64,000 nucleotides of DNA from positions 1 through 64,000 of the forward strand of contig JAJEAC010000048.1 in the NCBI GenBank assembly GCA_022824315.1. The letters are read 5' to 3'. The notes beneath the pieces were generated by a model. The model ran no database searches. It worked only from the letters and a program-made list of their open reading frames with translations, and was not told where the DNA came from. A program made the position numbers and the translations under genes. Positions 1 to 64,000 of this stretch are shown in pieces (the stretch's first letter is position 1; every line of letters begins with the position of its first letter). This stretch comes from Silicimonas sp. (GTDB lineage Bacteria > Pseudomonadota > Alphaproteobacteria > Rhodobacterales > Rhodobacteraceae).

Positions 1-141
1 TTCGTCGCGGTGCGCAGTCTCGCCGACCTTGCTGGCGGCGGGTCAGGCGCGAACCAGATGGAGACATTCCTCGACCTCGCGGCGGGCAACGCGGCCGCCG
101 TGGTCAAGGCGATGTTGAGAGAGATGCCGGGTCGCCCGTGA
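1..141 (+). CDS. C-terminal end of a 5'-methylthioadenosine/S-adenosylhomocysteine nucleosidase-like protein (partial)
   Basis: Frame 1 is open from the window edge to a TGA at 139-141, giving 46 residues. The piece reads VRSLADLAGG near its start and then an alanine-rich helix (FLDLAAGNAAAVVKAML). This matches the C-terminal end of the MTA/SAH nucleosidase/nucleoside phosphorylase fold, where the Asp of the '(S/A)D(L/V)A' motif donates a proton to the leaving base. Only the last helix and this motif are visible, so the family call is tentative. It converges on the SLC13 gene 13 bp away. Confidence 0.55.
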   Translation, partial: FVAVRSLADLAGGGSGANQMETFLDLAAGNAAAVVKAMLREMPGRP

Positions 142-154
142 AAGGCAGGTCCGG

Positions 155-2017
155 TCAGTACAGCAGGTTCAGCACGCCGAGCGAGACGACGAGGAACAGG
201 ATCGACATGGCGCCCCCGGCCCGCATGAAGTCGACGACCGAGTAGCCGCCCGGACCCATGATGAGCGCGTTGACCTGATGCGTCGGGATCAGGAAGGAAT
301 TCGAGGTGGATATCGCGACCGTCAGGGCAAAGAGGGCGGGGTCCGCATCGGCGCCAAGGGCAATGTTCACGGCCAGTGGCACAAGGAGAACGGTCGCTCC
401 GACATTTGACATCACGAGCGTGAAAAACGTGGCCAGGACCGCAATCCCGGCCTGGAGAACCCAGAGCGGCATTCCGTCCATGGCGACAAGGATCAGGTTC
501 GCAATCCAGGCGGCCGTTCCGGTTGCCTGCACCGCTTGTCCCAACGGTATGAGACTGGCCAGCAGAAAGACGGTTTGCCAGCTGACCGCGGCGTAGGCTT
601 CCTCGATGGAAATCACGCGACTGAGGATCATTCCGACGGCGCCGACCAGCAGGCAAAGTGCAAGAACGAGATTGGAAAACAGGACCAGCGCGATTGCGAT
701 GGCGAAGAACAGAAGTGCCCAGCCGATCTTCTTGGGCCTGATGTCCTCGTGAGGAAATTCGGTTGTCACCACAACGAAGTCGCGATCCGCTTCAAGCCGC
801 ACCAAGGCCTCCCACGGCGTGTGGCAGACCAGCGTGTCTCCGGCCGCGAGCGGCATGGTGCCAAAGTCCGGGCTGTCCTGCGTGACCGCGTTCCCGCCAC
901 GGTATACGATCAACGGCGAAAGCCCGTAGACCTTGCGGAGCCAAAGCTCCCGCATGCTTTTGCCGATAACCCCGGATCCCGGCGGGATCACGACCTCGGC
1001 AATGCCGGCCTTGCCCGGATGAAGCGTTTCCGCGAATGTCTCGAGTTCCGATGCTTCGGGAAGCTCGAAGGCGTCCTTGAAATCCGCTATGTCCCGGGCG
1101 TCCGAAATTATTGCCAGCTTGGCTGGCGCCTCGATGAGGACATCCCGTGGCGGGGCGGTGTAGGTCCGGCCCTGGAATGCCGTCGCAATGACCTGGACGT
1201 TGAATGCGCGCTGGAGGTCGCCCAGGGTATGGCCGGCGAGAAGGCTTCCGTGAGGCACGTCGATTTCGTGGATGACGCCGTCAAGCCCGTAAGTCGCGTT
1301 GAAATACTCAAGTGTCGACTGCGCCGCGCCGGAATCATCGCGCGACGTGCTCGGCAGCACGAACTTGCCGAACAGGATGAAGTAGAGGAGGCCGCTCGCC
1401 ACCAACGCAATTCCGATCGGCGTTACGGAAAAGAGAGAGTAGGTGTCCATGCGGACGCCTTCTCCCAGTGTCTCGTTTATGGAAACGAGCAGGTCGTTCA
1501 GGAGGATAAGAGGCGACGAGCCGACCAAGGTCATCGTGCCGCCGAGGATGGCGCAGAAGCCCATCGGCATCAAAAGCCGTGACATGGGCAGGCCCGTTCT
1601 CGTGGACACCCGGTTGACCACGGGCAGGAAGAGAGCCGCCGCGCCGACATTCTGCATGAAACTGGAGATCACGCCGACCGTGGACGAGATCAGGAAGATG
1701 ATCCGGGATTCCGTCTTGCCTCCGACCCGTGTGATCCATGCCGCCACGGTCGACATCGCGCCGGTTCGGTCAAGGCCCGCGCCGATGATCATGACCGCGA
1801 TGATCGAGATGACCGCGTTGGAGCCAAACCCGCTGAACAGCTGACGGAGGTCCGCGAGATCTTCGAGGCCGGGCACCATTGTCAGAAGGCCCAGAAGCAC
1901 CATGATCGAGAACGCGGCAACATCGACGCGCACGATTTCCGAGACGAAGAGCCCGATCGTGACTACCAGGATTGCCAGAACGACAGTCATCTCGAATGTA
2001 AGGCCAAGCGCCTCCAC
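155..2017 (-). CDS. SLC13-family permease with internal TrkA-C (RCK-C) domains
   Basis: The 620-residue integral membrane protein has hydrophobic helices at about 10-215 and 430-620, separated by a soluble block (about 225-420). The block contains two TrkA-C-like units (around LLAGHTLGDLQ and GVIGKSMREL). The membrane part has the SLC13/ArsB/citrate-type hairpins SFMQNVGAAALFLP and VMSNVGATVLLVP and the repeat SSPLILLND. Relatives are sodium-coupled uptake systems for sulfate, dicarboxylates or similar anions; TrkA-C domains usually bind regulatory ligands in the cytoplasm. The substrate cannot be read from sequence. Met1 at 2017 is the furthest start, and Met10 (1990) is an alternative. No operon partner is visible. 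Confidence 0.88.
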   Translation of the reverse strand: MEALGLTFEMTVVLAILVVTIGLFVSEIVRVDVAAFSIMVLLGLLTMVPGLEDLADLRQLFSGFGSNAVISIIAVMIIGAGLDRTGAMSTVAAWITRVGGKTESRIIFLISSTVGVISSFMQNVGAAALFLPVVNRVSTRTGLPMSRLLMPMGFCAILGGTMTLVGSSPLILLNDLLVSINETLGEGVRMDTYSLFSVTPIGIALVASGLLYFILFGKFVLPSTSRDDSGAAQSTLEYFNATYGLDGVIHEIDVPHGSLLAGHTLGDLQRAFNVQVIATAFQGRTYTAPPRDVLIEAPAKLAIISDARDIADFKDAFELPEASELETFAETLHPGKAGIAEVVIPPGSGVIGKSMRELWLRKVYGLSPLIVYRGGNAVTQDSPDFGTMPLAAGDTLVCHTPWEALVRLEADRDFVVVTTEFPHEDIRPKKIGWALLFFAIAIALVLFSNLVLALCLLVGAVGMILSRVISIEEAYAAVSWQTVFLLASLIPLGQAVQATGTAAWIANLILVAMDGMPLWVLQAGIAVLATFFTLVMSNVGATVLLVPLAVNIALGADADPALFALTVAISTSNSFLIPTHQVNALIMGPGGYSVVDFMRAGGAMSILFLVVSLGVLNLLY

Positions 2018-2257
2018 GTTGCCGCCTTTCGTTCATGTTGCTGCGAGCGCCATATCTTGAAACCGGAATTCCTGTCCGGATCAATGGGGTTCGGGGAAAT
2101 TTCCGGTCTTGGGCAACATTTGTCTGGGTGACGAGACCAGGGCGGACTGCCTCGCAGGGTGACATCCTCGTGCCGGGGCGACTTGACGATGCCGACGACC
2201 GTGCTCTTCGGCTTCTCCATCCGGGATCCGTTCCAAACCGTTGCAAAACGCCTGACG

Positions 2258-2728
2258 CTACAGCCTGATTCGGGCCGAGGCAGTTCGTTCACGTGCCTCG
2301 CGATCAGCCAACCAGTCCTCAAATCCCAGGATCGTTTGCCCGGCGGCAACGGACGCACGCCAATCGGCCTGCCTGTCGGGAGCCACGGGTTCCGTATCCG
2401 GAAGGATGACTCCGTTCACCATCCATGATGCGACGGGGATGCTCCGCAACCAGTCCGAGACGGAGGGAATCCGTCGACAGTCTTCACGGACGTGCTGTTC
2501 CGCGACAAATCGTACGGGCACCTCCCGACCGTCAGAGTTGACCAGCGAGCGGCCGAATGTCCGTTGCGCTTCGAAGATTCCAAGGCTGTGATGCCTCATG
2601 GCCCGATGAACCGGAAGCGCTTCATGCGCCTTCGACGCATCGAACCAGTCATGGATCGCATGGTAGTCGGCAGGCACCCCGCCGAACTTTCTCGCGGAAC
2701 TTTCCGCATGGTGATTGGGATGCGCCAT
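2258..2728 (-). CDS. DUF6915-like small protein of plasmid/ICE cargo
   Basis: 156 residues starting MAHPNHHAESSARKFGG. I chose this start because the conserved-looking N-terminus begins there; the open frame continues about 37 codons upstream but overlaps the neighbouring gene. Features include His-rich segments (YHAIHDWFDASKAHEAL, HRAMRHHSLGIFEA) and the segment FVAEQHVREDCRRIPSVSDW. I recognise this as the DUF6915 type of protein often found with ArdC and DUF6878 genes on alphaproteobacterial plasmids and integrative elements. Biochemical function is unknown. It lies 1 bp downstream of the DUF6878-like gene, so the two form one transcription unit. Confidence 0.7.
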   Translation of the reverse strand: MAHPNHHAESSARKFGGVPADYHAIHDWFDASKAHEALPVHRAMRHHSLGIFEAQRTFGRSLVNSDGREVPVRFVAEQHVREDCRRIPSVSDWLRSIPVASWMVNGVILPDTEPVAPDRQADWRASVAAGQTILGFEDWLADREARERTASARIRL

Positions 2729-2729
2729 C

Positions 2730-3143
2730 TCAGACGTTCTCGTGAACCGATTCAATGCTCTCGTAGATGAACGCGACGTGATTGACGTCGATCCGGTCCT
2801 TGCCAAGGTCCCACGTGAGGGTGCCCTCGCCGCCGTCATCGATTTCGAATCCGGGATTCAGGTTGTAAGCGACCGCCCAAATGAAGTCTGCAAGCCTGGT
2901 GTCCAGTTCCTTGACCTCGACACGCGTAGGCGACACGGCGACGTGATTCACATTGCCGGAATCGCCGTAGCCGTCGTAGCCGGCTTCGACCCGCTCCACG
3001 CCCTTTGTGCGCAGCAGGTCGCCCAACTCCACACGTTCCCTTTGCCGCGCCTCTTCCGCCTTGCGCTCTCTCTCGGCCCAGTCCGCTGCCGCAGAAAGTC
3101 TCGGGCGGCTGTCCCCGCTTGGGGCATCAGGGTCATTGGTCAT
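2730..3143 (-). CDS. DUF6878-like protein of plasmid/ICE cargo
   Basis: 137 residues from MTNDPDAPSG; an upstream Met at 3164 is possible but less likely. The N-terminal third is charged and probably helical (WAERERKAEEARQRERVEL). A compact domain follows with the segments VERVEAGYDGYGDSGNV and WAVAYNLNPGFEIDDGGEG, characteristic of the DUF6878 type. It has no signal peptide or membrane segment and no known function. It is the first gene of a two-gene minus-strand unit with the DUF6915-like gene. Its upstream region holds two LexA-like boxes 53-100 nt before the start codon, suggesting induction by DNA damage. Confidence 0.7.
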   Translation of the reverse strand: MTNDPDAPSGDSRPRLSAAADWAERERKAEEARQRERVELGDLLRTKGVERVEAGYDGYGDSGNVNHVAVSPTRVEVKELDTRLADFIWAVAYNLNPGFEIDDGGEGTLTWDLGKDRIDVNHVAFIYESIESVHENV

Positions 3144-3195
3144 TGTCGATTTCCTCCTCTGCAAACGAATGAATGCTGCCTTCCAGGCGCAATTT

Positions 3196-3210
3196 GTTCA
3201 ATTTATGTTC
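3196..3210. promoter_or_regulatory. Predicted LexA (SOS) box 1, GTTC-N7-GTTC
   Basis: The sequence is GTTCAATTTATGTTC, an exact match to the alphaproteobacterial LexA consensus GTTC-N7-GTTC. It lies between the divergent DUF6878-like gene (start 3143) and the ArdC-like gene (start 3616). The spacer is AT-only, in an AT-rich patch of otherwise GC-rich DNA. A second exact box starts 33 bp further on, close to three helical turns, which makes chance less likely. Confidence 0.65.
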
Positions 3211-3228
3211 TGTTTCGCGCTTGAACAT

Positions 3229-3243
3229 GTTCATAATATGTTC
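3229..3243. promoter_or_regulatory. Predicted LexA (SOS) box 2, GTTC-N7-GTTC
   Basis: The sequence is GTTCATAATATGTTC, a second exact GTTC-N7-GTTC match 33 bp from the first. It also overlaps the short palindrome GAACATGTTC at 3223-3232. Two operators could support cooperative repression of the divergent genes on both sides. Binding is inferred from the consensus only. Confidence 0.65.
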
Positions 3244-3615
3244 CAAGGTGCGACTGTCAAGCCAAACATCTGGGGCCTTGTTCGCGATGGATCAGCAGAC
3301 CAACCTTTCGGTTCGAACGTCACAAGAAATCTGCGTCCATTCAATGCGTTACGCGACCTGCGTTCCGATCCGGATCTCGAGGAGACCCGTCGCGGCTGGT
3401 GTTGCCCTGCGCCGCGCCGCAGCGACGAATCGGGCCACTTTCCCGGATCATCGGGTTCGGGCCCTGCCTGAACGGTCCGGACGGAATGCCTCGCGAACTA
3501 CGAGGCGAACGACAATTCACTCGGCTCAAGGGGGCCGCCTGCGCGGAATTGCAGACATCCTCAACGGATTTTTCAGGAAGCGTGATCTGCTCAATTTGAG
3601 AAAGGAATCTTGCCA
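3244..3615 (+). other. Leader/intergenic stretch before the ArdC-like gene
   Basis: About 370 bp without a convincing gene on either strand. If transcription of the ArdC-like gene starts near the LexA boxes, this would be a long leader. I see no clear hairpin-plus-T terminator and no recognisable riboswitch. Confidence 0.4.
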
Positions 3616-4794
3616 ATGGCGATGAAGGCCAGACCGTCCGGGATCGGTGCCCGGCTGAATCAGTCCATGAACGCGTGCCGTTCGATCCAATTCCATTTCC
3701 AGGGGCCATGCCCGCACGGTGACGAGGCGATCGAAACAGCAGTGTGGCGGCATGCACGGGATACCGATCGGGCGACGCAGGCCGAAATCGAGGGAGGTGC
3801 GGCCGTTTCCAGCGGGCGCAAGGGAAGCGGCACGTCGCGGAAGCTGACAGGAAAAGTCACCAGGACCCGTGAGATTTGCGGCTATGTGACCGACGCAATT
3901 GTCGATGCCCTGACACGAGGCTCCCCGCCGTGGCGCACCCCTTGGAAACCCGGGGGCGGTGCGGCCCTGTTACCGCTTCGGGCCTGTGGTACGCCATACA
4001 GGGGGATTAACGTGGTCATGCTTTGGCGCAAGGCAATTGCCCAGGGATACTCGGCGCCGTTCTGGATGACTTATCGCCAGGCAGCGGCGCGCGGGGGACA
4101 GGTTCGCAAGGGCGAGCGCGGCACGACGGTCATCAAGGTCGGAACCGTCGTGCGCGAAAGTGAGATTCCGGGCGAGGAGCCGACAAGATACGGATATTTG
4201 CGGTCTTATCGGGTCTTCAATCTGGATCAGATCGACGGCCTGGCCGATCAGTTTCGCGCAGCGGCTGATCGGCCCAAGATATCCGGAGCAGGCATTGACC
4301 CCGCCTTGATGGCATGGTTCCGGCGGCTGGACGTGGGGCTCGAGACGTCCGGGGCGCCTCGCGCATTCTATGATGTTGCCCGCGACGTGATCCACATGCC
4401 GCCCGAAGATTGCTTCAAGGATGGCGCCACCTATGCCGGAGTCCTCCTGCACGAGACGATTCACGCGACCGGGGCGCCGCATCGGCTCGACCGGCGCTTG
4501 AGCGACGCATTCAGCGACACCCGATATGCACACGAAGAGCTCGTAGCCGAACTCGGTTCGGCCATGGCGGGCGCCTTGCTCGGCATAGAGCCCCGTTTCG
4601 ACGAGAACGCGGCCTATGTGAAGGAGTGGATCAAGATCCTGAAATCGGATCATCGAGCGATCCTCGCGGCCGCCTCGGCGGCCCAGGCGGCATGCGATTG
4701 GCTGATGACGCAAGCAGGTGACATTGCCGGCAATTCTGCTGCCATCATAAATCCAGGAGATTCCGGGTCGGCGATCGTTGCTCATGGCCTTTAG
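3616..4794 (+). CDS. ArdC-like antirestriction protein with zincin-type metallopeptidase domain
   Basis: 392 residues. ATG 3616 is preceded at a good distance by AAAGGA (3601-3606). The ArdC-type N-terminal ssDNA-binding region starts around residue 85 (YVTDAIVDALTRGSPPWRTP) and runs through PYRGINVVMLW and QVRKGERGTTVIK. The C-terminal zincin domain has HETIH at about 279-283 and a downstream Glu-rich segment (HEELVAELGSA) that would supply the third zinc ligand. ArdC proteins protect incoming plasmid DNA during conjugation. The roughly 80 residues before the recognisable domain are not typical and may be a lineage-specific extension or a misplaced start. Together with the DUF6915/DUF6878 pair this marks mobile-element cargo, but no integrase or relaxase is present. 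Confidence 0.85.
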   Translation: MAMKARPSGIGARLNQSMNACRSIQFHFQGPCPHGDEAIETAVWRHARDTDRATQAEIEGGAAVSSGRKGSGTSRKLTGKVTRTREICGYVTDAIVDALTRGSPPWRTPWKPGGGAALLPLRACGTPYRGINVVMLWRKAIAQGYSAPFWMTYRQAAARGGQVRKGERGTTVIKVGTVVRESEIPGEEPTRYGYLRSYRVFNLDQIDGLADQFRAAADRPKISGAGIDPALMAWFRRLDVGLETSGAPRAFYDVARDVIHMPPEDCFKDGATYAGVLLHETIHATGAPHRLDRRLSDAFSDTRYAHEELVAELGSAMAGALLGIEPRFDENAAYVKEWIKILKSDHRAILAAASAAQAACDWLMTQAGDIAGNSAAIINPGDSGSAIVAHGL

Positions 4795-4918
4795 GCGCTG
4801 TCGCCGAAACGTGTCGTCAGAGCATCTCACGCGCTGGTTCGGCCTCGCCAAAATTGCGGCAAGGCAGGATCGTTGACGGTCTTGCGGCCTCGTCTGCCAA
4901 GATGCACACAATGTCAGA

Positions 4919-5911
4919 ATGATGGAGGAGTTCGGCATCACCGCTTCGGGCCGGGAGGTTCATCGCCTGACCCTCCAGGACGGCGCGCTCACGGCACGTG
5001 TCATTACGTTCGGTTGCGCGCTTCAGGATGTCCGCCTCGAAGGCCTGCGGCACAGCCTGACCGTTGGGAGTCCGGACATCTCCGCATATGAGGGGCCGCT
5101 CGGTCATTGCGGAACGATCATGGGCCCGGTTGCGAACCGCATTGCGGGCGCCCGTGCCACGATAGAAGGTGTCGAGTACCGCTTTGAGAGGAATTTCCTC
5201 AATGCCCACACGCTCCATGGCGGCGAAGGCGCGTTTCACAAGAGAGTCTGGGAACTGGTCGATCATTCCGAGCGGCACGCCACGCTCGTGCTGGTGGCGT
5301 CCGACGGCGACGGGGGGTTTCCGGGCACACGGCGCGTCGAGGCGAGATTCGAAGCGGCGGGTCGGACCCTGTCCCTCACGCTCACGGCAAGGACCGACTC
5401 TCCGACGATCCTGAACCTCGCGAACCACAGCTACTGGCGTCTTGGCGAAGCGCCCACGACCCGGGATCACATGTTGCAGGTTCACGCTGACCGGTACCTG
5501 CCCGCAACTCCAGGCACCAAGATTCCGACGGGCGAGATTGCGGATGTCGCCGGCACGCGGTTCGATTACCGAGACGGCCGCAGATTGAGAGACGGCGCTG
5601 ATGGCCTTCTTGACACGAATTTCTGCCTGTCCGAGTCCCGCCAGCCCCTCAGGGAGGTTGCACGCCTGACCGGTCCCGACGCCATGATGGTGATGGCAAG
5701 CACAGAGCCCGGGCTGCAGGTCTTTGACGGGCACATTCTCGACTATCCGGACCAGTGCACGAACGACGGCTTTGCACCTGTTCCGTATTGCGGACTTGCC
5801 CTCGAAGCGCAGTTCTGGCCCAATGCGCCGCACGAACCGCGATTTCCGGACATCACCTTGTACCCTGGCCAGACCTGGCGGCAGATCACGACCTGGGCAT
5901 TCGAGACTTGA
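4919..5911 (+). CDS. galM: Aldose 1-epimerase (mutarotase)
   Basis: 330 residues, the normal length for GalM. It interconverts alpha and beta anomers of aldoses in the cytoplasm. The galactose-mutarotase active-site residues are present: His97/His100 in NAHTLHGG, the catalytic acid His170 in NLANHSYWRLG, and the catalytic base Glu296 in LALEAQFWPNA. The substrate-contact segment GPVANRIAGAR is also intact. ATG 4919 and ATG 4922 are both possible starts. It is convergent with the DHDPS-family gene. No sugar operon is visible in the immediate neighbourhood, so the physiological sugar is unknown. Confidence 0.92.
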   Translation: MMEEFGITASGREVHRLTLQDGALTARVITFGCALQDVRLEGLRHSLTVGSPDISAYEGPLGHCGTIMGPVANRIAGARATIEGVEYRFERNFLNAHTLHGGEGAFHKRVWELVDHSERHATLVLVASDGDGGFPGTRRVEARFEAAGRTLSLTLTARTDSPTILNLANHSYWRLGEAPTTRDHMLQVHADRYLPATPGTKIPTGEIADVAGTRFDYRDGRRLRDGADGLLDTNFCLSESRQPLREVARLTGPDAMMVMASTEPGLQVFDGHILDYPDQCTNDGFAPVPYCGLALEAQFWPNAPHEPRFPDITLYPGQTWRQITTWAFET

Positions 5912-6015
5912 GCCGGCCAAGTTCGCGGAAGGCGGTGCGTGCCGGTCGCTGAACTGCCGTGGTCATGGGGAATTGCAGCAGGCCGGATCGCAGAAGGTCC
6001 CCTAACGCCGCTGCG

Positions 6016-6933
6016 TCAATCATCGGCGTCGCCATTCCGAGGCACAATGCAATTCTCGCTCAGGAATTCTCGAAGCCGCGATCCCTGCACCTCGGAAAGA
6101 GGCCAAGACGAAGGCGGACGGGTCGATCCGCAATTCTCGCCCATCAAGGACAAGGCGGTCTTCACGACCGAAACGTTCGTTCCGCCCATTTCCTCTGCAC
6201 GGAGTTCTTCGAAGGCGCGAATGCCGTCAATAAGGGCCAGCGCCTCATCGTCGCTCCCCTTGTCGAGTGCGGCGTGAATCTCCGCAGAACGTTGCGGCCA
6301 GACATTGATTAGGCCGGACGTGAACCCGCGGGCCCCGACCGCGTAGAACTTTGGAGCCCAGATCTCGGCCAGGCCGCAGATCCAGACGACGTGGTCGGGC
6401 GACGCGGCCATGGCCTCGGCAAGCTTCTCGGGTGATGGCGTTGCCCATTTTACGCCAACGACGTTTTCAACTTCGCAAAGATCGGCAATCGCGCGCGTGC
6501 CGATCATGTCGTTGCGCAGGTAGAGCAGGACAGGTGTGCCTTGGGCAGCATCCGAAACAAGTGCGACGTAGTCTTTCAGGCCCCTGGGCGAAACGAACGG
6601 ATCGGGCGGCTGGTGGATCATGATCGCTGCAGCACCTGCCGCAACAGAAGCTTGAGCCAGGGCACAAGCCTCATTTACCGAACGTCCGACGCCGCCGATC
6701 AAGGGCGCGCGCCCGCTGATCGTTGCGGCGGCGGCATCCACCATTGTCAATGCCTCGTTCAGTCTCAAGCCATAGAATTCGCTCGTGTTGCCATTGATCG
6801 TCAGGGCGTGAATGCCCGCCTCGACTGCCCGATCCACGATGGGCGCGAGACGATCAGCGGCAATATTCCCCTCCTCGTCAAACGGTGTGACGAGGATTCC
6901 GGAGATGCCGGTCAGTTGGATGGCGGTAGACAT
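6016..6933 (-). CDS. Dihydrodipicolinate synthase/N-acetylneuraminate lyase family aldolase
   Basis: 305 residues of the class I aldolase TIM-barrel family. The Schiff-base Lys162 lies in VVGVKWATPS and the conserved Tyr138 in VLLYLRND; the N-terminal GILVTPFDEEG and the NGNTSE phosphate/carboxylate-binding motif (GTTGE position) are present. GNTSE instead of GTTGE argues against lysine-biosynthetic DapA and for a catabolic aldolase or sugar-acid dehydratase. The C-terminal segment NCGSTRPPSSWPL is typical of such catabolic paralogues. An unidentified open frame ends 5 bp upstream, so it may be the second gene of a unit. Confidence 0.82.
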   Translation of the reverse strand: MSTAIQLTGISGILVTPFDEEGNIAADRLAPIVDRAVEAGIHALTINGNTSEFYGLRLNEALTMVDAAAATISGRAPLIGGVGRSVNEACALAQASVAAGAAAIMIHQPPDPFVSPRGLKDYVALVSDAAQGTPVLLYLRNDMIGTRAIADLCEVENVVGVKWATPSPEKLAEAMAASPDHVVWICGLAEIWAPKFYAVGARGFTSGLINVWPQRSAEIHAALDKGSDDEALALIDGIRAFEELRAEEMGGTNVSVVKTALSLMGENCGSTRPPSSWPLSEVQGSRLREFLSENCIVPRNGDADD

Positions 6934-6938
6934 TCGCG

Positions 6939-7253
6939 TCAGCTTTCGAGGGTGTCGCCGCAGCAGAACGCGTCACCCTGAAAGAGCGCATTCACGTTGC
7001 CACGGGGACGTGGTTTCAACTCGACGTCTATCCTGAAGCGGAAGACCTCTGGGTTGCCCTTGGGATGCCATCCGAAACAGGCGATCCCGCGATTGCCCCA
7101 CCAGCGCGCGAAAATGGCAGAGGTGCCATAGATGATCGAGCGTCGCATCCGAACGTTCCGGTGGCCTGTGACGGCCGATGGCGTGGTTTGAGCATCCAAA
7201 AAAAATCCGGGCGGTACCGAAGACATTTGCGCACACTCGTAGAGATTGAACAT
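6939..7253 (-). CDS. Unrecognised protein or 3' remnant, directly upstream of the DHDPS-family gene
   Basis: 104 residues from ATG 7253, ending 5 bp before the DHDPS-family start, which is operon-like spacing. The frame stays open without another good start back to about 7370. Visible segments include FARWWGNRGIACFGWHPKG and ELKPRPRGNVNALFQGDAFC, with several Cys and Trp. I do not recognise a family. It could be a genuine small gene or the C-terminal part of a larger gene that has decayed (see the adjacent remnant). Confidence 0.4.
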   Translation of the reverse strand: MFNLYECAQMSSVPPGFFLDAQTTPSAVTGHRNVRMRRSIIYGTSAIFARWWGNRGIACFGWHPKGNPEVFRFRIDVELKPRPRGNVNALFQGDAFCCGDTLES

Positions 7254-7704
7254 GCCGTCAAGATTGGCGTTGCGGTTCGTCTTTTCCGGGACCTCGGTCG
7301 GTCGGCCATCTAGGTGAACGCTTCCGCCACATCGGCAACGTGATCCGTCAAGATCTCCGTGAAGCGCTGATCATCGCGCTTCCTTGGATGATTTGCCGTG
7401 CGGCACGAGTTCGTTTAGTCCACTGTGAACAAGCGTTCAGACCTCGGGAATGCCGACCATTGAGAACCAGAATTCGGGAATGTGCGAGTCCGGGTGCCGC
7501 AGCGTTTCGGCGTTGTTCTCATCCCGAAAGACATCTGAAATGTGTGCGGACGAAAATGTGACGGAATCTCTTCGCAGATTGTTGTTTGGGGGCCGGTGTC
7601 CGGGACTTGACGCTTGCCGAAACGGCCGTGCAGGACCAGATGCCCGACTTCGTATCGCTGGCCGGCTGGCGGCGCTTCGCGTCATCGCGTCGCAACTGCA
7701 CCGC
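7254..7704 (-). other. Gene-poor stretch with a possible decayed reading-frame end
   Basis: About 450 bp. On the minus strand a start-less frame ends at a TAG (7310-7312) with a protein-like tail (QRFTEILTDHVADVAEAFT). It lies in a different frame from the 6939-7253 ORF, as would be expected of a frameshifted gene. On the plus strand the frame of the HNH gene is open from 7450, but its first 85 codons do not look like a protein. No RNA gene or clear operator is seen. Confidence 0.3.
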
Positions 7705-8703
7705 ATGTGCCGTGCGGAATTCGCGGTTCTTGTCGTGATCTCGGTTTCTGGGCCGGTCGCTCTGCTGGACGGTGCTTCGGCGCAGGCGATTGGCGAGAAG
7801 TGGCGCGGCCTGACGGTCACATCGGAATTTCGCTGCACACCCTATGATCGTCGGGACTATCCCTATCCGAGTTCGGTGGAGGCGGCTGTCATCGCATCAA
7901 TGGGCGGTCGTGTTTACGGTCCATATACCGGTCGCAGCTTTGCGAGTCGAAGTGAGACCGATGTGGAACACATCGTCGCCACATCCGAGGCGCATGACAG
8001 CGGGCTTTGCGCAGCCGAACCGGCAACCCGCCGACGCTTTTCCAAGGACCTGCTGAACCTGACCCTCGCCGCCCCGGAAGTGAACCGCTGTGGACACGGA
8101 GGCAAGTGCGGCTACGACGCCGGGGAGTGGCTGCCGCCTGGGAACGGCTGCTGGTTTGCCAACCGGGTCGTTGCTGTCAAGCAAAGGTACGGCCTTACGG
8201 TCGACAGAAAAGAGGCAGCAGCGCTTGAGCAGGTGCTGTCTGGCTGTTCGTCCACCGAAATGGTGTTTTCCGATGGAAAGGTTGTTCCGATCGGCAAAAC
8301 GCCGGCTGTGCAACAGAAAGGGCATTCCCACGACGCGGTTGGTGCACTCGGCCTGTATGACGACAATGGGAACGGGTGGATCACCTGCGCGGAGGCAAGA
8401 CGGCACGGCATCGCGCCGGTGCCGCGAGGCCATCCCGCCTACCGCTTCATGATGGATGCAGACAGCGATGGAGTCGTCTGCGAGACGCATGGAACAACGG
8501 TGCCTGCGGCCAGGAAACCGGCCGCCCGACAGACTGGGAAATCCGGCGGCGCAGATGGTGCGCTCGGCCTGTATGACGACAATGGGAACGGGTGGATCAC
8601 CTGCGCGGAGGCAAGACGACACGGCATCGCGCCGGTGCCGCGCGGCCATCCTGCCTACAGGTTCATGACGGACGGAGACGGAGACGGAGTCGTTTGCGAG
8701 TAG
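7705..8703 (+). CDS. Secreted HNH-family nuclease with two C-terminal excalibur calcium-binding repeats
   Basis: 332 residues from ATG 7705, chosen because it starts a signal peptide of about 26 residues (MCRAEFAVLVVISVSG, cleavage near ASA/QA). The HNH core has DVEHIV (Glu88/His89), followed by NLTLAAPEVNRCG and DAGEWLPPGNGCWFANR, then VKQRYGLTVD. This is the pattern of exported HNH nucleases of the DUF1524-like type. Two excalibur modules follow, each with a DxNxNG calcium loop, a central Cys and a terminal DSDGVVC/DGDGVVC loop. They are almost identical at the DNA level with a 216-bp period. The predicted role is a periplasmic or extracellular calcium-dependent nuclease for nutrient acquisition or competition. 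No immunity gene is obvious. Confidence 0.8.
   Translation: MCRAEFAVLVVISVSGPVALLDGASAQAIGEKWRGLTVTSEFRCTPYDRRDYPYPSSVEAAVIASMGGRVYGPYTGRSFASRSETDVEHIVATSEAHDSGLCAAEPATRRRFSKDLLNLTLAAPEVNRCGHGGKCGYDAGEWLPPGNGCWFANRVVAVKQRYGLTVDRKEAAALEQVLSGCSSTEMVFSDGKVVPIGKTPAVQQKGHSHDAVGALGLYDDNGNGWITCAEARRHGIAPVPRGHPAYRFMMDADSDGVVCETHGTTVPAARKPAARQTGKSGGADGALGLYDDNGNGWITCAEARRHGIAPVPRGHPAYRFMTDGDGDGVVCE
8341..8484 (+). repeat. Direct repeat copy 1 (excalibur module)
   Basis: The 144-bp unit begins GGTGCACTCGGCCTG and encodes LGLYDDNGNGWITC through DSDGVVCE. It matches 8557-8700 with few differences, mostly silent, at an offset of exactly 216 bp (72 codons). Confidence 0.9.
8557..8700 (+). repeat. Direct repeat copy 2 (excalibur module)
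   Basis: Second copy of the 144-bp module, ending one codon before the stop at 8701-8703. The near-identity at DNA level indicates recent tandem duplication or gene conversion. Confidence 0.9.
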
Positions 8704-8853
8704 GTCATCCTTCGGCTGGATGAATCTCCATGAACATTTGGTCGACGCGCGGACCTGACAATGGCGGCGAGTTCGCGTGCCGAGACAGGATTCGGACAGG
8801 TTGGCGGAAACTCGGAGGATTCCTCGAGTTCGCGTGTGCACACATTGGGTGAA

Positions 8854-11800
8854 TCACATCGGCCAAGGATCGGATTCGGCCAGAAGCGCTGCATTTCCGC
8901 CGCTGGCGGTCGTGTCGATGCAAATGCTGCGTTCGTTGCAAAACGCGATCGGACCGCCCAATTCGGAGACGAGAGGGACAATGGGACCGTCGCGTGCCGC
9001 AAGTGCCTTTCGCAACTCGAATCTGGCATCTTCCGGCAGTGAGGCAGCGGCAATGGCGTCAATCGGCAGGGAGGCTAGGGATGAGAGATCCTCGACACTG
9101 CCCTCAAGAATCCGAATCGGCAGGCCCGAGCCGGACAGGCGCTTCAGTGCCTGGATCCCGGTTTCGGAAACAACCACGACCCGGTTCCCGGCCGTGAGTG
9201 CCTGTACCGCTTGGGCAAGGATTGCCCCTGCGCCCGGGCCGAGGCAAAGAACCGTCCCCTTCGGCCGAAGTTCCAGTTGGTTGGATTCCCCGGTTGGTCC
9301 CGGCAGGTCGAGTGGGCCGGAATCGAGGGCTGCCGTCGCGGACACGCTGGCCCTTGAGCCTTCTCGCAGCGCCGCGCGAATGAGAGCCATGCGCTCAGCG
9401 GGTTTCGGGACGGGTGCGGATGCGAGGTGCTTGATCGCTTCGCCGATCTTTCCCGAACCGACGGGTTTGCCGGGACGGTCCACCTCTCCGGGATGCCGTG
9501 GTCCGATGCACAATCGCGAGAGATAGTGCGGGCCGCCCGCCTTGGGACCGGTTCCCGATAACCCGTGTCCTCCAAATGGTTGTGAACCGACCACGGCGCC
9601 CACCTGGTCCCTGTTCACGTAAACGTTGCCTACGCTTATGCGATCCAGAATGCGTTGCACGCGACGGTCGATCCGCGAATGCAGGCCGAAGGTGAGCCCG
9701 AAGCCCTTCGCGCTTATGCTGTTGACAACCTGGTCAATCTGATCGCCCTCGAAGCGCGCGATATGCAGGACCGGGCCGAACACCTCGCGCTCGACATCCT
9801 CAATTCCGTTAACGCGAATCAAGGTCGGCGGAACAAGCAACCCGCTTGCCGGCACTGGCATCCGCTTGATGACCCGACCCTTGGTTGCCTGTGCATCAAT
9901 ATAGGCAGTAATGCTCTCGTGGGCGGCGGCGTCGATAACCGGCCCGATGTCGGTTTCGAGTTGCCTTGGATCACCGATCACGAGCGCGTCGATCGCGCCT
10001 TCGAGCATCTGGACGAGTTCGGCCTCGATGTCTGCCTGCACGTAGAGTACCCTGAGCGCCGAACAACGCTGGCCGGATGACTGAAATGCGCTGCGGACGA
10101 TGTCGCGCGTGGCCTGCTCGAGCAGCGCGGTGGAATCTACGATCATCGCGTTCATGCCGCCCGTCTCTGCGACCAGCAGGGCATCAGGCGCCGTCTTGGC
10201 CAACTGGCGATTGATGATGTGCGCGGTTTCGGTCGAGCCCGTGAAGCAGACACCGCCGATGCGGGAATCTGCGGTCAGGGCGGCGCCTATCCCGGAACCT
10301 TCCCCGGGCAGCAACTGGATCGCGCTGTCCGGCACGCCGGCCTCGCGCATCCAGGCTGTCGCGCGCGCCGCGATCAGCGGCGTCTGCTCGGCGGGCTTCG
10401 CTATGACCGCATTGCCGGTGGCCAGCGCCGCGGCGATCTGGCCGGTGAAGATTGCCAGCGGAAAATTCCACGGGCTGATGCAGACAATGACGCCGCGCGC
10501 CGTACTGCCGTCTCCCGCCCGTTCGGCCCCGTCCGCATAGTACCGCAGGAAATCCACGGCCTCACGAGTTTCAGCCACCGCGTCGATGAGCGTTTTCCCG
10601 GCCTCGCGCGCCAGAAGGGCGAATGTCTCGGCGGCATTGGCTTCGTAGAGGTCGGCGACCCGGCGCAGGACTTCTGCGCGCCTGCATGCTCCCAGGGACT
10701 CCCAGGCGGGTTGTGCCTCGATGGCCGCCGCCACGGACCCCTCGGCATGGTCGGGATGCGTTTCGACAACCTTTCCGACCACGTCATTCGGGTCGGCAGG
10801 GTTGATGACGTCGCGTGTCTCGCCGTCATGCGTGAACGGCGAATGCGGCTCGGCGCGCCATTGGAAGGGAGCCTGAAACGGCTCTCGCCCGGCGTCGATC
10901 ATGGCGAGATCTAGCGGATCCGCAATGTCCCAGCCCTTGCTGTTCAGTCGAGGTGCGTAGATGTCCGACGGTTTCGGTATGGCCGGGTTCGGGGCGAAAC
11001 CGCCCGTTTCGGCCGCGGCGACCGGATCGCGGGCGATTTCTTCTGCGGAGACCGAGGAGTCGACGATTTGATGGACGAATGAGGAATTCGCCCCGTTTTC
11101 CAGGAGTCGCCGGACCAGGTAGGCCAGCAGATCCTTGTGGGTGCCGACCGGTGCATAGATGCGGCAGCGCGTGCCTTCGGCGTGTCGAACTACCTCGTGA
11201 AGCGCGTCGCCCATGCCGTGAAGCCTCTGGAACTCGAACGACGATCGATCTCCGTCGGCCATGTGCAGGATCGCGGCGACGGAATGGGCGTTGTGAGTCG
11301 CAAACTGCGGATATATTCGGTCTTTCATGGCAAGGAGCCTTCGCGCTCCGGCCAGAAAGCTGATGTCCGTATGCGGTTTCCGAGTGAAGACCGGATAGTC
11401 CTTCAGCCCAAGCACCTGAGCGCGCTTGATTTCCGTGTCCCAATAGGCGCCCTTGACGAGGCGGACCATAATTCGCCGATCAAGTCTGGCTGAAAGGTCG
11501 TAGAGCCAGTCGATGGTTGGCATTGCATGGCGCCCGTAGGCCTGCACGACCACGCCGAATCCGTCCCAGTCCGCAAGCGCAGGATCGGCAAGCACGCGCT
11601 CGGTCACGTCCAGCGAAAGATCCAGCCGATCTGCCTCTTCCGCGTCGATGTTGAGCCCGATGTCCGCTTCCGCTGCTGCCAATGCCAAGGGCAGAAGGCG
11701 TTCGGTCATCTCCGGCAACATCGTCCCTGCCTGACTTCGCTCATATCGCGGATGCAGCGCCGACAGCTTTACGGATATGCCTGGATTGTCGCGGACTTCG

Positions 11801-12471
11801 TCGGCTCCTGCCTGACGTCCGATCGCGGAAATCGCCGCTTGGTAGGCTGCGCGGTAGCGTTCGGCGTCGCGTTCCGTCCGGGCAGCTTCGCCCAGCATGT
11901 CGAAGGAATAGGTGCAGTCTTGGCCCGACACCGTTGCGCCGCGGTCGATGGCGCTCTCGATGGTCTCGCCAAGAACGAACTGCGTGCCCATCTCCGCCAT
12001 CGCGTGCCCGACGGCGGCGCGAACCACGGGTTCGCCCAGGCGGCGCACGAGGCCGTGGAGCGTACCGACAACGCCCTCCTCGTCATCATCAAGAATCCGA
12101 CCCGTCAGCATCAAGGCCCAAGTTGAGGCGTTGACAAGAATGGAGCCGGAATCGCCGACATGTGCCGCCCAGTCATGGGGCGTGATCTTGTCGCGGATCA
12201 GTTCGTCGACCGTCTTTGCGTCCGGGACCCGAAGCATCGCTTCCGCAAGGCACATGAGCGCAACGCCCTCTTTGGTCGAGAGCCCGTATTCGGCCAGGAA
12301 TGCCTCCATCCTGCCTGCGTGGCCGCTGGCGCGCACCTTTTCGACAAGGCCGGTCGCATGCCTGCCGATGGTGGCCCGATCGTTGGCGTCAAGTCCGACC
12401 GCCTCGACCAGGCTGCGGACCAGCGCCGACTCCTCAGTCAGGCGTGATGCCCGAATCTTGTCGCGGCTCAC
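8854..12471 (-). CDS. putA: Bifunctional proline dehydrogenase/L-glutamate gamma-semialdehyde dehydrogenase
   Basis: 1205 residues. It oxidises proline to glutamate in two channelled steps at the membrane: FAD-dependent proline dehydrogenase, then NAD-dependent P5C dehydrogenase. The N-terminal helical arm (1-130) is followed by the PRODH barrel (about 170-470; NPGISVKLSALHPRYE, MVRLVKGAYWDTEIK, ATHNAHSV). The aldehyde dehydrogenase domain (about 530-990) has GVIVCISPWNFPLAIFTG, CFTGSTETAH, VAETGGMNAMIVD and the catalytic Cys803 in SSGQRCSALR. A conserved C-terminal domain follows. There is no ribbon-helix-helix domain at the N-terminus, so it should not autoregulate its own promoter as the trifunctional E. 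coli protein does. It is monocistronic, with no adjacent putR visible. Confidence 0.97.
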   Translation of the reverse strand: MSRDKIRASRLTEESALVRSLVEAVGLDANDRATIGRHATGLVEKVRASGHAGRMEAFLAEYGLSTKEGVALMCLAEAMLRVPDAKTVDELIRDKITPHDWAAHVGDSGSILVNASTWALMLTGRILDDDEEGVVGTLHGLVRRLGEPVVRAAVGHAMAEMGTQFVLGETIESAIDRGATVSGQDCTYSFDMLGEAARTERDAERYRAAYQAAISAIGRQAGADEVRDNPGISVKLSALHPRYERSQAGTMLPEMTERLLPLALAAAEADIGLNIDAEEADRLDLSLDVTERVLADPALADWDGFGVVVQAYGRHAMPTIDWLYDLSARLDRRIMVRLVKGAYWDTEIKRAQVLGLKDYPVFTRKPHTDISFLAGARRLLAMKDRIYPQFATHNAHSVAAILHMADGDRSSFEFQRLHGMGDALHEVVRHAEGTRCRIYAPVGTHKDLLAYLVRRLLENGANSSFVHQIVDSSVSAEEIARDPVAAAETGGFAPNPAIPKPSDIYAPRLNSKGWDIADPLDLAMIDAGREPFQAPFQWRAEPHSPFTHDGETRDVINPADPNDVVGKVVETHPDHAEGSVAAAIEAQPAWESLGACRRAEVLRRVADLYEANAAETFALLAREAGKTLIDAVAETREAVDFLRYYADGAERAGDGSTARGVIVCISPWNFPLAIFTGQIAAALATGNAVIAKPAEQTPLIAARATAWMREAGVPDSAIQLLPGEGSGIGAALTADSRIGGVCFTGSTETAHIINRQLAKTAPDALLVAETGGMNAMIVDSTALLEQATRDIVRSAFQSSGQRCSALRVLYVQADIEAELVQMLEGAIDALVIGDPRQLETDIGPVIDAAAHESITAYIDAQATKGRVIKRMPVPASGLLVPPTLIRVNGIEDVEREVFGPVLHIARFEGDQIDQVVNSISAKGFGLTFGLHSRIDRRVQRILDRISVGNVYVNRDQVGAVVGSQPFGGHGLSGTGPKAGGPHYLSRLCIGPRHPGEVDRPGKPVGSGKIGEAIKHLASAPVPKPAERMALIRAALREGSRASVSATAALDSGPLDLPGPTGESNQLELRPKGTVLCLGPGAGAILAQAVQALTAGNRVVVVSETGIQALKRLSGSGLPIRILEGSVEDLSSLASLPIDAIAAASLPEDARFELRKALAARDGPIVPLVSELGGPIAFCNERSICIDTTASGGNAALLAESDPWPM

Positions 12472-12891
12472 GTCAACTCTCCGCCGGGGGCCGGACCGGC
12501 ATCTGCCCGATGCCGAAACGGCCCTGTCCGGGTTGGCAAGGCTGTCTCCGGTGCCATGGCCAAAAAGTACAGCAGGCCATTGGTCACCGCAAATGCCAAT
12601 GGCAACGCGGGATGGTGAAGCTCGCTGGACGGAACGACGCCTCCATTCTGAAACCTGTCAGCTCCGGAGCAAGCCTCGCAAAGGCATCTGTTGAACCCGA
12701 ATGGACCCAAACGCGATAGTCCTTGTTGTTGGTCTTGCCGCTCTCGTCTTCGTCTCAACCGCACCGGCAGGCGGGATCGGTCGTATCCGGACTTCACCCA
12801 TGCGGCAATTTGCATGAGCAGTTCGCCGTTGCCCAAGAGCGTGTCCCGTTGCAAGGGCCGGGCAATCTGCATCGGCCGCGACATCCGGGTA
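12472..12891. other. Gene-poor stretch between putA and the ABC permease
   Basis: 420 bp. It must contain the putA promoter on the minus strand. Apart from a weak 38-codon plus-strand ORF (12701-12817) I see no gene, strong repeat or structured RNA. Confidence 0.4.
12701..12817 (+). CDS. Possible 38-residue hydrophobic peptide
   Basis: The ORF begins ATGGACCCAAACGCGATAGT and encodes one hydrophobic segment (AIVLVVGLAALVFVSTAPAG) followed by a short basic tail. It resembles a single-span small membrane protein or an orphaned signal peptide. No good Shine-Dalgarno sequence is seen and homologues are unknown to me, so it may be chance. Confidence 0.15.
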   Translation: MDPNAIVLVVGLAALVFVSTAPAGGIGRIRTSPMRQFA

Positions 12892-13830
12892 TCAGCGACG
12901 CGCTTGGCCGATTGCGCTCACGCCTATGGCCGCGAGGATGACCAGCCCCGTGGTCAGGTCACGGAAGAAGGGATCCGCATTCAGGATGTTGAAGCCGTTG
13001 TTGATGAGCGCAAGCAGGAAGACCCCGGCCAGCGAACGCCAGACGGCGCCTTGTCCGCCATAGATGCTGGTGCCACCGAGTATCACTGCGGCAATGGCCT
13101 GCAGTTCCATCCCCTGACCCGCGGATGCCTGGCCCAAGGCCACCCGGCTCGTCGTGATGATCGAGGCGAGACCCGCGGCAAGTCCTGCAAGCGCAAAGGT
13201 TGCGATCTTGATCCGGTGGGTGCGAATGCCTGAGAGGATTGCGGCCTCTTCGTTGCCGCCCACGGAGAAGATGCGGCGGCCAAAGGTGGTGCGGGTCAGA
13301 AGGAAGGTGAGAATCAGGGCGAAGGCAACCATGATCCAGATCGAGTTGAACACGCCAAGGAATTTCCCTCGGCCGAGCCAAATGTACGAATCGATGCGCA
13401 CCGAGATCAGGCGCCCGTCGGAGATGACGATGGCGACACCCTTGAAGATCAGGCTGGTTGCGATGGTCGCGAGGAAGGAGTGCACGTTGAGCCGGGTAAT
13501 CACAATGCCGTTTACCATGCCGAGGACCAGGCCGATCAGTGGTGCGAGAAGGAGCCCCAGGTAAGGATCGATGTGGAGGGCAATCCATGCGGATGTGACT
13601 GAACCCACGGCAAAGATCGCACCGACCGAAAGGTCGAATCCACCCACGATTATCACCAATGTCATGGCTGATGCCATGATCGCCAGCGGAGCGTTTTGAT
13701 TCAGGATGTTGAGGAAGTTGCGCAGGGTCAGAAAGCTGTCGGACAGGACCGAAAGCGTGACCATGAGCGCGACGATCAGGATGAGAACGGCGTAGGTCTG
13801 AAAGAACCTGAGCACCTGCGCACGGGTCAT
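12892..13830 (-). CDS. Ribose-type (RbsC-like) ABC transporter permease
   Basis: 312 residues with about 8-10 membrane helices. It has the BPD_transp_2 family features LVIIVGGFDLSVGAI near the N-terminal third and VILGGTSIYGGQGAVWRSLAG near the C-terminus. It is the last gene of the minus-strand unit SBP-hyuA-hyuB-ATPase-permease, with a 4-nt ATGA overlap to the ATPase. The partner ATPase is of the duplicated RbsA/MglA type. The substrate is inferred only from the interleaved hydantoinase genes: probably a cyclic amide, hydantoin or oxoproline rather than a sugar. Confidence 0.88.
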   Translation of the reverse strand: MTRAQVLRFFQTYAVLILIVALMVTLSVLSDSFLTLRNFLNILNQNAPLAIMASAMTLVIIVGGFDLSVGAIFAVGSVTSAWIALHIDPYLGLLLAPLIGLVLGMVNGIVITRLNVHSFLATIATSLIFKGVAIVISDGRLISVRIDSYIWLGRGKFLGVFNSIWIMVAFALILTFLLTRTTFGRRIFSVGGNEEAAILSGIRTHRIKIATFALAGLAAGLASIITTSRVALGQASAGQGMELQAIAAVILGGTSIYGGQGAVWRSLAGVFLLALINNGFNILNADPFFRDLTTGLVILAAIGVSAIGQARR

Positions 13831-15326
13831 GTCGAGACTCCCTCAAGGCTTTGATGCCGGAAGAGTGCAGCCAGGATTTCGCTCTCGGACACGGCATCGG
13901 GGTCGATTTCCTGCACGAGACGTCCGCGATCAACCAGCCATGCACGGTGTGCGAGGCCGAGGACCTCTTCGATTTCCGACGAGATCAACAGGACCGCACT
14001 GCCGCTTGCCGCAAGGTCGCAGATTGCCGCATGGATTGTCTCGCGTGCGCCGACGTCGACACCGCGCGAGGGCTCGTCAAGGATCACCAGTTTGGGATCG
14101 CCCTCCAGCCATTTGGCCAGCAGCACCTTCTGCTGATTGCCACCCGAGTAGCGTGACACATCGCCATCGACAATTGCGGGACGCACGCTGAACCTGTCAA
14201 TCAATTCACGCGCGCGCCGCCGCTCACGCCGCGTCGCCATGACGCCGAACCGGGCGAATCGTCGCAGATGAGGCAGGATGATGTTGGCGCGCACCGGCAT
14301 GCTCATTACCAACCCCTGCCTGCGCCTGTCCTCGGGAACCATAACGATCCCGGCCTCGGTCGCGGCGCGGATCGTGTGGTCGAGCTTGCGGCCAAGAAAC
14401 GCGATTTCGCCTGTCGCCCGATCCGCGCCAATGATTGCACGTGCAATCTCGGAACGGCCAGAGCCCACGAGCCCGATCAATCCCATGATCTCGCCGGCGC
14501 GAATGTCGAGCGCCTCCACGTCGACCCCGTTGCCCTTGAGCTTTCGCACCGAAAGCGCAAGCTCCGCAACGACCTTGCGCTTCGGCGGGTAGAGCGTTTC
14601 GGTTCTTTGCACGCCCAGCATCGCGCTGACCAGGTCTTGCTTGCTCAATCCCGTGCTGCTCTCGGTCATGACATGTCGGCCGTCGCGAAGGATCGTAATG
14701 CGGTCGCAGATCTCGAGCACGTGATCGAGAAAGTGACTCACGTAAATGACTGTGCGCCCTTCTTCGCGCAGCCGCGCCATGATCCGATGAAGTTGCTCGA
14801 TTTCCTCGCTTGAGAGCGACGAAGTAGGCTCGTCCATGATGATCACCCGTGCCTCACGTGCCAGTGCGCGCAGGATCTCGATCTTCTGTTGGTCGGCAAT
14901 CGGCAATTCGACCGTGAGTGCGTGCGGGTCCAGCCTGAGGCCGCTGGACTGCATCAATCCTTCGAGCCGTTCGGCCTCGTTGCGGTGCAGGACGCCCCAG
15001 CGGTGCTCTTCCAGCCCCATGAACACGTTTTCGGCCACCGCAAGGTGAGGCACCAGCTGCAGCTCCTGGTGCATGATCGCGACACCATGGGCAAGTGCTG
15101 TCGGCGGATCCCAGTGGCCGATGCCTTGACCGAAGACGGCCAGCGAGCCGCTGCTGGCCTGGTAGTACCCACCCAGCACCTTGCCGAGTGTCGATTTGCC
15201 GGCGCCGTTCTCGCCGATGAGCCCGTGAATTGAACCGGCGGCGATTTCGACGTCGATGCCCGAAAGCACTTCGACGTCGCCGAAGCGTACCGTGATCCCT
15301 TCCGCTTTCAGGGCAGGCTGCGTCAT
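13827..15326 (-). CDS. Ribose-type (RbsA-like) ABC transporter ATPase with two ATP-binding cassettes
   Basis: 499 residues, the normal length for the family. The first cassette has Walker A GENGAGKSTLGK and Walker B VIIMDEPTSSLSSEEI. The second has the degenerate Walker A typical of this family (GLVGSGRSEIAR), the signature YSGGNQQKVLLAKWL and Walker B LVILDEPSRGVDVGA. The asymmetric active-site arrangement fits known RbsA/MglA/XylG proteins. It overlaps hyuB upstream and the permease downstream by 4 nt each, so the subunits and enzymes are translationally coupled. Confidence 0.93.
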   Translation of the reverse strand: MTQPALKAEGITVRFGDVEVLSGIDVEIAAGSIHGLIGENGAGKSTLGKVLGGYYQASSGSLAVFGQGIGHWDPPTALAHGVAIMHQELQLVPHLAVAENVFMGLEEHRWGVLHRNEAERLEGLMQSSGLRLDPHALTVELPIADQQKIEILRALAREARVIIMDEPTSSLSSEEIEQLHRIMARLREEGRTVIYVSHFLDHVLEICDRITILRDGRHVMTESSTGLSKQDLVSAMLGVQRTETLYPPKRKVVAELALSVRKLKGNGVDVEALDIRAGEIMGLIGLVGSGRSEIARAIIGADRATGEIAFLGRKLDHTIRAATEAGIVMVPEDRRRQGLVMSMPVRANIILPHLRRFARFGVMATRRERRRARELIDRFSVRPAIVDGDVSRYSGGNQQKVLLAKWLEGDPKLVILDEPSRGVDVGARETIHAAICDLAASGSAVLLISSEIEEVLGLAHRAWLVDRGRLVQEIDPDAVSESEILAALFRHQSLEGVST

Positions 15327-17023
15327 CGCGGCAACGATGCAGCCTCATCCAAGGTTCCGTCCGCCTCGACCGCGACCCCGTAGTCACGCCGCGCAGCCGT
15401 CGGGGTAAGGAATCCCTTCCTCACGTCTCGTGCCACCTCTTCGTGCGGGCGCTGCATCGGGTCGCCATTGCCACCGCCACCGCCAGTCTTCGTCTCGACG
15501 ATCGTGCCGGCGCCAAGGCCGCGTGCCGCCATTTTCAGGAGCGATTCCCGCTTGCCGTCGGGTTGGGTGATCGTCACCTCGGGCCCCGCTCCGTCGCCAC
15601 CGCCATTCAGGCCCCAGGCCGGCGTGTGCGAACGTTCGAACCAGATCGCGCCGAAGCAGTCTTCAAGCGCATGATAGCGGCGCACGACGCCACAGCCACC
15701 GCGCCAGCGCCCGGGACCGCCGCTGTCGGGACGAATGGAGAACTCTTCGAGACGGATCGGGAACTTGGTTTCCATCACCTCAGCTGGAATGTTGCGGAAT
15801 CCACCGTTCACCAGGTTGATCAACGCGCTTTCCCCGTCGCCATCGGCGCGGCCACCCCAGCCGCCGGCCGTCGGTTCGATCGACATCCATTGCCCGCGCC
15901 GTTCGTCCACCGAGAAAAATCCCGCCACCATGGAGTCGCCGTAATGAGCCGCGGTCGAACGCTCGGGCATGGCCTCGCTGAGGCATGAGATGAAGAGGTC
16001 GGCCAGGAGCCCCAGACCGGTGAAATACCACTCGCAGGCTGCCGGCTCCTTGGCATTGAACATGCAGTCCTCGGGCAGAACGACTGTCATGGTCTCGAAG
16101 GAGCCGCCGGTGATGGCCCGATCGGGGTTGATCATCGTCTTGTAGGCGAGCCTCAGGAGGCTCTCCGTCTGGCTCGCACCGCAATTGACCGAGCCTGGCA
16201 CCGGACCGGAGGTTCCGGTGAGATCGACGATCACTTCTTCGCCCCTCACGGTGAGTGTCAGCGCAACCTTGATCGGTTCCTTGCCGACCCCGTCGTCGTC
16301 GAGATAGCCCTCGCGCGACCACGTTCCGTCCGTGATCGCGGCGATCGCCGCGCGATCAAGCCGGCGCGCCTGCTCGAATATGTCATGACAGGCGGCACGA
16401 TAGGTTTCGGCCCCGATCCGGTCGAGCAGCTGGGCGAGCCGCCGTTCGCCGGTGCGGATCGCCGCGATCTGGGCGCCGAGATCGCCGATCGTGGCGTCCT
16501 TGAACCGCGTGTTCAGCCGAAAGTGGTCGTACCATTCGCGGATGGGTTCACCTCGCGACACGATCCTTGTCGGCCCGAGCCTCAATCCTTCCTGGAAGAT
16601 GTTCATCGAACCCATGACCGAGCCCGGATCCATGGCGCCGATATCGTTCCAATGCGCCCGGGCTGCGCCGAAGCCTACAAGCTCTCCATGAAAGAAGATC
16701 GGTCCGATGGCAGTGATGTCGTGAAGGTGCGTGCCCTGCATGTAGCTGTCGTTCATCACGAAGATGTCGCCTTCGCAAATGTCGTCGCTGTAATAGTCCT
16801 TGACGTGGTTCACGCAGACATCGATGGCACCTATGAAGAGGGGCACGCCGGTCGACTGGCCGAGCATGTTGCCTTGCTCGTCCATCAGCGCCACTGCCGA
16901 ATCCTTGCCCTCGTATATCACCGCTGAATGGGCCGAGCGCCAGAGCGAGGCATTCATGTCCTCGGCGCAGGAAATCACGAAATTGCGCACCACTTCGGTG
17001 GTCACCGGATCGGCCTTGCTCAC
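15323..17023 (-). CDS. hyuB: Hydantoinase B/oxoprolinase family protein
   Basis: 566 residues. This is the B subunit of the ATP-dependent cyclic amidohydrolases (N-methylhydantoinase, 5-oxoprolinase, caprolactamase). Landmarks are the N-terminal DPVTTEVVRNFVISCAEDM, the segment GQSTGVPLFIGAIDVC, the metal-site region FVMNDSYMQGTHLHDITAIGP and the C-terminal LEEFSIRPDSGGPGRWRGG with a glycine-rich GGGGGNGDP. It overlaps hyuA by 4 nt. HyuA and HyuB together would hydrolyse an internal amide bond with ATP; which ring compound is used cannot be decided from the sequence. Confidence 0.92.
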   Translation of the reverse strand: MSKADPVTTEVVRNFVISCAEDMNASLWRSAHSAVIYEGKDSAVALMDEQGNMLGQSTGVPLFIGAIDVCVNHVKDYYSDDICEGDIFVMNDSYMQGTHLHDITAIGPIFFHGELVGFGAARAHWNDIGAMDPGSVMGSMNIFQEGLRLGPTRIVSRGEPIREWYDHFRLNTRFKDATIGDLGAQIAAIRTGERRLAQLLDRIGAETYRAACHDIFEQARRLDRAAIAAITDGTWSREGYLDDDGVGKEPIKVALTLTVRGEEVIVDLTGTSGPVPGSVNCGASQTESLLRLAYKTMINPDRAITGGSFETMTVVLPEDCMFNAKEPAACEWYFTGLGLLADLFISCLSEAMPERSTAAHYGDSMVAGFFSVDERRGQWMSIEPTAGGWGGRADGDGESALINLVNGGFRNIPAEVMETKFPIRLEEFSIRPDSGGPGRWRGGCGVVRRYHALEDCFGAIWFERSHTPAWGLNGGGDGAGPEVTITQPDGKRESLLKMAARGLGAGTIVETKTGGGGGNGDPMQRPHEEVARDVRKGFLTPTAARRDYGVAVEADGTLDEAASLPR

Positions 17024-19044
17024 GAGGCGCCTCCTTTCGTCAGGACCAGATGCCCGCCCTCGGTCAGGCGTGCCTGCCAGGCGGGCGGCAAAAGAGTGGT
17101 GGCCGTGGCTTCCTCGATGATTGCGGGACCGTGAACGACGCCGTCCGGCGCGATCGCATTGCGGTCGAGTATTTGCGTTGGCTGCGCCATGCCGTCAAAA
17201 AAGACGTCCCGCGCCCGCGCCGCCTTGGCTGCGAGCGGTGCCGGCGGAGCGTTCTCGGGTCGCGGCAGATGCCCGAGAGCGGCAAGCCGGATATTGGCCA
17301 TTTCCACCCGGTTCTCCGGGCTGTTGTGGCCATATTGCCGCGCATAGGCGGCATCAAAGCCATTGCGAACGCAATCCATGTCGATGGGACCGTCGGGCAG
17401 TGGGATCGTCAGCACGTATTCCTGCCCATAATAGCGAAAGTCGATCGCACGTTCAAAGCTGATGTCGCCAGGCGCGATGCCCTCGTTGATCAGGTGGTCG
17501 CGGCCCCGCCTGGCCAAGGCCTCGAAGGCAGCCTCAAGATGCGAAAGCTCCATGAGATCCCAGAATCCGTAGAGCGTTTCCTTGAAGTCGTGTCGAACAT
17601 CCGTCTGAAGCATGCCCCAGGCCGAAAATGCGCCGGGGTGGACCGGGATGATCACTTCGCCGATTCGAAGTTCCTCGGCCAGGGCCGTCGCTTGCGCGGG
17701 CCCGGCACCACCGAATGCCACCAGCGAGAAATCGCGAGGATCGATGCCGCGACGCACGGTGATGGTACGGATCGCGTCCGCCATCTTGGAATTGACGATG
17801 TCGACCACGCCCTGTGCCATGTCTTCGGCGCTCATGCCGAAGCGTTCTCCCATGGCCGCGAGTGCGCCGCGCGCTGCGTTGCGGTCGAGCGCCATGCCTC
17901 CTCCGGCGAAGTTCGAACCGTCGAGCCTGCCCAGTACGAGGTTTGCGTCGGACACCGTAGGCTCGGTCCCTCCGAGGCCGTAGCAGACCGGGCCGGGCTT
18001 CGAGCCTGCCGATTGCGGCCCGACACGCATTGCCTCGGCTTCTTCCCAGGCGATCGATCCGCCGCCCGCGCCGATCACGTGGATGTCGACCACAGACATC
18101 TGCACGGGAAGCCCTTCGAGCTTGGTCTCGTTCGAGGTCGACGGGTGACCGTCGACGATCAGGCTCGCGTCGAAGGAGGTGCCGCCCATGTCGACGCAGA
18201 TCAGGTCCGCCCGCCCGGTTGCCGCTGCGAGCGCCTTGCCGCCAATGGCACCTCCGACAGGCCCGGAGAGCAGCGTCTGCAAAGGCGTATCGCAGGCCGC
18301 CCTGGCACTCATCACTCCGCCGTTCGATTCCATCACGTGCAGCCCGCCACCAGGCAGGCGGCCGGCGAGCGCTTCGATCAGTGTTTCGAGATATTGCCGC
18401 ACCACCGGAGCGAGATAGGCGTCCATCACCGTGGTCGAGATGCGTTCGAACTCGCGCCATTCCGGACTGATCCGGTGCGACAGCGCAATCGGGATCCCGG
18501 GCAGGCGGCTTTGGAGATACCTGGCCGCCTCCAGTTCGTGCTCCGGGTTCTTGAAACTGAACAGCAAGGCGATCGCAATCGCCTCGTAGCCTTCCGTCGC
18601 GGCGGCATCGACGAGCCGGTCGAGATCCGGCAGGCGCAGCGGATCGACCTCCTTGCCGTCTGCTGACATGCGACCGGAAAGTGTATAGGTGTGTTCTACA
18701 GGAGTAAGAGGTGCGGGCTTGTTCCAGCGGATGGAGAAGATCTCGCCGCGATCGTTGCCCTGGATCGTGTAAACGTCGCGAAAGTTCTCGTTGGTGACAA
18801 GCGCGACCCTTGCGCCACGGCGCGTAAGCAGCGCGTTCAGCCCAACCGTCGTGCCGTGCACGAAGAATTCGATCGAGTCCGAATCGCCGACGGCCTCGCT
18901 AATGCCGGTCAGCACTGCGAGGGCCGGGTTCTCCGGTGTGGAAAGTACCTTGGTCGCGCCGCAGGTGCCGGTCTCGCTGTCTTGGTAGACAATGTCTGTG
19001 AACGTCCCGCCGATATCGGCGGCAACGCGGTAGTTCCTTCCCAT
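17020..19044 (-). CDS. hyuA: Hydantoinase A/oxoprolinase family protein (ATP-binding subunit)
   Basis: 674 residues with the acetate/sugar-kinase-like fold. Motifs include the N-terminal AADIGGTFTDIVYQD, FVHGTTVGLNALLTRRGA, the VMESNGGVMSA segment, the phosphate-binding LSGPVGGAIGG, VDMGGTSFDASLI and the late FGGAGPAQATALAEEL. The subunit phosphorylates the ring amide to drive hydrolysis. It starts 63 bp after the binding-protein gene and overlaps hyuB. Substrates in this family include 5-oxoproline, hydantoins, N-methylhydantoin and acetophenone-type ketones. The operon context with a dedicated importer favours an exogenous cyclic amide. Confidence 0.92.
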   Translation of the reverse strand: MGRNYRVAADIGGTFTDIVYQDSETGTCGATKVLSTPENPALAVLTGISEAVGDSDSIEFFVHGTTVGLNALLTRRGARVALVTNENFRDVYTIQGNDRGEIFSIRWNKPAPLTPVEHTYTLSGRMSADGKEVDPLRLPDLDRLVDAAATEGYEAIAIALLFSFKNPEHELEAARYLQSRLPGIPIALSHRISPEWREFERISTTVMDAYLAPVVRQYLETLIEALAGRLPGGGLHVMESNGGVMSARAACDTPLQTLLSGPVGGAIGGKALAAATGRADLICVDMGGTSFDASLIVDGHPSTSNETKLEGLPVQMSVVDIHVIGAGGGSIAWEEAEAMRVGPQSAGSKPGPVCYGLGGTEPTVSDANLVLGRLDGSNFAGGGMALDRNAARGALAAMGERFGMSAEDMAQGVVDIVNSKMADAIRTITVRRGIDPRDFSLVAFGGAGPAQATALAEELRIGEVIIPVHPGAFSAWGMLQTDVRHDFKETLYGFWDLMELSHLEAAFEALARRGRDHLINEGIAPGDISFERAIDFRYYGQEYVLTIPLPDGPIDMDCVRNGFDAAYARQYGHNSPENRVEMANIRLAALGHLPRPENAPPAPLAAKAARARDVFFDGMAQPTQILDRNAIAPDGVVHGPAIIEEATATTLLPPAWQARLTEGGHLVLTKGGAS

Positions 19045-19107
19045 GCGCCTTGTCCTCCCGACAGATCCGGCCGGGGCGGCTGGCCCCGGCCGGAGTCCGT
19101 TAGCGGA

Positions 19108-20097
19108 TTACTGTTCCCACTCTGCCACGAAGTCGGGGTTCGCCGCGAGGATCTCGGAGGTGATCATTGCCTCGATCGGACCTGCGGTGTCCATGTTGAT
19201 CACTTTGGTCACCGGCTTGCCCTCGATGGCATTGATGACCTGCTCGGCCGCAAGCGCGCCCATCGTCTTCGGGAAATAGGCCAGCGTCGCGTCCCAGCGT
19301 CCCTCGCGAATCGCATCGATGGCGATCTGCGCCGCACCGCCCCCCGTGAGATAGAGATCGGCGGGATTGTAGCCCGCCGCCTCGAGCGCGATTTCCACGC
19401 CCACGAGGTGCTGGTCTGCATTCGAGAGAACGGCATGCACGTCCGAATTGGCCTGCAGGATGTCGGTCATGGCCTGCAGGCTCGGATCTGGTGCGTACCA
19501 GCCCTCGCCGACCGCGACGACATTGATGTTTGCATGGCCTGCCAGGACCTTTTCGAAGGTTTCCAGCCGCAGGTTGTCAAACGGGAAGATCTTCGCGCCA
19601 ATGATTATGACAACGTTGCAGGGGTCCTTGTCGGCGCAATGCGCTGCCACCAATTCGGCTTGATGGGTGGCGCCGGGCACCGGCGGAGAGGCCGCGGTGA
19701 CAGTGATGCCCTCGACCTGCGGCTCCAGCACGTTCAACTCCGGTCCGACGGGAAAGAGCACCGTGCCGATTGGCACGCCGGCGGCAATGACCTGTTCGAA
19801 TGCACCTGCGATGCCGACGCTGTCATTCGGCGCCACGATCATCCCGTCGAACTGTCCGCCTGCCAGAACATCCTCGATCTGGCTGTACTGAAGGGCGGCG
19901 TCGAACTGGCCGTCGAAAATCTCGCTTTCGTAGCCCAGTCTGGCCGCCGCTTCCTGCACACCTTCATAGGTGGCCTGATTGAAGCCGTTCTGCGAGGCCG
20001 CGGCAAAGTAGGCGATTTTTCCCTCGGCATGAACCGCACTGGCATATGCGCCGAGGTTTACCGCCAATGCCAAGAGCAAAGCTGCACGTCCTTTCAT
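19108..20097 (-). CDS. Periplasmic sugar-type (RbsB-like) ABC transporter substrate-binding protein
   Basis: 329 residues from MKGRAALLLALAVNLGAYA, chosen because it begins a classic signal peptide (cleavage near VHA/EG). The mature protein starts with KIAYFAAASQNGFNQATYEG, the periplasmic-binding/LacI type 1 fold, and contains DGMIVAPNDSVGIAGAFEQV and ADLYLTGGGAAQIAIDAI. It is the first gene of the minus-strand operon encoding HyuA, HyuB, ATPase and permease. It is divergent from the GntR-family gene, which is the natural candidate regulator. Confidence 0.9.
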   Translation of the reverse strand: MKGRAALLLALAVNLGAYASAVHAEGKIAYFAAASQNGFNQATYEGVQEAAARLGYESEIFDGQFDAALQYSQIEDVLAGGQFDGMIVAPNDSVGIAGAFEQVIAAGVPIGTVLFPVGPELNVLEPQVEGITVTAASPPVPGATHQAELVAAHCADKDPCNVVIIIGAKIFPFDNLRLETFEKVLAGHANINVVAVGEGWYAPDPSLQAMTDILQANSDVHAVLSNADQHLVGVEIALEAAGYNPADLYLTGGGAAQIAIDAIREGRWDATLAYFPKTMGALAAEQVINAIEGKPVTKVINMDTAGPIEAMITSEILAANPDFVAEWEQ

Positions 20098-20200
20098 GAT
20101 GACTCTCCCTTTCTGCATGGTTGCTGATATCGATCAAACTCGTTATGCAAACATTATGCAACACGCAATTGCGTTGCTGCAGCTTTCGGAGAGCCAGAGA
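20098..20200. promoter_or_regulatory. Divergent promoter region with a 12-bp palindrome and TTATGCAA repeats
   Basis: Between the binding-protein gene (minus) and the GntR gene (plus). It holds the perfect palindrome ACGCAATTGCGT at 20163-20174 and, just before it, two copies of TTATGCAA (within 20143-20161). Such symmetric sites near a divergently read FadR/FCD-type GntR gene are typical autoregulatory operators. Assignment to this regulator is inference. Confidence 0.4.
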
Positions 20201-20923
20201 ATGCTCGATATCGAAGAAAGTCCCGTGACCGAGCAGAGGCGTCGGGGTGCGCTTCTGGTCTACGAGGCGTTGCGGGACGACATTCTTTGGCTCAGGATCG
20301 AGCCCGGCCAAGCGATAGACGAAGTTGCCCTTGCACGACGGTTCAAGACGTCACGTACCCCGATCCGAGAGGCGCTCCTGCTCCTGCACGGCGACTGGCT
20401 GGTGCAGTTCCTGCCGAACCGCACGAGCATCGTTGCGCCTCTGACGCTGAACAATGCGAGGGAGTATTTCGACAGTCATCTCGTGCTTGCGCGCATGGCG
20501 GCTCGGGCTGCAGCGCTCACCGGGCGCGCCGATCGCGGATCCTTGCTGTCACTGCACCGGAAATTCGACAAGGCGATGTCCGATGGTGCCTGGGAGCAGG
20601 CGTTCCGGACTTCGCTCAAGCTGCACCGCACGCTCGGCAAGCTGACTGGGAACATCTTCCTGGATCGCTATTTCACGCACAGTCTTGATGCCGGCATGCG
20701 CACGAAGATCCTGTTCTACTTCCCCAAGCTGGATGTCGGGGAACGAACACGGGCGGGCCTGCTGCTTGAAGCCATGATCGAGGCCGTGATCTCGGGCGAT
20801 GCGGATGCTGGCGACGACGCGATGAAGGCGCTGGTGGCGCACGAAATCGGGGTCATTCTCAGATCCCTGCATCCCGCCTTCGGCGACAGGATGGATCTGG
20901 CGGTCGGGGAGTTCTCGACGTGA
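20201..20923 (+). CDS. GntR-family transcriptional regulator (FCD/FadR type)
   Basis: 240 residues from ATG 20201, supported by GGAGAG about 10 nt upstream; in-frame upstream ATGs look non-coding. The winged helix at about 20-85 contains VYEALRDDILWLRIEPGQAI and the recognition-helix region FKTSRTPIREALLLL. A helical FCD-like effector domain follows. It is divergent from the ABC-hydantoinase operon and co-transcribed with the M24 peptidase (GTGA overlap), so it probably senses a compound from that pathway. Confidence 0.9.
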   Translation: MLDIEESPVTEQRRRGALLVYEALRDDILWLRIEPGQAIDEVALARRFKTSRTPIREALLLLHGDWLVQFLPNRTSIVAPLTLNNAREYFDSHLVLARMAARAAALTGRADRGSLLSLHRKFDKAMSDGAWEQAFRTSLKLHRTLGKLTGNIFLDRYFTHSLDAGMRTKILFYFPKLDVGERTRAGLLLEAMIEAVISGDADAGDDAMKALVAHEIGVILRSLHPAFGDRMDLAVGEFST

Positions 20924-22017
20924 CGGATTTCTCCAAGCGGCGGGCGCGCGCCGCTCGGCTTGCGCGAGAGGCAGGGCTCGGTGCGTTCGCCTTCGTGCCG
21001 GGCCCGAACTTCCGCTACCTGACCGGGCTCGAGTTTCACCTGATGGAGCGGCCGACACTCCTCGTTCTCGCGTCCGGAGGCGAGGTTCTCGCGATCATGC
21101 CGGAACTCGAGCGATCAAGGTGGCGCGACGCCTTCCCAGAGGCCAGGACATTCTTCTGGCAGGACAGCGAGGGCTTTGCGGAGGCGTTTCGTGAGCTTTC
21201 TGCGGTACTCGCTGGTCCGGTCGGGGTCGAGGGCATGCGGATGCGGATGTTCGAGTTCGAGGCACTCCGCTCGCACCTGCCGCAAGGCGCGGTCGTCGAT
21301 GCTGAGCCGGCATTGGCCAAGCTCCGGATCTGCAAGGACAGTGAGGAAATCGTCGCCCTCCGCAGGGCTGTCGCGATCAGTGAGGCCGCGCTGAACGAGC
21401 AATTGGAGACGGCACGAGCGGGCGATAGTGAAGTCGAGATCGCCGCGCGCCTGAAACAGGCGATGCTCGCGCGGGGAGCAGAGGGATTCGCCTTTGAGCC
21501 AATCGTCCTTTCAGGCCCGAAGAGCGCGGACCCGCACGGAACTTCCGGCAACAGGACCGTCGCGCCGGGCGAACCGCTGCTTGTCGATTTCGGTGCATCG
21601 TGGGCCGGCATGAACGCCGACATCACCCGGACCTTCTTCTGCAAGCACGTACCCGAGAGTTCACGTGCCATCTACGATACCGTCCTTGCAGCCAATGCCC
21701 GCGGCAGGGAGGTCGCCGGACCGGGGATTGCCTGCGACAGTGTCGATCGGGAAACAACGGCAGTGCTGTCCGAATCGCCTTTCGCGGAAATGATCAAGCA
21801 CAAGACCGGACACGGCCTGGGGCTCGACGTACATGAAGCGCCGCATGTGATGGTGGGAAATGACATGCCGCTGGCAGCGGGCATGGTGGTGACCATCGAG
21901 CCCGGTCTTTACGGGTCGGGCGAGCTCGGCATCCGGATCGAGGACAACGTCTTGATCACCGAAGATGGTGCGGAGAGTCTGACCCGTTTCCCGCGCGAGG
22001 TGCAGTGCTTTGGATGA
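20920..22017 (+). CDS. M24-family metallopeptidase (Xaa-Pro dipeptidase/aminopeptidase type)
   Basis: 365 residues from a GTG start overlapping the GntR stop by 4 nt. An N-terminal creatinase/prolidase-N domain is followed by the pita-bread catalytic domain. All five metal ligands are visible: Asp in LLVDFGASW, Asp in MNADITRTF, His in TGHGLGLDVHEAP, Glu in VTIEPGLYG and Glu in IRIEDNVL. Their presence argues for a metal-dependent peptidase and against metal-free creatinase. With the HyuAB operon next door, cleavage of a peptide-like or pyroglutamyl substrate is plausible but unproven. Confidence 0.9.
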   Translation: MTDFSKRRARAARLAREAGLGAFAFVPGPNFRYLTGLEFHLMERPTLLVLASGGEVLAIMPELERSRWRDAFPEARTFFWQDSEGFAEAFRELSAVLAGPVGVEGMRMRMFEFEALRSHLPQGAVVDAEPALAKLRICKDSEEIVALRRAVAISEAALNEQLETARAGDSEVEIAARLKQAMLARGAEGFAFEPIVLSGPKSADPHGTSGNRTVAPGEPLLVDFGASWAGMNADITRTFFCKHVPESSRAIYDTVLAANARGREVAGPGIACDSVDRETTAVLSESPFAEMIKHKTGHGLGLDVHEAPHVMVGNDMPLAAGMVVTIEPGLYGSGELGIRIEDNVLITEDGAESLTRFPREVQCFG

Positions 22018-22492
22018 TCTGCTCGACGATCTTGAAGCGCTGCGCATGGCGACGCCGGAGGAACTCTTCCGGCGCCTGGAGGAAACGTGCAGGGCACTGG
22101 TCGGCGTCAAGCTCTTTACCTGCTCCCGGTTCGATCTGGCCGCACGCACTGCCGAGCGGATCTATACCAGCGACGAGGAGGCCTATCCCCTGACCGGCCT
22201 GAAGGACATCGTTCCAAACCGGTGGACCGACATCGTCCTGGACAGGCGCGAACCATTTCTTGCGGCGAGTATCGACGAGCTGCGCGATGTCTTTCCCGAT
22301 CACGAAAAGATCGAAGCGCTGGGCCTTGGCGCCGTGATCAACCAGCCGGTTCATGACCGCAACCGGTTCCTCGGGACGATCAACCTCCTGCACGTGAACG
22401 GACATTACTCGGAGGAGAGTCTCCTGCCATTGCGGCGCGTCTGCCGACCCGCCGCCATTGCATTCCTGGGTCAAATCCGACCGGAAGAGTGA
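22010..22492 (+). CDS. GAF-domain protein
   Basis: 160 residues from a TTG start that overlaps the M24 stop by 8 nt; an internal ATG at 22046 is an alternative. The whole protein is one GAF-like domain (ALVGVKLFTCSRFDL, then AVINQPVHDRNRFLGTINLLH) with no attached enzymatic or DNA-binding part. GAF domains bind small molecules or cyclic nucleotides. As the third gene after GntR and M24 it may be a sensor or an accessory subunit. Function unknown. Confidence 0.75.
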   Translation: MDDLLDDLEALRMATPEELFRRLEETCRALVGVKLFTCSRFDLAARTAERIYTSDEEAYPLTGLKDIVPNRWTDIVLDRREPFLAASIDELRDVFPDHEKIEALGLGAVINQPVHDRNRFLGTINLLHVNGHYSEESLLPLRRVCRPAAIAFLGQIRPEE

Positions 22493-22530
22493 AATCGAGA
22501 ACTTATTGCGCCAGACCTGATCAGGCCTCC

Positions 22531-22550
22531 GACAAGGACAGGGCCTTGTC
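22531..22550. terminator. Hairpin between convergent genes
   Basis: GACAAGG (22531-22537) and CCTTGTC (22544-22550) form a perfect 7-bp stem with a 6-nt loop. It lies in the 75-bp gap between the convergent GAF and MttB-family genes, a short distance after the palindrome CCTGATCAGG (22516-22525). There is no T-tract, so it is at best a bidirectional weak terminator or RNA-stabilising structure. Confidence 0.35.
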
Positions 22551-22567
22551 CTGCAGCGCGCCGTGGC

Positions 22568-24088
22568 TCAACTCACCGGCAATGCACCGCCCTCAGCCGT
22601 GCGTCTGGCAATGAAGTCCTGCATTTCCTCGACGCGCTCATCGGCGACTTCGGGGCCGTTGAATTCAGCGAGAACCTGCTTCCAGACCTTGGTTGCGCGG
22701 GCCGTGGCATCCTGTGCGCCACGTTCGTGCCACGTTCCGAAGTTCGCGTAGTCGTGAACCAGGGGTTCGTAGAATTCGGTGCGGTATCGGGCCATCGTCT
22801 GGGCCGCCGAGAAGAAGTGCCCGCTCGGGCCAACTTCCGCGAGCGCATCGAAGCCGATCTCGTCCGCTCCCGCACGACTGCCTGCACAGAGTTCCGCGAT
22901 CATGTTCAGGACCTCGACATCCGTCACGAGCTTTTCGTAAGAGACGGTCAGGCCGCCCTCCAACCATCCTGCAGCGTGAATGATGACCGTCGCACCCGCC
23001 AGCAGGCAGCCCCACAGGCCCACCTGGTTTTCGTTGGCGGCCTGCACGTCGTTGAGATTGGCCGCAGAACCCGCAGCTGAGCGCCAAGGCAAGCCTGTCA
23101 ATCTCGCGAGTTGCCCTGCCGCCAGCGACGCCTGGAAATGCGCCGGCGTTCCGAAGGCGGGCGCCCCGGATCTCATGTCGACATTCGACGTGAAGGTCCC
23201 GTAGCAGACCGGCGCCCCCGGTCTCGCAAGCTGGGTCAACGTGATCGCGGCCAGCGCCTCGGCATGGGACAGCGTGATCGACCCGGCGACAGTGATCGGC
23301 GCCATTGCACCCATCAACGTGAATGGCGTGACAATCGAAATCTGTCCGTGCCGCGCGAAGTCGATCAATCCCTGCGCCATCGGGATGTCCAAGGTACGGG
23401 GACTGTTGGTGTTGACAATGGTGTAGCAGTGGGGTTCGGCCTGAAAGGCGCTGTCCGAAATACCCCGAAAGCCCGCCAGCATTTCGAAGCTGTCCAGGGC
23501 CTGCGGCGTGCCGCGTGAGAAGACGAAGGGGAACTTGTCGGACAGCGTGAGCTGCGCCTCAAGCGTGAAGTAGTGCCGAACGTGCGTGTCCACGTCCTGC
23601 GGCTCGACCAGCGGCGGCAGCATCTGGAGCACGTCGTAATGATGCGTGAGCTGGATCAGTTCGCGAAAGTCCCGCGCCGTGCCGGGGCGACGGCCACGTT
23701 CGCGGTCGGTGGCATGCGGCGCGCCGGCGCCGGGCTGAAACACGAGGCGTCCCTGTTCAAGCACGACGTCCCGATCACGCGAACCGGCCCGGCAGATGAT
23801 GGACCGGGGTGCGGAAGCCAGGGCCGCCTCTACCATCTCGCGGCCGATATGCACCATCTCGCTCTCGACGCGTGCGCCGCCCGCCCGGTAGATCTGCCGC
23901 GCCTCGGGCAGGAGCACCATGATGCCGAGATCCTCCAACAGGCGAAGTGCGGTCGCATGCATGTCTGCGATTTCGTCGGCTTCGAAGAGGTCCATGACCG
24001 GGAACGGGTTGCGCAGGTCCCTGTAATTGACGTCACGCTTCAACCGGGTTCCAACCGTGGGCGAAGTGCGGCCTGCTCGCCGCGCCAT
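22568..24088 (-). CDS. Trimethylamine methyltransferase (MttB) family protein, non-pyrrolysine type
   Basis: 506 residues, uninterrupted by an amber codon, so it belongs to the non-Pyl MttB superfamily (relatives act on glycine betaine, proline betaine, carnitine and similar quaternary amines). Visible segments are ADMHATALRLLEDLGI near the N-terminus, FTLMGAMAPITVAGSITL in the barrel, NVDMRSGAPAFGTPAH and a GPSGHFFSAAQTMARY C-terminal block. The start overlaps the stop of the upstream flavoprotein gene (TGATG), so both are co-translated. Corrinoid-dependent relatives need a cobalamin-binding partner; none is encoded here. A folate-linked demethylation with the flavoprotein is a reasonable inference. 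Confidence 0.88.
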   Translation of the reverse strand: MARRAGRTSPTVGTRLKRDVNYRDLRNPFPVMDLFEADEIADMHATALRLLEDLGIMVLLPEARQIYRAGGARVESEMVHIGREMVEAALASAPRSIICRAGSRDRDVVLEQGRLVFQPGAGAPHATDRERGRRPGTARDFRELIQLTHHYDVLQMLPPLVEPQDVDTHVRHYFTLEAQLTLSDKFPFVFSRGTPQALDSFEMLAGFRGISDSAFQAEPHCYTIVNTNSPRTLDIPMAQGLIDFARHGQISIVTPFTLMGAMAPITVAGSITLSHAEALAAITLTQLARPGAPVCYGTFTSNVDMRSGAPAFGTPAHFQASLAAGQLARLTGLPWRSAAGSAANLNDVQAANENQVGLWGCLLAGATVIIHAAGWLEGGLTVSYEKLVTDVEVLNMIAELCAGSRAGADEIGFDALAEVGPSGHFFSAAQTMARYRTEFYEPLVHDYANFGTWHERGAQDATARATKVWKQVLAEFNGPEVADERVEEMQDFIARRTAEGGALPVS

Positions 24089-26496
24089 CAGCCGCGCATC
24101 GCCTTGCCGTCCGGGTCGTAGGGCGATTGCGGGATCACCCGTGCGGCACGCTCCACGCCGACCACGTGAACCGCGAGCTCGGTGCCTTCCATCGCAGCGT
24201 CACGATCGATCATGGCCATTGCGAGAGACTTTCCAACCGTGTGGCCATAGCCGCCTGACGTGACAAATCCGACCAGGTTCCCGTCCTGCCAAACCGGCTC
24301 GTAGCCGCTTGCGTCGGCGTCCGTCGCGTCGACTTCCAGCGTCACGACCTTCCGGTTCGGACCGTTTCCGTCGCGCTCCGTGATGGCAGCTTCGCGCCCG
24401 ATGAATTCGCCCTTGTCCCAGGCGATCCATCGGTCCATGCCGGTTTCGCCGGGCGTATAGTCCTGCCGGAATTCCGCGGACCAGATGCCGAACGACTTCT
24501 CGAGCCTGAGCGACAACATCGCGTTGAACCCGTATTCCTGGAGCCCGGTCGCCTTGCCTGCATCGAGCAGCATGCGGCGCAACATCACGTGATCGCCAAA
24601 TCGGCAGTTGATTTCGTATCCCAGTTCGCCGACCACCGACATTCTCGCAACTCGCGCGCCGGTCAGGCCGACGTCGAGCGGTGCGCAACCCATGAAGGGA
24701 ATGTCGCCGATGTCGCCGTGCACGACGTCCTGCAGCACCTTTCGCGAATTCGGGCCAGACAGGGCGAAGCCAGCCACCTCCTCTCCGAGGTCGCGGACGC
24801 TGACGCCGTCGGTCAGGTGGTCCCTGAACCACCGCATGTGCCATGTTCGGAGGTAGTAGGATCCCATGATCCACCAGGTCCCGTCACCCCAATTCAGCAA
24901 TGTCAGGTCGCCCTTGAGGCGACCGGTTTCGGACAGCATCGGCGCAAGCCGCGCCTGTCCCGGGGCCGGAAGCCTGGATGCCATCAGGCCATCGAGCCAC
25001 GTCTCCGCACTCGGCCCCGTGACCTCGTAGCGCGCAAACCCGGTGATATCGACCATGCCGACATTCGCGCGCACGTTTCTGCATTCGGCGGCCACGATGT
25101 CGTGCGCGTTCGAGCGCTTGAGCGTCAGGTTTTCGACAAAGTCCTCCGACGGCGCGAAGTAGAGCGGCGTCTCCAGATCCCAGCTCACGCCCCAGCGGCA
25201 GCCGGCCTGAGTCATTGCGTCATGCGCGGGCGCCATCTTGAGCGGCCGGCCGGCCGGCAGCTGTTCGTTCGGATAGGACATGACGAATCGGCGCGAATAG
25301 AACTGGCCGGTGGTCTGGCGGATGTATTCGCGATTCTCGGCAAATGCGCCGTAACGCGCGACATCCATCGACCAGGCGTCGGCCTCCGGCTCACCGCGAA
25401 TCATCCATTCGGCCAGGGTCTTGCCGACGCCGCCACCTTGCAGGAAGCCCGCCATGACCGCGCAGGCGCACCAGTAGCCCGGCTTGCCGGCCACGGGGCC
25501 GACGAGCGGGTTGCCGTCCGGGCTGAACGTGAACGCGCCGTTGACCCAGGTCTTGATGCCGACATCCTGGATGGCGGGATACCGCTCGAAGCCCAGCGTC
25601 ACTTCGTTTTCGATCCGGTCCAGCTGCTCCTGGAAGAGGTCCATGCCGTAGTCCCATGGCGCGCCGTCCATGGCCCAGTGCTCATGGTCGATCTCGTAGA
25701 TGCCCACCAGGACGCCATTCTGGTCCTGACGCATGTAGGTGAAGCCTTCGAGGTCGACCGTCATCGGCATCTCGAATTCGCACGCCGCGACTTCGGGGAT
25801 CGTGTCGGTGACGAGATAATGGTGCTTGAGTGGCGAAACCGGCAGTTCGATCCCCGCCATGCGGCCGACCTGCTTTGCCCAGAGGCCCGCAGCATTGACC
25901 ACATGTTCGCAGGTGATCGTGCCCTTGTCGGTCACGACCCGCCAGCCATCGGCGGTCTGGACCAGTTTCTCGACTTTCGTGTGCTCGATGACCTCGGCAC
26001 CGCGCTTGCGGGCAGCTCCGGCATAGGCATGCACGGTGCCGGTCGTGTCGAGATAGCCTTCGCGGTCGGCCCACATGGCTCCAAGGACACCGTCCGTCGA
26101 CATGATCGGACAGCGCTTCCGGGCCTCGTCCGGAGAAATCAGTTCGCAATCGTGGATGCCGATCGACTGGAAGACGCGAAAGGTCGCCTGCAGCCACTCC
26201 CAACGCTCGGGCGTCCCGGCGAGGGTCAGGCCTCCGGTCATGTGCATGCCGATGTCCTGTCCCGACTCCGTCTCGATCTCGGACAGCAGGTCGATGGTGT
26301 AGGCTTGGAGCGCGGCCATGTTCGGATCCGCGTTCAGGGCGTGGAACCCGCCCGCCGCGTGCCAGGAGGATCCGGCGGTCAGCACCGAACGCTCAAGGAG
26401 GCAGATGTCGGTCCAGCCGAATTTCGCGAGGTGGTAGAGAACCGAGGAGCCGACGACGCCGCCCCCGATCACGACGACACGATAATGAGATTTCAT
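24088..26496 (-). CDS. Dimethylglycine/sarcosine dehydrogenase-like flavoprotein with GcvT domain
   Basis: 802 residues from MKSHYRVVVIGGGVVGSSVL; the frame is open further upstream but without protein-like sequence. Residues 1-390 are a DAO-type FAD domain, including SSWHAAGGFH, where the His is in the position of covalent flavin attachment in dimethylglycine dehydrogenase. An FAO_M linker follows, then a GcvT folate-binding domain (about 440-720, GFARYEVTGPSAETWLDGL) and a GcvT C-terminal barrel. The family oxidatively demethylates N-methylated amines and passes the one-carbon unit to tetrahydrofolate. Pairing with the MttB-family gene suggests stepwise demethylation of a quaternary or tertiary amine. 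Confidence 0.9.
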   Translation of the reverse strand: MKSHYRVVVIGGGVVGSSVLYHLAKFGWTDICLLERSVLTAGSSWHAAGGFHALNADPNMAALQAYTIDLLSEIETESGQDIGMHMTGGLTLAGTPERWEWLQATFRVFQSIGIHDCELISPDEARKRCPIMSTDGVLGAMWADREGYLDTTGTVHAYAGAARKRGAEVIEHTKVEKLVQTADGWRVVTDKGTITCEHVVNAAGLWAKQVGRMAGIELPVSPLKHHYLVTDTIPEVAACEFEMPMTVDLEGFTYMRQDQNGVLVGIYEIDHEHWAMDGAPWDYGMDLFQEQLDRIENEVTLGFERYPAIQDVGIKTWVNGAFTFSPDGNPLVGPVAGKPGYWCACAVMAGFLQGGGVGKTLAEWMIRGEPEADAWSMDVARYGAFAENREYIRQTTGQFYSRRFVMSYPNEQLPAGRPLKMAPAHDAMTQAGCRWGVSWDLETPLYFAPSEDFVENLTLKRSNAHDIVAAECRNVRANVGMVDITGFARYEVTGPSAETWLDGLMASRLPAPGQARLAPMLSETGRLKGDLTLLNWGDGTWWIMGSYYLRTWHMRWFRDHLTDGVSVRDLGEEVAGFALSGPNSRKVLQDVVHGDIGDIPFMGCAPLDVGLTGARVARMSVVGELGYEINCRFGDHVMLRRMLLDAGKATGLQEYGFNAMLSLRLEKSFGIWSAEFRQDYTPGETGMDRWIAWDKGEFIGREAAITERDGNGPNRKVVTLEVDATDADASGYEPVWQDGNLVGFVTSGGYGHTVGKSLAMAMIDRDAAMEGTELAVHVVGVERAARVIPQSPYDPDGKAMRG

Positions 26497-26709
26497 TGTC
26501 TGCCTCCACGGAACCTGTCGGCGCGAAATCACCATTCCTGAACCTGCCTGTCCAGAACTTTTCCTTGACCTGCTTGCAGGTCTTGAAATCCGTGGAACCG
26601 GAATCGAGTGTGTCCACGCGTGCCCACAACGCACTCTCGTCATGCGGACGGATCCGCCGCCAACCCGCATCGCCGGTTCGAGCGGCAATCCGGTGGTCGG
26701 TGTCGGCAA

Positions 26710-27549
26710 TCACTCCCCGCCTCGGCTTTCTTCGGTCTCATCCCGTGGCGGACCCTGTTCGTCCGGAAACCGGCTCTCGTCCAGATCGAAAATCACTGTG
26801 GTCAGGCGTTCGGAGGCGTCGTGGAGGAGCGGCGCGAGGGACACGAGTTTCTCAAGCGAAAGCCGCTGGACTGGCCCATGGGCCGCAAGCGAGGCAAAAT
26901 AGCGGCCCGAGCGGTCACGCACCGGCACCGCGACGGCGACCATGTCGTCAAAGAATTCCTCGTTGTCGAGCGCGTATCCCTGCCTCGCGGCCGTCGCGAG
27001 TTCGTCCATGAGGTCGTCGACCTTCGTGATCGTGTTCCTGGTCAAGGGATCGAGCGTGATCCCGCTCACGACCCTCCGGCGCTCGGCAACTGGCAGCGTG
27101 GCCAGGAACGTCTTCCCGCTGGCGGTGCAGTGGAAGGGCACATGGCTGCCGACAGGCAACTGAATCCGGAACGGCCAGTTGGTTTCGACGCGGTCCTTGT
27201 AGCTCATGCCCGGGTTCTCGGGCATGACGAAATTCACGGTTTCGCCAACCTGGTCAGCCACCGACTTCAGGATCTGGTGCCGTGCGACATGGCCGGAAGA
27301 GATGCGCAGGATGCCAGAGGCCATTTCGCGTGCACGCGGTCCAGGGCGCAGGTGCCCGCGCTTCGAGTCGCGCGCAAGATAGCCTTCTTCGACCAGGGTC
27401 TTGCAAAGCCGGTGCGCAGTCTGTTTCGGCAGCCCCACGAGCCGTCCGATTTCCGCTGCCGACAACGGCCCGCTTTGCCGCCCCATGGCTTCGAGAACGA
27501 GCATGGTGCGCAGGTTCGTGGGAATGCGTGCACCGCCATTCTTCGGCAT
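26710..27549 (-). CDS. IclR-family transcriptional regulator
   Basis: 279 residues. The N-terminal winged helix (about 10-75) contains LSAAEIGRLVGLPKQTAHRL and LVEEGYLARDSKRGHLRPG. The C-terminal effector domain has the usual VGETVNFVMPE, PFHCTASGKTFLATLP and late VRDRSGRYFASLAAHGP segments. It is divergent from the GMC oxidoreductase and 213 bp upstream of the flavoprotein-MttB unit on the same strand, so it could regulate either. A near-perfect inverted repeat lies in the divergent spacer. Confidence 0.93.
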   Translation of the reverse strand: MPKNGGARIPTNLRTMLVLEAMGRQSGPLSAAEIGRLVGLPKQTAHRLCKTLVEEGYLARDSKRGHLRPGPRAREMASGILRISSGHVARHQILKSVADQVGETVNFVMPENPGMSYKDRVETNWPFRIQLPVGSHVPFHCTASGKTFLATLPVAERRRVVSGITLDPLTRNTITKVDDLMDELATAARQGYALDNEEFFDDMVAVAVPVRDRSGRYFASLAAHGPVQRLSLEKLVSLAPLLHDASERLTTVIFDLDESRFPDEQGPPRDETEESRGGE

Positions 27550-27608
27550 GCCGCTCTTTCTCCGTTCAACGTGCTTGCAAATCCATGGTTTTCATGGTGC
27601 AATTCAAT

Positions 27609-27629
27609 AATGGGACAAATAGTCTCATT
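27609..27629. promoter_or_regulatory. Putative IclR operator (inverted repeat)
   Basis: AATGGGAC (27609-27616), five spacer bases, then GTCTCATT (27622-27629). The halves are inverted complements with one mismatch. The site sits between the IclR start (27549) and the GMC TTG start (27666), directly before a TTGACT -35-like element at 27632. It is a natural autoregulatory and target operator, but no binding data are available. Confidence 0.5.
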
Positions 27630-27665
27630 TTTTGACTTTTTACGCAAGACCCCCGGGGGAGCTTT

Positions 27666-29303
27666 TTGGAATTCGACTATGTCATCGTGGGGGCCGGGTC
27701 GGCAGGTTGCGTGATGGCGAACAGGTTGTCCGCTGACGGCAGGCATTCTGTCGCGCTTCTTGAGGCGGGCGGTCGTGACACCAATCCCTGGATCCACATT
27801 CCCGTTGGATATTTCAAGACCATGGGCAATCCGGGCACGGACTGGTGCTACCGAACGGAACCTGACCCGGGGCTCAACGGGCGCTCGATCATGTGGCCAC
27901 GTGGCAAGGTGCTTGGCGGATCGAGTTCGATCAACGGACTCCTGTACGTACGCGGACAGCCAGAGGACTACGACCACTGGCGACAGCTTGGGAATGTCGG
28001 CTGGAGCTGGGACGATGTCCTTCCTCTCTTCAAGCGGTCGGAGAGCTATGGCGACGGCGATGCGGCGCTCCGGGGGAGGGACGGACCGCTCAGCGTCTCG
28101 GATTCGGCTGTTCGGCGCGAGATTGTCGATCGTTGGGTGGAGGCGGCGGTGAACGCGGGCTATCCGGCCAATCCCGACTACAACGGAGCAACGCAGGAAG
28201 GCGTCGGTCATTTTCAGTTGACGCTCAGGAACGGGCGGCGCTGCTCGTCCGCTGTTGCCTATCTCAGGCCGGCCATGCGCCGTGCCAACCTGACCGTCCT
28301 GACGGAATGCCTGGTTGAGGCGCTGGATTTCGATGAGCGCCGCGTGACTGGCGTCAAGGTGCGGCACAAGGGGCGGACCATGACCATCCGGGCAGGTCGC
28401 GAAGTCATTCTTGCTGCGGGTGCTGTCGCCTCTCCGCAGGTTCTCATGGTCTCGGGCATCGGCGCTGCGGACGAGATTCGCGCCATGGGAATCAAGGTTG
28501 TGGCGGATCTGCCAGGCGTTGGGAAGAACCTCCAGGACCACCTTCAGGCCCGCCCGGTCTTCAGGACCAGCCTGTCGACCATCAACGCCGAGATCAACAG
28601 TTTCGCAAAGCAGTTCCTGATCGCGCTTCGCTATGCGGCGACGCGCTCCGGCCCCATGACGATGGCAGCGAGCCTCGGCACGGCATTCCTGAAGACGCGG
28701 CCTGAACTCGCCACGCCGGACATCCAGTTCCACATCCAGCCCTTCAGCGCGTCGGAAAGGATCAGCCAGCCACACAGCTTCAATGCCTTCACGGCGAGCG
28801 TCCTTCAACTCAGGCCGGAAAGTCGCGGCGAGATTCGCCTGCGTTCCGCCGACATGCGGGACCACCCGAAGATCCGCCCGAACTACCTCGCGACGCGGAC
28901 CGACCAGCACACGATCGTCGAGGGCATTCGCGTCGCACGCAGGATCGCGTGCCAAAGCCCGCTTGCCGAGGTCATCACCGGAGAGTACACGCCCGGGGCG
29001 AAGGTTGCGGGGGACGATTACGAGGCGGTTCTCGACTGGGCGCGCAACACGTCCACGACAATCTACCACCCGACAGGCACCTGCAAGATGGGCAGCGACC
29101 CGATGTCAGTGGTTGATTCCAGGCTGCGTGTGCACGGGATCGACGGCCTTCGCGTGGCGGATGCCTCGATCATGCCGAACATCGTTTCGGGCAACACGAA
29201 CGCGCCGACGATCATGATAGGCGAAAAGGCGAGCGACATGGTTCTTGAAGACACCATGACGGATCGAACCGGGCACGCCGTGTCCGCAGACAGGGCGGCA
29301 TGA
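27666..29303 (+). CDS. GMC-family FAD-dependent oxidoreductase (choline dehydrogenase-like)
   Basis: 545 residues from a TTG start preceded by a purine-rich GGGGGAG. The N-terminal MEFDYVIVGAGSAGCVMANR is the FAD-binding Rossmann motif. WPRGKVLGGSSSINGLLYVR and GAVASPQVLMVSGIG are the two GMC signatures, and the catalytic His/Asn region is YHPTGTCKMGSDP plus SGNTNAPTIMIGE. Relatives oxidise alcohols to aldehydes and feed electrons to the respiratory chain. The specific alcohol is unknown. The gene overlaps terC by 4 nt and is divergent from iclR. Confidence 0.92.
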   Translation: MEFDYVIVGAGSAGCVMANRLSADGRHSVALLEAGGRDTNPWIHIPVGYFKTMGNPGTDWCYRTEPDPGLNGRSIMWPRGKVLGGSSSINGLLYVRGQPEDYDHWRQLGNVGWSWDDVLPLFKRSESYGDGDAALRGRDGPLSVSDSAVRREIVDRWVEAAVNAGYPANPDYNGATQEGVGHFQLTLRNGRRCSSAVAYLRPAMRRANLTVLTECLVEALDFDERRVTGVKVRHKGRTMTIRAGREVILAAGAVASPQVLMVSGIGAADEIRAMGIKVVADLPGVGKNLQDHLQARPVFRTSLSTINAEINSFAKQFLIALRYAATRSGPMTMAASLGTAFLKTRPELATPDIQFHIQPFSASERISQPHSFNAFTASVLQLRPESRGEIRLRSADMRDHPKIRPNYLATRTDQHTIVEGIRVARRIACQSPLAEVITGEYTPGAKVAGDDYEAVLDWARNTSTTIYHPTGTCKMGSDPMSVVDSRLRVHGIDGLRVADASIMPNIVSGNTNAPTIMIGEKASDMVLEDTMTDRTGHAVSADRAA

Positions 29304-29971
29304 CAATGGAACTGATCTTTGACGTGGGCGCCATCATCGTCGCGGACCTGATTCTCTCGGGCGACAACGCGTTGATCATCGGCATGGCCGCCGCCGGCCT
29401 GTCGCCCGGACTTCGTGCGAAGGCAATCCTGTTCGGGATGGTGATCGCGGCTCTCCTGCGGGTGGTCTTCGCGGTCATTGCCACCACGCTGCTCGGCGTT
29501 CCGGGGCTTCTCTTCGTCGGCGGCCTTCTTCTCTGCTTGGTGTGCTGGAGACTCTATGCCGAGATTCGGAGCAATGTTGACGCCAAGGCCGAACTGGTGC
29601 TGGAGACGGCAGGTGATCCGCATGCCGGCTACACGGGCGCGCCACGGCGCACCCTCGCTTCGGCGCTCTGGACAATCACTTTGGCGGACGTGTCGATGTC
29701 GCTCGACAACGTGTTGGCAGTTGCCGCGATTGCCGATGGGGACGTGCGCCTCCTGGTCTTCGGTCTCGCACTCGCGATCCTGCTGATGGCATTTGCGGCA
29801 ACGATAATCATGAAGATCCTGGCCCGGTATCAATGGATTTCGTGGGTCGGACTATTGGTGCTGGTCTACGTCGCGGGCGAAATGCTGTTTCGCGGCGTGT
29901 TCGACATCAACTATGGGGTGGGTCCCATGCTGGGCCTTGTTGAAGGCATGGACTTCGGCAAGAGGCATTGA
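29300..29971 (+). CDS. TerC/YjbE-family integral membrane protein
   Basis: 223 residues with about 6-7 membrane helices. The two TerC signatures with membrane-embedded acidic residues are present: ADLILSGDNALIIG near the start and LADVSMSLDNVLAV in the middle. The loop between them is hydrophilic (GDPHAGYTGAPRRT). TerC proteins are linked to metal ion (Mn or Ca) efflux and metallation of exported proteins. The ATGA overlap with the GMC gene is unusual and suggests co-expression, but a functional link is only inferred. Confidence 0.88.
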   Translation: MTMELIFDVGAIIVADLILSGDNALIIGMAAAGLSPGLRAKAILFGMVIAALLRVVFAVIATTLLGVPGLLFVGGLLLCLVCWRLYAEIRSNVDAKAELVLETAGDPHAGYTGAPRRTLASALWTITLADVSMSLDNVLAVAAIADGDVRLLVFGLALAILLMAFAATIIMKILARYQWISWVGLLVLVYVAGEMLFRGVFDINYGVGPMLGLVEGMDFGKRH

Positions 29972-30055
29972 GCGGAGTAGAGACAACCCGGTCGCAGCGC
30001 CTTCGGCGGCCGGTTTCTGAAAGTTCGGGAAGGCATGCAAAGTGGGAGAACGAAA

Positions 30056-31168
30056 ATGTTCGCAATTCCAAGACTGACCAGAACCGCCGCGGCAGCCGCC
30101 GTCGGCGTGGCGATGATGGCGCAAGCCTCGTTCGCCGAAACAGTGATACGAGTTCAATCGGTGATCCCGTCGAGTGCCGACGAGATCGTGATGCTGAAGG
30201 ACTTCGCCGAAGACGTACGGGCGCTGACCGACGGCGGAGTCGTGATCGAGGTGCTGCCCGCAGGCGCTGTCGTCGGCGTGCAGGAAACGCTCGACGCGGT
30301 GGATGCAGGCCTCATCGAGGGCGGATTCGCCTGGACGCACTATTGGTCGGGCAAGCATCCGGCCGCCATGCTCTTCGGTTCGCCCGTTGCGGGCGCCGGC
30401 GTTGGCATGGACAACATCGCCTTCCTGAGCTGGTTCCTGTCCGCTGGCGGCAAGGAACTCTACGAGCAGCTCTGGGACGAGATGGGCGTGAACGTGGTGG
30501 GCTTCATGCTCCAGCCCGTCGGCCCCGAGGCCCTTGGCTGGTTCAAGGAGCCGATCACGTCGATGGACGATTTCCGCAAGTACCGCTTCCGCACACCTCC
30601 GGGCATTCCAGGCCAGACCTACAAGGACATTGGCGTGGCCTCGGTTGCCATGGGCGGGGGCGACATCCTCCCGGCCCTTGAGAAGGGCACCATCGATGCT
30701 GCGGAATGGTGCTGCCCGAAGCCGGACTCGGTCTTCGGCTTCCAGAAGGTCCTGAAGCACTACTACCTGCAAGGCCTTCATCAGGTTGTCGTGAACGCGG
30801 ACCTCTACATCAACAAGGACGTGTTCAATTCGCTGACCCCGCTTCAGCAAAAGGCAATCGAAGTGGCGGCCAACGCCTCGCTGATGAAGTCCTTGGCCTA
30901 CCGGATCAACGAGAACGGCAAGGCGCTTGACAGCCTCATCAACGACCATGGCGTACAGCTTCATGACACGCCGGCGGACTACTTCCCGGCTTACATGAAC
31001 GCGGCGAACGCAGCGCTCGAGACCAATGCGGGCGAGAACGAGTTCTTCGCCAAGGTCTGGCAGTCCCAGAAGGACTTCGCGAAAACCGCGATTCCGTTCT
31101 GGGCAGGCGCGCAGACGTCAAACGCCAACCTGGGACGGGCGTACGCCGACCAGCTTCTTGGCAAGTAA
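30056..31168 (+). CDS. TRAP transporter substrate-binding protein (DctP type)
   Basis: 370 residues from ATG 30056, with GGGAGAA upstream. The signal peptide ends near QASFA/ET. The mature protein begins VIRVQSVIPSSADEIVMLKD and has the DctP features EVLPAGAVVGVQETLDAVDAG, FRTPPGIPGQTYKDIG and AAEWCCPKPDSVFG, a layout closest to keto-acid/TakP-like binding proteins. It is the first gene of a complete TRAP system and ends in a strong hairpin before the DctQ gene. The context of ComDE and HpsN-like genes suggests a C3 sulfonate such as DHPS or sulfolactate as ligand. Confidence 0.92.
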   Translation: MFAIPRLTRTAAAAAVGVAMMAQASFAETVIRVQSVIPSSADEIVMLKDFAEDVRALTDGGVVIEVLPAGAVVGVQETLDAVDAGLIEGGFAWTHYWSGKHPAAMLFGSPVAGAGVGMDNIAFLSWFLSAGGKELYEQLWDEMGVNVVGFMLQPVGPEALGWFKEPITSMDDFRKYRFRTPPGIPGQTYKDIGVASVAMGGGDILPALEKGTIDAAEWCCPKPDSVFGFQKVLKHYYLQGLHQVVVNADLYINKDVFNSLTPLQQKAIEVAANASLMKSLAYRINENGKALDSLINDHGVQLHDTPADYFPAYMNAANAALETNAGENEFFAKVWQSQKDFAKTAIPFWAGAQTSNANLGRAYADQLLGK

Positions 31169-31178
31169 GTGAATTGGG

Positions 31179-31207
31179 GGGGGCCGCGGAATGCGATCGC
31201 GGCCCCC
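31179..31207 (+). terminator. Strong GC hairpin between DctP and DctQ genes
   Basis: GGGGGCCGCG (31179-31188) and CGCGGCCCCC (31198-31207) form a perfect 10-bp stem with a 9-nt loop directly after the DctP stop. With no T-tract it is more likely an attenuator or 3'-end stabiliser. It would give high binding-protein and low membrane-subunit levels, as often seen in TRAP and ABC operons. Confidence 0.6.
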
Positions 31208-31314
31208 TCGTGACCAGGACGGTCGGGCCGTTCTGCTGCGGGCCGGGATTGACGGCGCTTGCAGATTGGGCGCGCAAGTGATTGACAGGGGCAGGCACTT
31301 TGGGAGGGCGAGAG

Positions 31315-31926
31315 GTGAACGACCTCGACGACATAGACCTAGAAGCCGGTGACGAATTGCTTGCGGAGGCCCGTGGCGGGCCGGACACACCCCTTCCGGA
31401 CGACATGCATCCTCTCGCCAGTCGGGTCGTTTGGGCGCTGGACTGGTTTGCAGAGTGGCAGGGCCGGATCGTCTGCCTGATGGTTGCGCCGATCATCATC
31501 GTGATGGTCTACGAGGTCATCGCCCGCAAGTTCTTCATTGCACCCACGCTTTGGGCATTTGACATCTCGCGCATGCTGTACGGCATGTCGTTCATGCTTG
31601 GCGCGGCGTACGCTCTCATGCGCGGCCTGCATATCCGCGCGGACTTTCTCTACCGGGGTTTCTCGGTGAAGACACAGGGTCGGGTTGACATCCTGCTCTA
31701 CGTCACGCTCTTCATGCCCGGGATGATCTTTCTTCTGTGGGCGGGGTACGGATTCGCCGAGAAGAGCTTCCTGCAGAACGAGCGCGCCGGCGACAGCACT
31801 TGGGCGCCGGTTGTCTGGCCCGTCAAGATTGCCCTGGCCGCCGGGGTCTTCTTTCTCGTCCTCCAGGGCGTCTCCGAGATCCTGAAGTCGTGGTATGCGG
31901 CGACGCGCGGCCGGTGGCCACGCTGA
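31315..31926 (+). CDS. TRAP transporter small permease (DctQ type)
   Basis: 203 residues from GTG 31315, chosen over an upstream TTG because GGGAGGG lies 7 nt before it. The N-terminal acidic, soluble stretch of about 40 residues is followed by four membrane helices (CLMVAPIIIVMVYEV; MLYGMSFMLGAAYALM; ILLYVTLFMPGMIFLLW; IALAAGVFFLVLQG). Residues around MRGLHIRADFLYR are typical of DctQ. The stop overlaps the DctM start (TGATG). Confidence 0.88.
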   Translation: MNDLDDIDLEAGDELLAEARGGPDTPLPDDMHPLASRVVWALDWFAEWQGRIVCLMVAPIIIVMVYEVIARKFFIAPTLWAFDISRMLYGMSFMLGAAYALMRGLHIRADFLYRGFSVKTQGRVDILLYVTLFMPGMIFLLWAGYGFAEKSFLQNERAGDSTWAPVVWPVKIALAAGVFFLVLQGVSEILKSWYAATRGRWPR

Positions 31927-33257
31927 TGTTCGAGATTGCCAACGAGACAATCGGGCTCCTGATGATCGGAGCGATGCTGTTCGCGATCTTCGTGGGGTTC
32001 CCGATATCCTTCACGCTCATCTTCCTCGGACTCGTCTTTGGGGCCTGGGGCATCGGGATCAAGCTCACGGTCTTCCTGATGACGCTCCAGGTCTACGGCT
32101 CGATGATGGAGCAGACGCTCGCGGCGGTGCCGCTGTTCGTCTTCATGGGATTCATGATGGAGCAGGCCGGACTGATGGAGCGACTGTTCGCGGCCGTGCA
32201 GCTCATGCTGGCGCGGATGAAGGGATCGCTCTTCGTCGCCGTCCTGTTCGTCAGCGTGATTTTTGGCGCTGCCACCGGCATCGTCGGCGCCAGCGTCACC
32301 ATCCTCGGCATCATGGCGGCGACCACGATGAACCGTTCGGGCTACGATGTCCGTCTGGCCTCCGGCACGATCACCGCCGGCGGCACGCTCGGAATCCTCA
32401 TCCCGCCTTCGATCATGCTCGTTGTCATGGGGCCAGTTCTCGAGATTCCCGTGACCGATCTTTTCGCGGCGGCGATCTTCCCCGGCATCATGATGGCAGT
32501 GCTCTATCTCGTCTACGCGATGGTACGGTGCTGGCTGAATCCGTCACTCGGCCCGCCCTTGCCGGAAGAGCTGATCCCCAAGGACCGGTCGCATGTCTGG
32601 CGGGAGTTCTTCCTTGGCCTTGTGCCGCCGACATTCCTGATCGCCTTTGCGCTCGGTTCGATCCTCACGGGATGGGCGACTCCGACGGAGGGTGCCGGAA
32701 TGGGGGCGTTCGGAGCGATCCTGCTCACGCTGCTCTATCGCAAGTTCTCCTGGTCTAGCACCTACGACGCCTTGAAGAAGACGCTCGAAATCTCCGTTCT
32801 GATCCTCTTCCTGGTTGCGGCCTCGAATTTCTTCGGCGCGGTCTTCTCGCGACTTGGCACGCCGACCATGATCACGGAACTGCTGCTTTCCTGGGATCTC
32901 TCGGCGGCAATGGTGGTCATCCTGATCCTTGCCCTGATTTTCCTGCTCGGATGGCCCTTGGAATGGGTGCCCATCGTGCTCATCATCCTGCCGATCCTCT
33001 ATCCCTTGCTGATCGAGTTGCAGGTGGACAAGGTGTGGTTCGCAATTCTCGTCGCGGTCTGCCTGCAGACGGCATGGTTATCGCCACCGGTGGCGTTATC
33101 GGCATATTTCCTGAAAGGCGTGGTGCCGAGCTGGGACCTGAAGGACATTTATCTCGGCATGATGCAGTTCATGGTGATCCAGCTCCTGGGCCTGGCAATC
33201 GTGTTCCTTTTCCCGGCGATCGCGACCTGGCTTCCCGGGTACATCTACGGCAACTGA
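31926..33257 (+). CDS. TRAP transporter large permease (DctM type)
   Basis: 443 residues with about 12 membrane helices. DctM hallmarks include VGFPISFTLIFLGLVFG near the start, AAVPLFVFMGFMMEQAG, ASVTILGIMAATTM and TAGGTLGILIPPSIMLVV. It forms the sodium-driven translocator with DctQ. It is convergent with the ComE-like gene, only 25 bp apart, supporting a shared role in sulfonate use. Confidence 0.94.
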   Translation: MFEIANETIGLLMIGAMLFAIFVGFPISFTLIFLGLVFGAWGIGIKLTVFLMTLQVYGSMMEQTLAAVPLFVFMGFMMEQAGLMERLFAAVQLMLARMKGSLFVAVLFVSVIFGAATGIVGASVTILGIMAATTMNRSGYDVRLASGTITAGGTLGILIPPSIMLVVMGPVLEIPVTDLFAAAIFPGIMMAVLYLVYAMVRCWLNPSLGPPLPEELIPKDRSHVWREFFLGLVPPTFLIAFALGSILTGWATPTEGAGMGAFGAILLTLLYRKFSWSSTYDALKKTLEISVLILFLVAASNFFGAVFSRLGTPTMITELLLSWDLSAAMVVILILALIFLLGWPLEWVPIVLIILPILYPLLIELQVDKVWFAILVAVCLQTAWLSPPVALSAYFLKGVVPSWDLKDIYLGMMQFMVIQLLGLAIVFLFPAIATWLPGYIYGN

Positions 33258-33282
33258 GCCGCGCGAGGAGTCGAAGGCAGGT

Positions 33283-33867
33283 TCAGGCAGCCGCCACGGC
33301 CTGCATGAAACGGTCGCGAATGGTGACCGGATCCATGGTTATGACCGGCATCTTCGCATTGCCGCTTTCGCACTTGCAGATGATGACCGTTGCCTCTCCC
33401 GCCTTCAGCGCCTCTTGGAGCACGGTGCCGGTGTCTTCAGCACGACACTCGACGACGCGCTCGCAGCCTGCCGCACTTGCCATGCCGGCGAGCGACGTCT
33501 TCCTGCCGGTATAGGTCGGCTGGTCGCCGGTCGAGCCGTAGGAGCCGTTGTCGATCACGAGAAGAATGTAGTTGGACGCGGGATTGTTCGCGATCGTGGG
33601 CAACGTTCCGAGGTTCGTGAGGATCGAGCCGTCGCCGTCGATCACGACCACGGGTTTCGGCTGCACCAGGGCAAGGCCCAACCCGATGGACGACGCCAGT
33701 CCCATCGTGCCAAGCATGTAGAAGTTCGACGGCTGATCATCGATCGCGTGAAGCTCCTGGCTTGGAATGCCGATGTTGCAGATGACAAGCTGGTCGCGCA
33801 GGACGGGCGCGATTTCCTGAAGGATTTCAGACCGGATCAACTCAGTATCCTCCCCAGAACGATGCAT
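33283..33867 (-). CDS. comE: Sulfopyruvate decarboxylase beta subunit-like (ComE)
   Basis: 194 residues of the thiamine-pyrophosphate-binding half. It has VICNIGIPSQELHAI at the N-terminus and the TPP/Mg motif VVVIDGDGSILTNLG with Asn in NNPASNYILLV. It is split from the pyrimidine-binding half as in ComDE, and overlaps the alpha gene by 26 nt, so the two are translationally coupled. ComDE converts 3-sulfopyruvate to sulfoacetaldehyde. Phosphonopyruvate decarboxylase is the main alternative, but the HpsN-like neighbour and the absence of phosphonate genes favour sulfopyruvate. Confidence 0.85.
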   Translation of the reverse strand: MHRSGEDTELIRSEILQEIAPVLRDQLVICNIGIPSQELHAIDDQPSNFYMLGTMGLASSIGLGLALVQPKPVVVIDGDGSILTNLGTLPTIANNPASNYILLVIDNGSYGSTGDQPTYTGRKTSLAGMASAAGCERVVECRAEDTGTVLQEALKAGEATVIICKCESGNAKMPVITMDPVTIRDRFMQAVAAA

Positions 33868-34339
33868 CGGTCAGGATCGCGACCGGCTTTGAGCACATGA
33901 ACGTGTAGTCGAGGATCTTCGGCAGTTCCTCGACATCCTCCCGCCGATGGAAGTGATAGGCCGGAATGTGCAGCTGTGTGAGCAGCGCCTTGGTGTGCAC
34001 GGCCATTTCCACCTGGCATGCAACGGGCTCGCCAGGCTCTCCGCGATAGGAAATCAGCATCGGTAGCGGCATGCGGTAGAACTGGATCAGCGTTGCAAGG
34101 GTGTTGATCGTCACGCCAAGCGCCGTGTTCTGCATGATTATTGCAGAGCGTCGGCCGCCCATCCACGCCCCGGCGCAAAGGCCCATGCCTTCGTCTTCCT
34201 TGTTGGAGGGAACGTGTAGAATCTCGGGATGCCTGTCGACTTCCGCGATTACGCCAGCGAGTTGCTTGCAGGGGACGGTCGTCACGAACCCAATCCCTGC
34301 GGTGACGAGATCGCCGGCTATTTTCTCGTGAATGTTCAC
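33842..34339 (-). CDS. comD: Sulfopyruvate decarboxylase alpha subunit-like (ComD)
   Basis: 165 residues forming the pyrimidine-binding half of a TPP enzyme. The catalytic-type Glu lies in VPSNKEDEGMGLCAG, followed by AIIMQNTALGVTINTL and LISYRGEPGE. The length and separate alpha/beta arrangement match ComD rather than fused pyruvate decarboxylases. It overlaps the downstream beta gene and is overlapped 4 nt by the upstream Zn-dehydrogenase gene. Confidence 0.86.
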   Translation of the reverse strand: MNIHEKIAGDLVTAGIGFVTTVPCKQLAGVIAEVDRHPEILHVPSNKEDEGMGLCAGAWMGGRRSAIIMQNTALGVTINTLATLIQFYRMPLPMLISYRGEPGEPVACQVEMAVHTKALLTQLHIPAYHFHRREDVEELPKILDYTFMCSKPVAILTDASFWGGY

Positions 34340-35331
34340 GCGGGCCCTCCTTCCGGACAGAGAATGATCTTTGGCGCGTCCACGCGGCCAGCACGGATGT
34401 CCCGAAACGCGCCGGCACCGTCCGCGAGCGGCCGCCTTTCGGTCCAGTCAAGAGGTCCGAGGCACCCGTCGAAGATGGCAATGGCGGTGTCGCGAAAGTC
34501 CTGTGCCGCGTAGGCATAGGTGCCGATGAACGTAATTTCCTGAAGTGTCAATCGACGGACGTCCAGACCACCCTCCGCCTCGCCGAGACCGACATGCGTG
34601 ATCACGCCGCCGGGCCGGACACGCGCCGATGCGGTCTTGCGTGTGCTTGCATAGCCCACGCCGTCGATCACGAGATCAAAGAACGTGTCCGGATTGAGGC
34701 CTTCCGGGGGAACGGCATCCATTTCGGACCGTTCCAGCGTGGCGCGTCGTCCGGCATGCGGCTCCACGATCCTGATGCCGGTCGCGCCCTGCGCTCTTGC
34801 CGCGAGAGCCGCACCAAGACCGATTGCGCCGCCGCCGAGAATCAGGACGCTCTCCGGGATTTCACCGAGAGCGGTCAGGCTAAGGCGCACCGCATGCCAG
34901 CCGCATGCCATCGGTTCCGCCAAGGCCGCCCTTGCCAACGGGACTTCTGCAGGCACTTCGACGAGGTTGTCCCTCGGAATGGCGACGCGTTCTGCAAACG
35001 CGCCTTCACGCGGCGGCATCGAGATGATCTGGCGGTCTGCGCAGACGTTGTCGCGCCCGGACTTGCAGGCCTTGCAGGCACCGCACGTGACCAGTGGATT
35101 GATCGTCACGCGCCGCCCGTCATTCGGCCCGCCTTCGACAATGCCGGCGGCCTCGTGTCCAAGGATCAACGGTGCAGGTCTCCGGTCGTCATGGCCGAGA
35201 TAGGCGTGCATGTCGCTGCCACAAATACCCACGGATGCAATGCGAACAATGTCGTCCAGGGGGCCGGACATCGGATCGGGCACGTCTCGAAGCTCGATCG
35301 CTTCGGGGCCGGTATAGACGAGGGCCTTCAC
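34336..35331 (-). CDS. Zinc-dependent alcohol dehydrogenase family protein (candidate HpsO/HpsP-type DHPS 2-dehydrogenase)
   Basis: 331 residues of the medium-chain dehydrogenase family. Catalytic zinc ligands are in SVGICGSDMHAY and LILGHEAAG, the structural zinc Cys cluster is CGACKACKSGRDNVC, and the NAD-binding loop is VLILGGGAIGLGAALAA. It lies between the HpsN-like gene and comD. In known DHPS degraders two dehydrogenases interconvert the DHPS enantiomers at C2 before HpsN acts; this protein and the nearby SDR are candidates for that pair. It could instead oxidise sulfolactate to sulfopyruvate, a step otherwise missing here. Confidence 0.85.
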   Translation of the reverse strand: MKALVYTGPEAIELRDVPDPMSGPLDDIVRIASVGICGSDMHAYLGHDDRRPAPLILGHEAAGIVEGGPNDGRRVTINPLVTCGACKACKSGRDNVCADRQIISMPPREGAFAERVAIPRDNLVEVPAEVPLARAALAEPMACGWHAVRLSLTALGEIPESVLILGGGAIGLGAALAARAQGATGIRIVEPHAGRRATLERSEMDAVPPEGLNPDTFFDLVIDGVGYASTRKTASARVRPGGVITHVGLGEAEGGLDVRRLTLQEITFIGTYAYAAQDFRDTAIAIFDGCLGPLDWTERRPLADGAGAFRDIRAGRVDAPKIILCPEGGPA

Positions 35332-35382
35332 GGCTCGACACCAGTCCTGGGACGGGATGCTGTCGTTGGTGATAGCAGCCCG

Positions 35383-36690
35383 CTAGTCATCGGCGCTCAG
35401 ATCGAAATTCACGCCGGGAAAGTACTTGGCGAGCCGGATGTCGGCTGTTCGGGCATGCCCTTCCATGCCCTCGAGACGTGAAATGCGCGCCGTCGCTTCG
35501 GCTATCGGCCTTGATCCTTCGGGCGTTGCCCTTTGCCAAGTCACGATCTTCAGGAACTTGTGGACTGAAAGACCGCCGGTGTAGGACGCGGCGCCCGACG
35601 TCGGGAGAACATGGTTCGGCCCGGACGCCTTGTCGCCGAATGCCACCGTGGTCCCTTCCCCCAGGAACAGCGACCCGTAGCAGGTCAGGCGCGAGAGCCA
35701 CCAGTCGGTGTCGCCCGCCTGCACGGTAAGGTGTTCCGGCGCGTACTCGTCCGCGGTCGCTGCCATTTCTTCGCGGTTCCGGCAGAGGATGACCTCAGCA
35801 TAGTCTCGCCAAGCGGCTTCGGCGTTCTCGCGATTGGTTTCAGGCAGAGCCGCGATCAGGTCCGGAACGATGGCCATCACCCTTTCCGCGAGCGCACGGT
35901 CATCCGTAACCAGCCAGACGGGCGAGTTGTAGCCGTGCTCGGCTTGCCCGACGAGATCGGCGGCCACGATGTCGGGGTCAGCATTCGCGTCCGCGAGGAT
36001 GAGCGAGTCTGTCGGGCCCGCGAACATGTCTATGCCGACCTCTCCGAAGAGAATCCTCTTCGCTTCGGCCACGAACTGGTTTCCCGGGCCAACGAGAATG
36101 CTCGCCTTCGGCAGTCCGAACAGCCCGAACGCCATGGATGCGACAGCTTGCACGCCACCCATGGCAAGAATGGTGTCAGCGCCGGCAAGGTGTGCGGCGT
36201 AGATTATTGAGGGTGCGATTCCCTGATCGGGGCGGGGAGGGGAAGCGGCGACGACATGCCGGCATCCGGCGACCTTTGCGGTCGTGACAGTCATGATCGC
36301 GCTCGCGACATGGCTGTAGCGACCGCCCGGCACGTAGCAGCCGGCCGCACTGACAGGAATCGCTTTCTGCCCCGCCACCAGTCCCGGAACGACTTCAATC
36401 TCCATGTCTTGAAGCGTGTCCTTCTGAGCCTCGGCAAAGCGGCGGACATTGTCGTGGGCAAACCGGATGTCGTCCTTGAGACGGCCAGGCACCGCCGCAC
36501 ATGCCGCCTCGATTTCGTCGCGGGTGACGATGATGCTGCCGTCGTACCGGTCGAACCTCGCGGCGTAGTCCATCGCGGTCGTGTCTCCGCCGGTCCGGAT
36601 GGCGTCGAGCATGCCCTGCACGGTGTCGCGCACATCCGCCGTATCGGATGTCGAGGTCAAAGTGGCCTTCTTGAGGTATTCCCTGTTCAT
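35383..36690 (-). CDS. hpsN: Sulfopropanediol 3-dehydrogenase-like (HpsN; histidinol dehydrogenase family)
   Basis: 435 residues with the full histidinol-dehydrogenase architecture. Zn ligands are in VGQAEHGYNS and GMEGHARTADIR, the catalytic Glu-His in YAPEHLTVQ, and Asp/His in FGDKASGPNHVLP. The family also contains HpsN, which oxidises (R)-DHPS to sulfolactate in two NAD-dependent steps. The context (ComDE, two further dehydrogenases, TRAP importer, no other his genes) strongly favours HpsN over HisD. Segments such as AGCYVPGGRYSHVASAIM agree with my memory of HpsN-type rather than HisD-type sequences. It has 51 bp to the upstream-located ADH end and 18 bp to the SDR gene. Confidence 0.82.
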   Translation of the reverse strand: MNREYLKKATLTSTSDTADVRDTVQGMLDAIRTGGDTTAMDYAARFDRYDGSIIVTRDEIEAACAAVPGRLKDDIRFAHDNVRRFAEAQKDTLQDMEIEVVPGLVAGQKAIPVSAAGCYVPGGRYSHVASAIMTVTTAKVAGCRHVVAASPPRPDQGIAPSIIYAAHLAGADTILAMGGVQAVASMAFGLFGLPKASILVGPGNQFVAEAKRILFGEVGIDMFAGPTDSLILADANADPDIVAADLVGQAEHGYNSPVWLVTDDRALAERVMAIVPDLIAALPETNRENAEAAWRDYAEVILCRNREEMAATADEYAPEHLTVQAGDTDWWLSRLTCYGSLFLGEGTTVAFGDKASGPNHVLPTSGAASYTGGLSVHKFLKIVTWQRATPEGSRPIAEATARISRLEGMEGHARTADIRLAKYFPGVNFDLSADD

Positions 36691-36708
36691 TGGATGCCCT
36701 TGCCCTGC

Positions 36709-37473
36709 CTAGTCCGCCGTCCAGCCACCGTCGACGAGCAGCGATGTGCCGGTGACCATGGCTGACGCGTCGGAGGCAAGATAGACTGCTGCCCCCATGA
36801 CGTCCTCGACTTCGGCGGGACGGTCCAGCTTGATCTTGTCCATGATCCAGGCGCGCCGTTCGGGGTCCGCGAATGCCTTGCGGGTCAAGTCCGTCAAGAC
36901 GAATGTCGGACAGATCGTGTTGATTCGGATCCGGTGGGCCGCCCATTCGATGGCCATCGCCTTGACCAGCCCCTCGACACCGAACTTGGTTGCGCAATAG
37001 ACCGCGCGTTCCTGTCCCCCGACATGTCCCATCTGGGAGGAAATGTGGATGATTGACCCACCGTGACCTGCCTTGATCATGCCCTTTGCCGCACCCACCG
37101 AGAGAAAGTAGGCGCCACGCAGGTTGACGCTCATGACCGCGTCGTAGTCCTCGGGGCGGGTTTCCGTGGCCGGGCCGTGCCGGGCGAGCCCGGCCGAGTT
37201 CAGCACGATGTCGAAAGGAGCTTGGGCGGTGAGCGCGGCCGTCATGTCGTCCAGATCGGCCTGGTCGAATTCCAGCACCTCGGCGCTGCCCCCGCGATCC
37301 ACGATTTCACCGACGGTTTCCTTCAGCTTGTCGACACGGCGAGCCGCCGCCACGACATGCGCGCCCGCGTCGCCGAGTGCTGCAGCGCAGGCTTGTCCGA
37401 TGCCGGACGATGCTCCCGTGACCAGCGCGCGCTTGCCGTCCAGCCGGAATGAGGGAGTTGTGGGCAGTGCCAT
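36709..37473 (-). CDS. Short-chain dehydrogenase/reductase (candidate HpsO/HpsP-type DHPS 2-dehydrogenase)
   Basis: 254 residues of a classical SDR. It has cofactor motif VTGASSGIGQACA, an NSAG motif (VLNSAGLARHG), catalytic Ser in IIHISSQMGH, YCATK (the YxxxK active site) and the C-terminal VTGTSLLVDGGW. It is the first gene of the minus-strand unit SDR-hpsN-ADH-comD-comE. The C2 epimerisation role in DHPS use is inferred from context only. Confidence 0.88.
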   Translation of the reverse strand: MALPTTPSFRLDGKRALVTGASSGIGQACAAALGDAGAHVVAAARRVDKLKETVGEIVDRGGSAEVLEFDQADLDDMTAALTAQAPFDIVLNSAGLARHGPATETRPEDYDAVMSVNLRGAYFLSVGAAKGMIKAGHGGSIIHISSQMGHVGGQERAVYCATKFGVEGLVKAMAIEWAAHRIRINTICPTFVLTDLTRKAFADPERRAWIMDKIKLDRPAEVEDVMGAAVYLASDASAMVTGTSLLVDGGWTAD

Positions 37474-37796
37474 CAGGTGCGTTCCAGATCAGTCAAGGAC
37501 GGAAATTTTGTGCCCGTCGCTATCAGGCGAATGCAGGGAATGCCAGTGCCGGACGGTCGCCTTTGACATGTCGGTCCACCATTGGCGTCCGCCAAACTCA
37601 TGCAAGGCCTGACCTCGGGGATGATGCGGGCCCCCAATGCGTGTTTCCGCCGCGCCTGCGAGTGGCACGCGTTGCCTCCTAGGCGCTTGAAATTGCCGTC
37701 CATGCGTTCGGCTTCGCGTCGTGTCGATGTCCTGCCCGTCGGCGGCCTTCCTTGCATACATGAATGCTGCACTTAAGGGTCGCTCTGCAACAACAC
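37474..37796. promoter_or_regulatory. Upstream region of the hps-like operon
   Basis: 323 bp between the SDR start and the end of the GcvT-like gene, both on the minus strand. It should contain the promoter of the SDR-hpsN-ADH-comDE unit. I see no convincing gene, no clear operator palindrome and no strong terminator. Confidence 0.4.
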
Positions 37797-38972
37797 TCAC
37801 TCGGGGATATCGACAAGTTTGCCACGCGGGATTTCACAGGCCTGATCGTACATCGGCAGCGCAACCAATTCACCAGCCAGGCGTGATCCGTCTTTGCAAT
37901 GGACTTCGATTGATGTCCCGGGGCCGTGGTCGGGGCTGTCCATCAGCGCTATTCCAATCCCGTGCCCCAAATACGGTGAAGTGGCACCTGCGGTGACCAC
38001 GCCTGCGGACGATCCGTTCACGTAAACCGCGCCAGATATCAAGGGTTCACCGTCGGGACACTTGATCCCGTGCGAACGCCTTCCCTTGTCCGCCGCTTCC
38101 AGAGCAGCCTTGCCAATGAAATCGGCTTTGTCAGCATCGACAAACCTGCCCAGGCCGACCGCATATGGTGTTGTTGTTTCGTTAAAGTCTGACCCGGCGT
38201 TGAGAATGCCGGCTTCGATCCTGCGGACGTTCATGGCATCCAGGCCCAAGATCTCCATTCCGAAATCTGTGCCTGCCCATTGCAGATGCGCCCAAAGTGC
38301 TTCTGGGTCGTGATGCGGTTCTGTATAGAACTCCCACCCCAATTCGTTGGTATAACCCGTGCGTGTAACAACAACGTCTTGACCGCCCAAATTCACCTTG
38401 TTGCAGGCAAAATAGGTGAATTTTTCTGGCAGGCCCCCGGCGGCGGCTTCCAAGATCTTCAGGGAATTTGGTCCCTGAACTTGGCTGACAAAGACATGAG
38501 GATCTGTGATGGACACGTCCTTCCCGGCGGCATGCGCCCGCGCCCAACCATAAAAGTCACCGTCTGCCTGCGCGTACCAAAACCGATCCTCTGCCAATCG
38601 CAGCAAGATACCATCCACCAATAACCCGCCGTCTTCATAGCAGGCGAGGCCATAGCCGCAGCGTCCCGCTTTCACTTTCGCAACATCTTTGGTGAAAAGT
38701 CTGTCCAGCAATGCCTCCGCATCAGGTCCGCTGAATTCAAGCACATATTCACCGGTATGCAGCACTGCTGCCTGCCGGCGCAGCCGCCAATACCCTTCCT
38801 CAATTGTGTGATCATCAAAGCAAACGGCCATCAGCCGGCGATTATAGACGCAGTAGTGCGCACCCTTTGGCCGCTCGTGCTCGTGATAAGGATGACGTGT
38901 AATGGAATAGTCCCATCCAGCCCCAGGTATGTCCTTAACGACACTGCGAGTCGTTCCGTCGCTCGATCGCAT
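37797..38972 (-). CDS. GcvT/DmdA-like aminomethyltransferase family protein
   Basis: 391 residues of the folate-dependent GcvT fold. Segments include HYCVYNRRLMAVCFDDH near the N-terminus, VLEFSGPDAEALLDRLFTKD, VQGPNSLKILEAA, VTRTGYTNELGWEFYTEP and RRIEAGILNAGSDFNE. These are typical of GcvT relatives that demethylate N- or S-methyl compounds, and it is reminiscent of DMSP demethylase DmdA. I cannot tell DmdA from a sarcosine- or glycine-type demethylase by eye. Several lines of the gene that I counted average about 55% GC, lower than most neighbours, suggesting transfer. An AT-rich promoter with repeated elements precedes it. Confidence 0.8.
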   Translation of the reverse strand: MRSSDGTTRSVVKDIPGAGWDYSITRHPYHEHERPKGAHYCVYNRRLMAVCFDDHTIEEGYWRLRRQAAVLHTGEYVLEFSGPDAEALLDRLFTKDVAKVKAGRCGYGLACYEDGGLLVDGILLRLAEDRFWYAQADGDFYGWARAHAAGKDVSITDPHVFVSQVQGPNSLKILEAAAGGLPEKFTYFACNKVNLGGQDVVVTRTGYTNELGWEFYTEPHHDPEALWAHLQWAGTDFGMEILGLDAMNVRRIEAGILNAGSDFNETTTPYAVGLGRFVDADKADFIGKAALEAADKGRRSHGIKCPDGEPLISGAVYVNGSSAGVVTAGATSPYLGHGIGIALMDSPDHGPGTSIEVHCKDGSRLAGELVALPMYDQACEIPRGKLVDIPE

Positions 38973-39053
38973 TTGACGTCTCCATGCGTCTTTCTAGAGG
39001 CCGACTGCGATCCTCAAGGACTTAGAGCTTGACCTAATGGTCCAATCTATACA

Positions 39054-39105
39054 CAATATATTGCTACATTGACCCACCAACGCCCAAAAATAGCACAATA
39101 TATGG
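39054..39105 (-). promoter_or_regulatory. AT-rich promoter region with two CACAATATAT-type elements
   Basis: CAATATATTG (39054-39063, a perfect palindrome) and CAATATATGG (39096-39105) are each preceded by CA, so CACAATATAT occurs twice, 42 bp or four helical turns apart. They lie 80-130 bp upstream of the GcvT/DmdA-like start in a strikingly AT-rich patch. The same-face spacing fits paired binding sites for a regulator; which one is unknown. Confidence 0.4.
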
Positions 39106-39183
39106 TATTTTGAGTCTACCTCTTAGACACCTTGTCTTTAGCAAAGCCTGACCATCTGAGCCAAATACACAACCGGACCGACT

Positions 39184-39622
39184 CTATGCCGTGTGGGGCT
39201 GCGAGGTCCAGAGCCGGGTGAGACCTCCCCGTCGACGCTGGGGCGCACGTGTCCGAGCCGGGGCGGCATGCTCTCGTCGAAGACCGCGGCCAGAGCTGGC
39301 CTGAGCGTAACCCGGTGGATGCGGCGGAAGGCGAGAGCGATCCCGTGCCCGCCTACCGCGGGGCGGGCCTGGGTGTGAGAGCAACTGCCACGCGATCAGT
39401 CCCCGCAGGCGCAGCCCTTGCAGGCCGCGCCAGTCCCGTGCCGTCGCCGTTCGTCTGCCGGAGCTGCACGACCGCCTCCGACAGCTGGCGGTTGCTGAAT
39501 CCCGCGAGCAGGAAGGCATGCACCAGGAGAGCGGTCAGCACGACCGGCAACAGCGGGTCGCCAAAACGCATGGCGGACACCAGGCGGTTGTCGACGACGG
39601 CCAGGGCGGTGCCTTGCCACAA
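39184..39622 (-). pseudogene. Frameshifted remnant of a winged-helix-like protein
   Basis: The coding signal moves through three minus-strand frames. The N-terminal part starts at ATG 39622 (DPLLPVVLTALLVHAFLLAG, then FSNRQLSEAVVQL). A middle part near 39380-39430 reads GLQGLRLRGLIAW. A C-terminal part, about 39190-39370, reads GHGIALAFRRIHRVTLRPAL. Joined, they resemble a family I know from 'DLRRLRLxGLI...YRLTPxGxxVAL' proteins, often annotated as hypothetical or transposase-associated. At least two frameshifts make it non-functional. Confidence 0.5.
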
Positions 39623-39860
39623 GGACGAACTCGCGTTATATCATGATTGTCAGGGTTATCACGTTTGAGCCTGAGGGATCGCGCTGACCGTCGGAATGCA
39701 CGAAATGGGCTGGGATGTCGGTGAGAGCCTGATTTTTTGCCTTTTGGTCCGAACGCAGGATCGATTTCCAGATACGACCGCCTTGTAGTTCAAATGCGAT
39801 TGTCCCGATGTTTGCGAGGCAGGCTCCACATGAGGATGGCCGCTAAGTGTTGATGCCCGG

Positions 39861-40256
39861 ATGAATTGTCGCGTTGGAATTGCCACGACCGCTTTCGCCC
39901 TGACTGCGGGTGTGTCCGACGCCGACGCACAGAGCGTGGAATCCCTTGCCCCGGCATCATTGGAGGAGTTGGTCAAGGAGGGCGCAAGCGTTTATCGGAG
40001 CCGGTGCGCCGAATGTCACGGGTTGAACGGAGAAGGCCAGTGGCAGGACCATGATGCCGCACCACGGCTTGCCGGGAAACTTGCGCCTCTGTCGGTAGAG
40101 AGAATTGCACTTCTGATCATCCAGGGCGGCTCGTACATGCCGCGATTTGACAGCCTGACCCATCGGGAAATAGCCGCTGTCGCCACCTTTGTCCGGAATT
40201 CGTTCGGCAACAATCACGGTATCGTAACAGAAGAGGAAGTTGCCGGGCATCGTTGA
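39861..40256 (+). CDS. Periplasmic class I cytochrome c (monoheme)
   Basis: 131 residues. A short signal peptide (MNCRVGIATTAFALTAG, cleavage near ADA/QS) leads into a cytochrome c domain. The heme-binding motif is CAECH, followed by GLNGEGQW, and the distal Met is probably in GGSYMPRFDSLTH, with the C-terminal helix IAAVATFVRNSFG. It resembles small electron acceptors for quinoprotein dehydrogenases. It is the first gene of the plus-strand set that faces the PQQ-dehydrogenase operon. Confidence 0.88.
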   Translation: MNCRVGIATTAFALTAGVSDADAQSVESLAPASLEELVKEGASVYRSRCAECHGLNGEGQWQDHDAAPRLAGKLAPLSVERIALLIIQGGSYMPRFDSLTHREIAAVATFVRNSFGNNHGIVTEEEVAGHR

Positions 40257-40448
40257 GAGCAGTGGTCACTGCGGGCCTTGCCGTCGTCACAGGCGTGCCC
40301 TTTCGGCGCCCCAAAACCAAGATCGTTGACGCGGAAAGGAACAACTCGCCAAGGACCGTACGAGTGTAGCCGTTGCATCGGCCACGGACTGTCTGGATTC
40401 GGATGATCCAATCCAGAACTTTATCGACGGCACCATGCTGGAGACGCA

Positions 40449-41495
40449 ATGACCTATTCGAGAAGGGTTACCCTTAAGCAACTCCGTTACTTTGCGCGAA
40501 TCGTGGAATTGGGGAGCATATCTCGTGCATCGCAGGACTTGAACATTGCCCAGACCGCGCTTGGTCTGCAGGTGCGAGCACTTGAGGAAAGCCTTGGCGC
40601 GAGATTGCTGCTGCGTCATCCAAAGGGTGTTCGTGCAACCGAGCAAGGCCAATTCGTCTATGACCGTTCGATCGAGATCTTGAGAGGCGTGGATGATTTG
40701 AACGAACGCCTGCAGAACTGGTCAGACGAGAAACCCCGAGACATTTGGCTCGGGCTTGACCCGTGCCTGATTGGCGCGATCGGCACACAGGCTTTGGTGA
40801 AGCAGGACAAGTTGATCCCCGGGATTCATCTTCACCTTTTGGAAGGATCGCGAAACGACCTGATCGAGGATGTCCAGAATTGCAACTTGGACTGGGCAAT
40901 CGTGCACGAGGCGAAGAATGTCGTAGCGTGCCGAGCCGTCCCGATCCTTCGACAGTCCGTGTTGCTGATTTGCCGTCCGGGCGCTGCATTGCCGCACGGT
41001 CCGGTTTCCCTGCGCGAAGTCCTGGCGTGCGACCTAGTGCTCGATAGCGGCAGGCATGCGATTTCGGGTGTCCTCGCGACTGCCGCCCAGACGTTGGGGC
41101 TGAAGACCGAGGCCAAGTACGAGGTCGATTCCGTCAGTACGATCAAGCAAATGATCCTAACTGAAGATGTATGCGGGCTCTTGAACCACATGGTCGTTCG
41201 AGATGAGATCGAGCGCGGCGAGCTTGAAGCGCATCAGGTCGGCGAGCCGCCGCTTGAAATCACGGCCTACTTTGTGTGCCGGTTGCAGGCGTCACCGCGC
41301 GTGCAGGAGCTGCCTGTCTTGCAGTTCATCGATCAGTTGCTGGACGAATTCGTCGCCGAAAGTTCGGGGAACGAGATACGGCTGGGCCATCTGGCCTCCG
41401 TTGTCCATCCGCAATCAGTGCAGGCACTACCCGCCATGGTGCCCAAAGGATTCTCCTCCTTGTCAAATTCTGCCTATCCGCACGCGCGTTTTTGA
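40449..41495 (+). CDS. LysR-family transcriptional regulator
   Basis: 348 residues. The N-terminal winged helix reads VTLKQLRYFARIVELGSISR, then ASQDLNIAQTALGLQVRALE and LLLRHPKGVRATEQG. The periplasmic-binding-like effector domain follows. The protein is about 40 residues longer at the C-terminus than common LysR proteins (tail after about residue 305). It sits between the cytochrome and the NitT/TauT-type ABC genes and probably regulates them. Confidence 0.93.
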   Translation: MTYSRRVTLKQLRYFARIVELGSISRASQDLNIAQTALGLQVRALEESLGARLLLRHPKGVRATEQGQFVYDRSIEILRGVDDLNERLQNWSDEKPRDIWLGLDPCLIGAIGTQALVKQDKLIPGIHLHLLEGSRNDLIEDVQNCNLDWAIVHEAKNVVACRAVPILRQSVLLICRPGAALPHGPVSLREVLACDLVLDSGRHAISGVLATAAQTLGLKTEAKYEVDSVSTIKQMILTEDVCGLLNHMVVRDEIERGELEAHQVGEPPLEITAYFVCRLQASPRVQELPVLQFIDQLLDEFVAESSGNEIRLGHLASVVHPQSVQALPAMVPKGFSSLSNSAYPHARF

Positions 41496-41646
41496 CTTGG
41501 ACACCGGAGGGAGGCGATGCAATCCTGCTCGAACTCGAAGATTGGCTTCTAGCGGCGGTATCGACGAACGTTTCGGCCTCAAGCGGTTTGGTGTCGTCGA
41601 CCTGCAAACCGCTGAGGCGTCGCTGCGCGTCGTTATGGAGGAAGCA

Positions 41647-42501
41647 ATGGCGCTGTTCAAACGCGAACTTGCAATGCTCCGCGACGTTCTGCAGTCATGC
41701 GGAAGTTCAGCTGTTCGCACGGCATTCGCGTTGCGAAACCTCTGCAAACCTCCGGATTCCTTGATGATCGCGTTCTATCGGATCGGTTTTTTTGCGCTTC
41801 TGATGGCCCTGTGGCAAGTCGCAGCCACCAGGATGGGCACCAACGTCCTGCCAAGTCCCCTTGCGACTTGGCGGGCGGCGCAGACGCTTGTCGGCGAAGG
41901 GCAGTTGATCGTGGCCATCGGCGACAGTCTGACAGTGTACCTCAGCGGTTTCGCCATCGCTATCATCGTAGGCGTGCCCCTCGGCGTGGTCATGGGGGGA
42001 TTTCGGGTTCTCGGAAAGACGCTTGAGGTCTACGTCTTCGCGCTGGCTGCGACGCCGAGAGTCGCCTTCATCCCGCTGATCATCGTGTTGCTGGGCCTAG
42101 GGGTTGAGGCCAAGACTTTCATCGTCTTTCTCGGCGCGTTGATGCCGATCCTGATCAATGCCTATGCCGGCGTTCTTGCAGCCGATGAGGAACTGCTGGA
42201 AATGGCCAGATCCGTTGGCACCCCGCGCGGTCGGATATTCACGAGCATTGTCTTGCCAGGTGCAGTTCCCTTCGTCATCGTCGGATTGCGCATCGGCGCA
42301 ACGATCGGCTTGATCAACACGGTTGTGGCCGAACTTTATACCGCGGTGCGGGGACTGGGTGGGCTGCTGGCGATCTATGGCAACACGTTCCGCATGGCAG
42401 AGTATTTCGTTGTCGTTCTGACACTCGCGACAGTCGGAGTGATTGTTACAGAGAGCCTACGTTACATCGAAGCACGTGTATCACGCTGGCGCGACGTCTA
42501 G
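41647..42501 (+). CDS. NitT/TauT-type ABC transporter permease
   Basis: 284 residues. ATG 41647 is preceded by GGAGG; ATG 41635 and the later ATG 41764 are alternatives, because the N-terminal 40 residues are hydrophilic and atypical. Membrane helices start at IGFFALLMALWQVAATRM. The cytoplasmic EAA-type loop (EELLEMARSVGTPRGR) is intact. The protein belongs to the SsuC/TauC/NrtB group that imports sulfonates, nitrate, cyanate or pyrimidine precursors. It lies about 150 bp after the LysR gene and 63 bp before the binding-protein gene. Confidence 0.88.
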   Translation: MALFKRELAMLRDVLQSCGSSAVRTAFALRNLCKPPDSLMIAFYRIGFFALLMALWQVAATRMGTNVLPSPLATWRAAQTLVGEGQLIVAIGDSLTVYLSGFAIAIIVGVPLGVVMGGFRVLGKTLEVYVFALAATPRVAFIPLIIVLLGLGVEAKTFIVFLGALMPILINAYAGVLAADEELLEMARSVGTPRGRIFTSIVLPGAVPFVIVGLRIGATIGLINTVVAELYTAVRGLGGLLAIYGNTFRMAEYFVVVLTLATVGVIVTESLRYIEARVSRWRDV

Positions 42502-42564
42502 CTGGCCGCAATCCCGTGGCCAGAGGACACTTGCCAAGCGTGGTCAATTTTGGAGGACTCAAGA

Positions 42565-43587
42565 ATGGCAGAAGTTTTCATCAGGTCTCTGGCGGCCCTT
42601 GTGGCCGTGTTCATTGCACTCGGGCACTCTGCGCATGCGGATCCCCTGCGACTGATCGTGACCCACCTGCAACCGCCGCTGGTGCCGAATTCGGTCATGG
42701 ACCTTGCATTGGAGCTCGGATATTTCGAGCGCGAAGGCGTCGACGTGGAGTTGGTCCGCGTCCAGCAGACGCCGTTGGCCGTTGCAGCCATCCTTGCAGG
42801 AGAGGGCGACATGGCCAACGTCGGCGTCAGTGCCGTGTTGCAGTTGCACGCCCTGGGGGACGATACACTTAAGGCTGTCACCTCGCCCAACAAGTCGCTG
42901 CCGTTCCTGATCGCCGCGAAGGATGAGATCTCCAGTACGTCCGATCTGCAAGGTCGCGTTTTTGGTGTGGGACGGATCGGCAGCCTTGATCATTCACTAA
43001 GCAGCAATGTGCTCGAGGCTCATGGCATTTCAATGGCAGCGATGGAAGTGGTAACGCTTGGCCAGCCCGCAGTGCGGGCGCGGGCGCTGGTCGCTGGTCA
43101 GGTAGATGCGACGACCATGTCCATTGGCACGTGGCTTTCCATCCCGAACAGGTCAGGCATAGCGATCCTCGTTCCGTCGGATGACTATTACGCGCGGGCA
43201 CCTGTGGTGAACAAGGTCAACGTGGTGACCGCCGAGGTCCTGGAAACCCGGCGCGACGATGTCATCGCCATGGTGCGCGCGTTGACAAGGATCTCGCGTG
43301 ACTTCGCTGCCGACCCCGATCTCTGGGCTTCCGCGATGGCGACGCATGCGCCGCAGATGGCGCCTGAAACACTTCGGGAACTGGCCCAGAGCTTTGCCGG
43401 AGGCTGGAGCGTAAATGGCGGAATGGGCCGTGGCGAACTGCAGTTCACGCAGGACTGGGTGTACCGGACGGACGATTTCAAGGACGCGGCGCCAGTCGAT
43501 CTGGATGACTGGGTAGATTTCACCGTGGCTGATGACGTGATCGCAGAACTCGGGGTTGTTGAAGATGCGGACGCTCCGTCACGATGA
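42565..43587 (+). CDS. NitT/TauT-type (NMT1/SsuA-like) periplasmic substrate-binding protein
   Basis: 340 residues from ATG 42565 with GGAGG eight nt upstream. The signal peptide MAEVFIRSLAALVAVFIALG is cleaved near AHA/DP. The mature protein has LALELGYFEREGVDVELVRV, AILAGEGDMANVGVSAVLQL and DLQGRVFGVGRIGSLDHSLS, the standard NMT1/SsuA layout. Its stop overlaps the ATPase start by 4 nt. The ligand is unknown. Given the neighbours it could be an alcohol-related organic compound, a metal chelate or a cofactor. Confidence 0.88.
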   Translation: MAEVFIRSLAALVAVFIALGHSAHADPLRLIVTHLQPPLVPNSVMDLALELGYFEREGVDVELVRVQQTPLAVAAILAGEGDMANVGVSAVLQLHALGDDTLKAVTSPNKSLPFLIAAKDEISSTSDLQGRVFGVGRIGSLDHSLSSNVLEAHGISMAAMEVVTLGQPAVRARALVAGQVDATTMSIGTWLSIPNRSGIAILVPSDDYYARAPVVNKVNVVTAEVLETRRDDVIAMVRALTRISRDFAADPDLWASAMATHAPQMAPETLRELAQSFAGGWSVNGGMGRGELQFTQDWVYRTDDFKDAAPVDLDDWVDFTVADDVIAELGVVEDADAPSR

Positions 43588-44453
43588 TGTCCGCCGGAGA
43601 TCCGGTGGAGCGATCTGGCGATGCGGAGGTTCGGGTCGTTCTGGACCGCGTTTGCAAGAGCTTCGCCCCTGCCGGCGGAGGCGATCGGGTTTCGGCCCTG
43701 CAAGACGCCTCGCTATCCGTCGGGAGCGGAAAATTTCTTGCCCTGCTTGGGCCGTCAGGATGCGGAAAGACCACCCTGCTGCGACTTGTGGACGGCCTGA
43801 TCCAGCCCGACAGCGGAACGGTGCACGTATTTGGTGCGCCCCCCCGACCTGGTCCGGACATCGGCTTTGTGTTCCAGTCCTTTCGGCTCATTCCTTGGGC
43901 CAAGGTTACTCGAAACGTGGATTTCTCTCTGCGCGATCTCGGGCTGACCGCCGCGGAACGGGAAGAGCGGACGCGCCGAGTCATCAAGATGGTGGGGTTG
44001 ACTCGCTTTGCCAATGCCTATCCGGCAACGTTGTCCGGCGGCATGAAGCAGCGGGTGGCTTTGGCGCGCGCATTGGCGCCGGAACCCAAGGTCCTGTTGA
44101 TGGACGAGCCCTTTGCCAGCATCGACGCGCAGACTCGCGAATTGATGCAGATCGAACTGATGCGCATATGGACCCGCCGCCGCCCAGCCGTGTTGTTCGT
44201 GACCCACAGCGTGGACGAAGCGATCATATTGGCAGACGAGATCGCGTTGATGGGACCGAGCCCCGGCAAGGTGATCGAAACCGTTCCGGTCGATCTGGAA
44301 CGGCCGCGCTGGACCTACGACGCCCGTGCGGAACCGCGCTACGTCGAGCTTCGCAAGCACCTCTCCAGCCGGATGAGGCAGTTCGTGCTGAGCGATCCGG
44401 CGTCCGAGTTTTTTGGTCGAGATCTCGTTCAGCCGGACGGGATGGGTTCCTGA
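43584..44453 (+). CDS. NitT/TauT-type ABC transporter ATP-binding protein
   Basis: 289 residues. Walker A is LLGPSGCGKTTLLR, the Q-loop is GFVFQSFRLIPWAKV, the signature is LSGGMKQRVALARAL, Walker B is KVLLMDEPFASIDAQTRE and the switch His is in VLFVTHSVDEA. This is the SsuB/TauB/NrtD pattern. It is last in the permease-binding protein-ATPase set; the cytochrome gene follows 28 bp later and may be in the same transcript. Confidence 0.94.
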   Translation: MMSAGDPVERSGDAEVRVVLDRVCKSFAPAGGGDRVSALQDASLSVGSGKFLALLGPSGCGKTTLLRLVDGLIQPDSGTVHVFGAPPRPGPDIGFVFQSFRLIPWAKVTRNVDFSLRDLGLTAAEREERTRRVIKMVGLTRFANAYPATLSGGMKQRVALARALAPEPKVLLMDEPFASIDAQTRELMQIELMRIWTRRRPAVLFVTHSVDEAIILADEIALMGPSPGKVIETVPVDLERPRWTYDARAEPRYVELRKHLSSRMRQFVLSDPASEFFGRDLVQPDGMGS

Positions 44454-44481
44454 GACTTGCGGTCGGCCGCGGTTAGTTAGG

Positions 44482-45426
44482 ATGGCAAGAATGGCAAAGA
44501 TGGCAACGGCACTCGGAGCCCGGAAATCGGGAGAGACCGGCATTCGCTCGTCACGCCTGTCCGGCGGACCAGTGCTTCTGCGGCTCGCGACCATGTTTGG
44601 AATGTCGCTCGCTGCCATGCTGCCGACTGCACCGGTCTTCGCAGAGAGCAACGCGACCGGCGACGGCGCCGCGGGCCAGGTTGCCTTCGCAAGGCGGTGC
44701 GCCACCTGCCACGTGGTTGTCAACGAGTCCGGCGAGACGCTCGCGGGCCGCAAGAGCAAGACTGGCCCCAATCTTTATGGCATCGCAATGCACGGTCTGG
44801 CCATGGTTCCGGATTTTCGCTACAGCGCTTCGATGGTTGCGGCCGGTGAAGCCGACCTCGTCTGGACCGAAGAGAACTTCGTCGGTTACGTGATTGACCC
44901 GACAGGGTGGCTGCGCGCTACGCTTGACGATCCTCGTGCACGCTCCAAGATGACCTTCAAGTTGCGCAAGGAAGACGATGCACGTAACATTTTTGCGTAT
45001 CTGGCCGCCCTCGATCCAGAGGGCCCCTTGGAGTCTGCATCGGAAGACATCCCCAAACCTGAAGTGGAAACGGAGCAGGTGTTCGTTGCGATCCAGGTTT
45101 CCTACGCCTCGGATCAGGCTGATCGCGGCGAGAAACGTTACAAGAAGGATTGTCAGGAATGCCATGGAGACGACCTCAAGGGCGGGTTGAACGGCGGCGC
45201 GCCCCTGCGCGGGTTGGCATTCGGGAAAAAATACTTCGACGCGATGCCAGCGTCGGTGATGTTCGAGTACATGAGCGCGACAATGCCGCCGAACGCGCCA
45301 GGGCGGTATTCCGAAAACACGTACGCCGAACTCATGGCCTACATCCTCAAGCGAAACGGATTCAAGGCCGGCGCACCGCTTCCAACGGACCTCGATGCGC
45401 TCGACCAAATGACCATCGAAAAGTGA
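44482..45426 (+). CDS. Exported diheme cytochrome c
   Basis: 314 residues from ATG 44482; ATGs at 44491 and 44500 are equally possible. A hydrophobic export signal ends near PVFA/ES after a long basic N-region. Domain 1 has heme motif CATCH with KTGPNLYGI and a probable Met ligand in ARSKMTFKL. Domain 2 has CQECH with a probable Met in SATMPPNAPGRYS. A Glu/Pro-rich linker separates them. Diheme c-type cytochromes of this kind shuttle electrons from periplasmic dehydrogenases to an oxidase. It is next to the M50-like gene and faces the PQQ-dehydrogenase operon. Confidence 0.88.
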   Translation: MARMAKMATALGARKSGETGIRSSRLSGGPVLLRLATMFGMSLAAMLPTAPVFAESNATGDGAAGQVAFARRCATCHVVVNESGETLAGRKSKTGPNLYGIAMHGLAMVPDFRYSASMVAAGEADLVWTEENFVGYVIDPTGWLRATLDDPRARSKMTFKLRKEDDARNIFAYLAALDPEGPLESASEDIPKPEVETEQVFVAIQVSYASDQADRGEKRYKKDCQECHGDDLKGGLNGGAPLRGLAFGKKYFDAMPASVMFEYMSATMPPNAPGRYSENTYAELMAYILKRNGFKAGAPLPTDLDALDQMTIEK

Positions 45427-45472
45427 CACGCCGACTTCATGTGAAAGGCGTCAGGCGTCTGGCCGGAGCCTG

Positions 45473-46084
45473 TTGATGGGGTTGTCGGACATTTCGCTTC
45501 AGATGGTCGGCTTTCGAGTCTTGACGCTGTTGCTCCTTGCCGGCCTGCATGGCGGCCTCGTGGCGGGGGCGGCGGACCTGCTTGGCGACAAGGGGCCCAA
45601 GCACGACGGGCGCCTGACCATCGTTCCGACGAACCACGTGGATCTTGTCGGAGCGTTCAGTCTGGTCGTGTTCGGATTGGGTTGGACGAAGCAGGTTTCG
45701 GTTGACGTCCGGGAAATGCGTGTCGGTCGGATCGGCATCATTATCGTCATCCTGACCGGTTTCATTGGCTTGCTTGTCGCCGCTGCGATTCTCGATGCCC
45801 TTATCCGGCCGGCCCTGACAATGTTGCCATACACGACAGGTTTGGCCACCGCGGCATTCCTTCACGCCGCCGCCAGCCTGACGATCTGGTTTGCCTTGCT
45901 AAGCCTGATCCCGGTCCCGCCGCTCACCGGCGGGCTGATTCTCGGCGCATACGGTATCCGTGTTCCTCAGCGGTTTCAGTGGATCCTGACGGCGGCGTTG
46001 GTCGCGGCGGTGGCGTTCGACGTGTTTCACCGGCATCTGGGCCCGACCCATGCCTTCCTGACGCGCGTCATGCTCGGGGAGTAG
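45473..46084 (+). CDS. M50-like (site-2-protease fold) membrane protein lacking HExxH
   Basis: 203 residues with about five membrane helices. The region LLSLIPVPPLTGG corresponds to the M50 'N/LxPxPPLDGG' motif, but the Asp is Thr here. The N-terminal helix contains only LHGGLVAGAAD where HExxH should be, so the zinc site is absent. It is probably not a protease and may act as a membrane chaperone or partner. It follows the diheme cytochrome gene by 46 bp and converges with the ABC-2/PQQ operon. I do not know a characterised homologue. Confidence 0.6.
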   Translation: MMGLSDISLQMVGFRVLTLLLLAGLHGGLVAGAADLLGDKGPKHDGRLTIVPTNHVDLVGAFSLVVFGLGWTKQVSVDVREMRVGRIGIIIVILTGFIGLLVAAAILDALIRPALTMLPYTTGLATAAFLHAAASLTIWFALLSLIPVPPLTGGLILGAYGIRVPQRFQWILTAALVAAVAFDVFHRHLGPTHAFLTRVMLGE

Positions 46085-46091
46085 GCCGAAT

Positions 46092-46919
46092 TTACGCACC
46101 GCGACCGTCCGGGCCCGCCGAGGTCACACCATATCGGCCCAGGATGGCCGCCAATGTGCCGTCCTCCTTCATCTTCTCGAAAGCTTCGGTGATCTTGCGC
46201 TTCAGCGTCAAATCGCCTTTCCAAAGTCCGATGACCAGATTGTAGCGTGCGAGTTCATCAGGCAACGGCGCAACCCACCAGCCCGTCTTGGCCGCCAGCT
46301 CACTGGCCAGGAGTGCCTCCGTTATGCCGCCTGCGAGAGCGCCGTTCGAGATGCCATCGACCAGCAGGTCGGCATTGCGCATGACACGAACGGTGACGTT
46401 CCTGCGCCTAAGGTAACTTGACAGCTCGATGCGATCGAGACCGGAAACAAGGGTCAACGCACCCAGGCTGAGACCGCCGATGTCCTCAAGCGGCGCGGGC
46501 GCGATGACGGCCCAGCCGGTTTCGGCATAAGGCGGACCTGTGTCAAGAAACGACCGCGTCAGCGCCGAGTCCACAACGCCCCCGGCCAGAAGATGGCAGT
46601 TGGCGCGGCTAATGCCCCAGTTGCGCGGATTGAAGTCTCGGCCCATGGCATCGACCGGATTGAGCAACAGCCGGACGCCGATATGGTCTCTAATGGCCTC
46701 GAGCAATTCGACATCTATCCCGGGCCGGTGGGGATCTCCGGTTACCAGTGGCGGATAATCTCTGGGAATGCAGGCCCGGATTGCGTCGTTCGCTTCGACT
46801 TCGCGAAGCGAAGTGTCGGGAGGCAGAAACGTGACCAGCAGCATCAAGCCAACGACCAGAAGAAGCCCGCCTATATCGCCCGCAAGTCGACGTAGCGTGA
46901 GCATGATCCGCCCCCTCAT
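46092..46919 (-). CDS. Periplasmic SBP_bac_3-type binding protein of the PQQ-dehydrogenase operon (PedA-like)
   Basis: 275 residues. An N-terminal hydrophobic segment (GGLLLVVGLMLLVTFL) is a signal or membrane anchor. The domain resembles extracellular solute-binding family 3 (IRACIPRDYPPLV, PGIDVELLEAIRDHIGVRL, and the late KRKITEAFEKMKEDGTLAAI). Similar proteins are named 'quinoprotein dehydrogenase-associated putative ABC transporter substrate-binding protein', or MoxJ/XoxJ, in methylotrophs. It is the last gene of the operon, overlapping the permease stop by 4 nt. An alternative start is 46904. Confidence 0.78.
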   Translation of the reverse strand: MRGRIMLTLRRLAGDIGGLLLVVGLMLLVTFLPPDTSLREVEANDAIRACIPRDYPPLVTGDPHRPGIDVELLEAIRDHIGVRLLLNPVDAMGRDFNPRNWGISRANCHLLAGGVVDSALTRSFLDTGPPYAETGWAVIAPAPLEDIGGLSLGALTLVSGLDRIELSSYLRRRNVTVRVMRNADLLVDGISNGALAGGITEALLASELAAKTGWWVAPLPDELARYNLVIGLWKGDLTLKRKITEAFEKMKEDGTLAAILGRYGVTSAGPDGRGA

Positions 46920-47770
46920 GTCTTGCGGAAATCGAACAGCGCAATCGCGAACAGGACCACTCCGGCAATGAGCATGATCGCAATGCCAAGCCGGGGATCG
47001 AACTGGTTGTAGTCAATCAATGCGCCGCGCAGCGCGTCCACCGCATATGTCAGCGGATTGTACTGAACGAGGGTGACCAGCCATTCGGGGTAGACGACGC
47101 GGGTCTGCGCTTGCGTCAAGGCCGGATCAAGGGGAAAGATCGAGCTGGATGTAAAGTACAGCGGAAGGATGACCGCGTTCGAGAAGACGCCAAAGCCCGC
47201 GAAACTGCGGACGCGATTGGCGATCACAACGCCCAGCGAGGTCAGCGCGAAGGCGAGCATGGCCATCAGGCCAAGCGCCTTCAACACATCGAGCCAAGTC
47301 AGCGGCACGTCGGCGAAGCGGGCCAGCAGCAGAACCAGGCAGCCATGAATGACCGCCACCGTTGCGCCACCCAACACCTTTCCCAACAGCACCGAGCCGC
47401 GTGACATCGGCGAGACCAGTACCTCACGCAGGAAACCGAACTCGCGGTCCCAGATGACCGAAACGGCCGACTGGACCGACGTGTACATGATGTTGAGCGC
47501 CACGACGGCGGGAAAGATGAACTGCAGGTAGGTGAAGGGCACGACGAAGCTCACCTCGCCGTAGACCTCGCCTCGAAAATAGGGATTGAGGCCGATACCG
47601 AGAATCAAGACCCAAAGAATGGGCCGGCTGATGCCGCCGATCAACTGGCCACGATCCCGCATGGAGCGTTTCACTTCGCGCAGCCAAAGGCCGTAAAGGC
47701 CGCCGAGCTCGATCAGAAACGCCGGCTGCCGGCCGCTGGACTCGATGTCAGTGGTTTCTCCGGAGGTCAT
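46916..47770 (-). CDS. ABC-2 type transporter permease (PedC-like)
   Basis: 284 residues with six predicted helices and the ABC-2 conserved block (LREVLVSPMSRGSVLLGKVLGGATVA). An amphipathic N-terminal segment precedes the first helix, typical of NodJ/DrrB-type exporters. It overlaps the ATPase by 4 nt and the following binding-protein gene by 4 nt. ABC-2 permeases usually export, so pairing with two solute-binding-like proteins is atypical and is the hallmark of the PedA1A2BC kind of system. Confidence 0.88.
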   Translation of the reverse strand: MTSGETTDIESSGRQPAFLIELGGLYGLWLREVKRSMRDRGQLIGGISRPILWVLILGIGLNPYFRGEVYGEVSFVVPFTYLQFIFPAVVALNIMYTSVQSAVSVIWDREFGFLREVLVSPMSRGSVLLGKVLGGATVAVIHGCLVLLLARFADVPLTWLDVLKALGLMAMLAFALTSLGVVIANRVRSFAGFGVFSNAVILPLYFTSSSIFPLDPALTQAQTRVVYPEWLVTLVQYNPLTYAVDALRGALIDYNQFDPRLGIAIMLIAGVVLFAIALFDFRKT

Positions 47771-48762
47771 CTCGTGTGCTCCCCGCCACGCTTCCCGAAA
47801 GCGAAGGTGCGCTCGCGGGCGCCGGCGGCTTGGTCGCGAATTTCTCGGCCGGTCAGAGACAGAAACACTGTCGCGAGGCTCGGACGCTCAACTGCCAGAG
47901 AGCGAACGCGGCCACCGTAATCAGCAAAGACGGTTTCGGCGAACGCGTCGTCTGAAGCAAGCAGGATGGCATCGTGCGCTTCGCTCACAAGGCGATCTGC
48001 AAAGCGGCTGAGAATTTCCCGACGATCTTCCTCTGATCTGGGTGCGATGCGTAGTATCTGCTGACCATATTCCTGCTTCAGCGCCTCTGGAGTGCCAAGT
48101 GCCAGGACTTTGCCGTGATCTACGATGCAGGCACGGTCACAACCCTCGACTTCCTCGATGTAATGCGTGGTCACAAGCACGGTGATCCGGCGTTCGATCC
48201 CCAGTCGGCGGATGTAGGACCAGATACGGTCGCGGGATTGGGCGTCAAGCCCGACCGTCGGTTCGTCGAGCAGAAGGATCTCGGCGTCGTGGATCAAAGC
48301 GCGGGCAATCTCCAGCCGGCGTTTCATTCCTGACGACAGCATCTGGACCGGCTTGTCGGTCCAATCGGTCAGTTCCACGAGCGCCAGCATTTCGTGGATG
48401 CGTTGTCGCCGCAGCTTTCGCGGCACGCCAAAAACCAACCCGTGCAATTCAAGGTTCTCGCGTACCGTGAGCCGATCGTCGAGGCTGGGCTCCTGGAATA
48501 CGAGGCCAAGGCGGCGGCGGGCGGCACGCGACTGTTTGACGACATCGCGACCGCAGATCTGTGCAGCGCCGCTGTCAGGGCGCAGGAGCGTGCAAAGGAT
48601 GTGCATGAGCGTCGTCTTGCCAGCACCATTGGGCCCAAGCAGGGCGAAAAGCTCCTTTTCGTCGACGTCGAAGCTGACCGCGTCCAGCGCCAAGGTACGC
48701 CCGTACCGTTTGGAAACCGCGTCGACACGGATGGCAGGTCTAGGGATTGGCGCCGGTGACAT
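47767..48762 (-). CDS. ABC-2 type transporter ATP-binding protein (PedB-like)
   Basis: 331 residues. Walker A is LLGPNGAGKTTLMHIL, the Q-loop is LGLVFQEPSLDDRLTV, the signature is LSSGMKRRLEIARALI, Walker B is EILLLDEPTVGLDAQ and the H-loop is VLVTTHYIEE. The C-terminal extension of about 90 residues after the cassette is usual for NodI/DrrA-type exporters. The start overlaps the stop of the upstream binding-protein gene (TGATG). Confidence 0.93.
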   Translation of the reverse strand: MSPAPIPRPAIRVDAVSKRYGRTLALDAVSFDVDEKELFALLGPNGAGKTTLMHILCTLLRPDSGAAQICGRDVVKQSRAARRRLGLVFQEPSLDDRLTVRENLELHGLVFGVPRKLRRQRIHEMLALVELTDWTDKPVQMLSSGMKRRLEIARALIHDAEILLLDEPTVGLDAQSRDRIWSYIRRLGIERRITVLVTTHYIEEVEGCDRACIVDHGKVLALGTPEALKQEYGQQILRIAPRSEEDRREILSRFADRLVSEAHDAILLASDDAFAETVFADYGGRVRSLAVERPSLATVFLSLTGREIRDQAAGARERTFAFGKRGGEHTR

Positions 48763-49637
48763 CAGCGTTTCGCCGTCGCGGGGAACCGATAGTCATCAAG
48801 AATGTCCGAAATCGTCCCATCTGCGATAAGTGCGGCAATCGCCTCGTCTATGGCGGTGCGCAGAAACGTCTCGTCTCGGAGCATCATTGCACCGACGCCC
48901 AGGGCTGTGGGCGGCAAAGGTCTTGGATCAATCCTGCGCAGTTCAGAAAATGCGGGTTCCGTACGTTGTTTGGCCCAAAGCGTCGGAGCCCAGATCAGGG
49001 CCACATCTGCCGAACCGTCCAAAAGCGACTCCAGTGCCAGATCGTTTGTGCCCTTGGGGTGCACGGGCCAGCGGTCCCGTGCCGGCAACGCGGAGACGTA
49101 TGACACCAGCCGCACATGCGCTGAAGTGCCCAACGTCGCTCCGATCGGCCGCCCGGATGGAAGATCGCCCAGCGAGCCGATGTTCGGGTCGCTCGCGACA
49201 AAGATGTACTCGGCCTCATAATAGGGCCGGGTCAATGTGGCCCATTGGGAATAACCGCCGGGGATCAGCTTGAAGCCCAGATGCATGTCGCAATGCTCCA
49301 CCAGAAGCGCGTAGACCTTGGTGATGTCTTCGGCAACGAAGTTCTTTTCCACCATATATTGCTGCGGTTCCAGCAACAGGGCCGAGGCGACGGCGTCAGC
49401 GATGGCGGCGGCCACTTCCCAGTCGGGATCGCGCCGGTCTACGCAGTATCGAAGCTGGGACTCGTCGAGACGCCGGCCGAAGGCCCAGTGGTTTGGAGCG
49501 AAAGGCTTGAAGAAGAACTCGGGCTCTTCAGCCGAACCCGGGTGGGGCGACAATCCGGCCAGCAGAACCGCCAGCGCCAGAAACCGACTGGCAATGCACA
49601 GGAACGTGAACAGGGCAGGCAAGTCCGGACCTCTCAA
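48762..49637 (-). CDS. Second periplasmic binding protein of the PQQ-dehydrogenase operon (PedA/MoxJ-like)
   Basis: 291 residues with a long signal peptide (CIASRFLALAVLLAGLSPHP, cleavage near GSA/EE). The mature protein opens with a characteristic LDESQLRYCVDRRDPDWEVA and has SBP_bac_3-like features (FVAEDITKVYALLVEHCDMH, PIGATLGTSAHVRLV). Two Cys are conserved in spacing. It lies 64 bp after the PQQ dehydrogenase gene and overlaps the ATPase gene. Such proteins are associated with dehydrogenase maturation, cytochrome c delivery or lanthanide/PQQ handling; the precise role is not established. Confidence 0.75.
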   Translation of the reverse strand: MRGPDLPALFTFLCIASRFLALAVLLAGLSPHPGSAEEPEFFFKPFAPNHWAFGRRLDESQLRYCVDRRDPDWEVAAAIADAVASALLLEPQQYMVEKNFVAEDITKVYALLVEHCDMHLGFKLIPGGYSQWATLTRPYYEAEYIFVASDPNIGSLGDLPSGRPIGATLGTSAHVRLVSYVSALPARDRWPVHPKGTNDLALESLLDGSADVALIWAPTLWAKQRTEPAFSELRRIDPRPLPPTALGVGAMMLRDETFLRTAIDEAIAALIADGTISDILDDYRFPATAKR

Positions 49638-49701
49638 GCGTGCCGGGCGGATTGGAGACTACCATATCCGCCCGGCCGCATTTCGAAAAGCGCTTTGGCA
49701 A

Positions 49702-51447
49702 TCAGTCGGGAAGCGCGAAGACGTACAGCGCAATCGGATCGTTCGATGGCAGCCGCACCTCCGGCGTCAGTGACGCCAGGCGACCGAGGCCCGACGCGAA
49801 ATTCGCGGTGATCGCAACATACTGCTTGCCATTGGCGGTGTACGTGATTGGGAAGGACTCGAGCGAGTTGGTCAGCCTGCCGCTTTCCCAGAGCTTTTCG
49901 CCGGTCTCGTCGTCGAAAGCCATGAACTTGCGGTCCAGGCTGCCGACGAAGACCAGTCCGCCCCCGGTCGGCAGCGTCGAACTGGTGATTGGAGGACGCT
50001 GGCGGTATGACCACATTGTCGAACGGTCGTTCAGGTTGATGGCGTCAACGCGGCCGATGTTGCCGTCGCTGTCAGGGACCGGTACGCGAGAGTAGGTCTG
50101 ACGACCGCCCCCGGTATAGATCTCGCCAGGATCGAGCGGGTTGACCGTGGTGTTTGAGCAGAATTCCACCAGCGGCAAATAAAGCGCCTGCGTCCGCGGA
50201 CTATAGGCCGTGGCCTGCCAGGACTTGCCACCCGGGTCAGCCGGGCAGTTGAAGGTGGTCTCGCCGATCACGGGAATCACGTCAGGGTTGATGGTCTTGT
50301 CGCCGGTGTCTGGATCAATCGACAGCACAACGTTTTGCGGCACGGTCTCGACATCCCAAAGGTATTCGCCGGTGAATCGGTCGAGCGCCTCGATGATGCC
50401 GATCTTGCCGACCGTCACCGTCATCTTGCGCTCCTCACCGTCGACCGGCAGGTCAATCAGCATGCGCTCAAAGACATAGTCGAGGTCAAGCGAGTCGGTC
50501 TCGAGATGCTGGAAGTACCATTTCAGCTCGCCGGTACTCGCGTCGATGGCGAGTGTCGCGTTGGTATAGAGCGCCTCGTTGGTGACTCCGGGATCCGAAC
50601 TCGGAGGCACCAGCCCAGCCATCTCGATGTTCCACGGATAGACTTGACCAACGCCAGCGAAGAACAGGTTCTGCTCGGAATCGTAGGATCCCGCCATCCA
50701 GGCCGAAGCACCGTAGCGGCTTTCCAACGGCACTCCGTTCCAGCTGTTGCCCTCGGGCGTGTCGCCGCGGGCGATGGTATGGACGCGCCACAACTCCTCA
50801 CCGGTGTTGACATCATGCCCGGTGAAGAAGCACCCCCCCGGCTGTGCCCTGCTGCAGCCAGTCATGCCCTGGATGATTACGCCATTGGCGACAATCGGTC
50901 CGCTGGAAAACCCGAATCCATGCCTGTAATTGGCGACAGTCTTGTCCCAGATCAGATCGCCGGTCTTCGTGTCGAGCGCGAACAGATGGGCGTGACGGGT
51001 CGCGATGATCAGCTTGTCGTCGTAAATTGCCTTGTTGCGTACCCCTCTGATCGCGGCGTCATCCGGCAGATCGTATTCGTACTCCCAGATGAGATCGCCG
51101 GTGGCCCCGTCGAGGGCCTGGATCACGGCGTCGGAATTCTGGATGTAGACGATCCCATCGTGGGCCAAAGGGGTTTCCTGTGTGCGCCCGGGCGTCATCG
51201 CCCACGACCAGGCCAGCCTGAGGTCGCCGACGTTTTCCTTGTTGATCTGATCGAGCGGGCTGTAGCCCCAACCGTCGTATGTCCGCCGCCACATCAACCA
51301 GTCGCCGTCCGGCGGGTTCAGGAGCATTTCGTCGGTCACGGGTGTGACATTGTCGATTGGGTTGTCCTGCGCAACGACCGCCTGGGTGGACAGGCTCAAG
51401 GCAATCGCCGTCAAAAACAAGATTCCTTTCCGTTTGTTGATGGGCAT
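49702..51447 (-). CDS. PQQ-dependent alcohol dehydrogenase with lanthanide-type Asp-x-Asp active site
   Basis: 581 residues. A Sec signal peptide (cleavage near VVA/QD) precedes an eight-bladed beta-propeller with several tryptophan docking motifs (DGATGDLIWEYEY, DTKTGDLIWDKTV, DVNTGEELWRVHT, DASTGELKWYFQH, DRFTGEYLWDVET, DDETGEKLWESGR). The catalytic region reads LDLDYVFERM, so Asp321 is followed by Asp323, the extra metal-coordinating acid seen in lanthanide-dependent XoxF/PedH-type enzymes. The Arg of EALDRFTG fits the PQQ-contacting Arg. No vicinal Cys-Cys is present at the usual place (DDAAIRGVRNKA), and there is no fused cytochrome. It should oxidise a primary alcohol or aldehyde in the periplasm and pass electrons to a soluble cytochrome c. 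First gene of its operon. Confidence 0.9.
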   Translation of the reverse strand: MPINKRKGILFLTAIALSLSTQAVVAQDNPIDNVTPVTDEMLLNPPDGDWLMWRRTYDGWGYSPLDQINKENVGDLRLAWSWAMTPGRTQETPLAHDGIVYIQNSDAVIQALDGATGDLIWEYEYDLPDDAAIRGVRNKAIYDDKLIIATRHAHLFALDTKTGDLIWDKTVANYRHGFGFSSGPIVANGVIIQGMTGCSRAQPGGCFFTGHDVNTGEELWRVHTIARGDTPEGNSWNGVPLESRYGASAWMAGSYDSEQNLFFAGVGQVYPWNIEMAGLVPPSSDPGVTNEALYTNATLAIDASTGELKWYFQHLETDSLDLDYVFERMLIDLPVDGEERKMTVTVGKIGIIEALDRFTGEYLWDVETVPQNVVLSIDPDTGDKTINPDVIPVIGETTFNCPADPGGKSWQATAYSPRTQALYLPLVEFCSNTTVNPLDPGEIYTGGGRQTYSRVPVPDSDGNIGRVDAINLNDRSTMWSYRQRPPITSSTLPTGGGLVFVGSLDRKFMAFDDETGEKLWESGRLTNSLESFPITYTANGKQYVAITANFASGLGRLASLTPEVRLPSNDPIALYVFALPD

Positions 51448-52022
51448 GTTGTATCTCCTCCATTGCCAGCAGCGCTGCCCCAGAAGTGTGCTTCATCGTT
51501 TGAGGCCGCGTCCTGAACTGAATTCCTCCATTGAAGTCGCAAATGTCGGCGCAAGCTCCCCAGCGTCGACGCGCAACGCAATGCACCGTCGGCCTTCCAA
51601 GGCCCTCTTGATGCAATTGCATCCTCTCATGTGTTCAGTGACTGGACCAAGACAATTACACGTGGTCGCCTAGTCAGTTTCTGCTACGCATCCGCCAGCA
51701 CGTCGCAAACAGGAACAGCGGCTCGGAGAGGCTGCAGTCCGTCTCAGGAGCCTGTCGCAGCCGTAACCCGCTCAAGTGTCAGCGGGAACCGTCAAGCCCT
51801 TTCGCCGAAGACGTCGAACAGTGAGTTCGGGATCGCTGCCCCGGTTGGACATTGCGCAAGCTCGCTGGTGCCGTGACAGGATTCATCGGGCCGATCAATC
51901 AGGCGAACCTCGAAATTCGCCACTTCGTCGAAGGTGAGATCGGGATAGCTCGCTCCAGCCGAGGACAGAACGGCGGCATGGTCGCTAGACCTCTTGCTTC
52001 GATGTCCAGCTCAGCGATTGGA
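51448..52022. other. Gene-poor stretch upstream of the PQQ dehydrogenase
   Basis: About 575 bp. The left part must hold the promoter of the PQQ-ADH operon. The right part (51792-52000, minus strand) contains a short protein-like frame described separately, abutting IS-like remnants. No RNA gene is visible. Confidence 0.4.
51792..52000 (-). pseudogene. Possible truncated C-terminal coding fragment next to IS remnant
   Basis: A minus-strand frame with no start codon ends at a stop at 51792-51794. Its translation looks protein-like (YPDLTFDEVANFEVRLIDRP, then CHGTSELAQCPTG). It begins right at the edge of the IS4-like remnant, as if a gene upstream of the dehydrogenase had been cut by the insertion. 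The family is not recognised. It is short enough to be chance in GC-rich DNA. Confidence 0.25.
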
Positions 52023-52604
52023 TCAGCCTACTCTCGATTTGGTCAGCGATATTGTAGGGCGCCACCATGTGGCCGGACCTGGACGACGCCGGGGATGCCG
52101 ACGAGCCGAAGCCGCGGTCATGCCGTGCCCGCACCAGCAGCGCCAGTCGGCGGCAGCCCGCAGCACGGTGTTCGTGGAACACGTCCAACACGTCCCCTTC
52201 GGATCCATCACCGCGACGGCCTTCACCCCGTCCAGTCCTTTCGCCGCCGCGATGCCGTGGCGCAGGCCGCTCAGCCACCGCCCGGTCTTACGCTCCTCGA
52301 CCGGACGGCCCTGGCCGGGACGGCCGTCCGGGGCGTCGAAGTCGAGGCTGACAACGCCCAAGGGAACCCCGTCGCCGGTCACGGCGAAGGTCGTGTGTGG
52401 GTGCAGGCCCGGCGTTCCCGAGGCCCCCCTGTTGTGGCCGATCGTCCCGAGCCCGAAGCCGGCGGATCGCATGCTTGCGGTGATACCCGTCACCGACACG
52501 AACTCGCCCAGGATCCGAGACTTCCCCGGGCGCACCGCCTCTCGGTCGAGCAGGCGCACGACCTCAGGCAATTCGCCTTGTGCTAACCTGCTCAGTTGCC
52601 TCAT
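52023..52604 (-). mobile_element. Degenerate IS4/Tn5-like transposase remnant
   Basis: The 193-codon frame contains the middle part of an IS4-family transposase (GLHPHTTFAVTGDGVPLGVV, GRWLSGLRHGIAAAK, AVAVMDPKGTCW). The N-terminal DNA-binding part and the C-terminal YREK region are not recognisable, and conserved acidic residues are partly lost. It is therefore inactive. It lies between the PQQ-ADH upstream region and tRNA-Met, marking an old insertion point. Confidence 0.6.
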
Positions 52605-53005
52605 TCTTCCACCCCCAGGACAATCGGTCTTGGTGCAGACGTCTGACCTCGGCGAGCGAAGGGTCCAACTTTCGTGATGCCTCGAAATTGAAGGTGCGTA
52701 GCCGTCCCGATGCCGGGCCCCTTGTTTTTAGACCTCTGGAGGATGTTCTTTGGCTCAGGACCTCGAAATGTGGATCATGGCATCTCGTGCGCCTTCCATT
52801 TGTCCGCCTGGCATGTGCGGTCTCAAAAGGCCCTTGCTTACCTGGCCAAGGCCGCCGCGGCAAAAATAGGACCATTTTTCGATGTCAGACGTCTGGGGTT
52901 GCATTCTTGATGAGGCAACGGATTCATCGAAAGAAGCGTTTTGCGTGAGGCAATGCGCAAACGGGTTCGCAACGTCGCGCGGCGCAATGCAGGCTCTATA
53001 GGATC
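52605..53005. other. Gene-poor stretch between the IS remnant and tRNA-Met
   Basis: About 400 bp without a convincing gene. Minus-strand reading frames here contain no recognisable transposase N-terminus. It probably represents decayed insertion-sequence DNA and tRNA flanks. No inverted terminal repeats could be identified by eye. Confidence 0.4.
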
Positions 53006-53082
53006 TGGTAGCGGAGGAGGGACTTGAACCCCCGACACAAGGATTATGATTCCTCTGCTCTGACCAACTGAGCTACTCCGCC
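53006..53082 (-). tRNA. tRNA-Met (CAT anticodon), CCA encoded
   Basis: The reverse complement folds as a full cloverleaf. The acceptor stem is GGCGGAG/CTCCGCT with discriminator A and encoded CCA; the D-stem is GCTC/GAGC; the anticodon stem is GAGGA/TCCTT around loop ATCATAA; the T-loop is GGTTCAAGTCC. Anticodon CAT also occurs in tRNA-Ile2 (lysidine-modified), but the body looks like elongator Met. Confidence 0.9.
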
Positions 53083-53277
53083 ACAAGAGACGGCACTCGT
53101 AATTTGACGCAAGCAAGACGTCAAGCCATTTGGACTTGCCTTTTTCCGGGACAAGCAGGTTGCAGAATGTCCGTTTTGCAATGGCATTTCTGACAAGTGG
53201 ATGGCGTTGCTTCGAATTCCGAATGAACGGGGGTTGGATCCCCACGAGCCTTCGGGGACCCTTGGGAGGCCTGAACG

Positions 53278-54573
53278 TCAGAGGCCCGGATAGAGCGGGA
53301 ACGCTTTGCAGAGGCGGGTGACGTCGCGCTTGACACCGGATTCGACATCGGCATTACCGGTCTCGCCATTGTTGGCCAGGCCGTCCACGACCTCCACGAT
53401 CCAGCGGGCGATCTGACGGAACTCGCCTTCGCCAAATCCACGTGTCGTGCCGGCCGGTGTGCCGAGGCGAATCCCGCTGGTCACGAAGGGCTTTTCCGGA
53501 TCGAAGGGTACGCCGTTCTTGTTTGCCGTGATGCGCGCGCGACCCAAGGCTGCCTCTGTCGCCTTGCCAGTCACGCCCTTGGGGCGCAGGTCAGCCAGCA
53601 TCAGGTGGTTGTCAGTCCCGCCGGAAACGATGTCGATTCCTCCCTTCATGAGCTCGTCCGCCATGGCGCGCGCGTTGGCAACAACCGCCGCTGCATAGTT
53701 CTTGAACTCCGGCCTGAGCGCTTCTCCGAACGCCGCGGCCTTCGCTGCAATGACGTGCATCAGCGGACCGCCCTGAAGGCCGGGGAAGACGGCCGAGTTG
53801 ATCTTTCGCGCGATCTCCTCGTCATTGCTCAGGATCAGGCCGCCACGGGGGCCGCGAAGCGACTTGTGCGTTGTCGACGTCACAACATGTGCATGCGGCA
53901 CCGGGGAGGAGTGGACGCCGCCTGCGACGAGGCCGGCGATGTGGGCCATGTCGACGTGGAGCCAGGCGCCGACTTCGTCCGCGATGTCCCGGAAGGCCGC
54001 CCAGTCCCATGTGCGCGAATAGGCCGTGCCGCCGGCAAGAATCAGCTTCGGCCTGTGCTCCAGTGCACGCGTCCGGACGTCGTCCATGTCGAGAAGGTGG
54101 TCCTGCTGGCGAACGCCGTAGGAGACCACGTTGAACCATTTGCCCGACATGTTGACAGGCGACCCGTGGGTCAGGTGCCCGCCCGAGTTCAGGTCCAGTC
54201 CCATGAACGTGTCGCCAGGCTGGAGCAGCGCCAGGAACACTGCCTGGTTCATCTGGCTGCCGGAATTCGGCTGGACATTTGCGAAACCCGCGCCAAAGAG
54301 TTCCTTGGCGCGTTCGATGGCCAGCGTCTCCGCAACGTCGACGAACTGGCAGCCTCCGTAGTACCGCTTGCCGGGATAGCCCTCGGCATACTTGTTGGTC
54401 AGGACCGATCCCTGGGCTTCGAGCACGGCGGTCGACACGATGTTCTCGGATGCGATCAGTTCGATCTCGTCGCGCTGGCGACCGAGTTCCGATCGCATTG
54501 CGGCGAAGAGTTCCGGATCGCGGGTTTCAAGCGCTTCGGCAAAGAACCCGGAGTCGCGGTGCTGGACATTCAT
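53278..54573 (-). CDS. glyA: Serine hydroxymethyltransferase
   Basis: 431 residues, the normal length. It converts serine and tetrahydrofolate to glycine and 5,10-methylene-THF. Features: [19 protein letters not shown] near the N-terminus, [29 protein letters not shown], the PLP-lysine motif [16 protein letters not shown] and the C-terminal [15 protein letters not shown]. It serves one-carbon supply, relevant to the folate-linked demethylases elsewhere in the window. Divergent from nadK. Confidence 0.98.
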
Positions 54574-54736
54574 GGCGACGCTCCCGTGCTGGCATGGCGG
54601 TTTCTATATCGATTGACGCGGCCCGGAAAGCGTCGAAACCGGCAAATCGGCGCGATGCGACGTCCTGTCTCGCAAATTCGGGGACTTGAGTTTGGATGAG
54701 ACGCGGGCAATCTTGCGGCCAACGGATGGAGGGATC

Positions 54737-55504
54737 ATGCAGTCGGAAAGGTCAGTGTCATTTCGCGCAAGCGAGGCGGAGGTGGCGCAAGAGGCGCTGA
54801 CGGACCTGACAAGGCGGTTCGGGCAGACGCCACTGGACGAGGCAGACGTGATCGTGGCTCTTGGCGGCGACGGTTTCATGCTGGACACGCTGAAGGTCGT
54901 GCAGCCCTTGAACAAGCCGGTCTACGGGATGCACCGGGGCACCGTTGGCTTCCTGATGAACCAGTTTTGCATGGATGACCTGCCGAAGCGCCTCCGGGAG
55001 GCGGAGGAGGCCGTGATCAATCCGCTCCACATGCGGGCCGAGACCGAAGGCGGGAACGCGGAAAATGCGCTCGCGATCAACGAAGTGTCCTTGCTGCGAG
55101 AAGGATCGCAGGCGGCGCGCCTGAAGATCAGCGTCGACGGCAAGCCCCGGCTCGATGAGCTTGTGTGTGACGGCGTGATGGTGTCCACGCCTGCAGGTTC
55201 CACCGCCTACAACTACTCCGCGCATGGACCGATTCTGCCCATCGGGTCGCAGGTGCTGGCCTTGACGGCCGTGGCGCCGTTCCGGCCAAGGCGCTGGCGC
55301 GGGGCGCTGCTCGCGAAGACGGCGACCGTGCGGTTTGACGTCTTGAATCCCGCGAAGCGTCCGGTGATGGCGGATGCCGACGGTCGGCCTGTCCGCAACG
55401 TGACGGCCGTCGAGGTTCGAAGCGAACCGGGTGTTTGCCACAAGATCCTCTTTGATCCGGGCCACGGGCTGGAGGAGCGCTTGATTCGGGAGCAGTTCGT
55501 GTGA
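54737..55504 (+). CDS. nadK: NAD kinase
   Basis: 255 residues from ATG 54737, which is preceded by GGAGGG; an in-frame ATG 51 nt upstream lacks such a site. It phosphorylates NAD to NADP with ATP. The catalytic GGDG lies at residues 43-46 (VIVALGGDGFMLDTL), and the NAD-binding region is CDGVMVSTPAGSTAYNYSAH. The length is typical of the short alphaproteobacterial form. Confidence 0.96.
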   Translation: MQSERSVSFRASEAEVAQEALTDLTRRFGQTPLDEADVIVALGGDGFMLDTLKVVQPLNKPVYGMHRGTVGFLMNQFCMDDLPKRLREAEEAVINPLHMRAETEGGNAENALAINEVSLLREGSQAARLKISVDGKPRLDELVCDGVMVSTPAGSTAYNYSAHGPILPIGSQVLALTAVAPFRPRRWRGALLAKTATVRFDVLNPAKRPVMADADGRPVRNVTAVEVRSEPGVCHKILFDPGHGLEERLIREQFV

Positions 55505-55574
55505 CGGTCCCTGGCGCCTGCGTTGCCATGCAGCGAATCACGCGTTCGGCGTGATCGGCCACGTGCGTCGTGGC

Positions 55575-57473
55575 CTACTGGTCCTTGGGAAATCCCAGGG
55601 TCGCCAGAGCCTCATGAATCTCCTCCAGAATGGCTGGGTCGTCGATCGTCGCTGGCATCTTGAAGTCTTCGCCATCGGCCATCTTTACCATTACCCCGCG
55701 CAGGATCTTGCCTGAGCGGGTCTTGGGCAGGCGATCAACCACGACCGCGAGCCGGAAGGCGGCAACGGGCCCGATTCGGTCACGCACAAGCTTGACGCAT
55801 TCCTTGACGATTTCGTCGTCCGGGCGAGACGTCCCGGCATTCGTGCAGAGGAAGCCCAGCGGCAGCTGTCCCTTGAGCTGGTCCGTCACTCCGATGACGG
55901 CACATTCGGCAACGTCGGGATGGGCCGCGAGCACTTCTTCCATGCCTCCGGTGGACAGCCTATGGCCCGCAACGTTGATCACGTCATCCGTCCGCGCCAT
56001 GATGTAGAGGTACCCGTCCTCGTCGACAAAGCCCGCATCGCCGGTCTCGTAATAGCCGGGGAACTGTTCGAGGTAGCTCTTCCTGAAGCGTTGCTCCGCG
56101 TTCCAGAGGGTCGCAAGCGTGCCTGGCGGCAACGGAAGCTTGATCGCGATCGCGCCGAGTTCACCCGGTTTCACGGGGAGTCCGCCGTCGTCGAGAATCT
56201 GGACATCATAACCTGGCATGGCGACGGACGGTGAGCCGTTCTTGACAGGCAGCGATTCGATTCCCATCGGGTTCGCCGCGATGGAATAGCCGGTTTCGGT
56301 CTGCCACCAGTGGTCGATGACCGGAACGCCAAGGTGATTATGCGCCCATTCGATCGTGTCGGGGTCTGCGCGTTCGCCGGCGAGAAACAGGATCTTGAGC
56401 CCCGAAAGGTCGTAATCCTTGATCAGCTCGCCATTCGGGTCCTCGCGCTTGATGGCACGAAACGCCGTGGGCGCGGTAAAGAGGATCTTGACGCCGTGCT
56501 CCTCGATGACGCGCCAGAACGTCCCGGCATCCGGCGTTCCGACCGGCTTGCCCTCGAACACGATCGTGGTGTTGCCGTGGATCAGCGGCGCGTAGCAGAT
56601 GTACGAATGGCCTACGACCCAACCGACATCGGATGCGGTCCAGAACACGTCGCCCGGGTCTGCGTCATAGATGTTCTTCATGGTCCAGTTGAGCGCCACG
56701 AGATGGCCGCCCGTCGGGCGAACGACGCCCTTCGGCGCGCCGGTCGTGCCAGACGTGTAGAGGATGTATGCCGGATGATTGCCTTCCACGGGCACGCACT
56801 CGGCCGGGGTGACGCCGTCCTGCACCTCATCCCAGTCCAGGTCGCGGCCGTCGATCATCACGGCGCGTGCCTGTTCGCGCTGGAAGATCACGCAAAACTC
56901 GGGCTTGTGCCGCGCGAGCTCAATGGCGGCGTCGAGAAGAGGCTTGTACTCGACGATGCGGCCCGGCTCGATTCCGCAGGAGCCGGCAATGACCGCCTTT
57001 GGTGCGGCGTCGTCAATCCGGACAGCAAGTTCGTTGGCGGCAAAGCCTCCGAAGACGACCGAATGGATGGCGCCAAGCCGGGCGCAGGCCAGCATCGCCA
57101 CAAGGGCTTCCGGGATCATCGGCATGTAGACGACAACGCGATCGCCCTTGGACACGCCCCTTGCGGCGAGGGCGCCGGAGAGCCGCGCAACCCTGTCCCG
57201 AAGCTCGGCATAGGTGATCCGCGACTTTGTGCCGGTCACCGGGCTGTCGTGAATGATGGCGTCCTGGTCGCCACGTCCCGCTTCGACATGCCGGTCGACG
57301 GCATTCCAGCAGGTGTTGACCAGTCCGTCGTCCAGCCACTCGTAGAGAGGCGCATTCCCGTCGTTCAGCGCGCGCGTCGGCTTGCGGTCCCAGTCGATGG
57401 CTTCCGCGGCCTCAAGCCAGAATGCCTCGGGGTCGGACTTCCATGACGCGTAAACTTCCTTGTACCCCATCAT
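55575..57473 (-). CDS. prpE: Propionyl-CoA synthetase (acyl-CoA synthetase family)
   Basis: 632 residues of the acetyl-CoA synthetase type. It activates propionate to propionyl-CoA via an acyl-adenylate. It has the P-loop LYTSGTTGAPKGVVRPTG, the segment FWTASDVGWVVGHSYI, WWQTETGYSI and the acetylatable lysine in TRSGKILRG. The N-terminal DRHVEAGRGDQDAIIHDSPV matches PrpE rather than Acs. ATG 57473 or 57470 follows a GGAGGGA site. Convergent with nadK. Confidence 0.93.
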   Translation of the reverse strand: MMGYKEVYASWKSDPEAFWLEAAEAIDWDRKPTRALNDGNAPLYEWLDDGLVNTCWNAVDRHVEAGRGDQDAIIHDSPVTGTKSRITYAELRDRVARLSGALAARGVSKGDRVVVYMPMIPEALVAMLACARLGAIHSVVFGGFAANELAVRIDDAAPKAVIAGSCGIEPGRIVEYKPLLDAAIELARHKPEFCVIFQREQARAVMIDGRDLDWDEVQDGVTPAECVPVEGNHPAYILYTSGTTGAPKGVVRPTGGHLVALNWTMKNIYDADPGDVFWTASDVGWVVGHSYICYAPLIHGNTTIVFEGKPVGTPDAGTFWRVIEEHGVKILFTAPTAFRAIKREDPNGELIKDYDLSGLKILFLAGERADPDTIEWAHNHLGVPVIDHWWQTETGYSIAANPMGIESLPVKNGSPSVAMPGYDVQILDDGGLPVKPGELGAIAIKLPLPPGTLATLWNAEQRFRKSYLEQFPGYYETGDAGFVDEDGYLYIMARTDDVINVAGHRLSTGGMEEVLAAHPDVAECAVIGVTDQLKGQLPLGFLCTNAGTSRPDDEIVKECVKLVRDRIGPVAAFRLAVVVDRLPKTRSGKILRGVMVKMADGEDFKMPATIDDPAILEEIHEALATLGFPKDQ

Positions 57474-57568
57474 TCCCTCCTTCCAGCCAGTGTTTGCTTC
57501 ACCTGCGCATGTGCAATTCGGCGCAGGATGTCCAGTTGGTCAATTGTCGCGCCCGGGCATTCGCAGGC

Positions 57569-59851
57569 TCAGCCATATTGCGCGACAGGCGTTCCCGCCA
57601 ACGCGCTCGTGTTCAGAAGTCCGCGAGCTGTCACCGACGGGGTGACGATATGCGCCCGATTGCCCATGCCCATCAGGATCGGACCAACCTCAAGGCCGCC
57701 CGCCTTCATCTTGAGAATGTTTCGAACCGCGGATGCCGCGTCGAGATTCGCGAATATGAGCACGTTTGCCGGTCCTTCGAATCGTGCATGCGGCATGATC
57801 CGTTCGCGTATCGTCACGTCGAGAGCCGTGTCGGTATGCATCTCGCCCTCGTATTCAAAGTCGCGCGGCTCGGCATCCAGGAGTGCCATGGCCCGGCGCA
57901 TCCGCTCGCCAGTGTCGCAGTCAAGGTTTCCGAACTGGCTGTGGCTGCAGAGCGCGATCTTCGGCTCATGACCGAACCGGCGCACATGCCTTGCGGCGCC
58001 CAGGACGACTTCTGCGATTTGCTCGGGCGTGGGTTCGGGATGGACATGCGTGTCGGCCACGAACAGCGGACCGTCTTCGAGAATTACGAGGCTGAGCGCC
58101 CCGACCGGGTGAAGCCCGTCCCTCGCAAGAACCTCGCTCACGTAGTGCAGGTGCCAGAGATACTGCCCGAAGACGCCGCAGATCAGGCTGTCAGCCTCCT
58201 GCCTGTGCACCATGACCGCGCCAATGGCTGTCGTGTTCGTGCGCATGATGGCCCGGGCAAGCTCCGGCGTCACGCCGCGACGTTCCAGGAGTCCGTGATA
58301 GGTGGTCCAGTAGTCGCGATAGCGGGGATCGCTTTCCGGGTTCACGAGATCGAAGTTTTCACCTCGCCGAATTGGCAGCCCAAGCCGTTCGATCCGGCTC
58401 TCCACCACCTCCGGGCGTCCGATGAGGATGGGGGTGTCCGACATCTCCTCGATCATGGCCGTGGCGGCGCGAAGAACGCGCTCGTTCTCGCCTTCCGCAA
58501 ACACGATGCGTCGGCGCGCGGTTGAGGCGGCCTCGAATACCGGCCGCATGATCATCGTGGACTTGTAGACGGCCGCGTTCAGCTTGTGGTGGTAGGCGTC
58601 CATGTCCTTGACCGGCCTGGTGGCGACGCCAGTGTCCATGGCGGCTTGGGCGACGGCGGATGCCACCACCCGCATGAGGCGTGGGTCGAACGGCTTGGGA
58701 ATGAGATAGTTGCGTCCGAACGTCAGTTCCTCGCCCTTGTAGGCGGCGGCCGCTTCCGCGCTCGTGGTCGTGCGCGCAAGACGGGCGAGCCCGTTGACGC
58801 AGGCCAGCTTCATCTCGTCATTGATCGTGGTCGCGCCGACATCCAGTGCGCCCCGGAAGATGAACGGAAAGCACAGCACGTTGTTCACCTGGTTGGGGAC
58901 ATCAGAACGGCCGGTGGCAATGATCGCGTCCGGCGCAACCTCCCGCACGTCGTCAGGCATGATCTCGGGCTCCGGATTGGCCAGCGCAAAGACGATGGGC
59001 GGACCGGACATTCTGCTGACCATGTCCTTCGAGAGGACCCCGGGACCGGACAGGCCCAGGAACAGGTCCGCTCCAAAGATGACATCGGCCAGCGACTTCG
59101 GCCCGCCTGGCTGCGCGAATTCTGCCTTTTGCGGCGTCATGTCAGCCTTGCGCCCTTCATGCACCAGGCCCTCGAGGTCGCACAGCCAGATGTTCTCGCG
59201 CTTGACGCCCAGCTTCAGGAGCATGTTCAGGCAGGCGATTCCCGCCGCTCCTCCGCCGGTCGACACTACCTTGATGTCCTCGAATGACTTTCCCGCAACG
59301 TGGAGCGCGTTGGTTGCGGCGGCACCCACGACGATGGCGGTCCCGTGCTGGTCGTCGTGAAACACGGGGATGTTCATCCGGTCGGCGCATATGCGCTCGA
59401 CGACGAAGCAGTCCGGTGCCTTGATGTCTTCGAGATTGATTGCGCCGAAGGTCGGCTCGAGCGCACAGACGATCTCGGCCAGGCGTTCGGGATCGCTTTC
59501 GTTCACTTCGATGTCGAAGCAGTCGATGTTTGCAAACTTCTTGAACAGAACGGCCTTGCCTTCCATCACCGGCTTGGCGGCAAGCCCGCCGATGTTGCCA
59601 AGCCCCAGCACCGCCGAACCGTTGGTGACCACGGCAACCTGGTTCGCGCGCGCCGTGAATCGGAAAGCGTTCATGGGATCGGACTTGATTTCCAGGCAGG
59701 CCTCCGCGACGCCCGGGCTGTAGGCGCGGGCGAGATCGCGGCCGCTGGCGAGAGGCTTGGTGGCCCGAATCTCCAGTTTGCCGGGTTTGGGGAGCTCGTG
59801 GTACTCAAGCGCCGCTTGCCGGAGCGCGGTCTCGCGCGGGTGTTCAGACAT
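57569..59851 (-). CDS. maeB: NADP-type malic enzyme with C-terminal phosphotransacetylase-like domain
   Basis: 760 residues from [12 protein letters not shown]. The frame is open further upstream but not protein-like. Residues about 20-160 are the malic N domain ([31 protein letters not shown]), and the NAD(P) domain contains [17 protein letters not shown]. The last about 330 residues resemble phosphate acetyltransferase (PTA_PTB), which in these fusions is regulatory, not catalytic. The enzyme converts malate to pyruvate and CO2 and supplies NADPH. Confidence 0.96.
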
Positions 59852-60024
59852 TCTGTGCCTCCAGACAGGTCGTTCGGGTCTCATTCGCAGTTCGGGAGGT
59901 TCGGTCCTGCCTCCCTGGCATCGAAACGACGCCACTCTGCGTTGAAGATTGCAATTGGGCAAGCCTGACCGCCTATTGCGTTCCAAGATTTGCCGCGCCA
60001 CCCTTGCCGAAACGGGAGTGATCC

Positions 60025-60417
60025 ATGGACTTGATCAAGGCGGCCGATGAAGCGCGCAAGAACGCCTATGCACCGTATTCCGGCTTCAAGGTCGGCGCCG
60101 CGTTGCGCTCTGCCTCGGGACGGGTGCATTCAGGCTGCAACGTGGAAAACGTCGCCTACCCGGAAGGCACGTGCGCGGAAGCCGGCGCCATCGCGGCCAT
60201 GATTGCCGCGGGAGAGACGAGCTTTGTGGAGATCGCCGTCATTGCAGATGGCCCGGAGCCGGTTGCGCCGTGCGGCGGATGCCGACAAAAACTGCTTGAA
60301 TTCGCTGATTCGGCGGCGACCGTCACCATGGCAACCGTTGGCGGCAAAAGCCTGACGACGCGCGTGGCGGAACTGTTGCCGGGCGCCTTCGACAGGTCCC
60401 AGATGGGCGATGCCTGA
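60025..60417 (+). CDS. cdd: Cytidine deaminase
   Basis: 130 residues, the homotetrameric short form. It deaminates cytidine and deoxycytidine to uridine and deoxyuridine. The zinc site is intact: Cys50-Ala-Glu52 in GTCAEAGAI, and Cys83/Cys86 in APCGGCRQK. It is first in the salvage operon cdd-deoA-deoB-upp; the deoA start follows its stop immediately. Confidence 0.96.
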   Translation: MDLIKAADEARKNAYAPYSGFKVGAALRSASGRVHSGCNVENVAYPEGTCAEAGAIAAMIAAGETSFVEIAVIADGPEPVAPCGGCRQKLLEFADSAATVTMATVGGKSLTTRVAELLPGAFDRSQMGDA

Positions 60418-61719
60418 ATGGATGCACGCACGATCATCGAGAGGCTTCGGGACGGAGGCCAGCCGAACAAGGATGAACTGAACTGGTTTGCCGCTGGCCT
60501 TGCCAGCGGAGCGGTGACCGACGCCCAGGCCGGCGCATTTGCCATGGCCGTCTGCCTGCGCGGCCTCTCTGAAGAAGCGCGGGTCGCGTTCACCCTTGCG
60601 ATGCGCGACAGCGGCGACGTGCTGGCATGGGATGTCGGCAGGCCGATCGTGGACAAGCATTCGACGGGCGGCATCGGGGATTGCGTGTCATTGCTGCTGG
60701 CACCGGCGCTGGCTGCGGTCGGCATGGCGAACCCGATGATATCCGGCCGGGGGCTCGGGCACACGGGCGGCACCTTGGACAAGCTTGAGGCGATCCCGGG
60801 TGTTTCGGCGGAGATCGACGAGGCCGGGCTTCGGAGGATTGTCAAGGAGACCGGTACTGCGATCGTGGCCGCCTCGAGGCGGATCGCGCCTGCGGACAGG
60901 CGGCTCTATGCGGTGCGCGACATCACGGGAACGGTCGAGAGCATTGATCTCATCGTGGCCTCGATTCTCTCAAAGAAGCTTGCGGCAGGGCTGGACGCGC
61001 TGGTTCTCGACGTGAAGTGCGGATCCGGCGCGTTCATGACCGGAATGGAGGAAGCGAAGGCACTCGCGAATTCGCTGGTCGAGACGGCCAATGGTGCAGG
61101 ATGCCCGACGGTTGCATTGATAACGGACATGAACCAGCCGCTGGCGCCCGCCGCAGGAAATGCCCTTGAAATCGCCGAGGTGATGCACGCCCTGACCGGA
61201 GCCGGAAGCGCGCGGTGGGTCGATCTGGCATTGACGCTTGGCTCCGAGCTTCTCGTTCTGGCCGGCGTCGAGGAGGCACCCGAGGTCGCGCGGGACAGGG
61301 TGCGCGGGGCAATCCGGTCGGGCGAGGCGGCAGCCAGGTTCGATGCGATGGTGGCCGCGCTTGGCGGCCCGGCGGCGTTCAGCGCAGGGTGGCAGTCGTG
61401 CCTGCCGACTGCCAAGGTCGTTCGCGATGTGGCTGCGCCGGCGGCCGGCCAAGTCGCCTCGATTGACGGGCACGTGATCGGCATGGCGGTGGTGCGCCTG
61501 GGCGGCGGGCGCATGCATGGCGGCGACCGCATAGATCCCTCTGTGGGATTCTCGGACATCCTGCCGCTGGGGGCCAAGGTGGCCAAGGGCGATCCGCTTG
61601 CCAGGCTGCACGCCGCGGATGGCGCGGCTGCGGATGCAGCAGAGAGGGCCTTCCTCTCTGCCGTAAGCATCGGCGTCGCCGACGAGGCGGGCCCGCTTGT
61701 CATGGGCCGGGTCGGCTGA
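60418..61719 (+). CDS. deoA: Thymidine phosphorylase
   Basis: 433 residues. It phosphorolyses thymidine and deoxyuridine to the base and deoxyribose 1-phosphate. The signature DKHSTGGIGDCVSLLLAP and the following SGRGLGHTGGTLDKLEAI are intact, and VLDVKCGSGAFM matches the phosphate/sugar-binding region. It overlaps deoB (TGATG), so the two are translationally coupled. Confidence 0.97.
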   Translation: MDARTIIERLRDGGQPNKDELNWFAAGLASGAVTDAQAGAFAMAVCLRGLSEEARVAFTLAMRDSGDVLAWDVGRPIVDKHSTGGIGDCVSLLLAPALAAVGMANPMISGRGLGHTGGTLDKLEAIPGVSAEIDEAGLRRIVKETGTAIVAASRRIAPADRRLYAVRDITGTVESIDLIVASILSKKLAAGLDALVLDVKCGSGAFMTGMEEAKALANSLVETANGAGCPTVALITDMNQPLAPAAGNALEIAEVMHALTGAGSARWVDLALTLGSELLVLAGVEEAPEVARDRVRGAIRSGEAAARFDAMVAALGGPAAFSAGWQSCLPTAKVVRDVAAPAAGQVASIDGHVIGMAVVRLGGGRMHGGDRIDPSVGFSDILPLGAKVAKGDPLARLHAADGAAADAAERAFLSAVSIGVADEAGPLVMGRVG

Positions 61720-62927
61720 TGCCGCGCGCCTTCCTGGTCGTGATGGATGGCGTTGGCGCCGGGGGTGCGCCGGACGCCGATGGCTATTTCAACGGGACGA
61801 TTCCGGATGCCGGGGCCAATACGCTTGGCCATATAGCGGAGGCCTGCGCCGCCGGTCTTGCGGAAGAAGGGCGAACAGGTCCGCTCAACATGCCGAATCT
61901 CGGGGCTCTCGGGCTCGGCGAGGCAGTCAGGCTGGCCTCGGGCGCAGACATGCCCGGGTTCGCGACCGGACCGGTCGGCCTTTGGGGTGCCGCGACTGAG
62001 GCATCGCGGGGCAAGGACACGCCTTCAGGTCACTGGGAGCTTGCGGGTGTGCCGGTGCCTTGGGACTGGCATTTCTTTCCGAACGACACTCCGGCCTTTC
62101 CGGCCGAGATCATGAGGGAAGCGGCCCGGCTTGCCGGCACCGAGGGCACGCTGGGAAACTGCCATGCCTCCGGCATCGAGATCGTCGAGCGCCTGGGCGA
62201 CGAGCACCTGCGGACAGGATGGCCGATTTGCTATACGTCCGCAGACAGCGTCTTCCAGATTGCCGCGCACGAGGAGCGCTTCGGCCTCGATCGCCTGTTG
62301 AATCTCTGCGAGGAACTGGCGATGTTGCTGCACGCGATGCGCGTGGGCCGTGTGATCGCTCGCCCATTTGTCGGTTCCAGCGGTGCGTTCGACAGGACCC
62401 GAAACCGGCGTGACTTCGCGATTCCGCCGCCTGCGCCGACGCTCTGCGAGTGGGTCGCCAAGGCGGGCGGCAGGGTTCACGCCATCGGCAAGATCGGAGA
62501 CATTTTCTCCATGCAGGGAATTCATGACGTTGCCCGAGGCACGGATGCCGAACTGATGGGGCATCTCGCCCGTCTGGCCGACGATGCCGCGGACGGAAGC
62601 CTGACCTTTGCAAATTTCGTCGAGTTCGACTCGGTCTATGGTCATCGTCGCGATGTCCCGGGCTACGCTCGCGCGCTGGAGTGGTTCGACGCCCAACTGC
62701 CGCGCGTTCTGGAACGGCTTGGGAGAGGCGACTTGATCCTGTTTGCCGCGGATCACGGCAACGACCCGACCTGGTGCGGAACCGACCACACACGAGAGCG
62801 TGTCCCCGTCACCGGTCATGGCATTGGCCCGCGTGCGATCGGGCATGTGGGATTTGCCGATCTGGCCGTCTCGATCGCTGCGCATCTTGGTGTGCCGGCA
62901 AGCGGGCCGGGCCGAAGTTTTCTTTGA
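61719..62927 (+). CDS. deoB: Phosphopentomutase
   Basis: 402 residues of the alkaline-phosphatase-superfamily mutase that converts (deoxy)ribose 1-phosphate to 5-phosphate. Metal ligands are in VVMDGVGAGGAPDAD and FAADHGNDPTWCGTDHTRE. The catalytic Thr lies in ASRGKDTPSGHWELAG. It acts directly after DeoA in the operon. Confidence 0.97.
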   Translation: MPRAFLVVMDGVGAGGAPDADGYFNGTIPDAGANTLGHIAEACAAGLAEEGRTGPLNMPNLGALGLGEAVRLASGADMPGFATGPVGLWGAATEASRGKDTPSGHWELAGVPVPWDWHFFPNDTPAFPAEIMREAARLAGTEGTLGNCHASGIEIVERLGDEHLRTGWPICYTSADSVFQIAAHEERFGLDRLLNLCEELAMLLHAMRVGRVIARPFVGSSGAFDRTRNRRDFAIPPPAPTLCEWVAKAGGRVHAIGKIGDIFSMQGIHDVARGTDAELMGHLARLADDAADGSLTFANFVEFDSVYGHRRDVPGYARALEWFDAQLPRVLERLGRGDLILFAADHGNDPTWCGTDHTRERVPVTGHGIGPRAIGHVGFADLAVSIAAHLGVPASGPGRSFL

Positions 62928-62945
62928 ACAGGTAAGGGGATCACG

Positions 62946-63578
62946 ATGCCAGGGCACCTGACCGTAGTCGAGCACCCGCTCGTCCAGCACAAACTGACGC
63001 TCATGAGAGATGCCGACACGCCGACCGGGCTGTTCCGCCAGCTTCTGCGCGAAGTCAGCACGCTCCTGGCCTACGAGGTCACGCGGGATCTTCCAGTGAC
63101 GACCCGGCGGGTGCACACTCCGCTGGAACCCATGGATGCACCTGTTCTTGATGGCCGAAAGCTTGCCTTGGTATCGATCCTGCGCGCGGGCAACGGCCTT
63201 CTTGACGGGATGCTTGACTTGATGCCGTCGGCCCGGGTCGGGTTCGTGGGGCTCTATCGCGATGAAGAGACGCTGGAACCGGTTCAGTATTACTGCAAGT
63301 TGCCTGAAGCGCTCTCGGAGCGGAGGGTCATCGTGGTGGATCCCATGCTTGCGACGGGGAACAGCTCGGCTGCGGCAATCGCGCTCGTCAAGGAGGCGGG
63401 CGCGGTCGATGTCCGGTTCCTCTGCCTGTTGGCCGCGCCCGAAGGCGTTCAACGCATGGCGGACGCGCATCCTGATGTGCCGGTCGTGACCGCATCGGTG
63501 GACGAGCGGTTGAACGAAAAGGGCTACATTGTTCCAGGCCTCGGCGATGCCGGAGATCGCATGTATGGTACCCGGTAG
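62946..63578 (+). CDS. upp: Uracil phosphoribosyltransferase
   Basis: 210 residues. It makes UMP from uracil and PRPP. The PRPP loop [16 protein letters not shown] and the uracil-binding C-terminal [17 protein letters not shown] are present. It is 18 bp after deoB and completes pyrimidine nucleoside salvage begun by cdd and deoA. Confidence 0.97.
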
Positions 63579-63683
63579 CTGCAAATGCCCGCGGTCCGCA
63601 CGTTCGCAAGCGCAGGTTCCTTGCGTCACTCGCCTGCGGGAGCGCTCCAGGGCGCAGCCCGGCGTTCGTACGGGCCAGCGGGG

Positions 63684-64000
63684 TCATTCTTCGCAAATTC
63701 CTTGAAGCGCTATCCAGTGCCCGTCGTCCAGGACGGGGTGCGGTGCGGGAGCAGCCTCGGTGGCGGCTGCCGCCGCTGACTGGCCTGGACGATCCACCAA
63801 GTCAGTGTGGGTCCTGATTGTCATCCCAGCGGCGACGATCCGGTCCATCAGGACGTTCGTCGGTACGGGCGACGGGACGGTCGCGACGACATGCTTCGCC
63901 ATTCGCGCGACGGCGTCATCCGGCACCGTCCCTTGGGTGAGCAGGACAAGCATGGCCTTGACCCCTGCCACGTGCAGAAGCCGGACGACAGGGTCGCTGT
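63684..64000 (-). CDS. Unknown protein, N-terminus beyond the window
   Basis: The frame is open from the right edge to a stop at 63684-63686, at least 104 residues; an ATG at 63971 is possible but the upstream frame is also open (VVRLLHVAGV). A hydrophobic start (VKAMLVLLTQGTV), a mixed helix (DDAVARMAKHVVATVPSPV) and an Ala/Pro-rich tail are visible. No family is recognised. Confidence 0.4.
   Translation of the reverse strand, partial: SDPVVRLLHVAGVKAMLVLLTQGTVPDDAVARMAKHVVATVPSPVPTNVLMDRIVAAGMTIRTHTDLVDRPGQSAAAAATEAAPAPHPVLDDGHWIALQGICEE

Follow-up and report, generated by a model that had tools for sequence, protein, structure and literature searches.

Positions 49702-51447 of the window, the whole 64,000-nucleotide stretch of Silicimonas sp. 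DNA analyzed here, encode a sorbose-type quinoprotein with D-x-D and a variant metal site; it is accompanied by a conserved gene module in a host without detected PQQ biosynthesis genes. The original prediction described a PQQ alcohol dehydrogenase in which the catalytic Asp is followed two residues later by another Asp, and concluded that the enzyme should need a lanthanide. The observation was confirmed and its interpretation is partly supported. A rare-earth requirement of the quinoprotein is possible; obligate or preferred lanthanide use is, judging from its residues, somewhat less likely than not. The gene and the residues of its metal site are as follows.

49702..51447, minus strand: PQQ-type dehydrogenase gene, 581 aa, with an N-terminal signal sequence (TIGR03075, PF01011, PDB sequence matches, AF2 model)
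50479..50487, minus strand: D-x-D, with the catalytic Asp321 and with Asp323 at the lanthanide-Asp position (aligned with XoxF, PedH-like and SDH sequences)
50830..50856, minus strand: Cys198-Cys206 loop in place of the XoxF GGEFGxRG hairpin, with Ser199 in the Glu-ligand slot (alignment)
50644..50646, minus strand: Gln268 in the Asn-ligand slot (XoxF Asn256/276) (alignment)

The open reading frame lies on the minus strand, a point on which the original prediction was silent. Its G+C content at codon positions 1/2/3 (0.58/0.45/0.79), together with a dN/dS of 0.04-0.20 relative to its relatives, identifies a protein-coding gene under purifying selection; the dN/dS values rule out a pseudogene. 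Both LDLDYVFERM and the loop GMTGCSRAQPGGCFFTGHD are found in the translated protein, which is the one full-length PQQ dehydrogenase of the host genome. The protein scored 352 bits with TIGR03075 (methanol/ethanol PQQ dehydrogenase), not reaching the curated cut-off of 480, 211 bits with PF01011, and 254 bits with the NCBI 'acido-empty-quinoprotein' model (cut-off 650). Its assignment as a PQQ-type dehydrogenase is borne out by the TIGR03075 and PF01011 scores, the nearest structures and the structural model. Between the quinoprotein gene and glyA, an open frame (window 52023-52604) has by eye the look of a transposase remnant, and a tRNA-Met (CAT) gene is located on the minus strand at window positions 53006-53082.

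The best PDB sequence matches of the quinoprotein were 4CVB, 9M2C, 7WMD, 22VI and 4MH1. Matches to PedH and XoxF were much weaker, with 328 bits to 4CVB compared with 137 bits to XoxF 4MAE. An AlphaFold2 model with a mean pLDDT of 85, for which 28 relatives were aligned, gave Z-scores of 51.1 for 9M2C, 50.7 for 4CVB, 47.1-47.2 for PedH and 45.0-46.0 for XoxF. A maximum-likelihood tree of 61 proteins, which was a quick search without bootstrap and contains several long branches, placed the quinoprotein inside a 43-member superclade (SH-aLRT 100) together with the K. vulgare sorbose-type protein L096, which itself scores 927 bits against 4MH1. In this phylogeny of PQQ-ADH types the sorbose-dehydrogenase/type I superclade is separate from XoxF, PedH-like and D-x-T alcohol dehydrogenases, and D-x-E members, including the 4MH1 type, are nested among the D-x-D members. 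By sequence and fold prediction, the quinoprotein is a member of this superclade of sorbose dehydrogenases and type I PQQ-ADHs (4CVB, DepA, 4MH1) and does not group with XoxF or PedH; membership in either of the latter is ruled out by the tree together with the ligand residues. The original prediction was correct in stating that the protein is not a standard XoxF methanol dehydrogenase: it lies outside XoxF in the tree, has no Cys-Cys, and differs in its ligand residues.

With the type I PQQ-ADH/SDH enzymes (4CVB, the P. saccharoketogenes ADH; 7WMD/9M2C, of the DepA type; 22VI; 4MH1, the K. vulgare SDH) the quinoprotein shares the full-length fold (Z 48-51), at about 35-39% identity, as well as a Cys-bracketed loop that replaces the Glu hairpin and the absence of a vicinal Cys-Cys. 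It differs from them in its motif, which is D-x-E (WDSE/WDQE) in the type I enzymes and D-x-D (LDLD) in the quinoprotein, and in the Asn slot, which is Gly/Ala-like in the former and Gln268 in the latter. With XoxF and PedH-ExaF it has in common the eight-bladed PQQ propeller and a D-x-D in the matching place, but those enzymes, to which it is 25-28% identical, contain Glu and Asn ligands and a vicinal Cys-Cys, none of which is present in the quinoprotein. In the alignment, the sequence around the position of the vicinal Cys-Cys of XoxF is VRNKA.

Asp321 and Asp323 in LDLDYVFERM align with Asp318 and Asp320 of AM1 XoxF. The alignment is bridged by the relative L047, a clear XoxF (1075 bits to La-XoxF 6OC5) in whose WDFDG motif the AM1 residues Asp318/Asp320 are found. 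Both acids therefore occupy the catalytic and lanthanide Asp positions as originally stated and do not fall away from the catalytic Asp. In 28 relatives with identities down to 39%, Asp321 never varies, and Asp323 is conserved in at least 90%, with one D-M-E; this conservation rules out a D-x-D that arose by chance. Cys198 and Cys206 are also at least 90% conserved in the 28 relatives. Hence the Cys-containing loop that had been singled out as distinctive is present, but it is a family trait and not peculiar to this protein.

In the structures of lanthanide enzymes the protein ligands are Glu, Asn, Asp and Asp, i.e. Glu172/Asn256/Asp299/Asp301 in SolV and Glu192/Asn276/Asp318/Asp320 in AM1 (PMC11845868). 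Among the 43 superclade members, the Glu slot is occupied by S, G, Y, N, A or F in 39, by D in two and by E in two, as read from a gapped loop alignment in which the residue assigned to this slot may be off by one or two positions; the sequences of the close clade are clearly without a conserved acid there. The Asn-ligand slot contains Asn in none of the 43 aligned members. As Ser199, in the Glu slot, lies inside the Cys loop, the loop is a substitute for the Glu-bearing hairpin of XoxF. A Cys198-Cys206 disulfide is likely. By residue count, not by measurement, the quinoprotein has two side-chain carboxylates at the metal site, like MxaF, and XoxF has three. A sub-branch of the relatives (L102, L104, L105, L106, L037) carries D-M-E for D-x-D and a Glu in the Cys loop (GCExxxxxGC), a combination that hints at co-variation of the two sites. 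In another group, the alphaproteobacterial PQQ dehydrogenases L110-L117, a D-x-D within WDWDE occurs together with a complete Glu/Asn/Asp/Asp set. Since these proteins keep Glu and Asn, the classical four-ligand set is easily recognized where it is present, and the quinoprotein is without it. L110-L117 are, from their residues, stronger lanthanide-enzyme candidates than the quinoprotein at 49702-51447.

E. coli Gcd is known as a Ca/Mg enzyme, and its K-12 record reads WDMD, i.e. D-x-D. The motif of Gcd has been noted in the literature, in which Gcd is described as binding Ca, Mg, Zn and Sr (PMC11996626). Gcd and the quinoprotein share the D-x-D, and the Asn slot is not Asn in either; Gcd differs in being membrane-anchored, in having Asp at the Glu slot, and in its very distant position in the tree. 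Of the claim that the enzyme should need a lanthanide, the position of the D-x-D is therefore upheld, whereas the equation of D-x-D alone with a lanthanide requirement is not, given Ser199, Gln268 and the WDMD of Gcd. Nearby sorbose dehydrogenases, which are described as calcium enzymes, contain D-x-E, and K. vulgare enzymes of the D-x-E type are active with PQQ and Ca2+ (PMC10301637). A metal assay of a D-x-D member of the sorbose-type clade was not found in the literature. The D-x-D protein of K. vulgare D3_3 (L100, the orthologue of L095) was considered as an assayed member and ruled out: the four assayed KvADHs have 81-87% mutual identity and are DepA-like, so that L100 is not among them.

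The neighborhood of the quinoprotein gene contains two ABC systems, a membrane protein and a cytochrome.

48762..49637, minus strand: MoxJ-like periplasmic binding protein, SBP1 (TIGR03871 29.8 bits, E 4e-7, cut-off 212)
47767..48762, minus strand: ABC ATPase of the DrrA/PQQ_ABC_ATP type (TIGR01188 300.5 bits and TIGR03864 238 bits, both under cut-off; synteny)
46916..47770, minus strand: ABC-2 permease, PedC/DrrB paralogue (TIGR03861 120 bits; co-occurrence in 149 family genomes)
46092..46919, minus strand: second family-3 binding protein, SBP2 (PF00497 34.8 bits; synteny)
45473..46084, plus strand: conserved 203-aa membrane protein, M50-like by eye alone (kept in the module)
44413..45426, plus strand: dihaem c-type cytochrome (CATCH, CQECH), start codon unsure (PF13442, two CxxCH motifs, synteny)
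43584..44453, plus strand: ABC ATPase (SaoA/TauB-like) belonging to the second ABC system (NF040729 232.7 bits, under cut-off; synteny)
42553..43587, plus strand: NMT1/SsuA-like ABC substrate-binding protein (PF09084 66.9 bits, TIGR01728 74 bits)
41764..42495, plus strand: BPD-type (SsuC/SaoP-like) permease belonging to the second ABC system (61% in tblastn to the permease of Paracoccus aminophilus pAMI5)

Downstream of the quinoprotein gene and on the same strand follow, in this order, SBP1, the DrrA-type ATPase, the ABC-2 permease and SBP2. The genes of the membrane protein and the dihaem cytochrome c are convergent to this block. SBP1 adjoins the dehydrogenase gene in most relatives. The 203-aa membrane protein (45473..46084) gave no match to Pfam or NCBIfam. 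The dihaem cytochrome (44413..45426) is a candidate for the electron acceptor of the quinoprotein. A small c-type-cytochrome-like ORF (window 39861-40256), near a LysR gene and a few kb from the module, is a possible further electron carrier. The SsuABC-like importer at 41764-44453 often accompanies the quinoprotein module, also on the Paracoccus aminophilus plasmid pAMI5, whose permease protein matches PF00528 and the SaoP/SsuC models; the synteny of its SaoA/TauB-like ATPase (43584..44453) is kept in about half of the relatives. Suspected disruption of the importer permease at 41.2-42.5 kb was ruled out, as the gene is intact at 41764-42495.

A tblastn comparison with 43 loci revealed that the block is retained in most close relatives (Silicimonas, Roseitranquillus, Albidovulum, Pelagibacterium, Devosia and others). 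In a family sample of 149 genomes, one per genus, the ABC-2 permease (E up to 1e-50) was present in exactly the seven genomes that contain the quinoprotein (E up to 1e-80), with three copies of each in G104. Under random placement, the probability of this exact overlap of 7/149 is 4e-12, a value that ignores kinship. In a class-wide sample of 385 genomes, the permease was found in the host alone (E 1e-50). At the same threshold of E 1e-50, none of the 16 more distant quinoprotein carriers of that sample matched the permease, which rules out a module universal for the superclade. One of the seven family carriers, G025, combines a D-x-E enzyme with the same module. The module is thus tied to this quinoprotein branch and is not specific to D-x-D, and its value as a lanthanide marker is weakened by G025.

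In P. putida, PedA1A2BC is required for lanthanide-dependent growth at nanomolar La (PMC6839425). Like PedA1A2BC and Lut, the transporter in the window comprises a binding protein, an ATPase and an ABC-2 permease beside a quinoprotein. Unlike those systems, its permease and ATPase remain well under the PedC and PQQ_ABC cut-offs, and the beta-propeller PedA2 is missing among the module genes, which instead encode two binding proteins. The permease scored 120 bits with the PedC model TIGR03861 and did not reach the cut-off of 241, whereas true PedC proteins in seven other genomes scored 403-479 bits. This difference rules out a true PedABC/Lut transporter and assigns the transporter to a paralogous line, which could work like PedABC. 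S. algicola contains both permease kinds, a true PedC and the window type.

PQQ biosynthesis genes were searched for in the genomes of the host and its relatives. The host genome contains no PqqC match over the curated cut-off, and its best match to the PqqE model is partial (48 bits), like that in all control genomes. Neither PqqC nor PqqE exceeded the curated cut-offs in G000, G002, G005 and S. algicola; the search was positive in G008, G010, G063 and others. A pqqC gene was found in four of 20 close-clade carriers. The other 16, without a match to pqqC or a true pqqE, include five isolates: S. algicola DSM 103371, Pelagibacterium xiamenense, Devosia limi, Oceaniovalibus sp. ACAM 378 and Devosia oryzisoli. 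Among the seven quinoprotein carriers of the family sample, six gave no pqqC match. With E. coli PqqU as the query, no match was obtained in the host. Its genome is a draft of 94.6% completeness, and in principle a gap could account for the missing pqq genes. Countering this possibility is the agreement of the isolates and two congeners with the host, all of which gave no PqqC match and only weak cross-matches to the PqqE model. PqqU is reported to be nearly absent from Alphaproteobacteria, which has been read as a sign of PQQ production, and PQQ scavenging is widespread in bacteria (PMC12124388). The hosts examined here seem to use PQQ yet neither make it nor have PqqU.

Sequence, fold prediction, alignment, synteny, co-occurrence and the lack of pqqC/E matches can be joined in one reading, to which we assign a probability of about 0.6: a sorbose-type periplasmic quinoprotein with a PQQ-metal site containing Ca2+ or a light lanthanide would deliver electrons to the cytochrome of its module and use scavenged PQQ. 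As a periplasmic member of the sorbose-dehydrogenase/type I superclade, the PQQ-dependent dehydrogenase would oxidize a multicarbon alcohol such as a sugar or polyol at a PQQ-metal centre, with Asp321, Asp323 and probably Gln268 holding the latter in place. Asp321 would serve as the catalytic base, and Asp323 as a second carboxylate that partly compensates for the missing Glu ligand, such that either Ca2+ or a light lanthanide could serve as the metal; an obligate need for a lanthanide would be possible, but D-x-D alone does not imply it. The module's own c-type cytochrome would accept the electrons, and PQQ would be scavenged, not made. Arguing against this reading is the near-invariant Asp323, which would favor a special metal because a pure Ca2+ enzyme is expected to tolerate Ala, Ser or Thr at the +2 position, like MxaF and PedE. 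The module, by analogy, resembles PedA1A2BC, the lanthanide growth system of P. putida, and the proposed substrate class is drawn from 35-40% identity.

It is conceivable, although we hesitate to prefer it, that the quinoprotein is a true lanthanide dehydrogenase in which D-x-D suffices, Gln268, loop carbonyls and water fill the coordination shell, and the ABC transporter and the MoxJ-like protein supply the lanthanide. The near-invariance of D-x-D in the clade is consistent with such an enzyme, as is modelling of D-x-D sorbose-type enzymes, which predicts lanthanide binding (PMC11996626). A PedC/PQQ_ABC-related transporter and a MoxJ_2-related binding protein adjoin the gene, and PedA1A2BC is essential for growth at nanomolar La (PMC6839425). 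However, the Glu and Asn ligands are substituted (Ser199, Gln268), the permease scores far below true PedC (120 versus 403-479 bits) and occurs beside it in S. algicola, the D-x-E enzyme of G025 has the same module, and D-x-D is also found in E. coli Gcd. The last point is a precedent for an ordinary Ca2+ (or Mg2+) quinoprotein, Gcd being known as a Ca/Mg enzyme. Such an enzyme, in which the acid at +2 would replace the lost Glu and the net charge would equal that of the calcium enzymes, likewise falls short of being the expected outcome. The two carboxylates of the site, as in MxaF, compared with three in XoxF (alignment; ligand sets in PMC11845868), point to it, as do the nearest structures, which are D-x-E and described as calcium enzymes, and the K. 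vulgare D-x-E-type enzymes that run on PQQ and Ca2+ (PMC10301637). Against it stand the strict retention of Asp, not Glu, at +2 across the close clade and a literature that gave no assay of a D-x-D clade member.

An empty quinoprotein fold that has lost the use of PQQ, in a host making no PQQ, is improbable. The lack of pqqC/pqqE and PqqU matches in the host and the kinship to the 'acido-empty-quinoprotein' model (254 bits, cut-off 650) would agree with it, but the floor Trp250, Lys348 and Asp321 are all invariant in the 28 relatives and the gene is under purifying selection. Trp250 and Lys348 align with the PQQ-contact positions of methanol dehydrogenases. Scavenging of PQQ, moreover, is common among bacteria (PMC12124388). 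We also regard as unlikely, though less so, a wider scheme in which the sorbose-type clade resides in hosts without PQQ synthesis or PqqU and a dedicated, hitherto undescribed ABC/binding-protein module delivers the metal, PQQ or their complex. As part of that scheme, and with the same reserve, Asp-x-Asp plus Gln without Glu would constitute a third kind of metal site, neither classical calcium nor lanthanide.

A lanthanide prediction for D-x-D sorbose-type dehydrogenases was already published in general form in 2025 (PMC11996626). Voutsinos 2025 described a third sorbose-dehydrogenase clade, with D-x-D only, in which lanthanide binding was modelled against 4CVB (PMC11996626). The quinoprotein shares with that clade of putative lanthanide SDHs from the ocean its relatedness to SDH, the exclusive D-x-D and a model closest to 4CVB. 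Likened by description, not by sequence, the two very probably represent the same wider group. In Voutsinos 2025, D-x-D is the basis for the proposed lanthanide use, and the Glu/Asn substitutions seen in the quinoprotein do not enter (PMC11996626). New in the present study are the conserved module with the co-occurrence of permease and quinoprotein, and carriers without pqqC/pqqE matches. Within a limited coverage of the literature, we know of no earlier account that describes the replaced Glu and Asn ligands, the co-occurrence seen for the module, or the PQQ-less hosts.

In surveys, D-x-D is now taken as a direct sign of lanthanide use. The sorbose-type group accounts for 8% of PQQ-DHs and makes up much of the set of marine enzymes claimed to use lanthanides (PMC11996626). 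Should this group as a whole lack two of the four protein ligands, the inference of lanthanide use needs experiment. The quinoprotein clade provides a clean test case, with a single such enzyme in the host, a conserved module, and cultured hosts such as Silicimonas algicola and Devosia limi. The hosts of the clade apparently use PQQ without synthesis or a known importer, although Alphaproteobacteria are regarded mainly as producers (PMC12124388).
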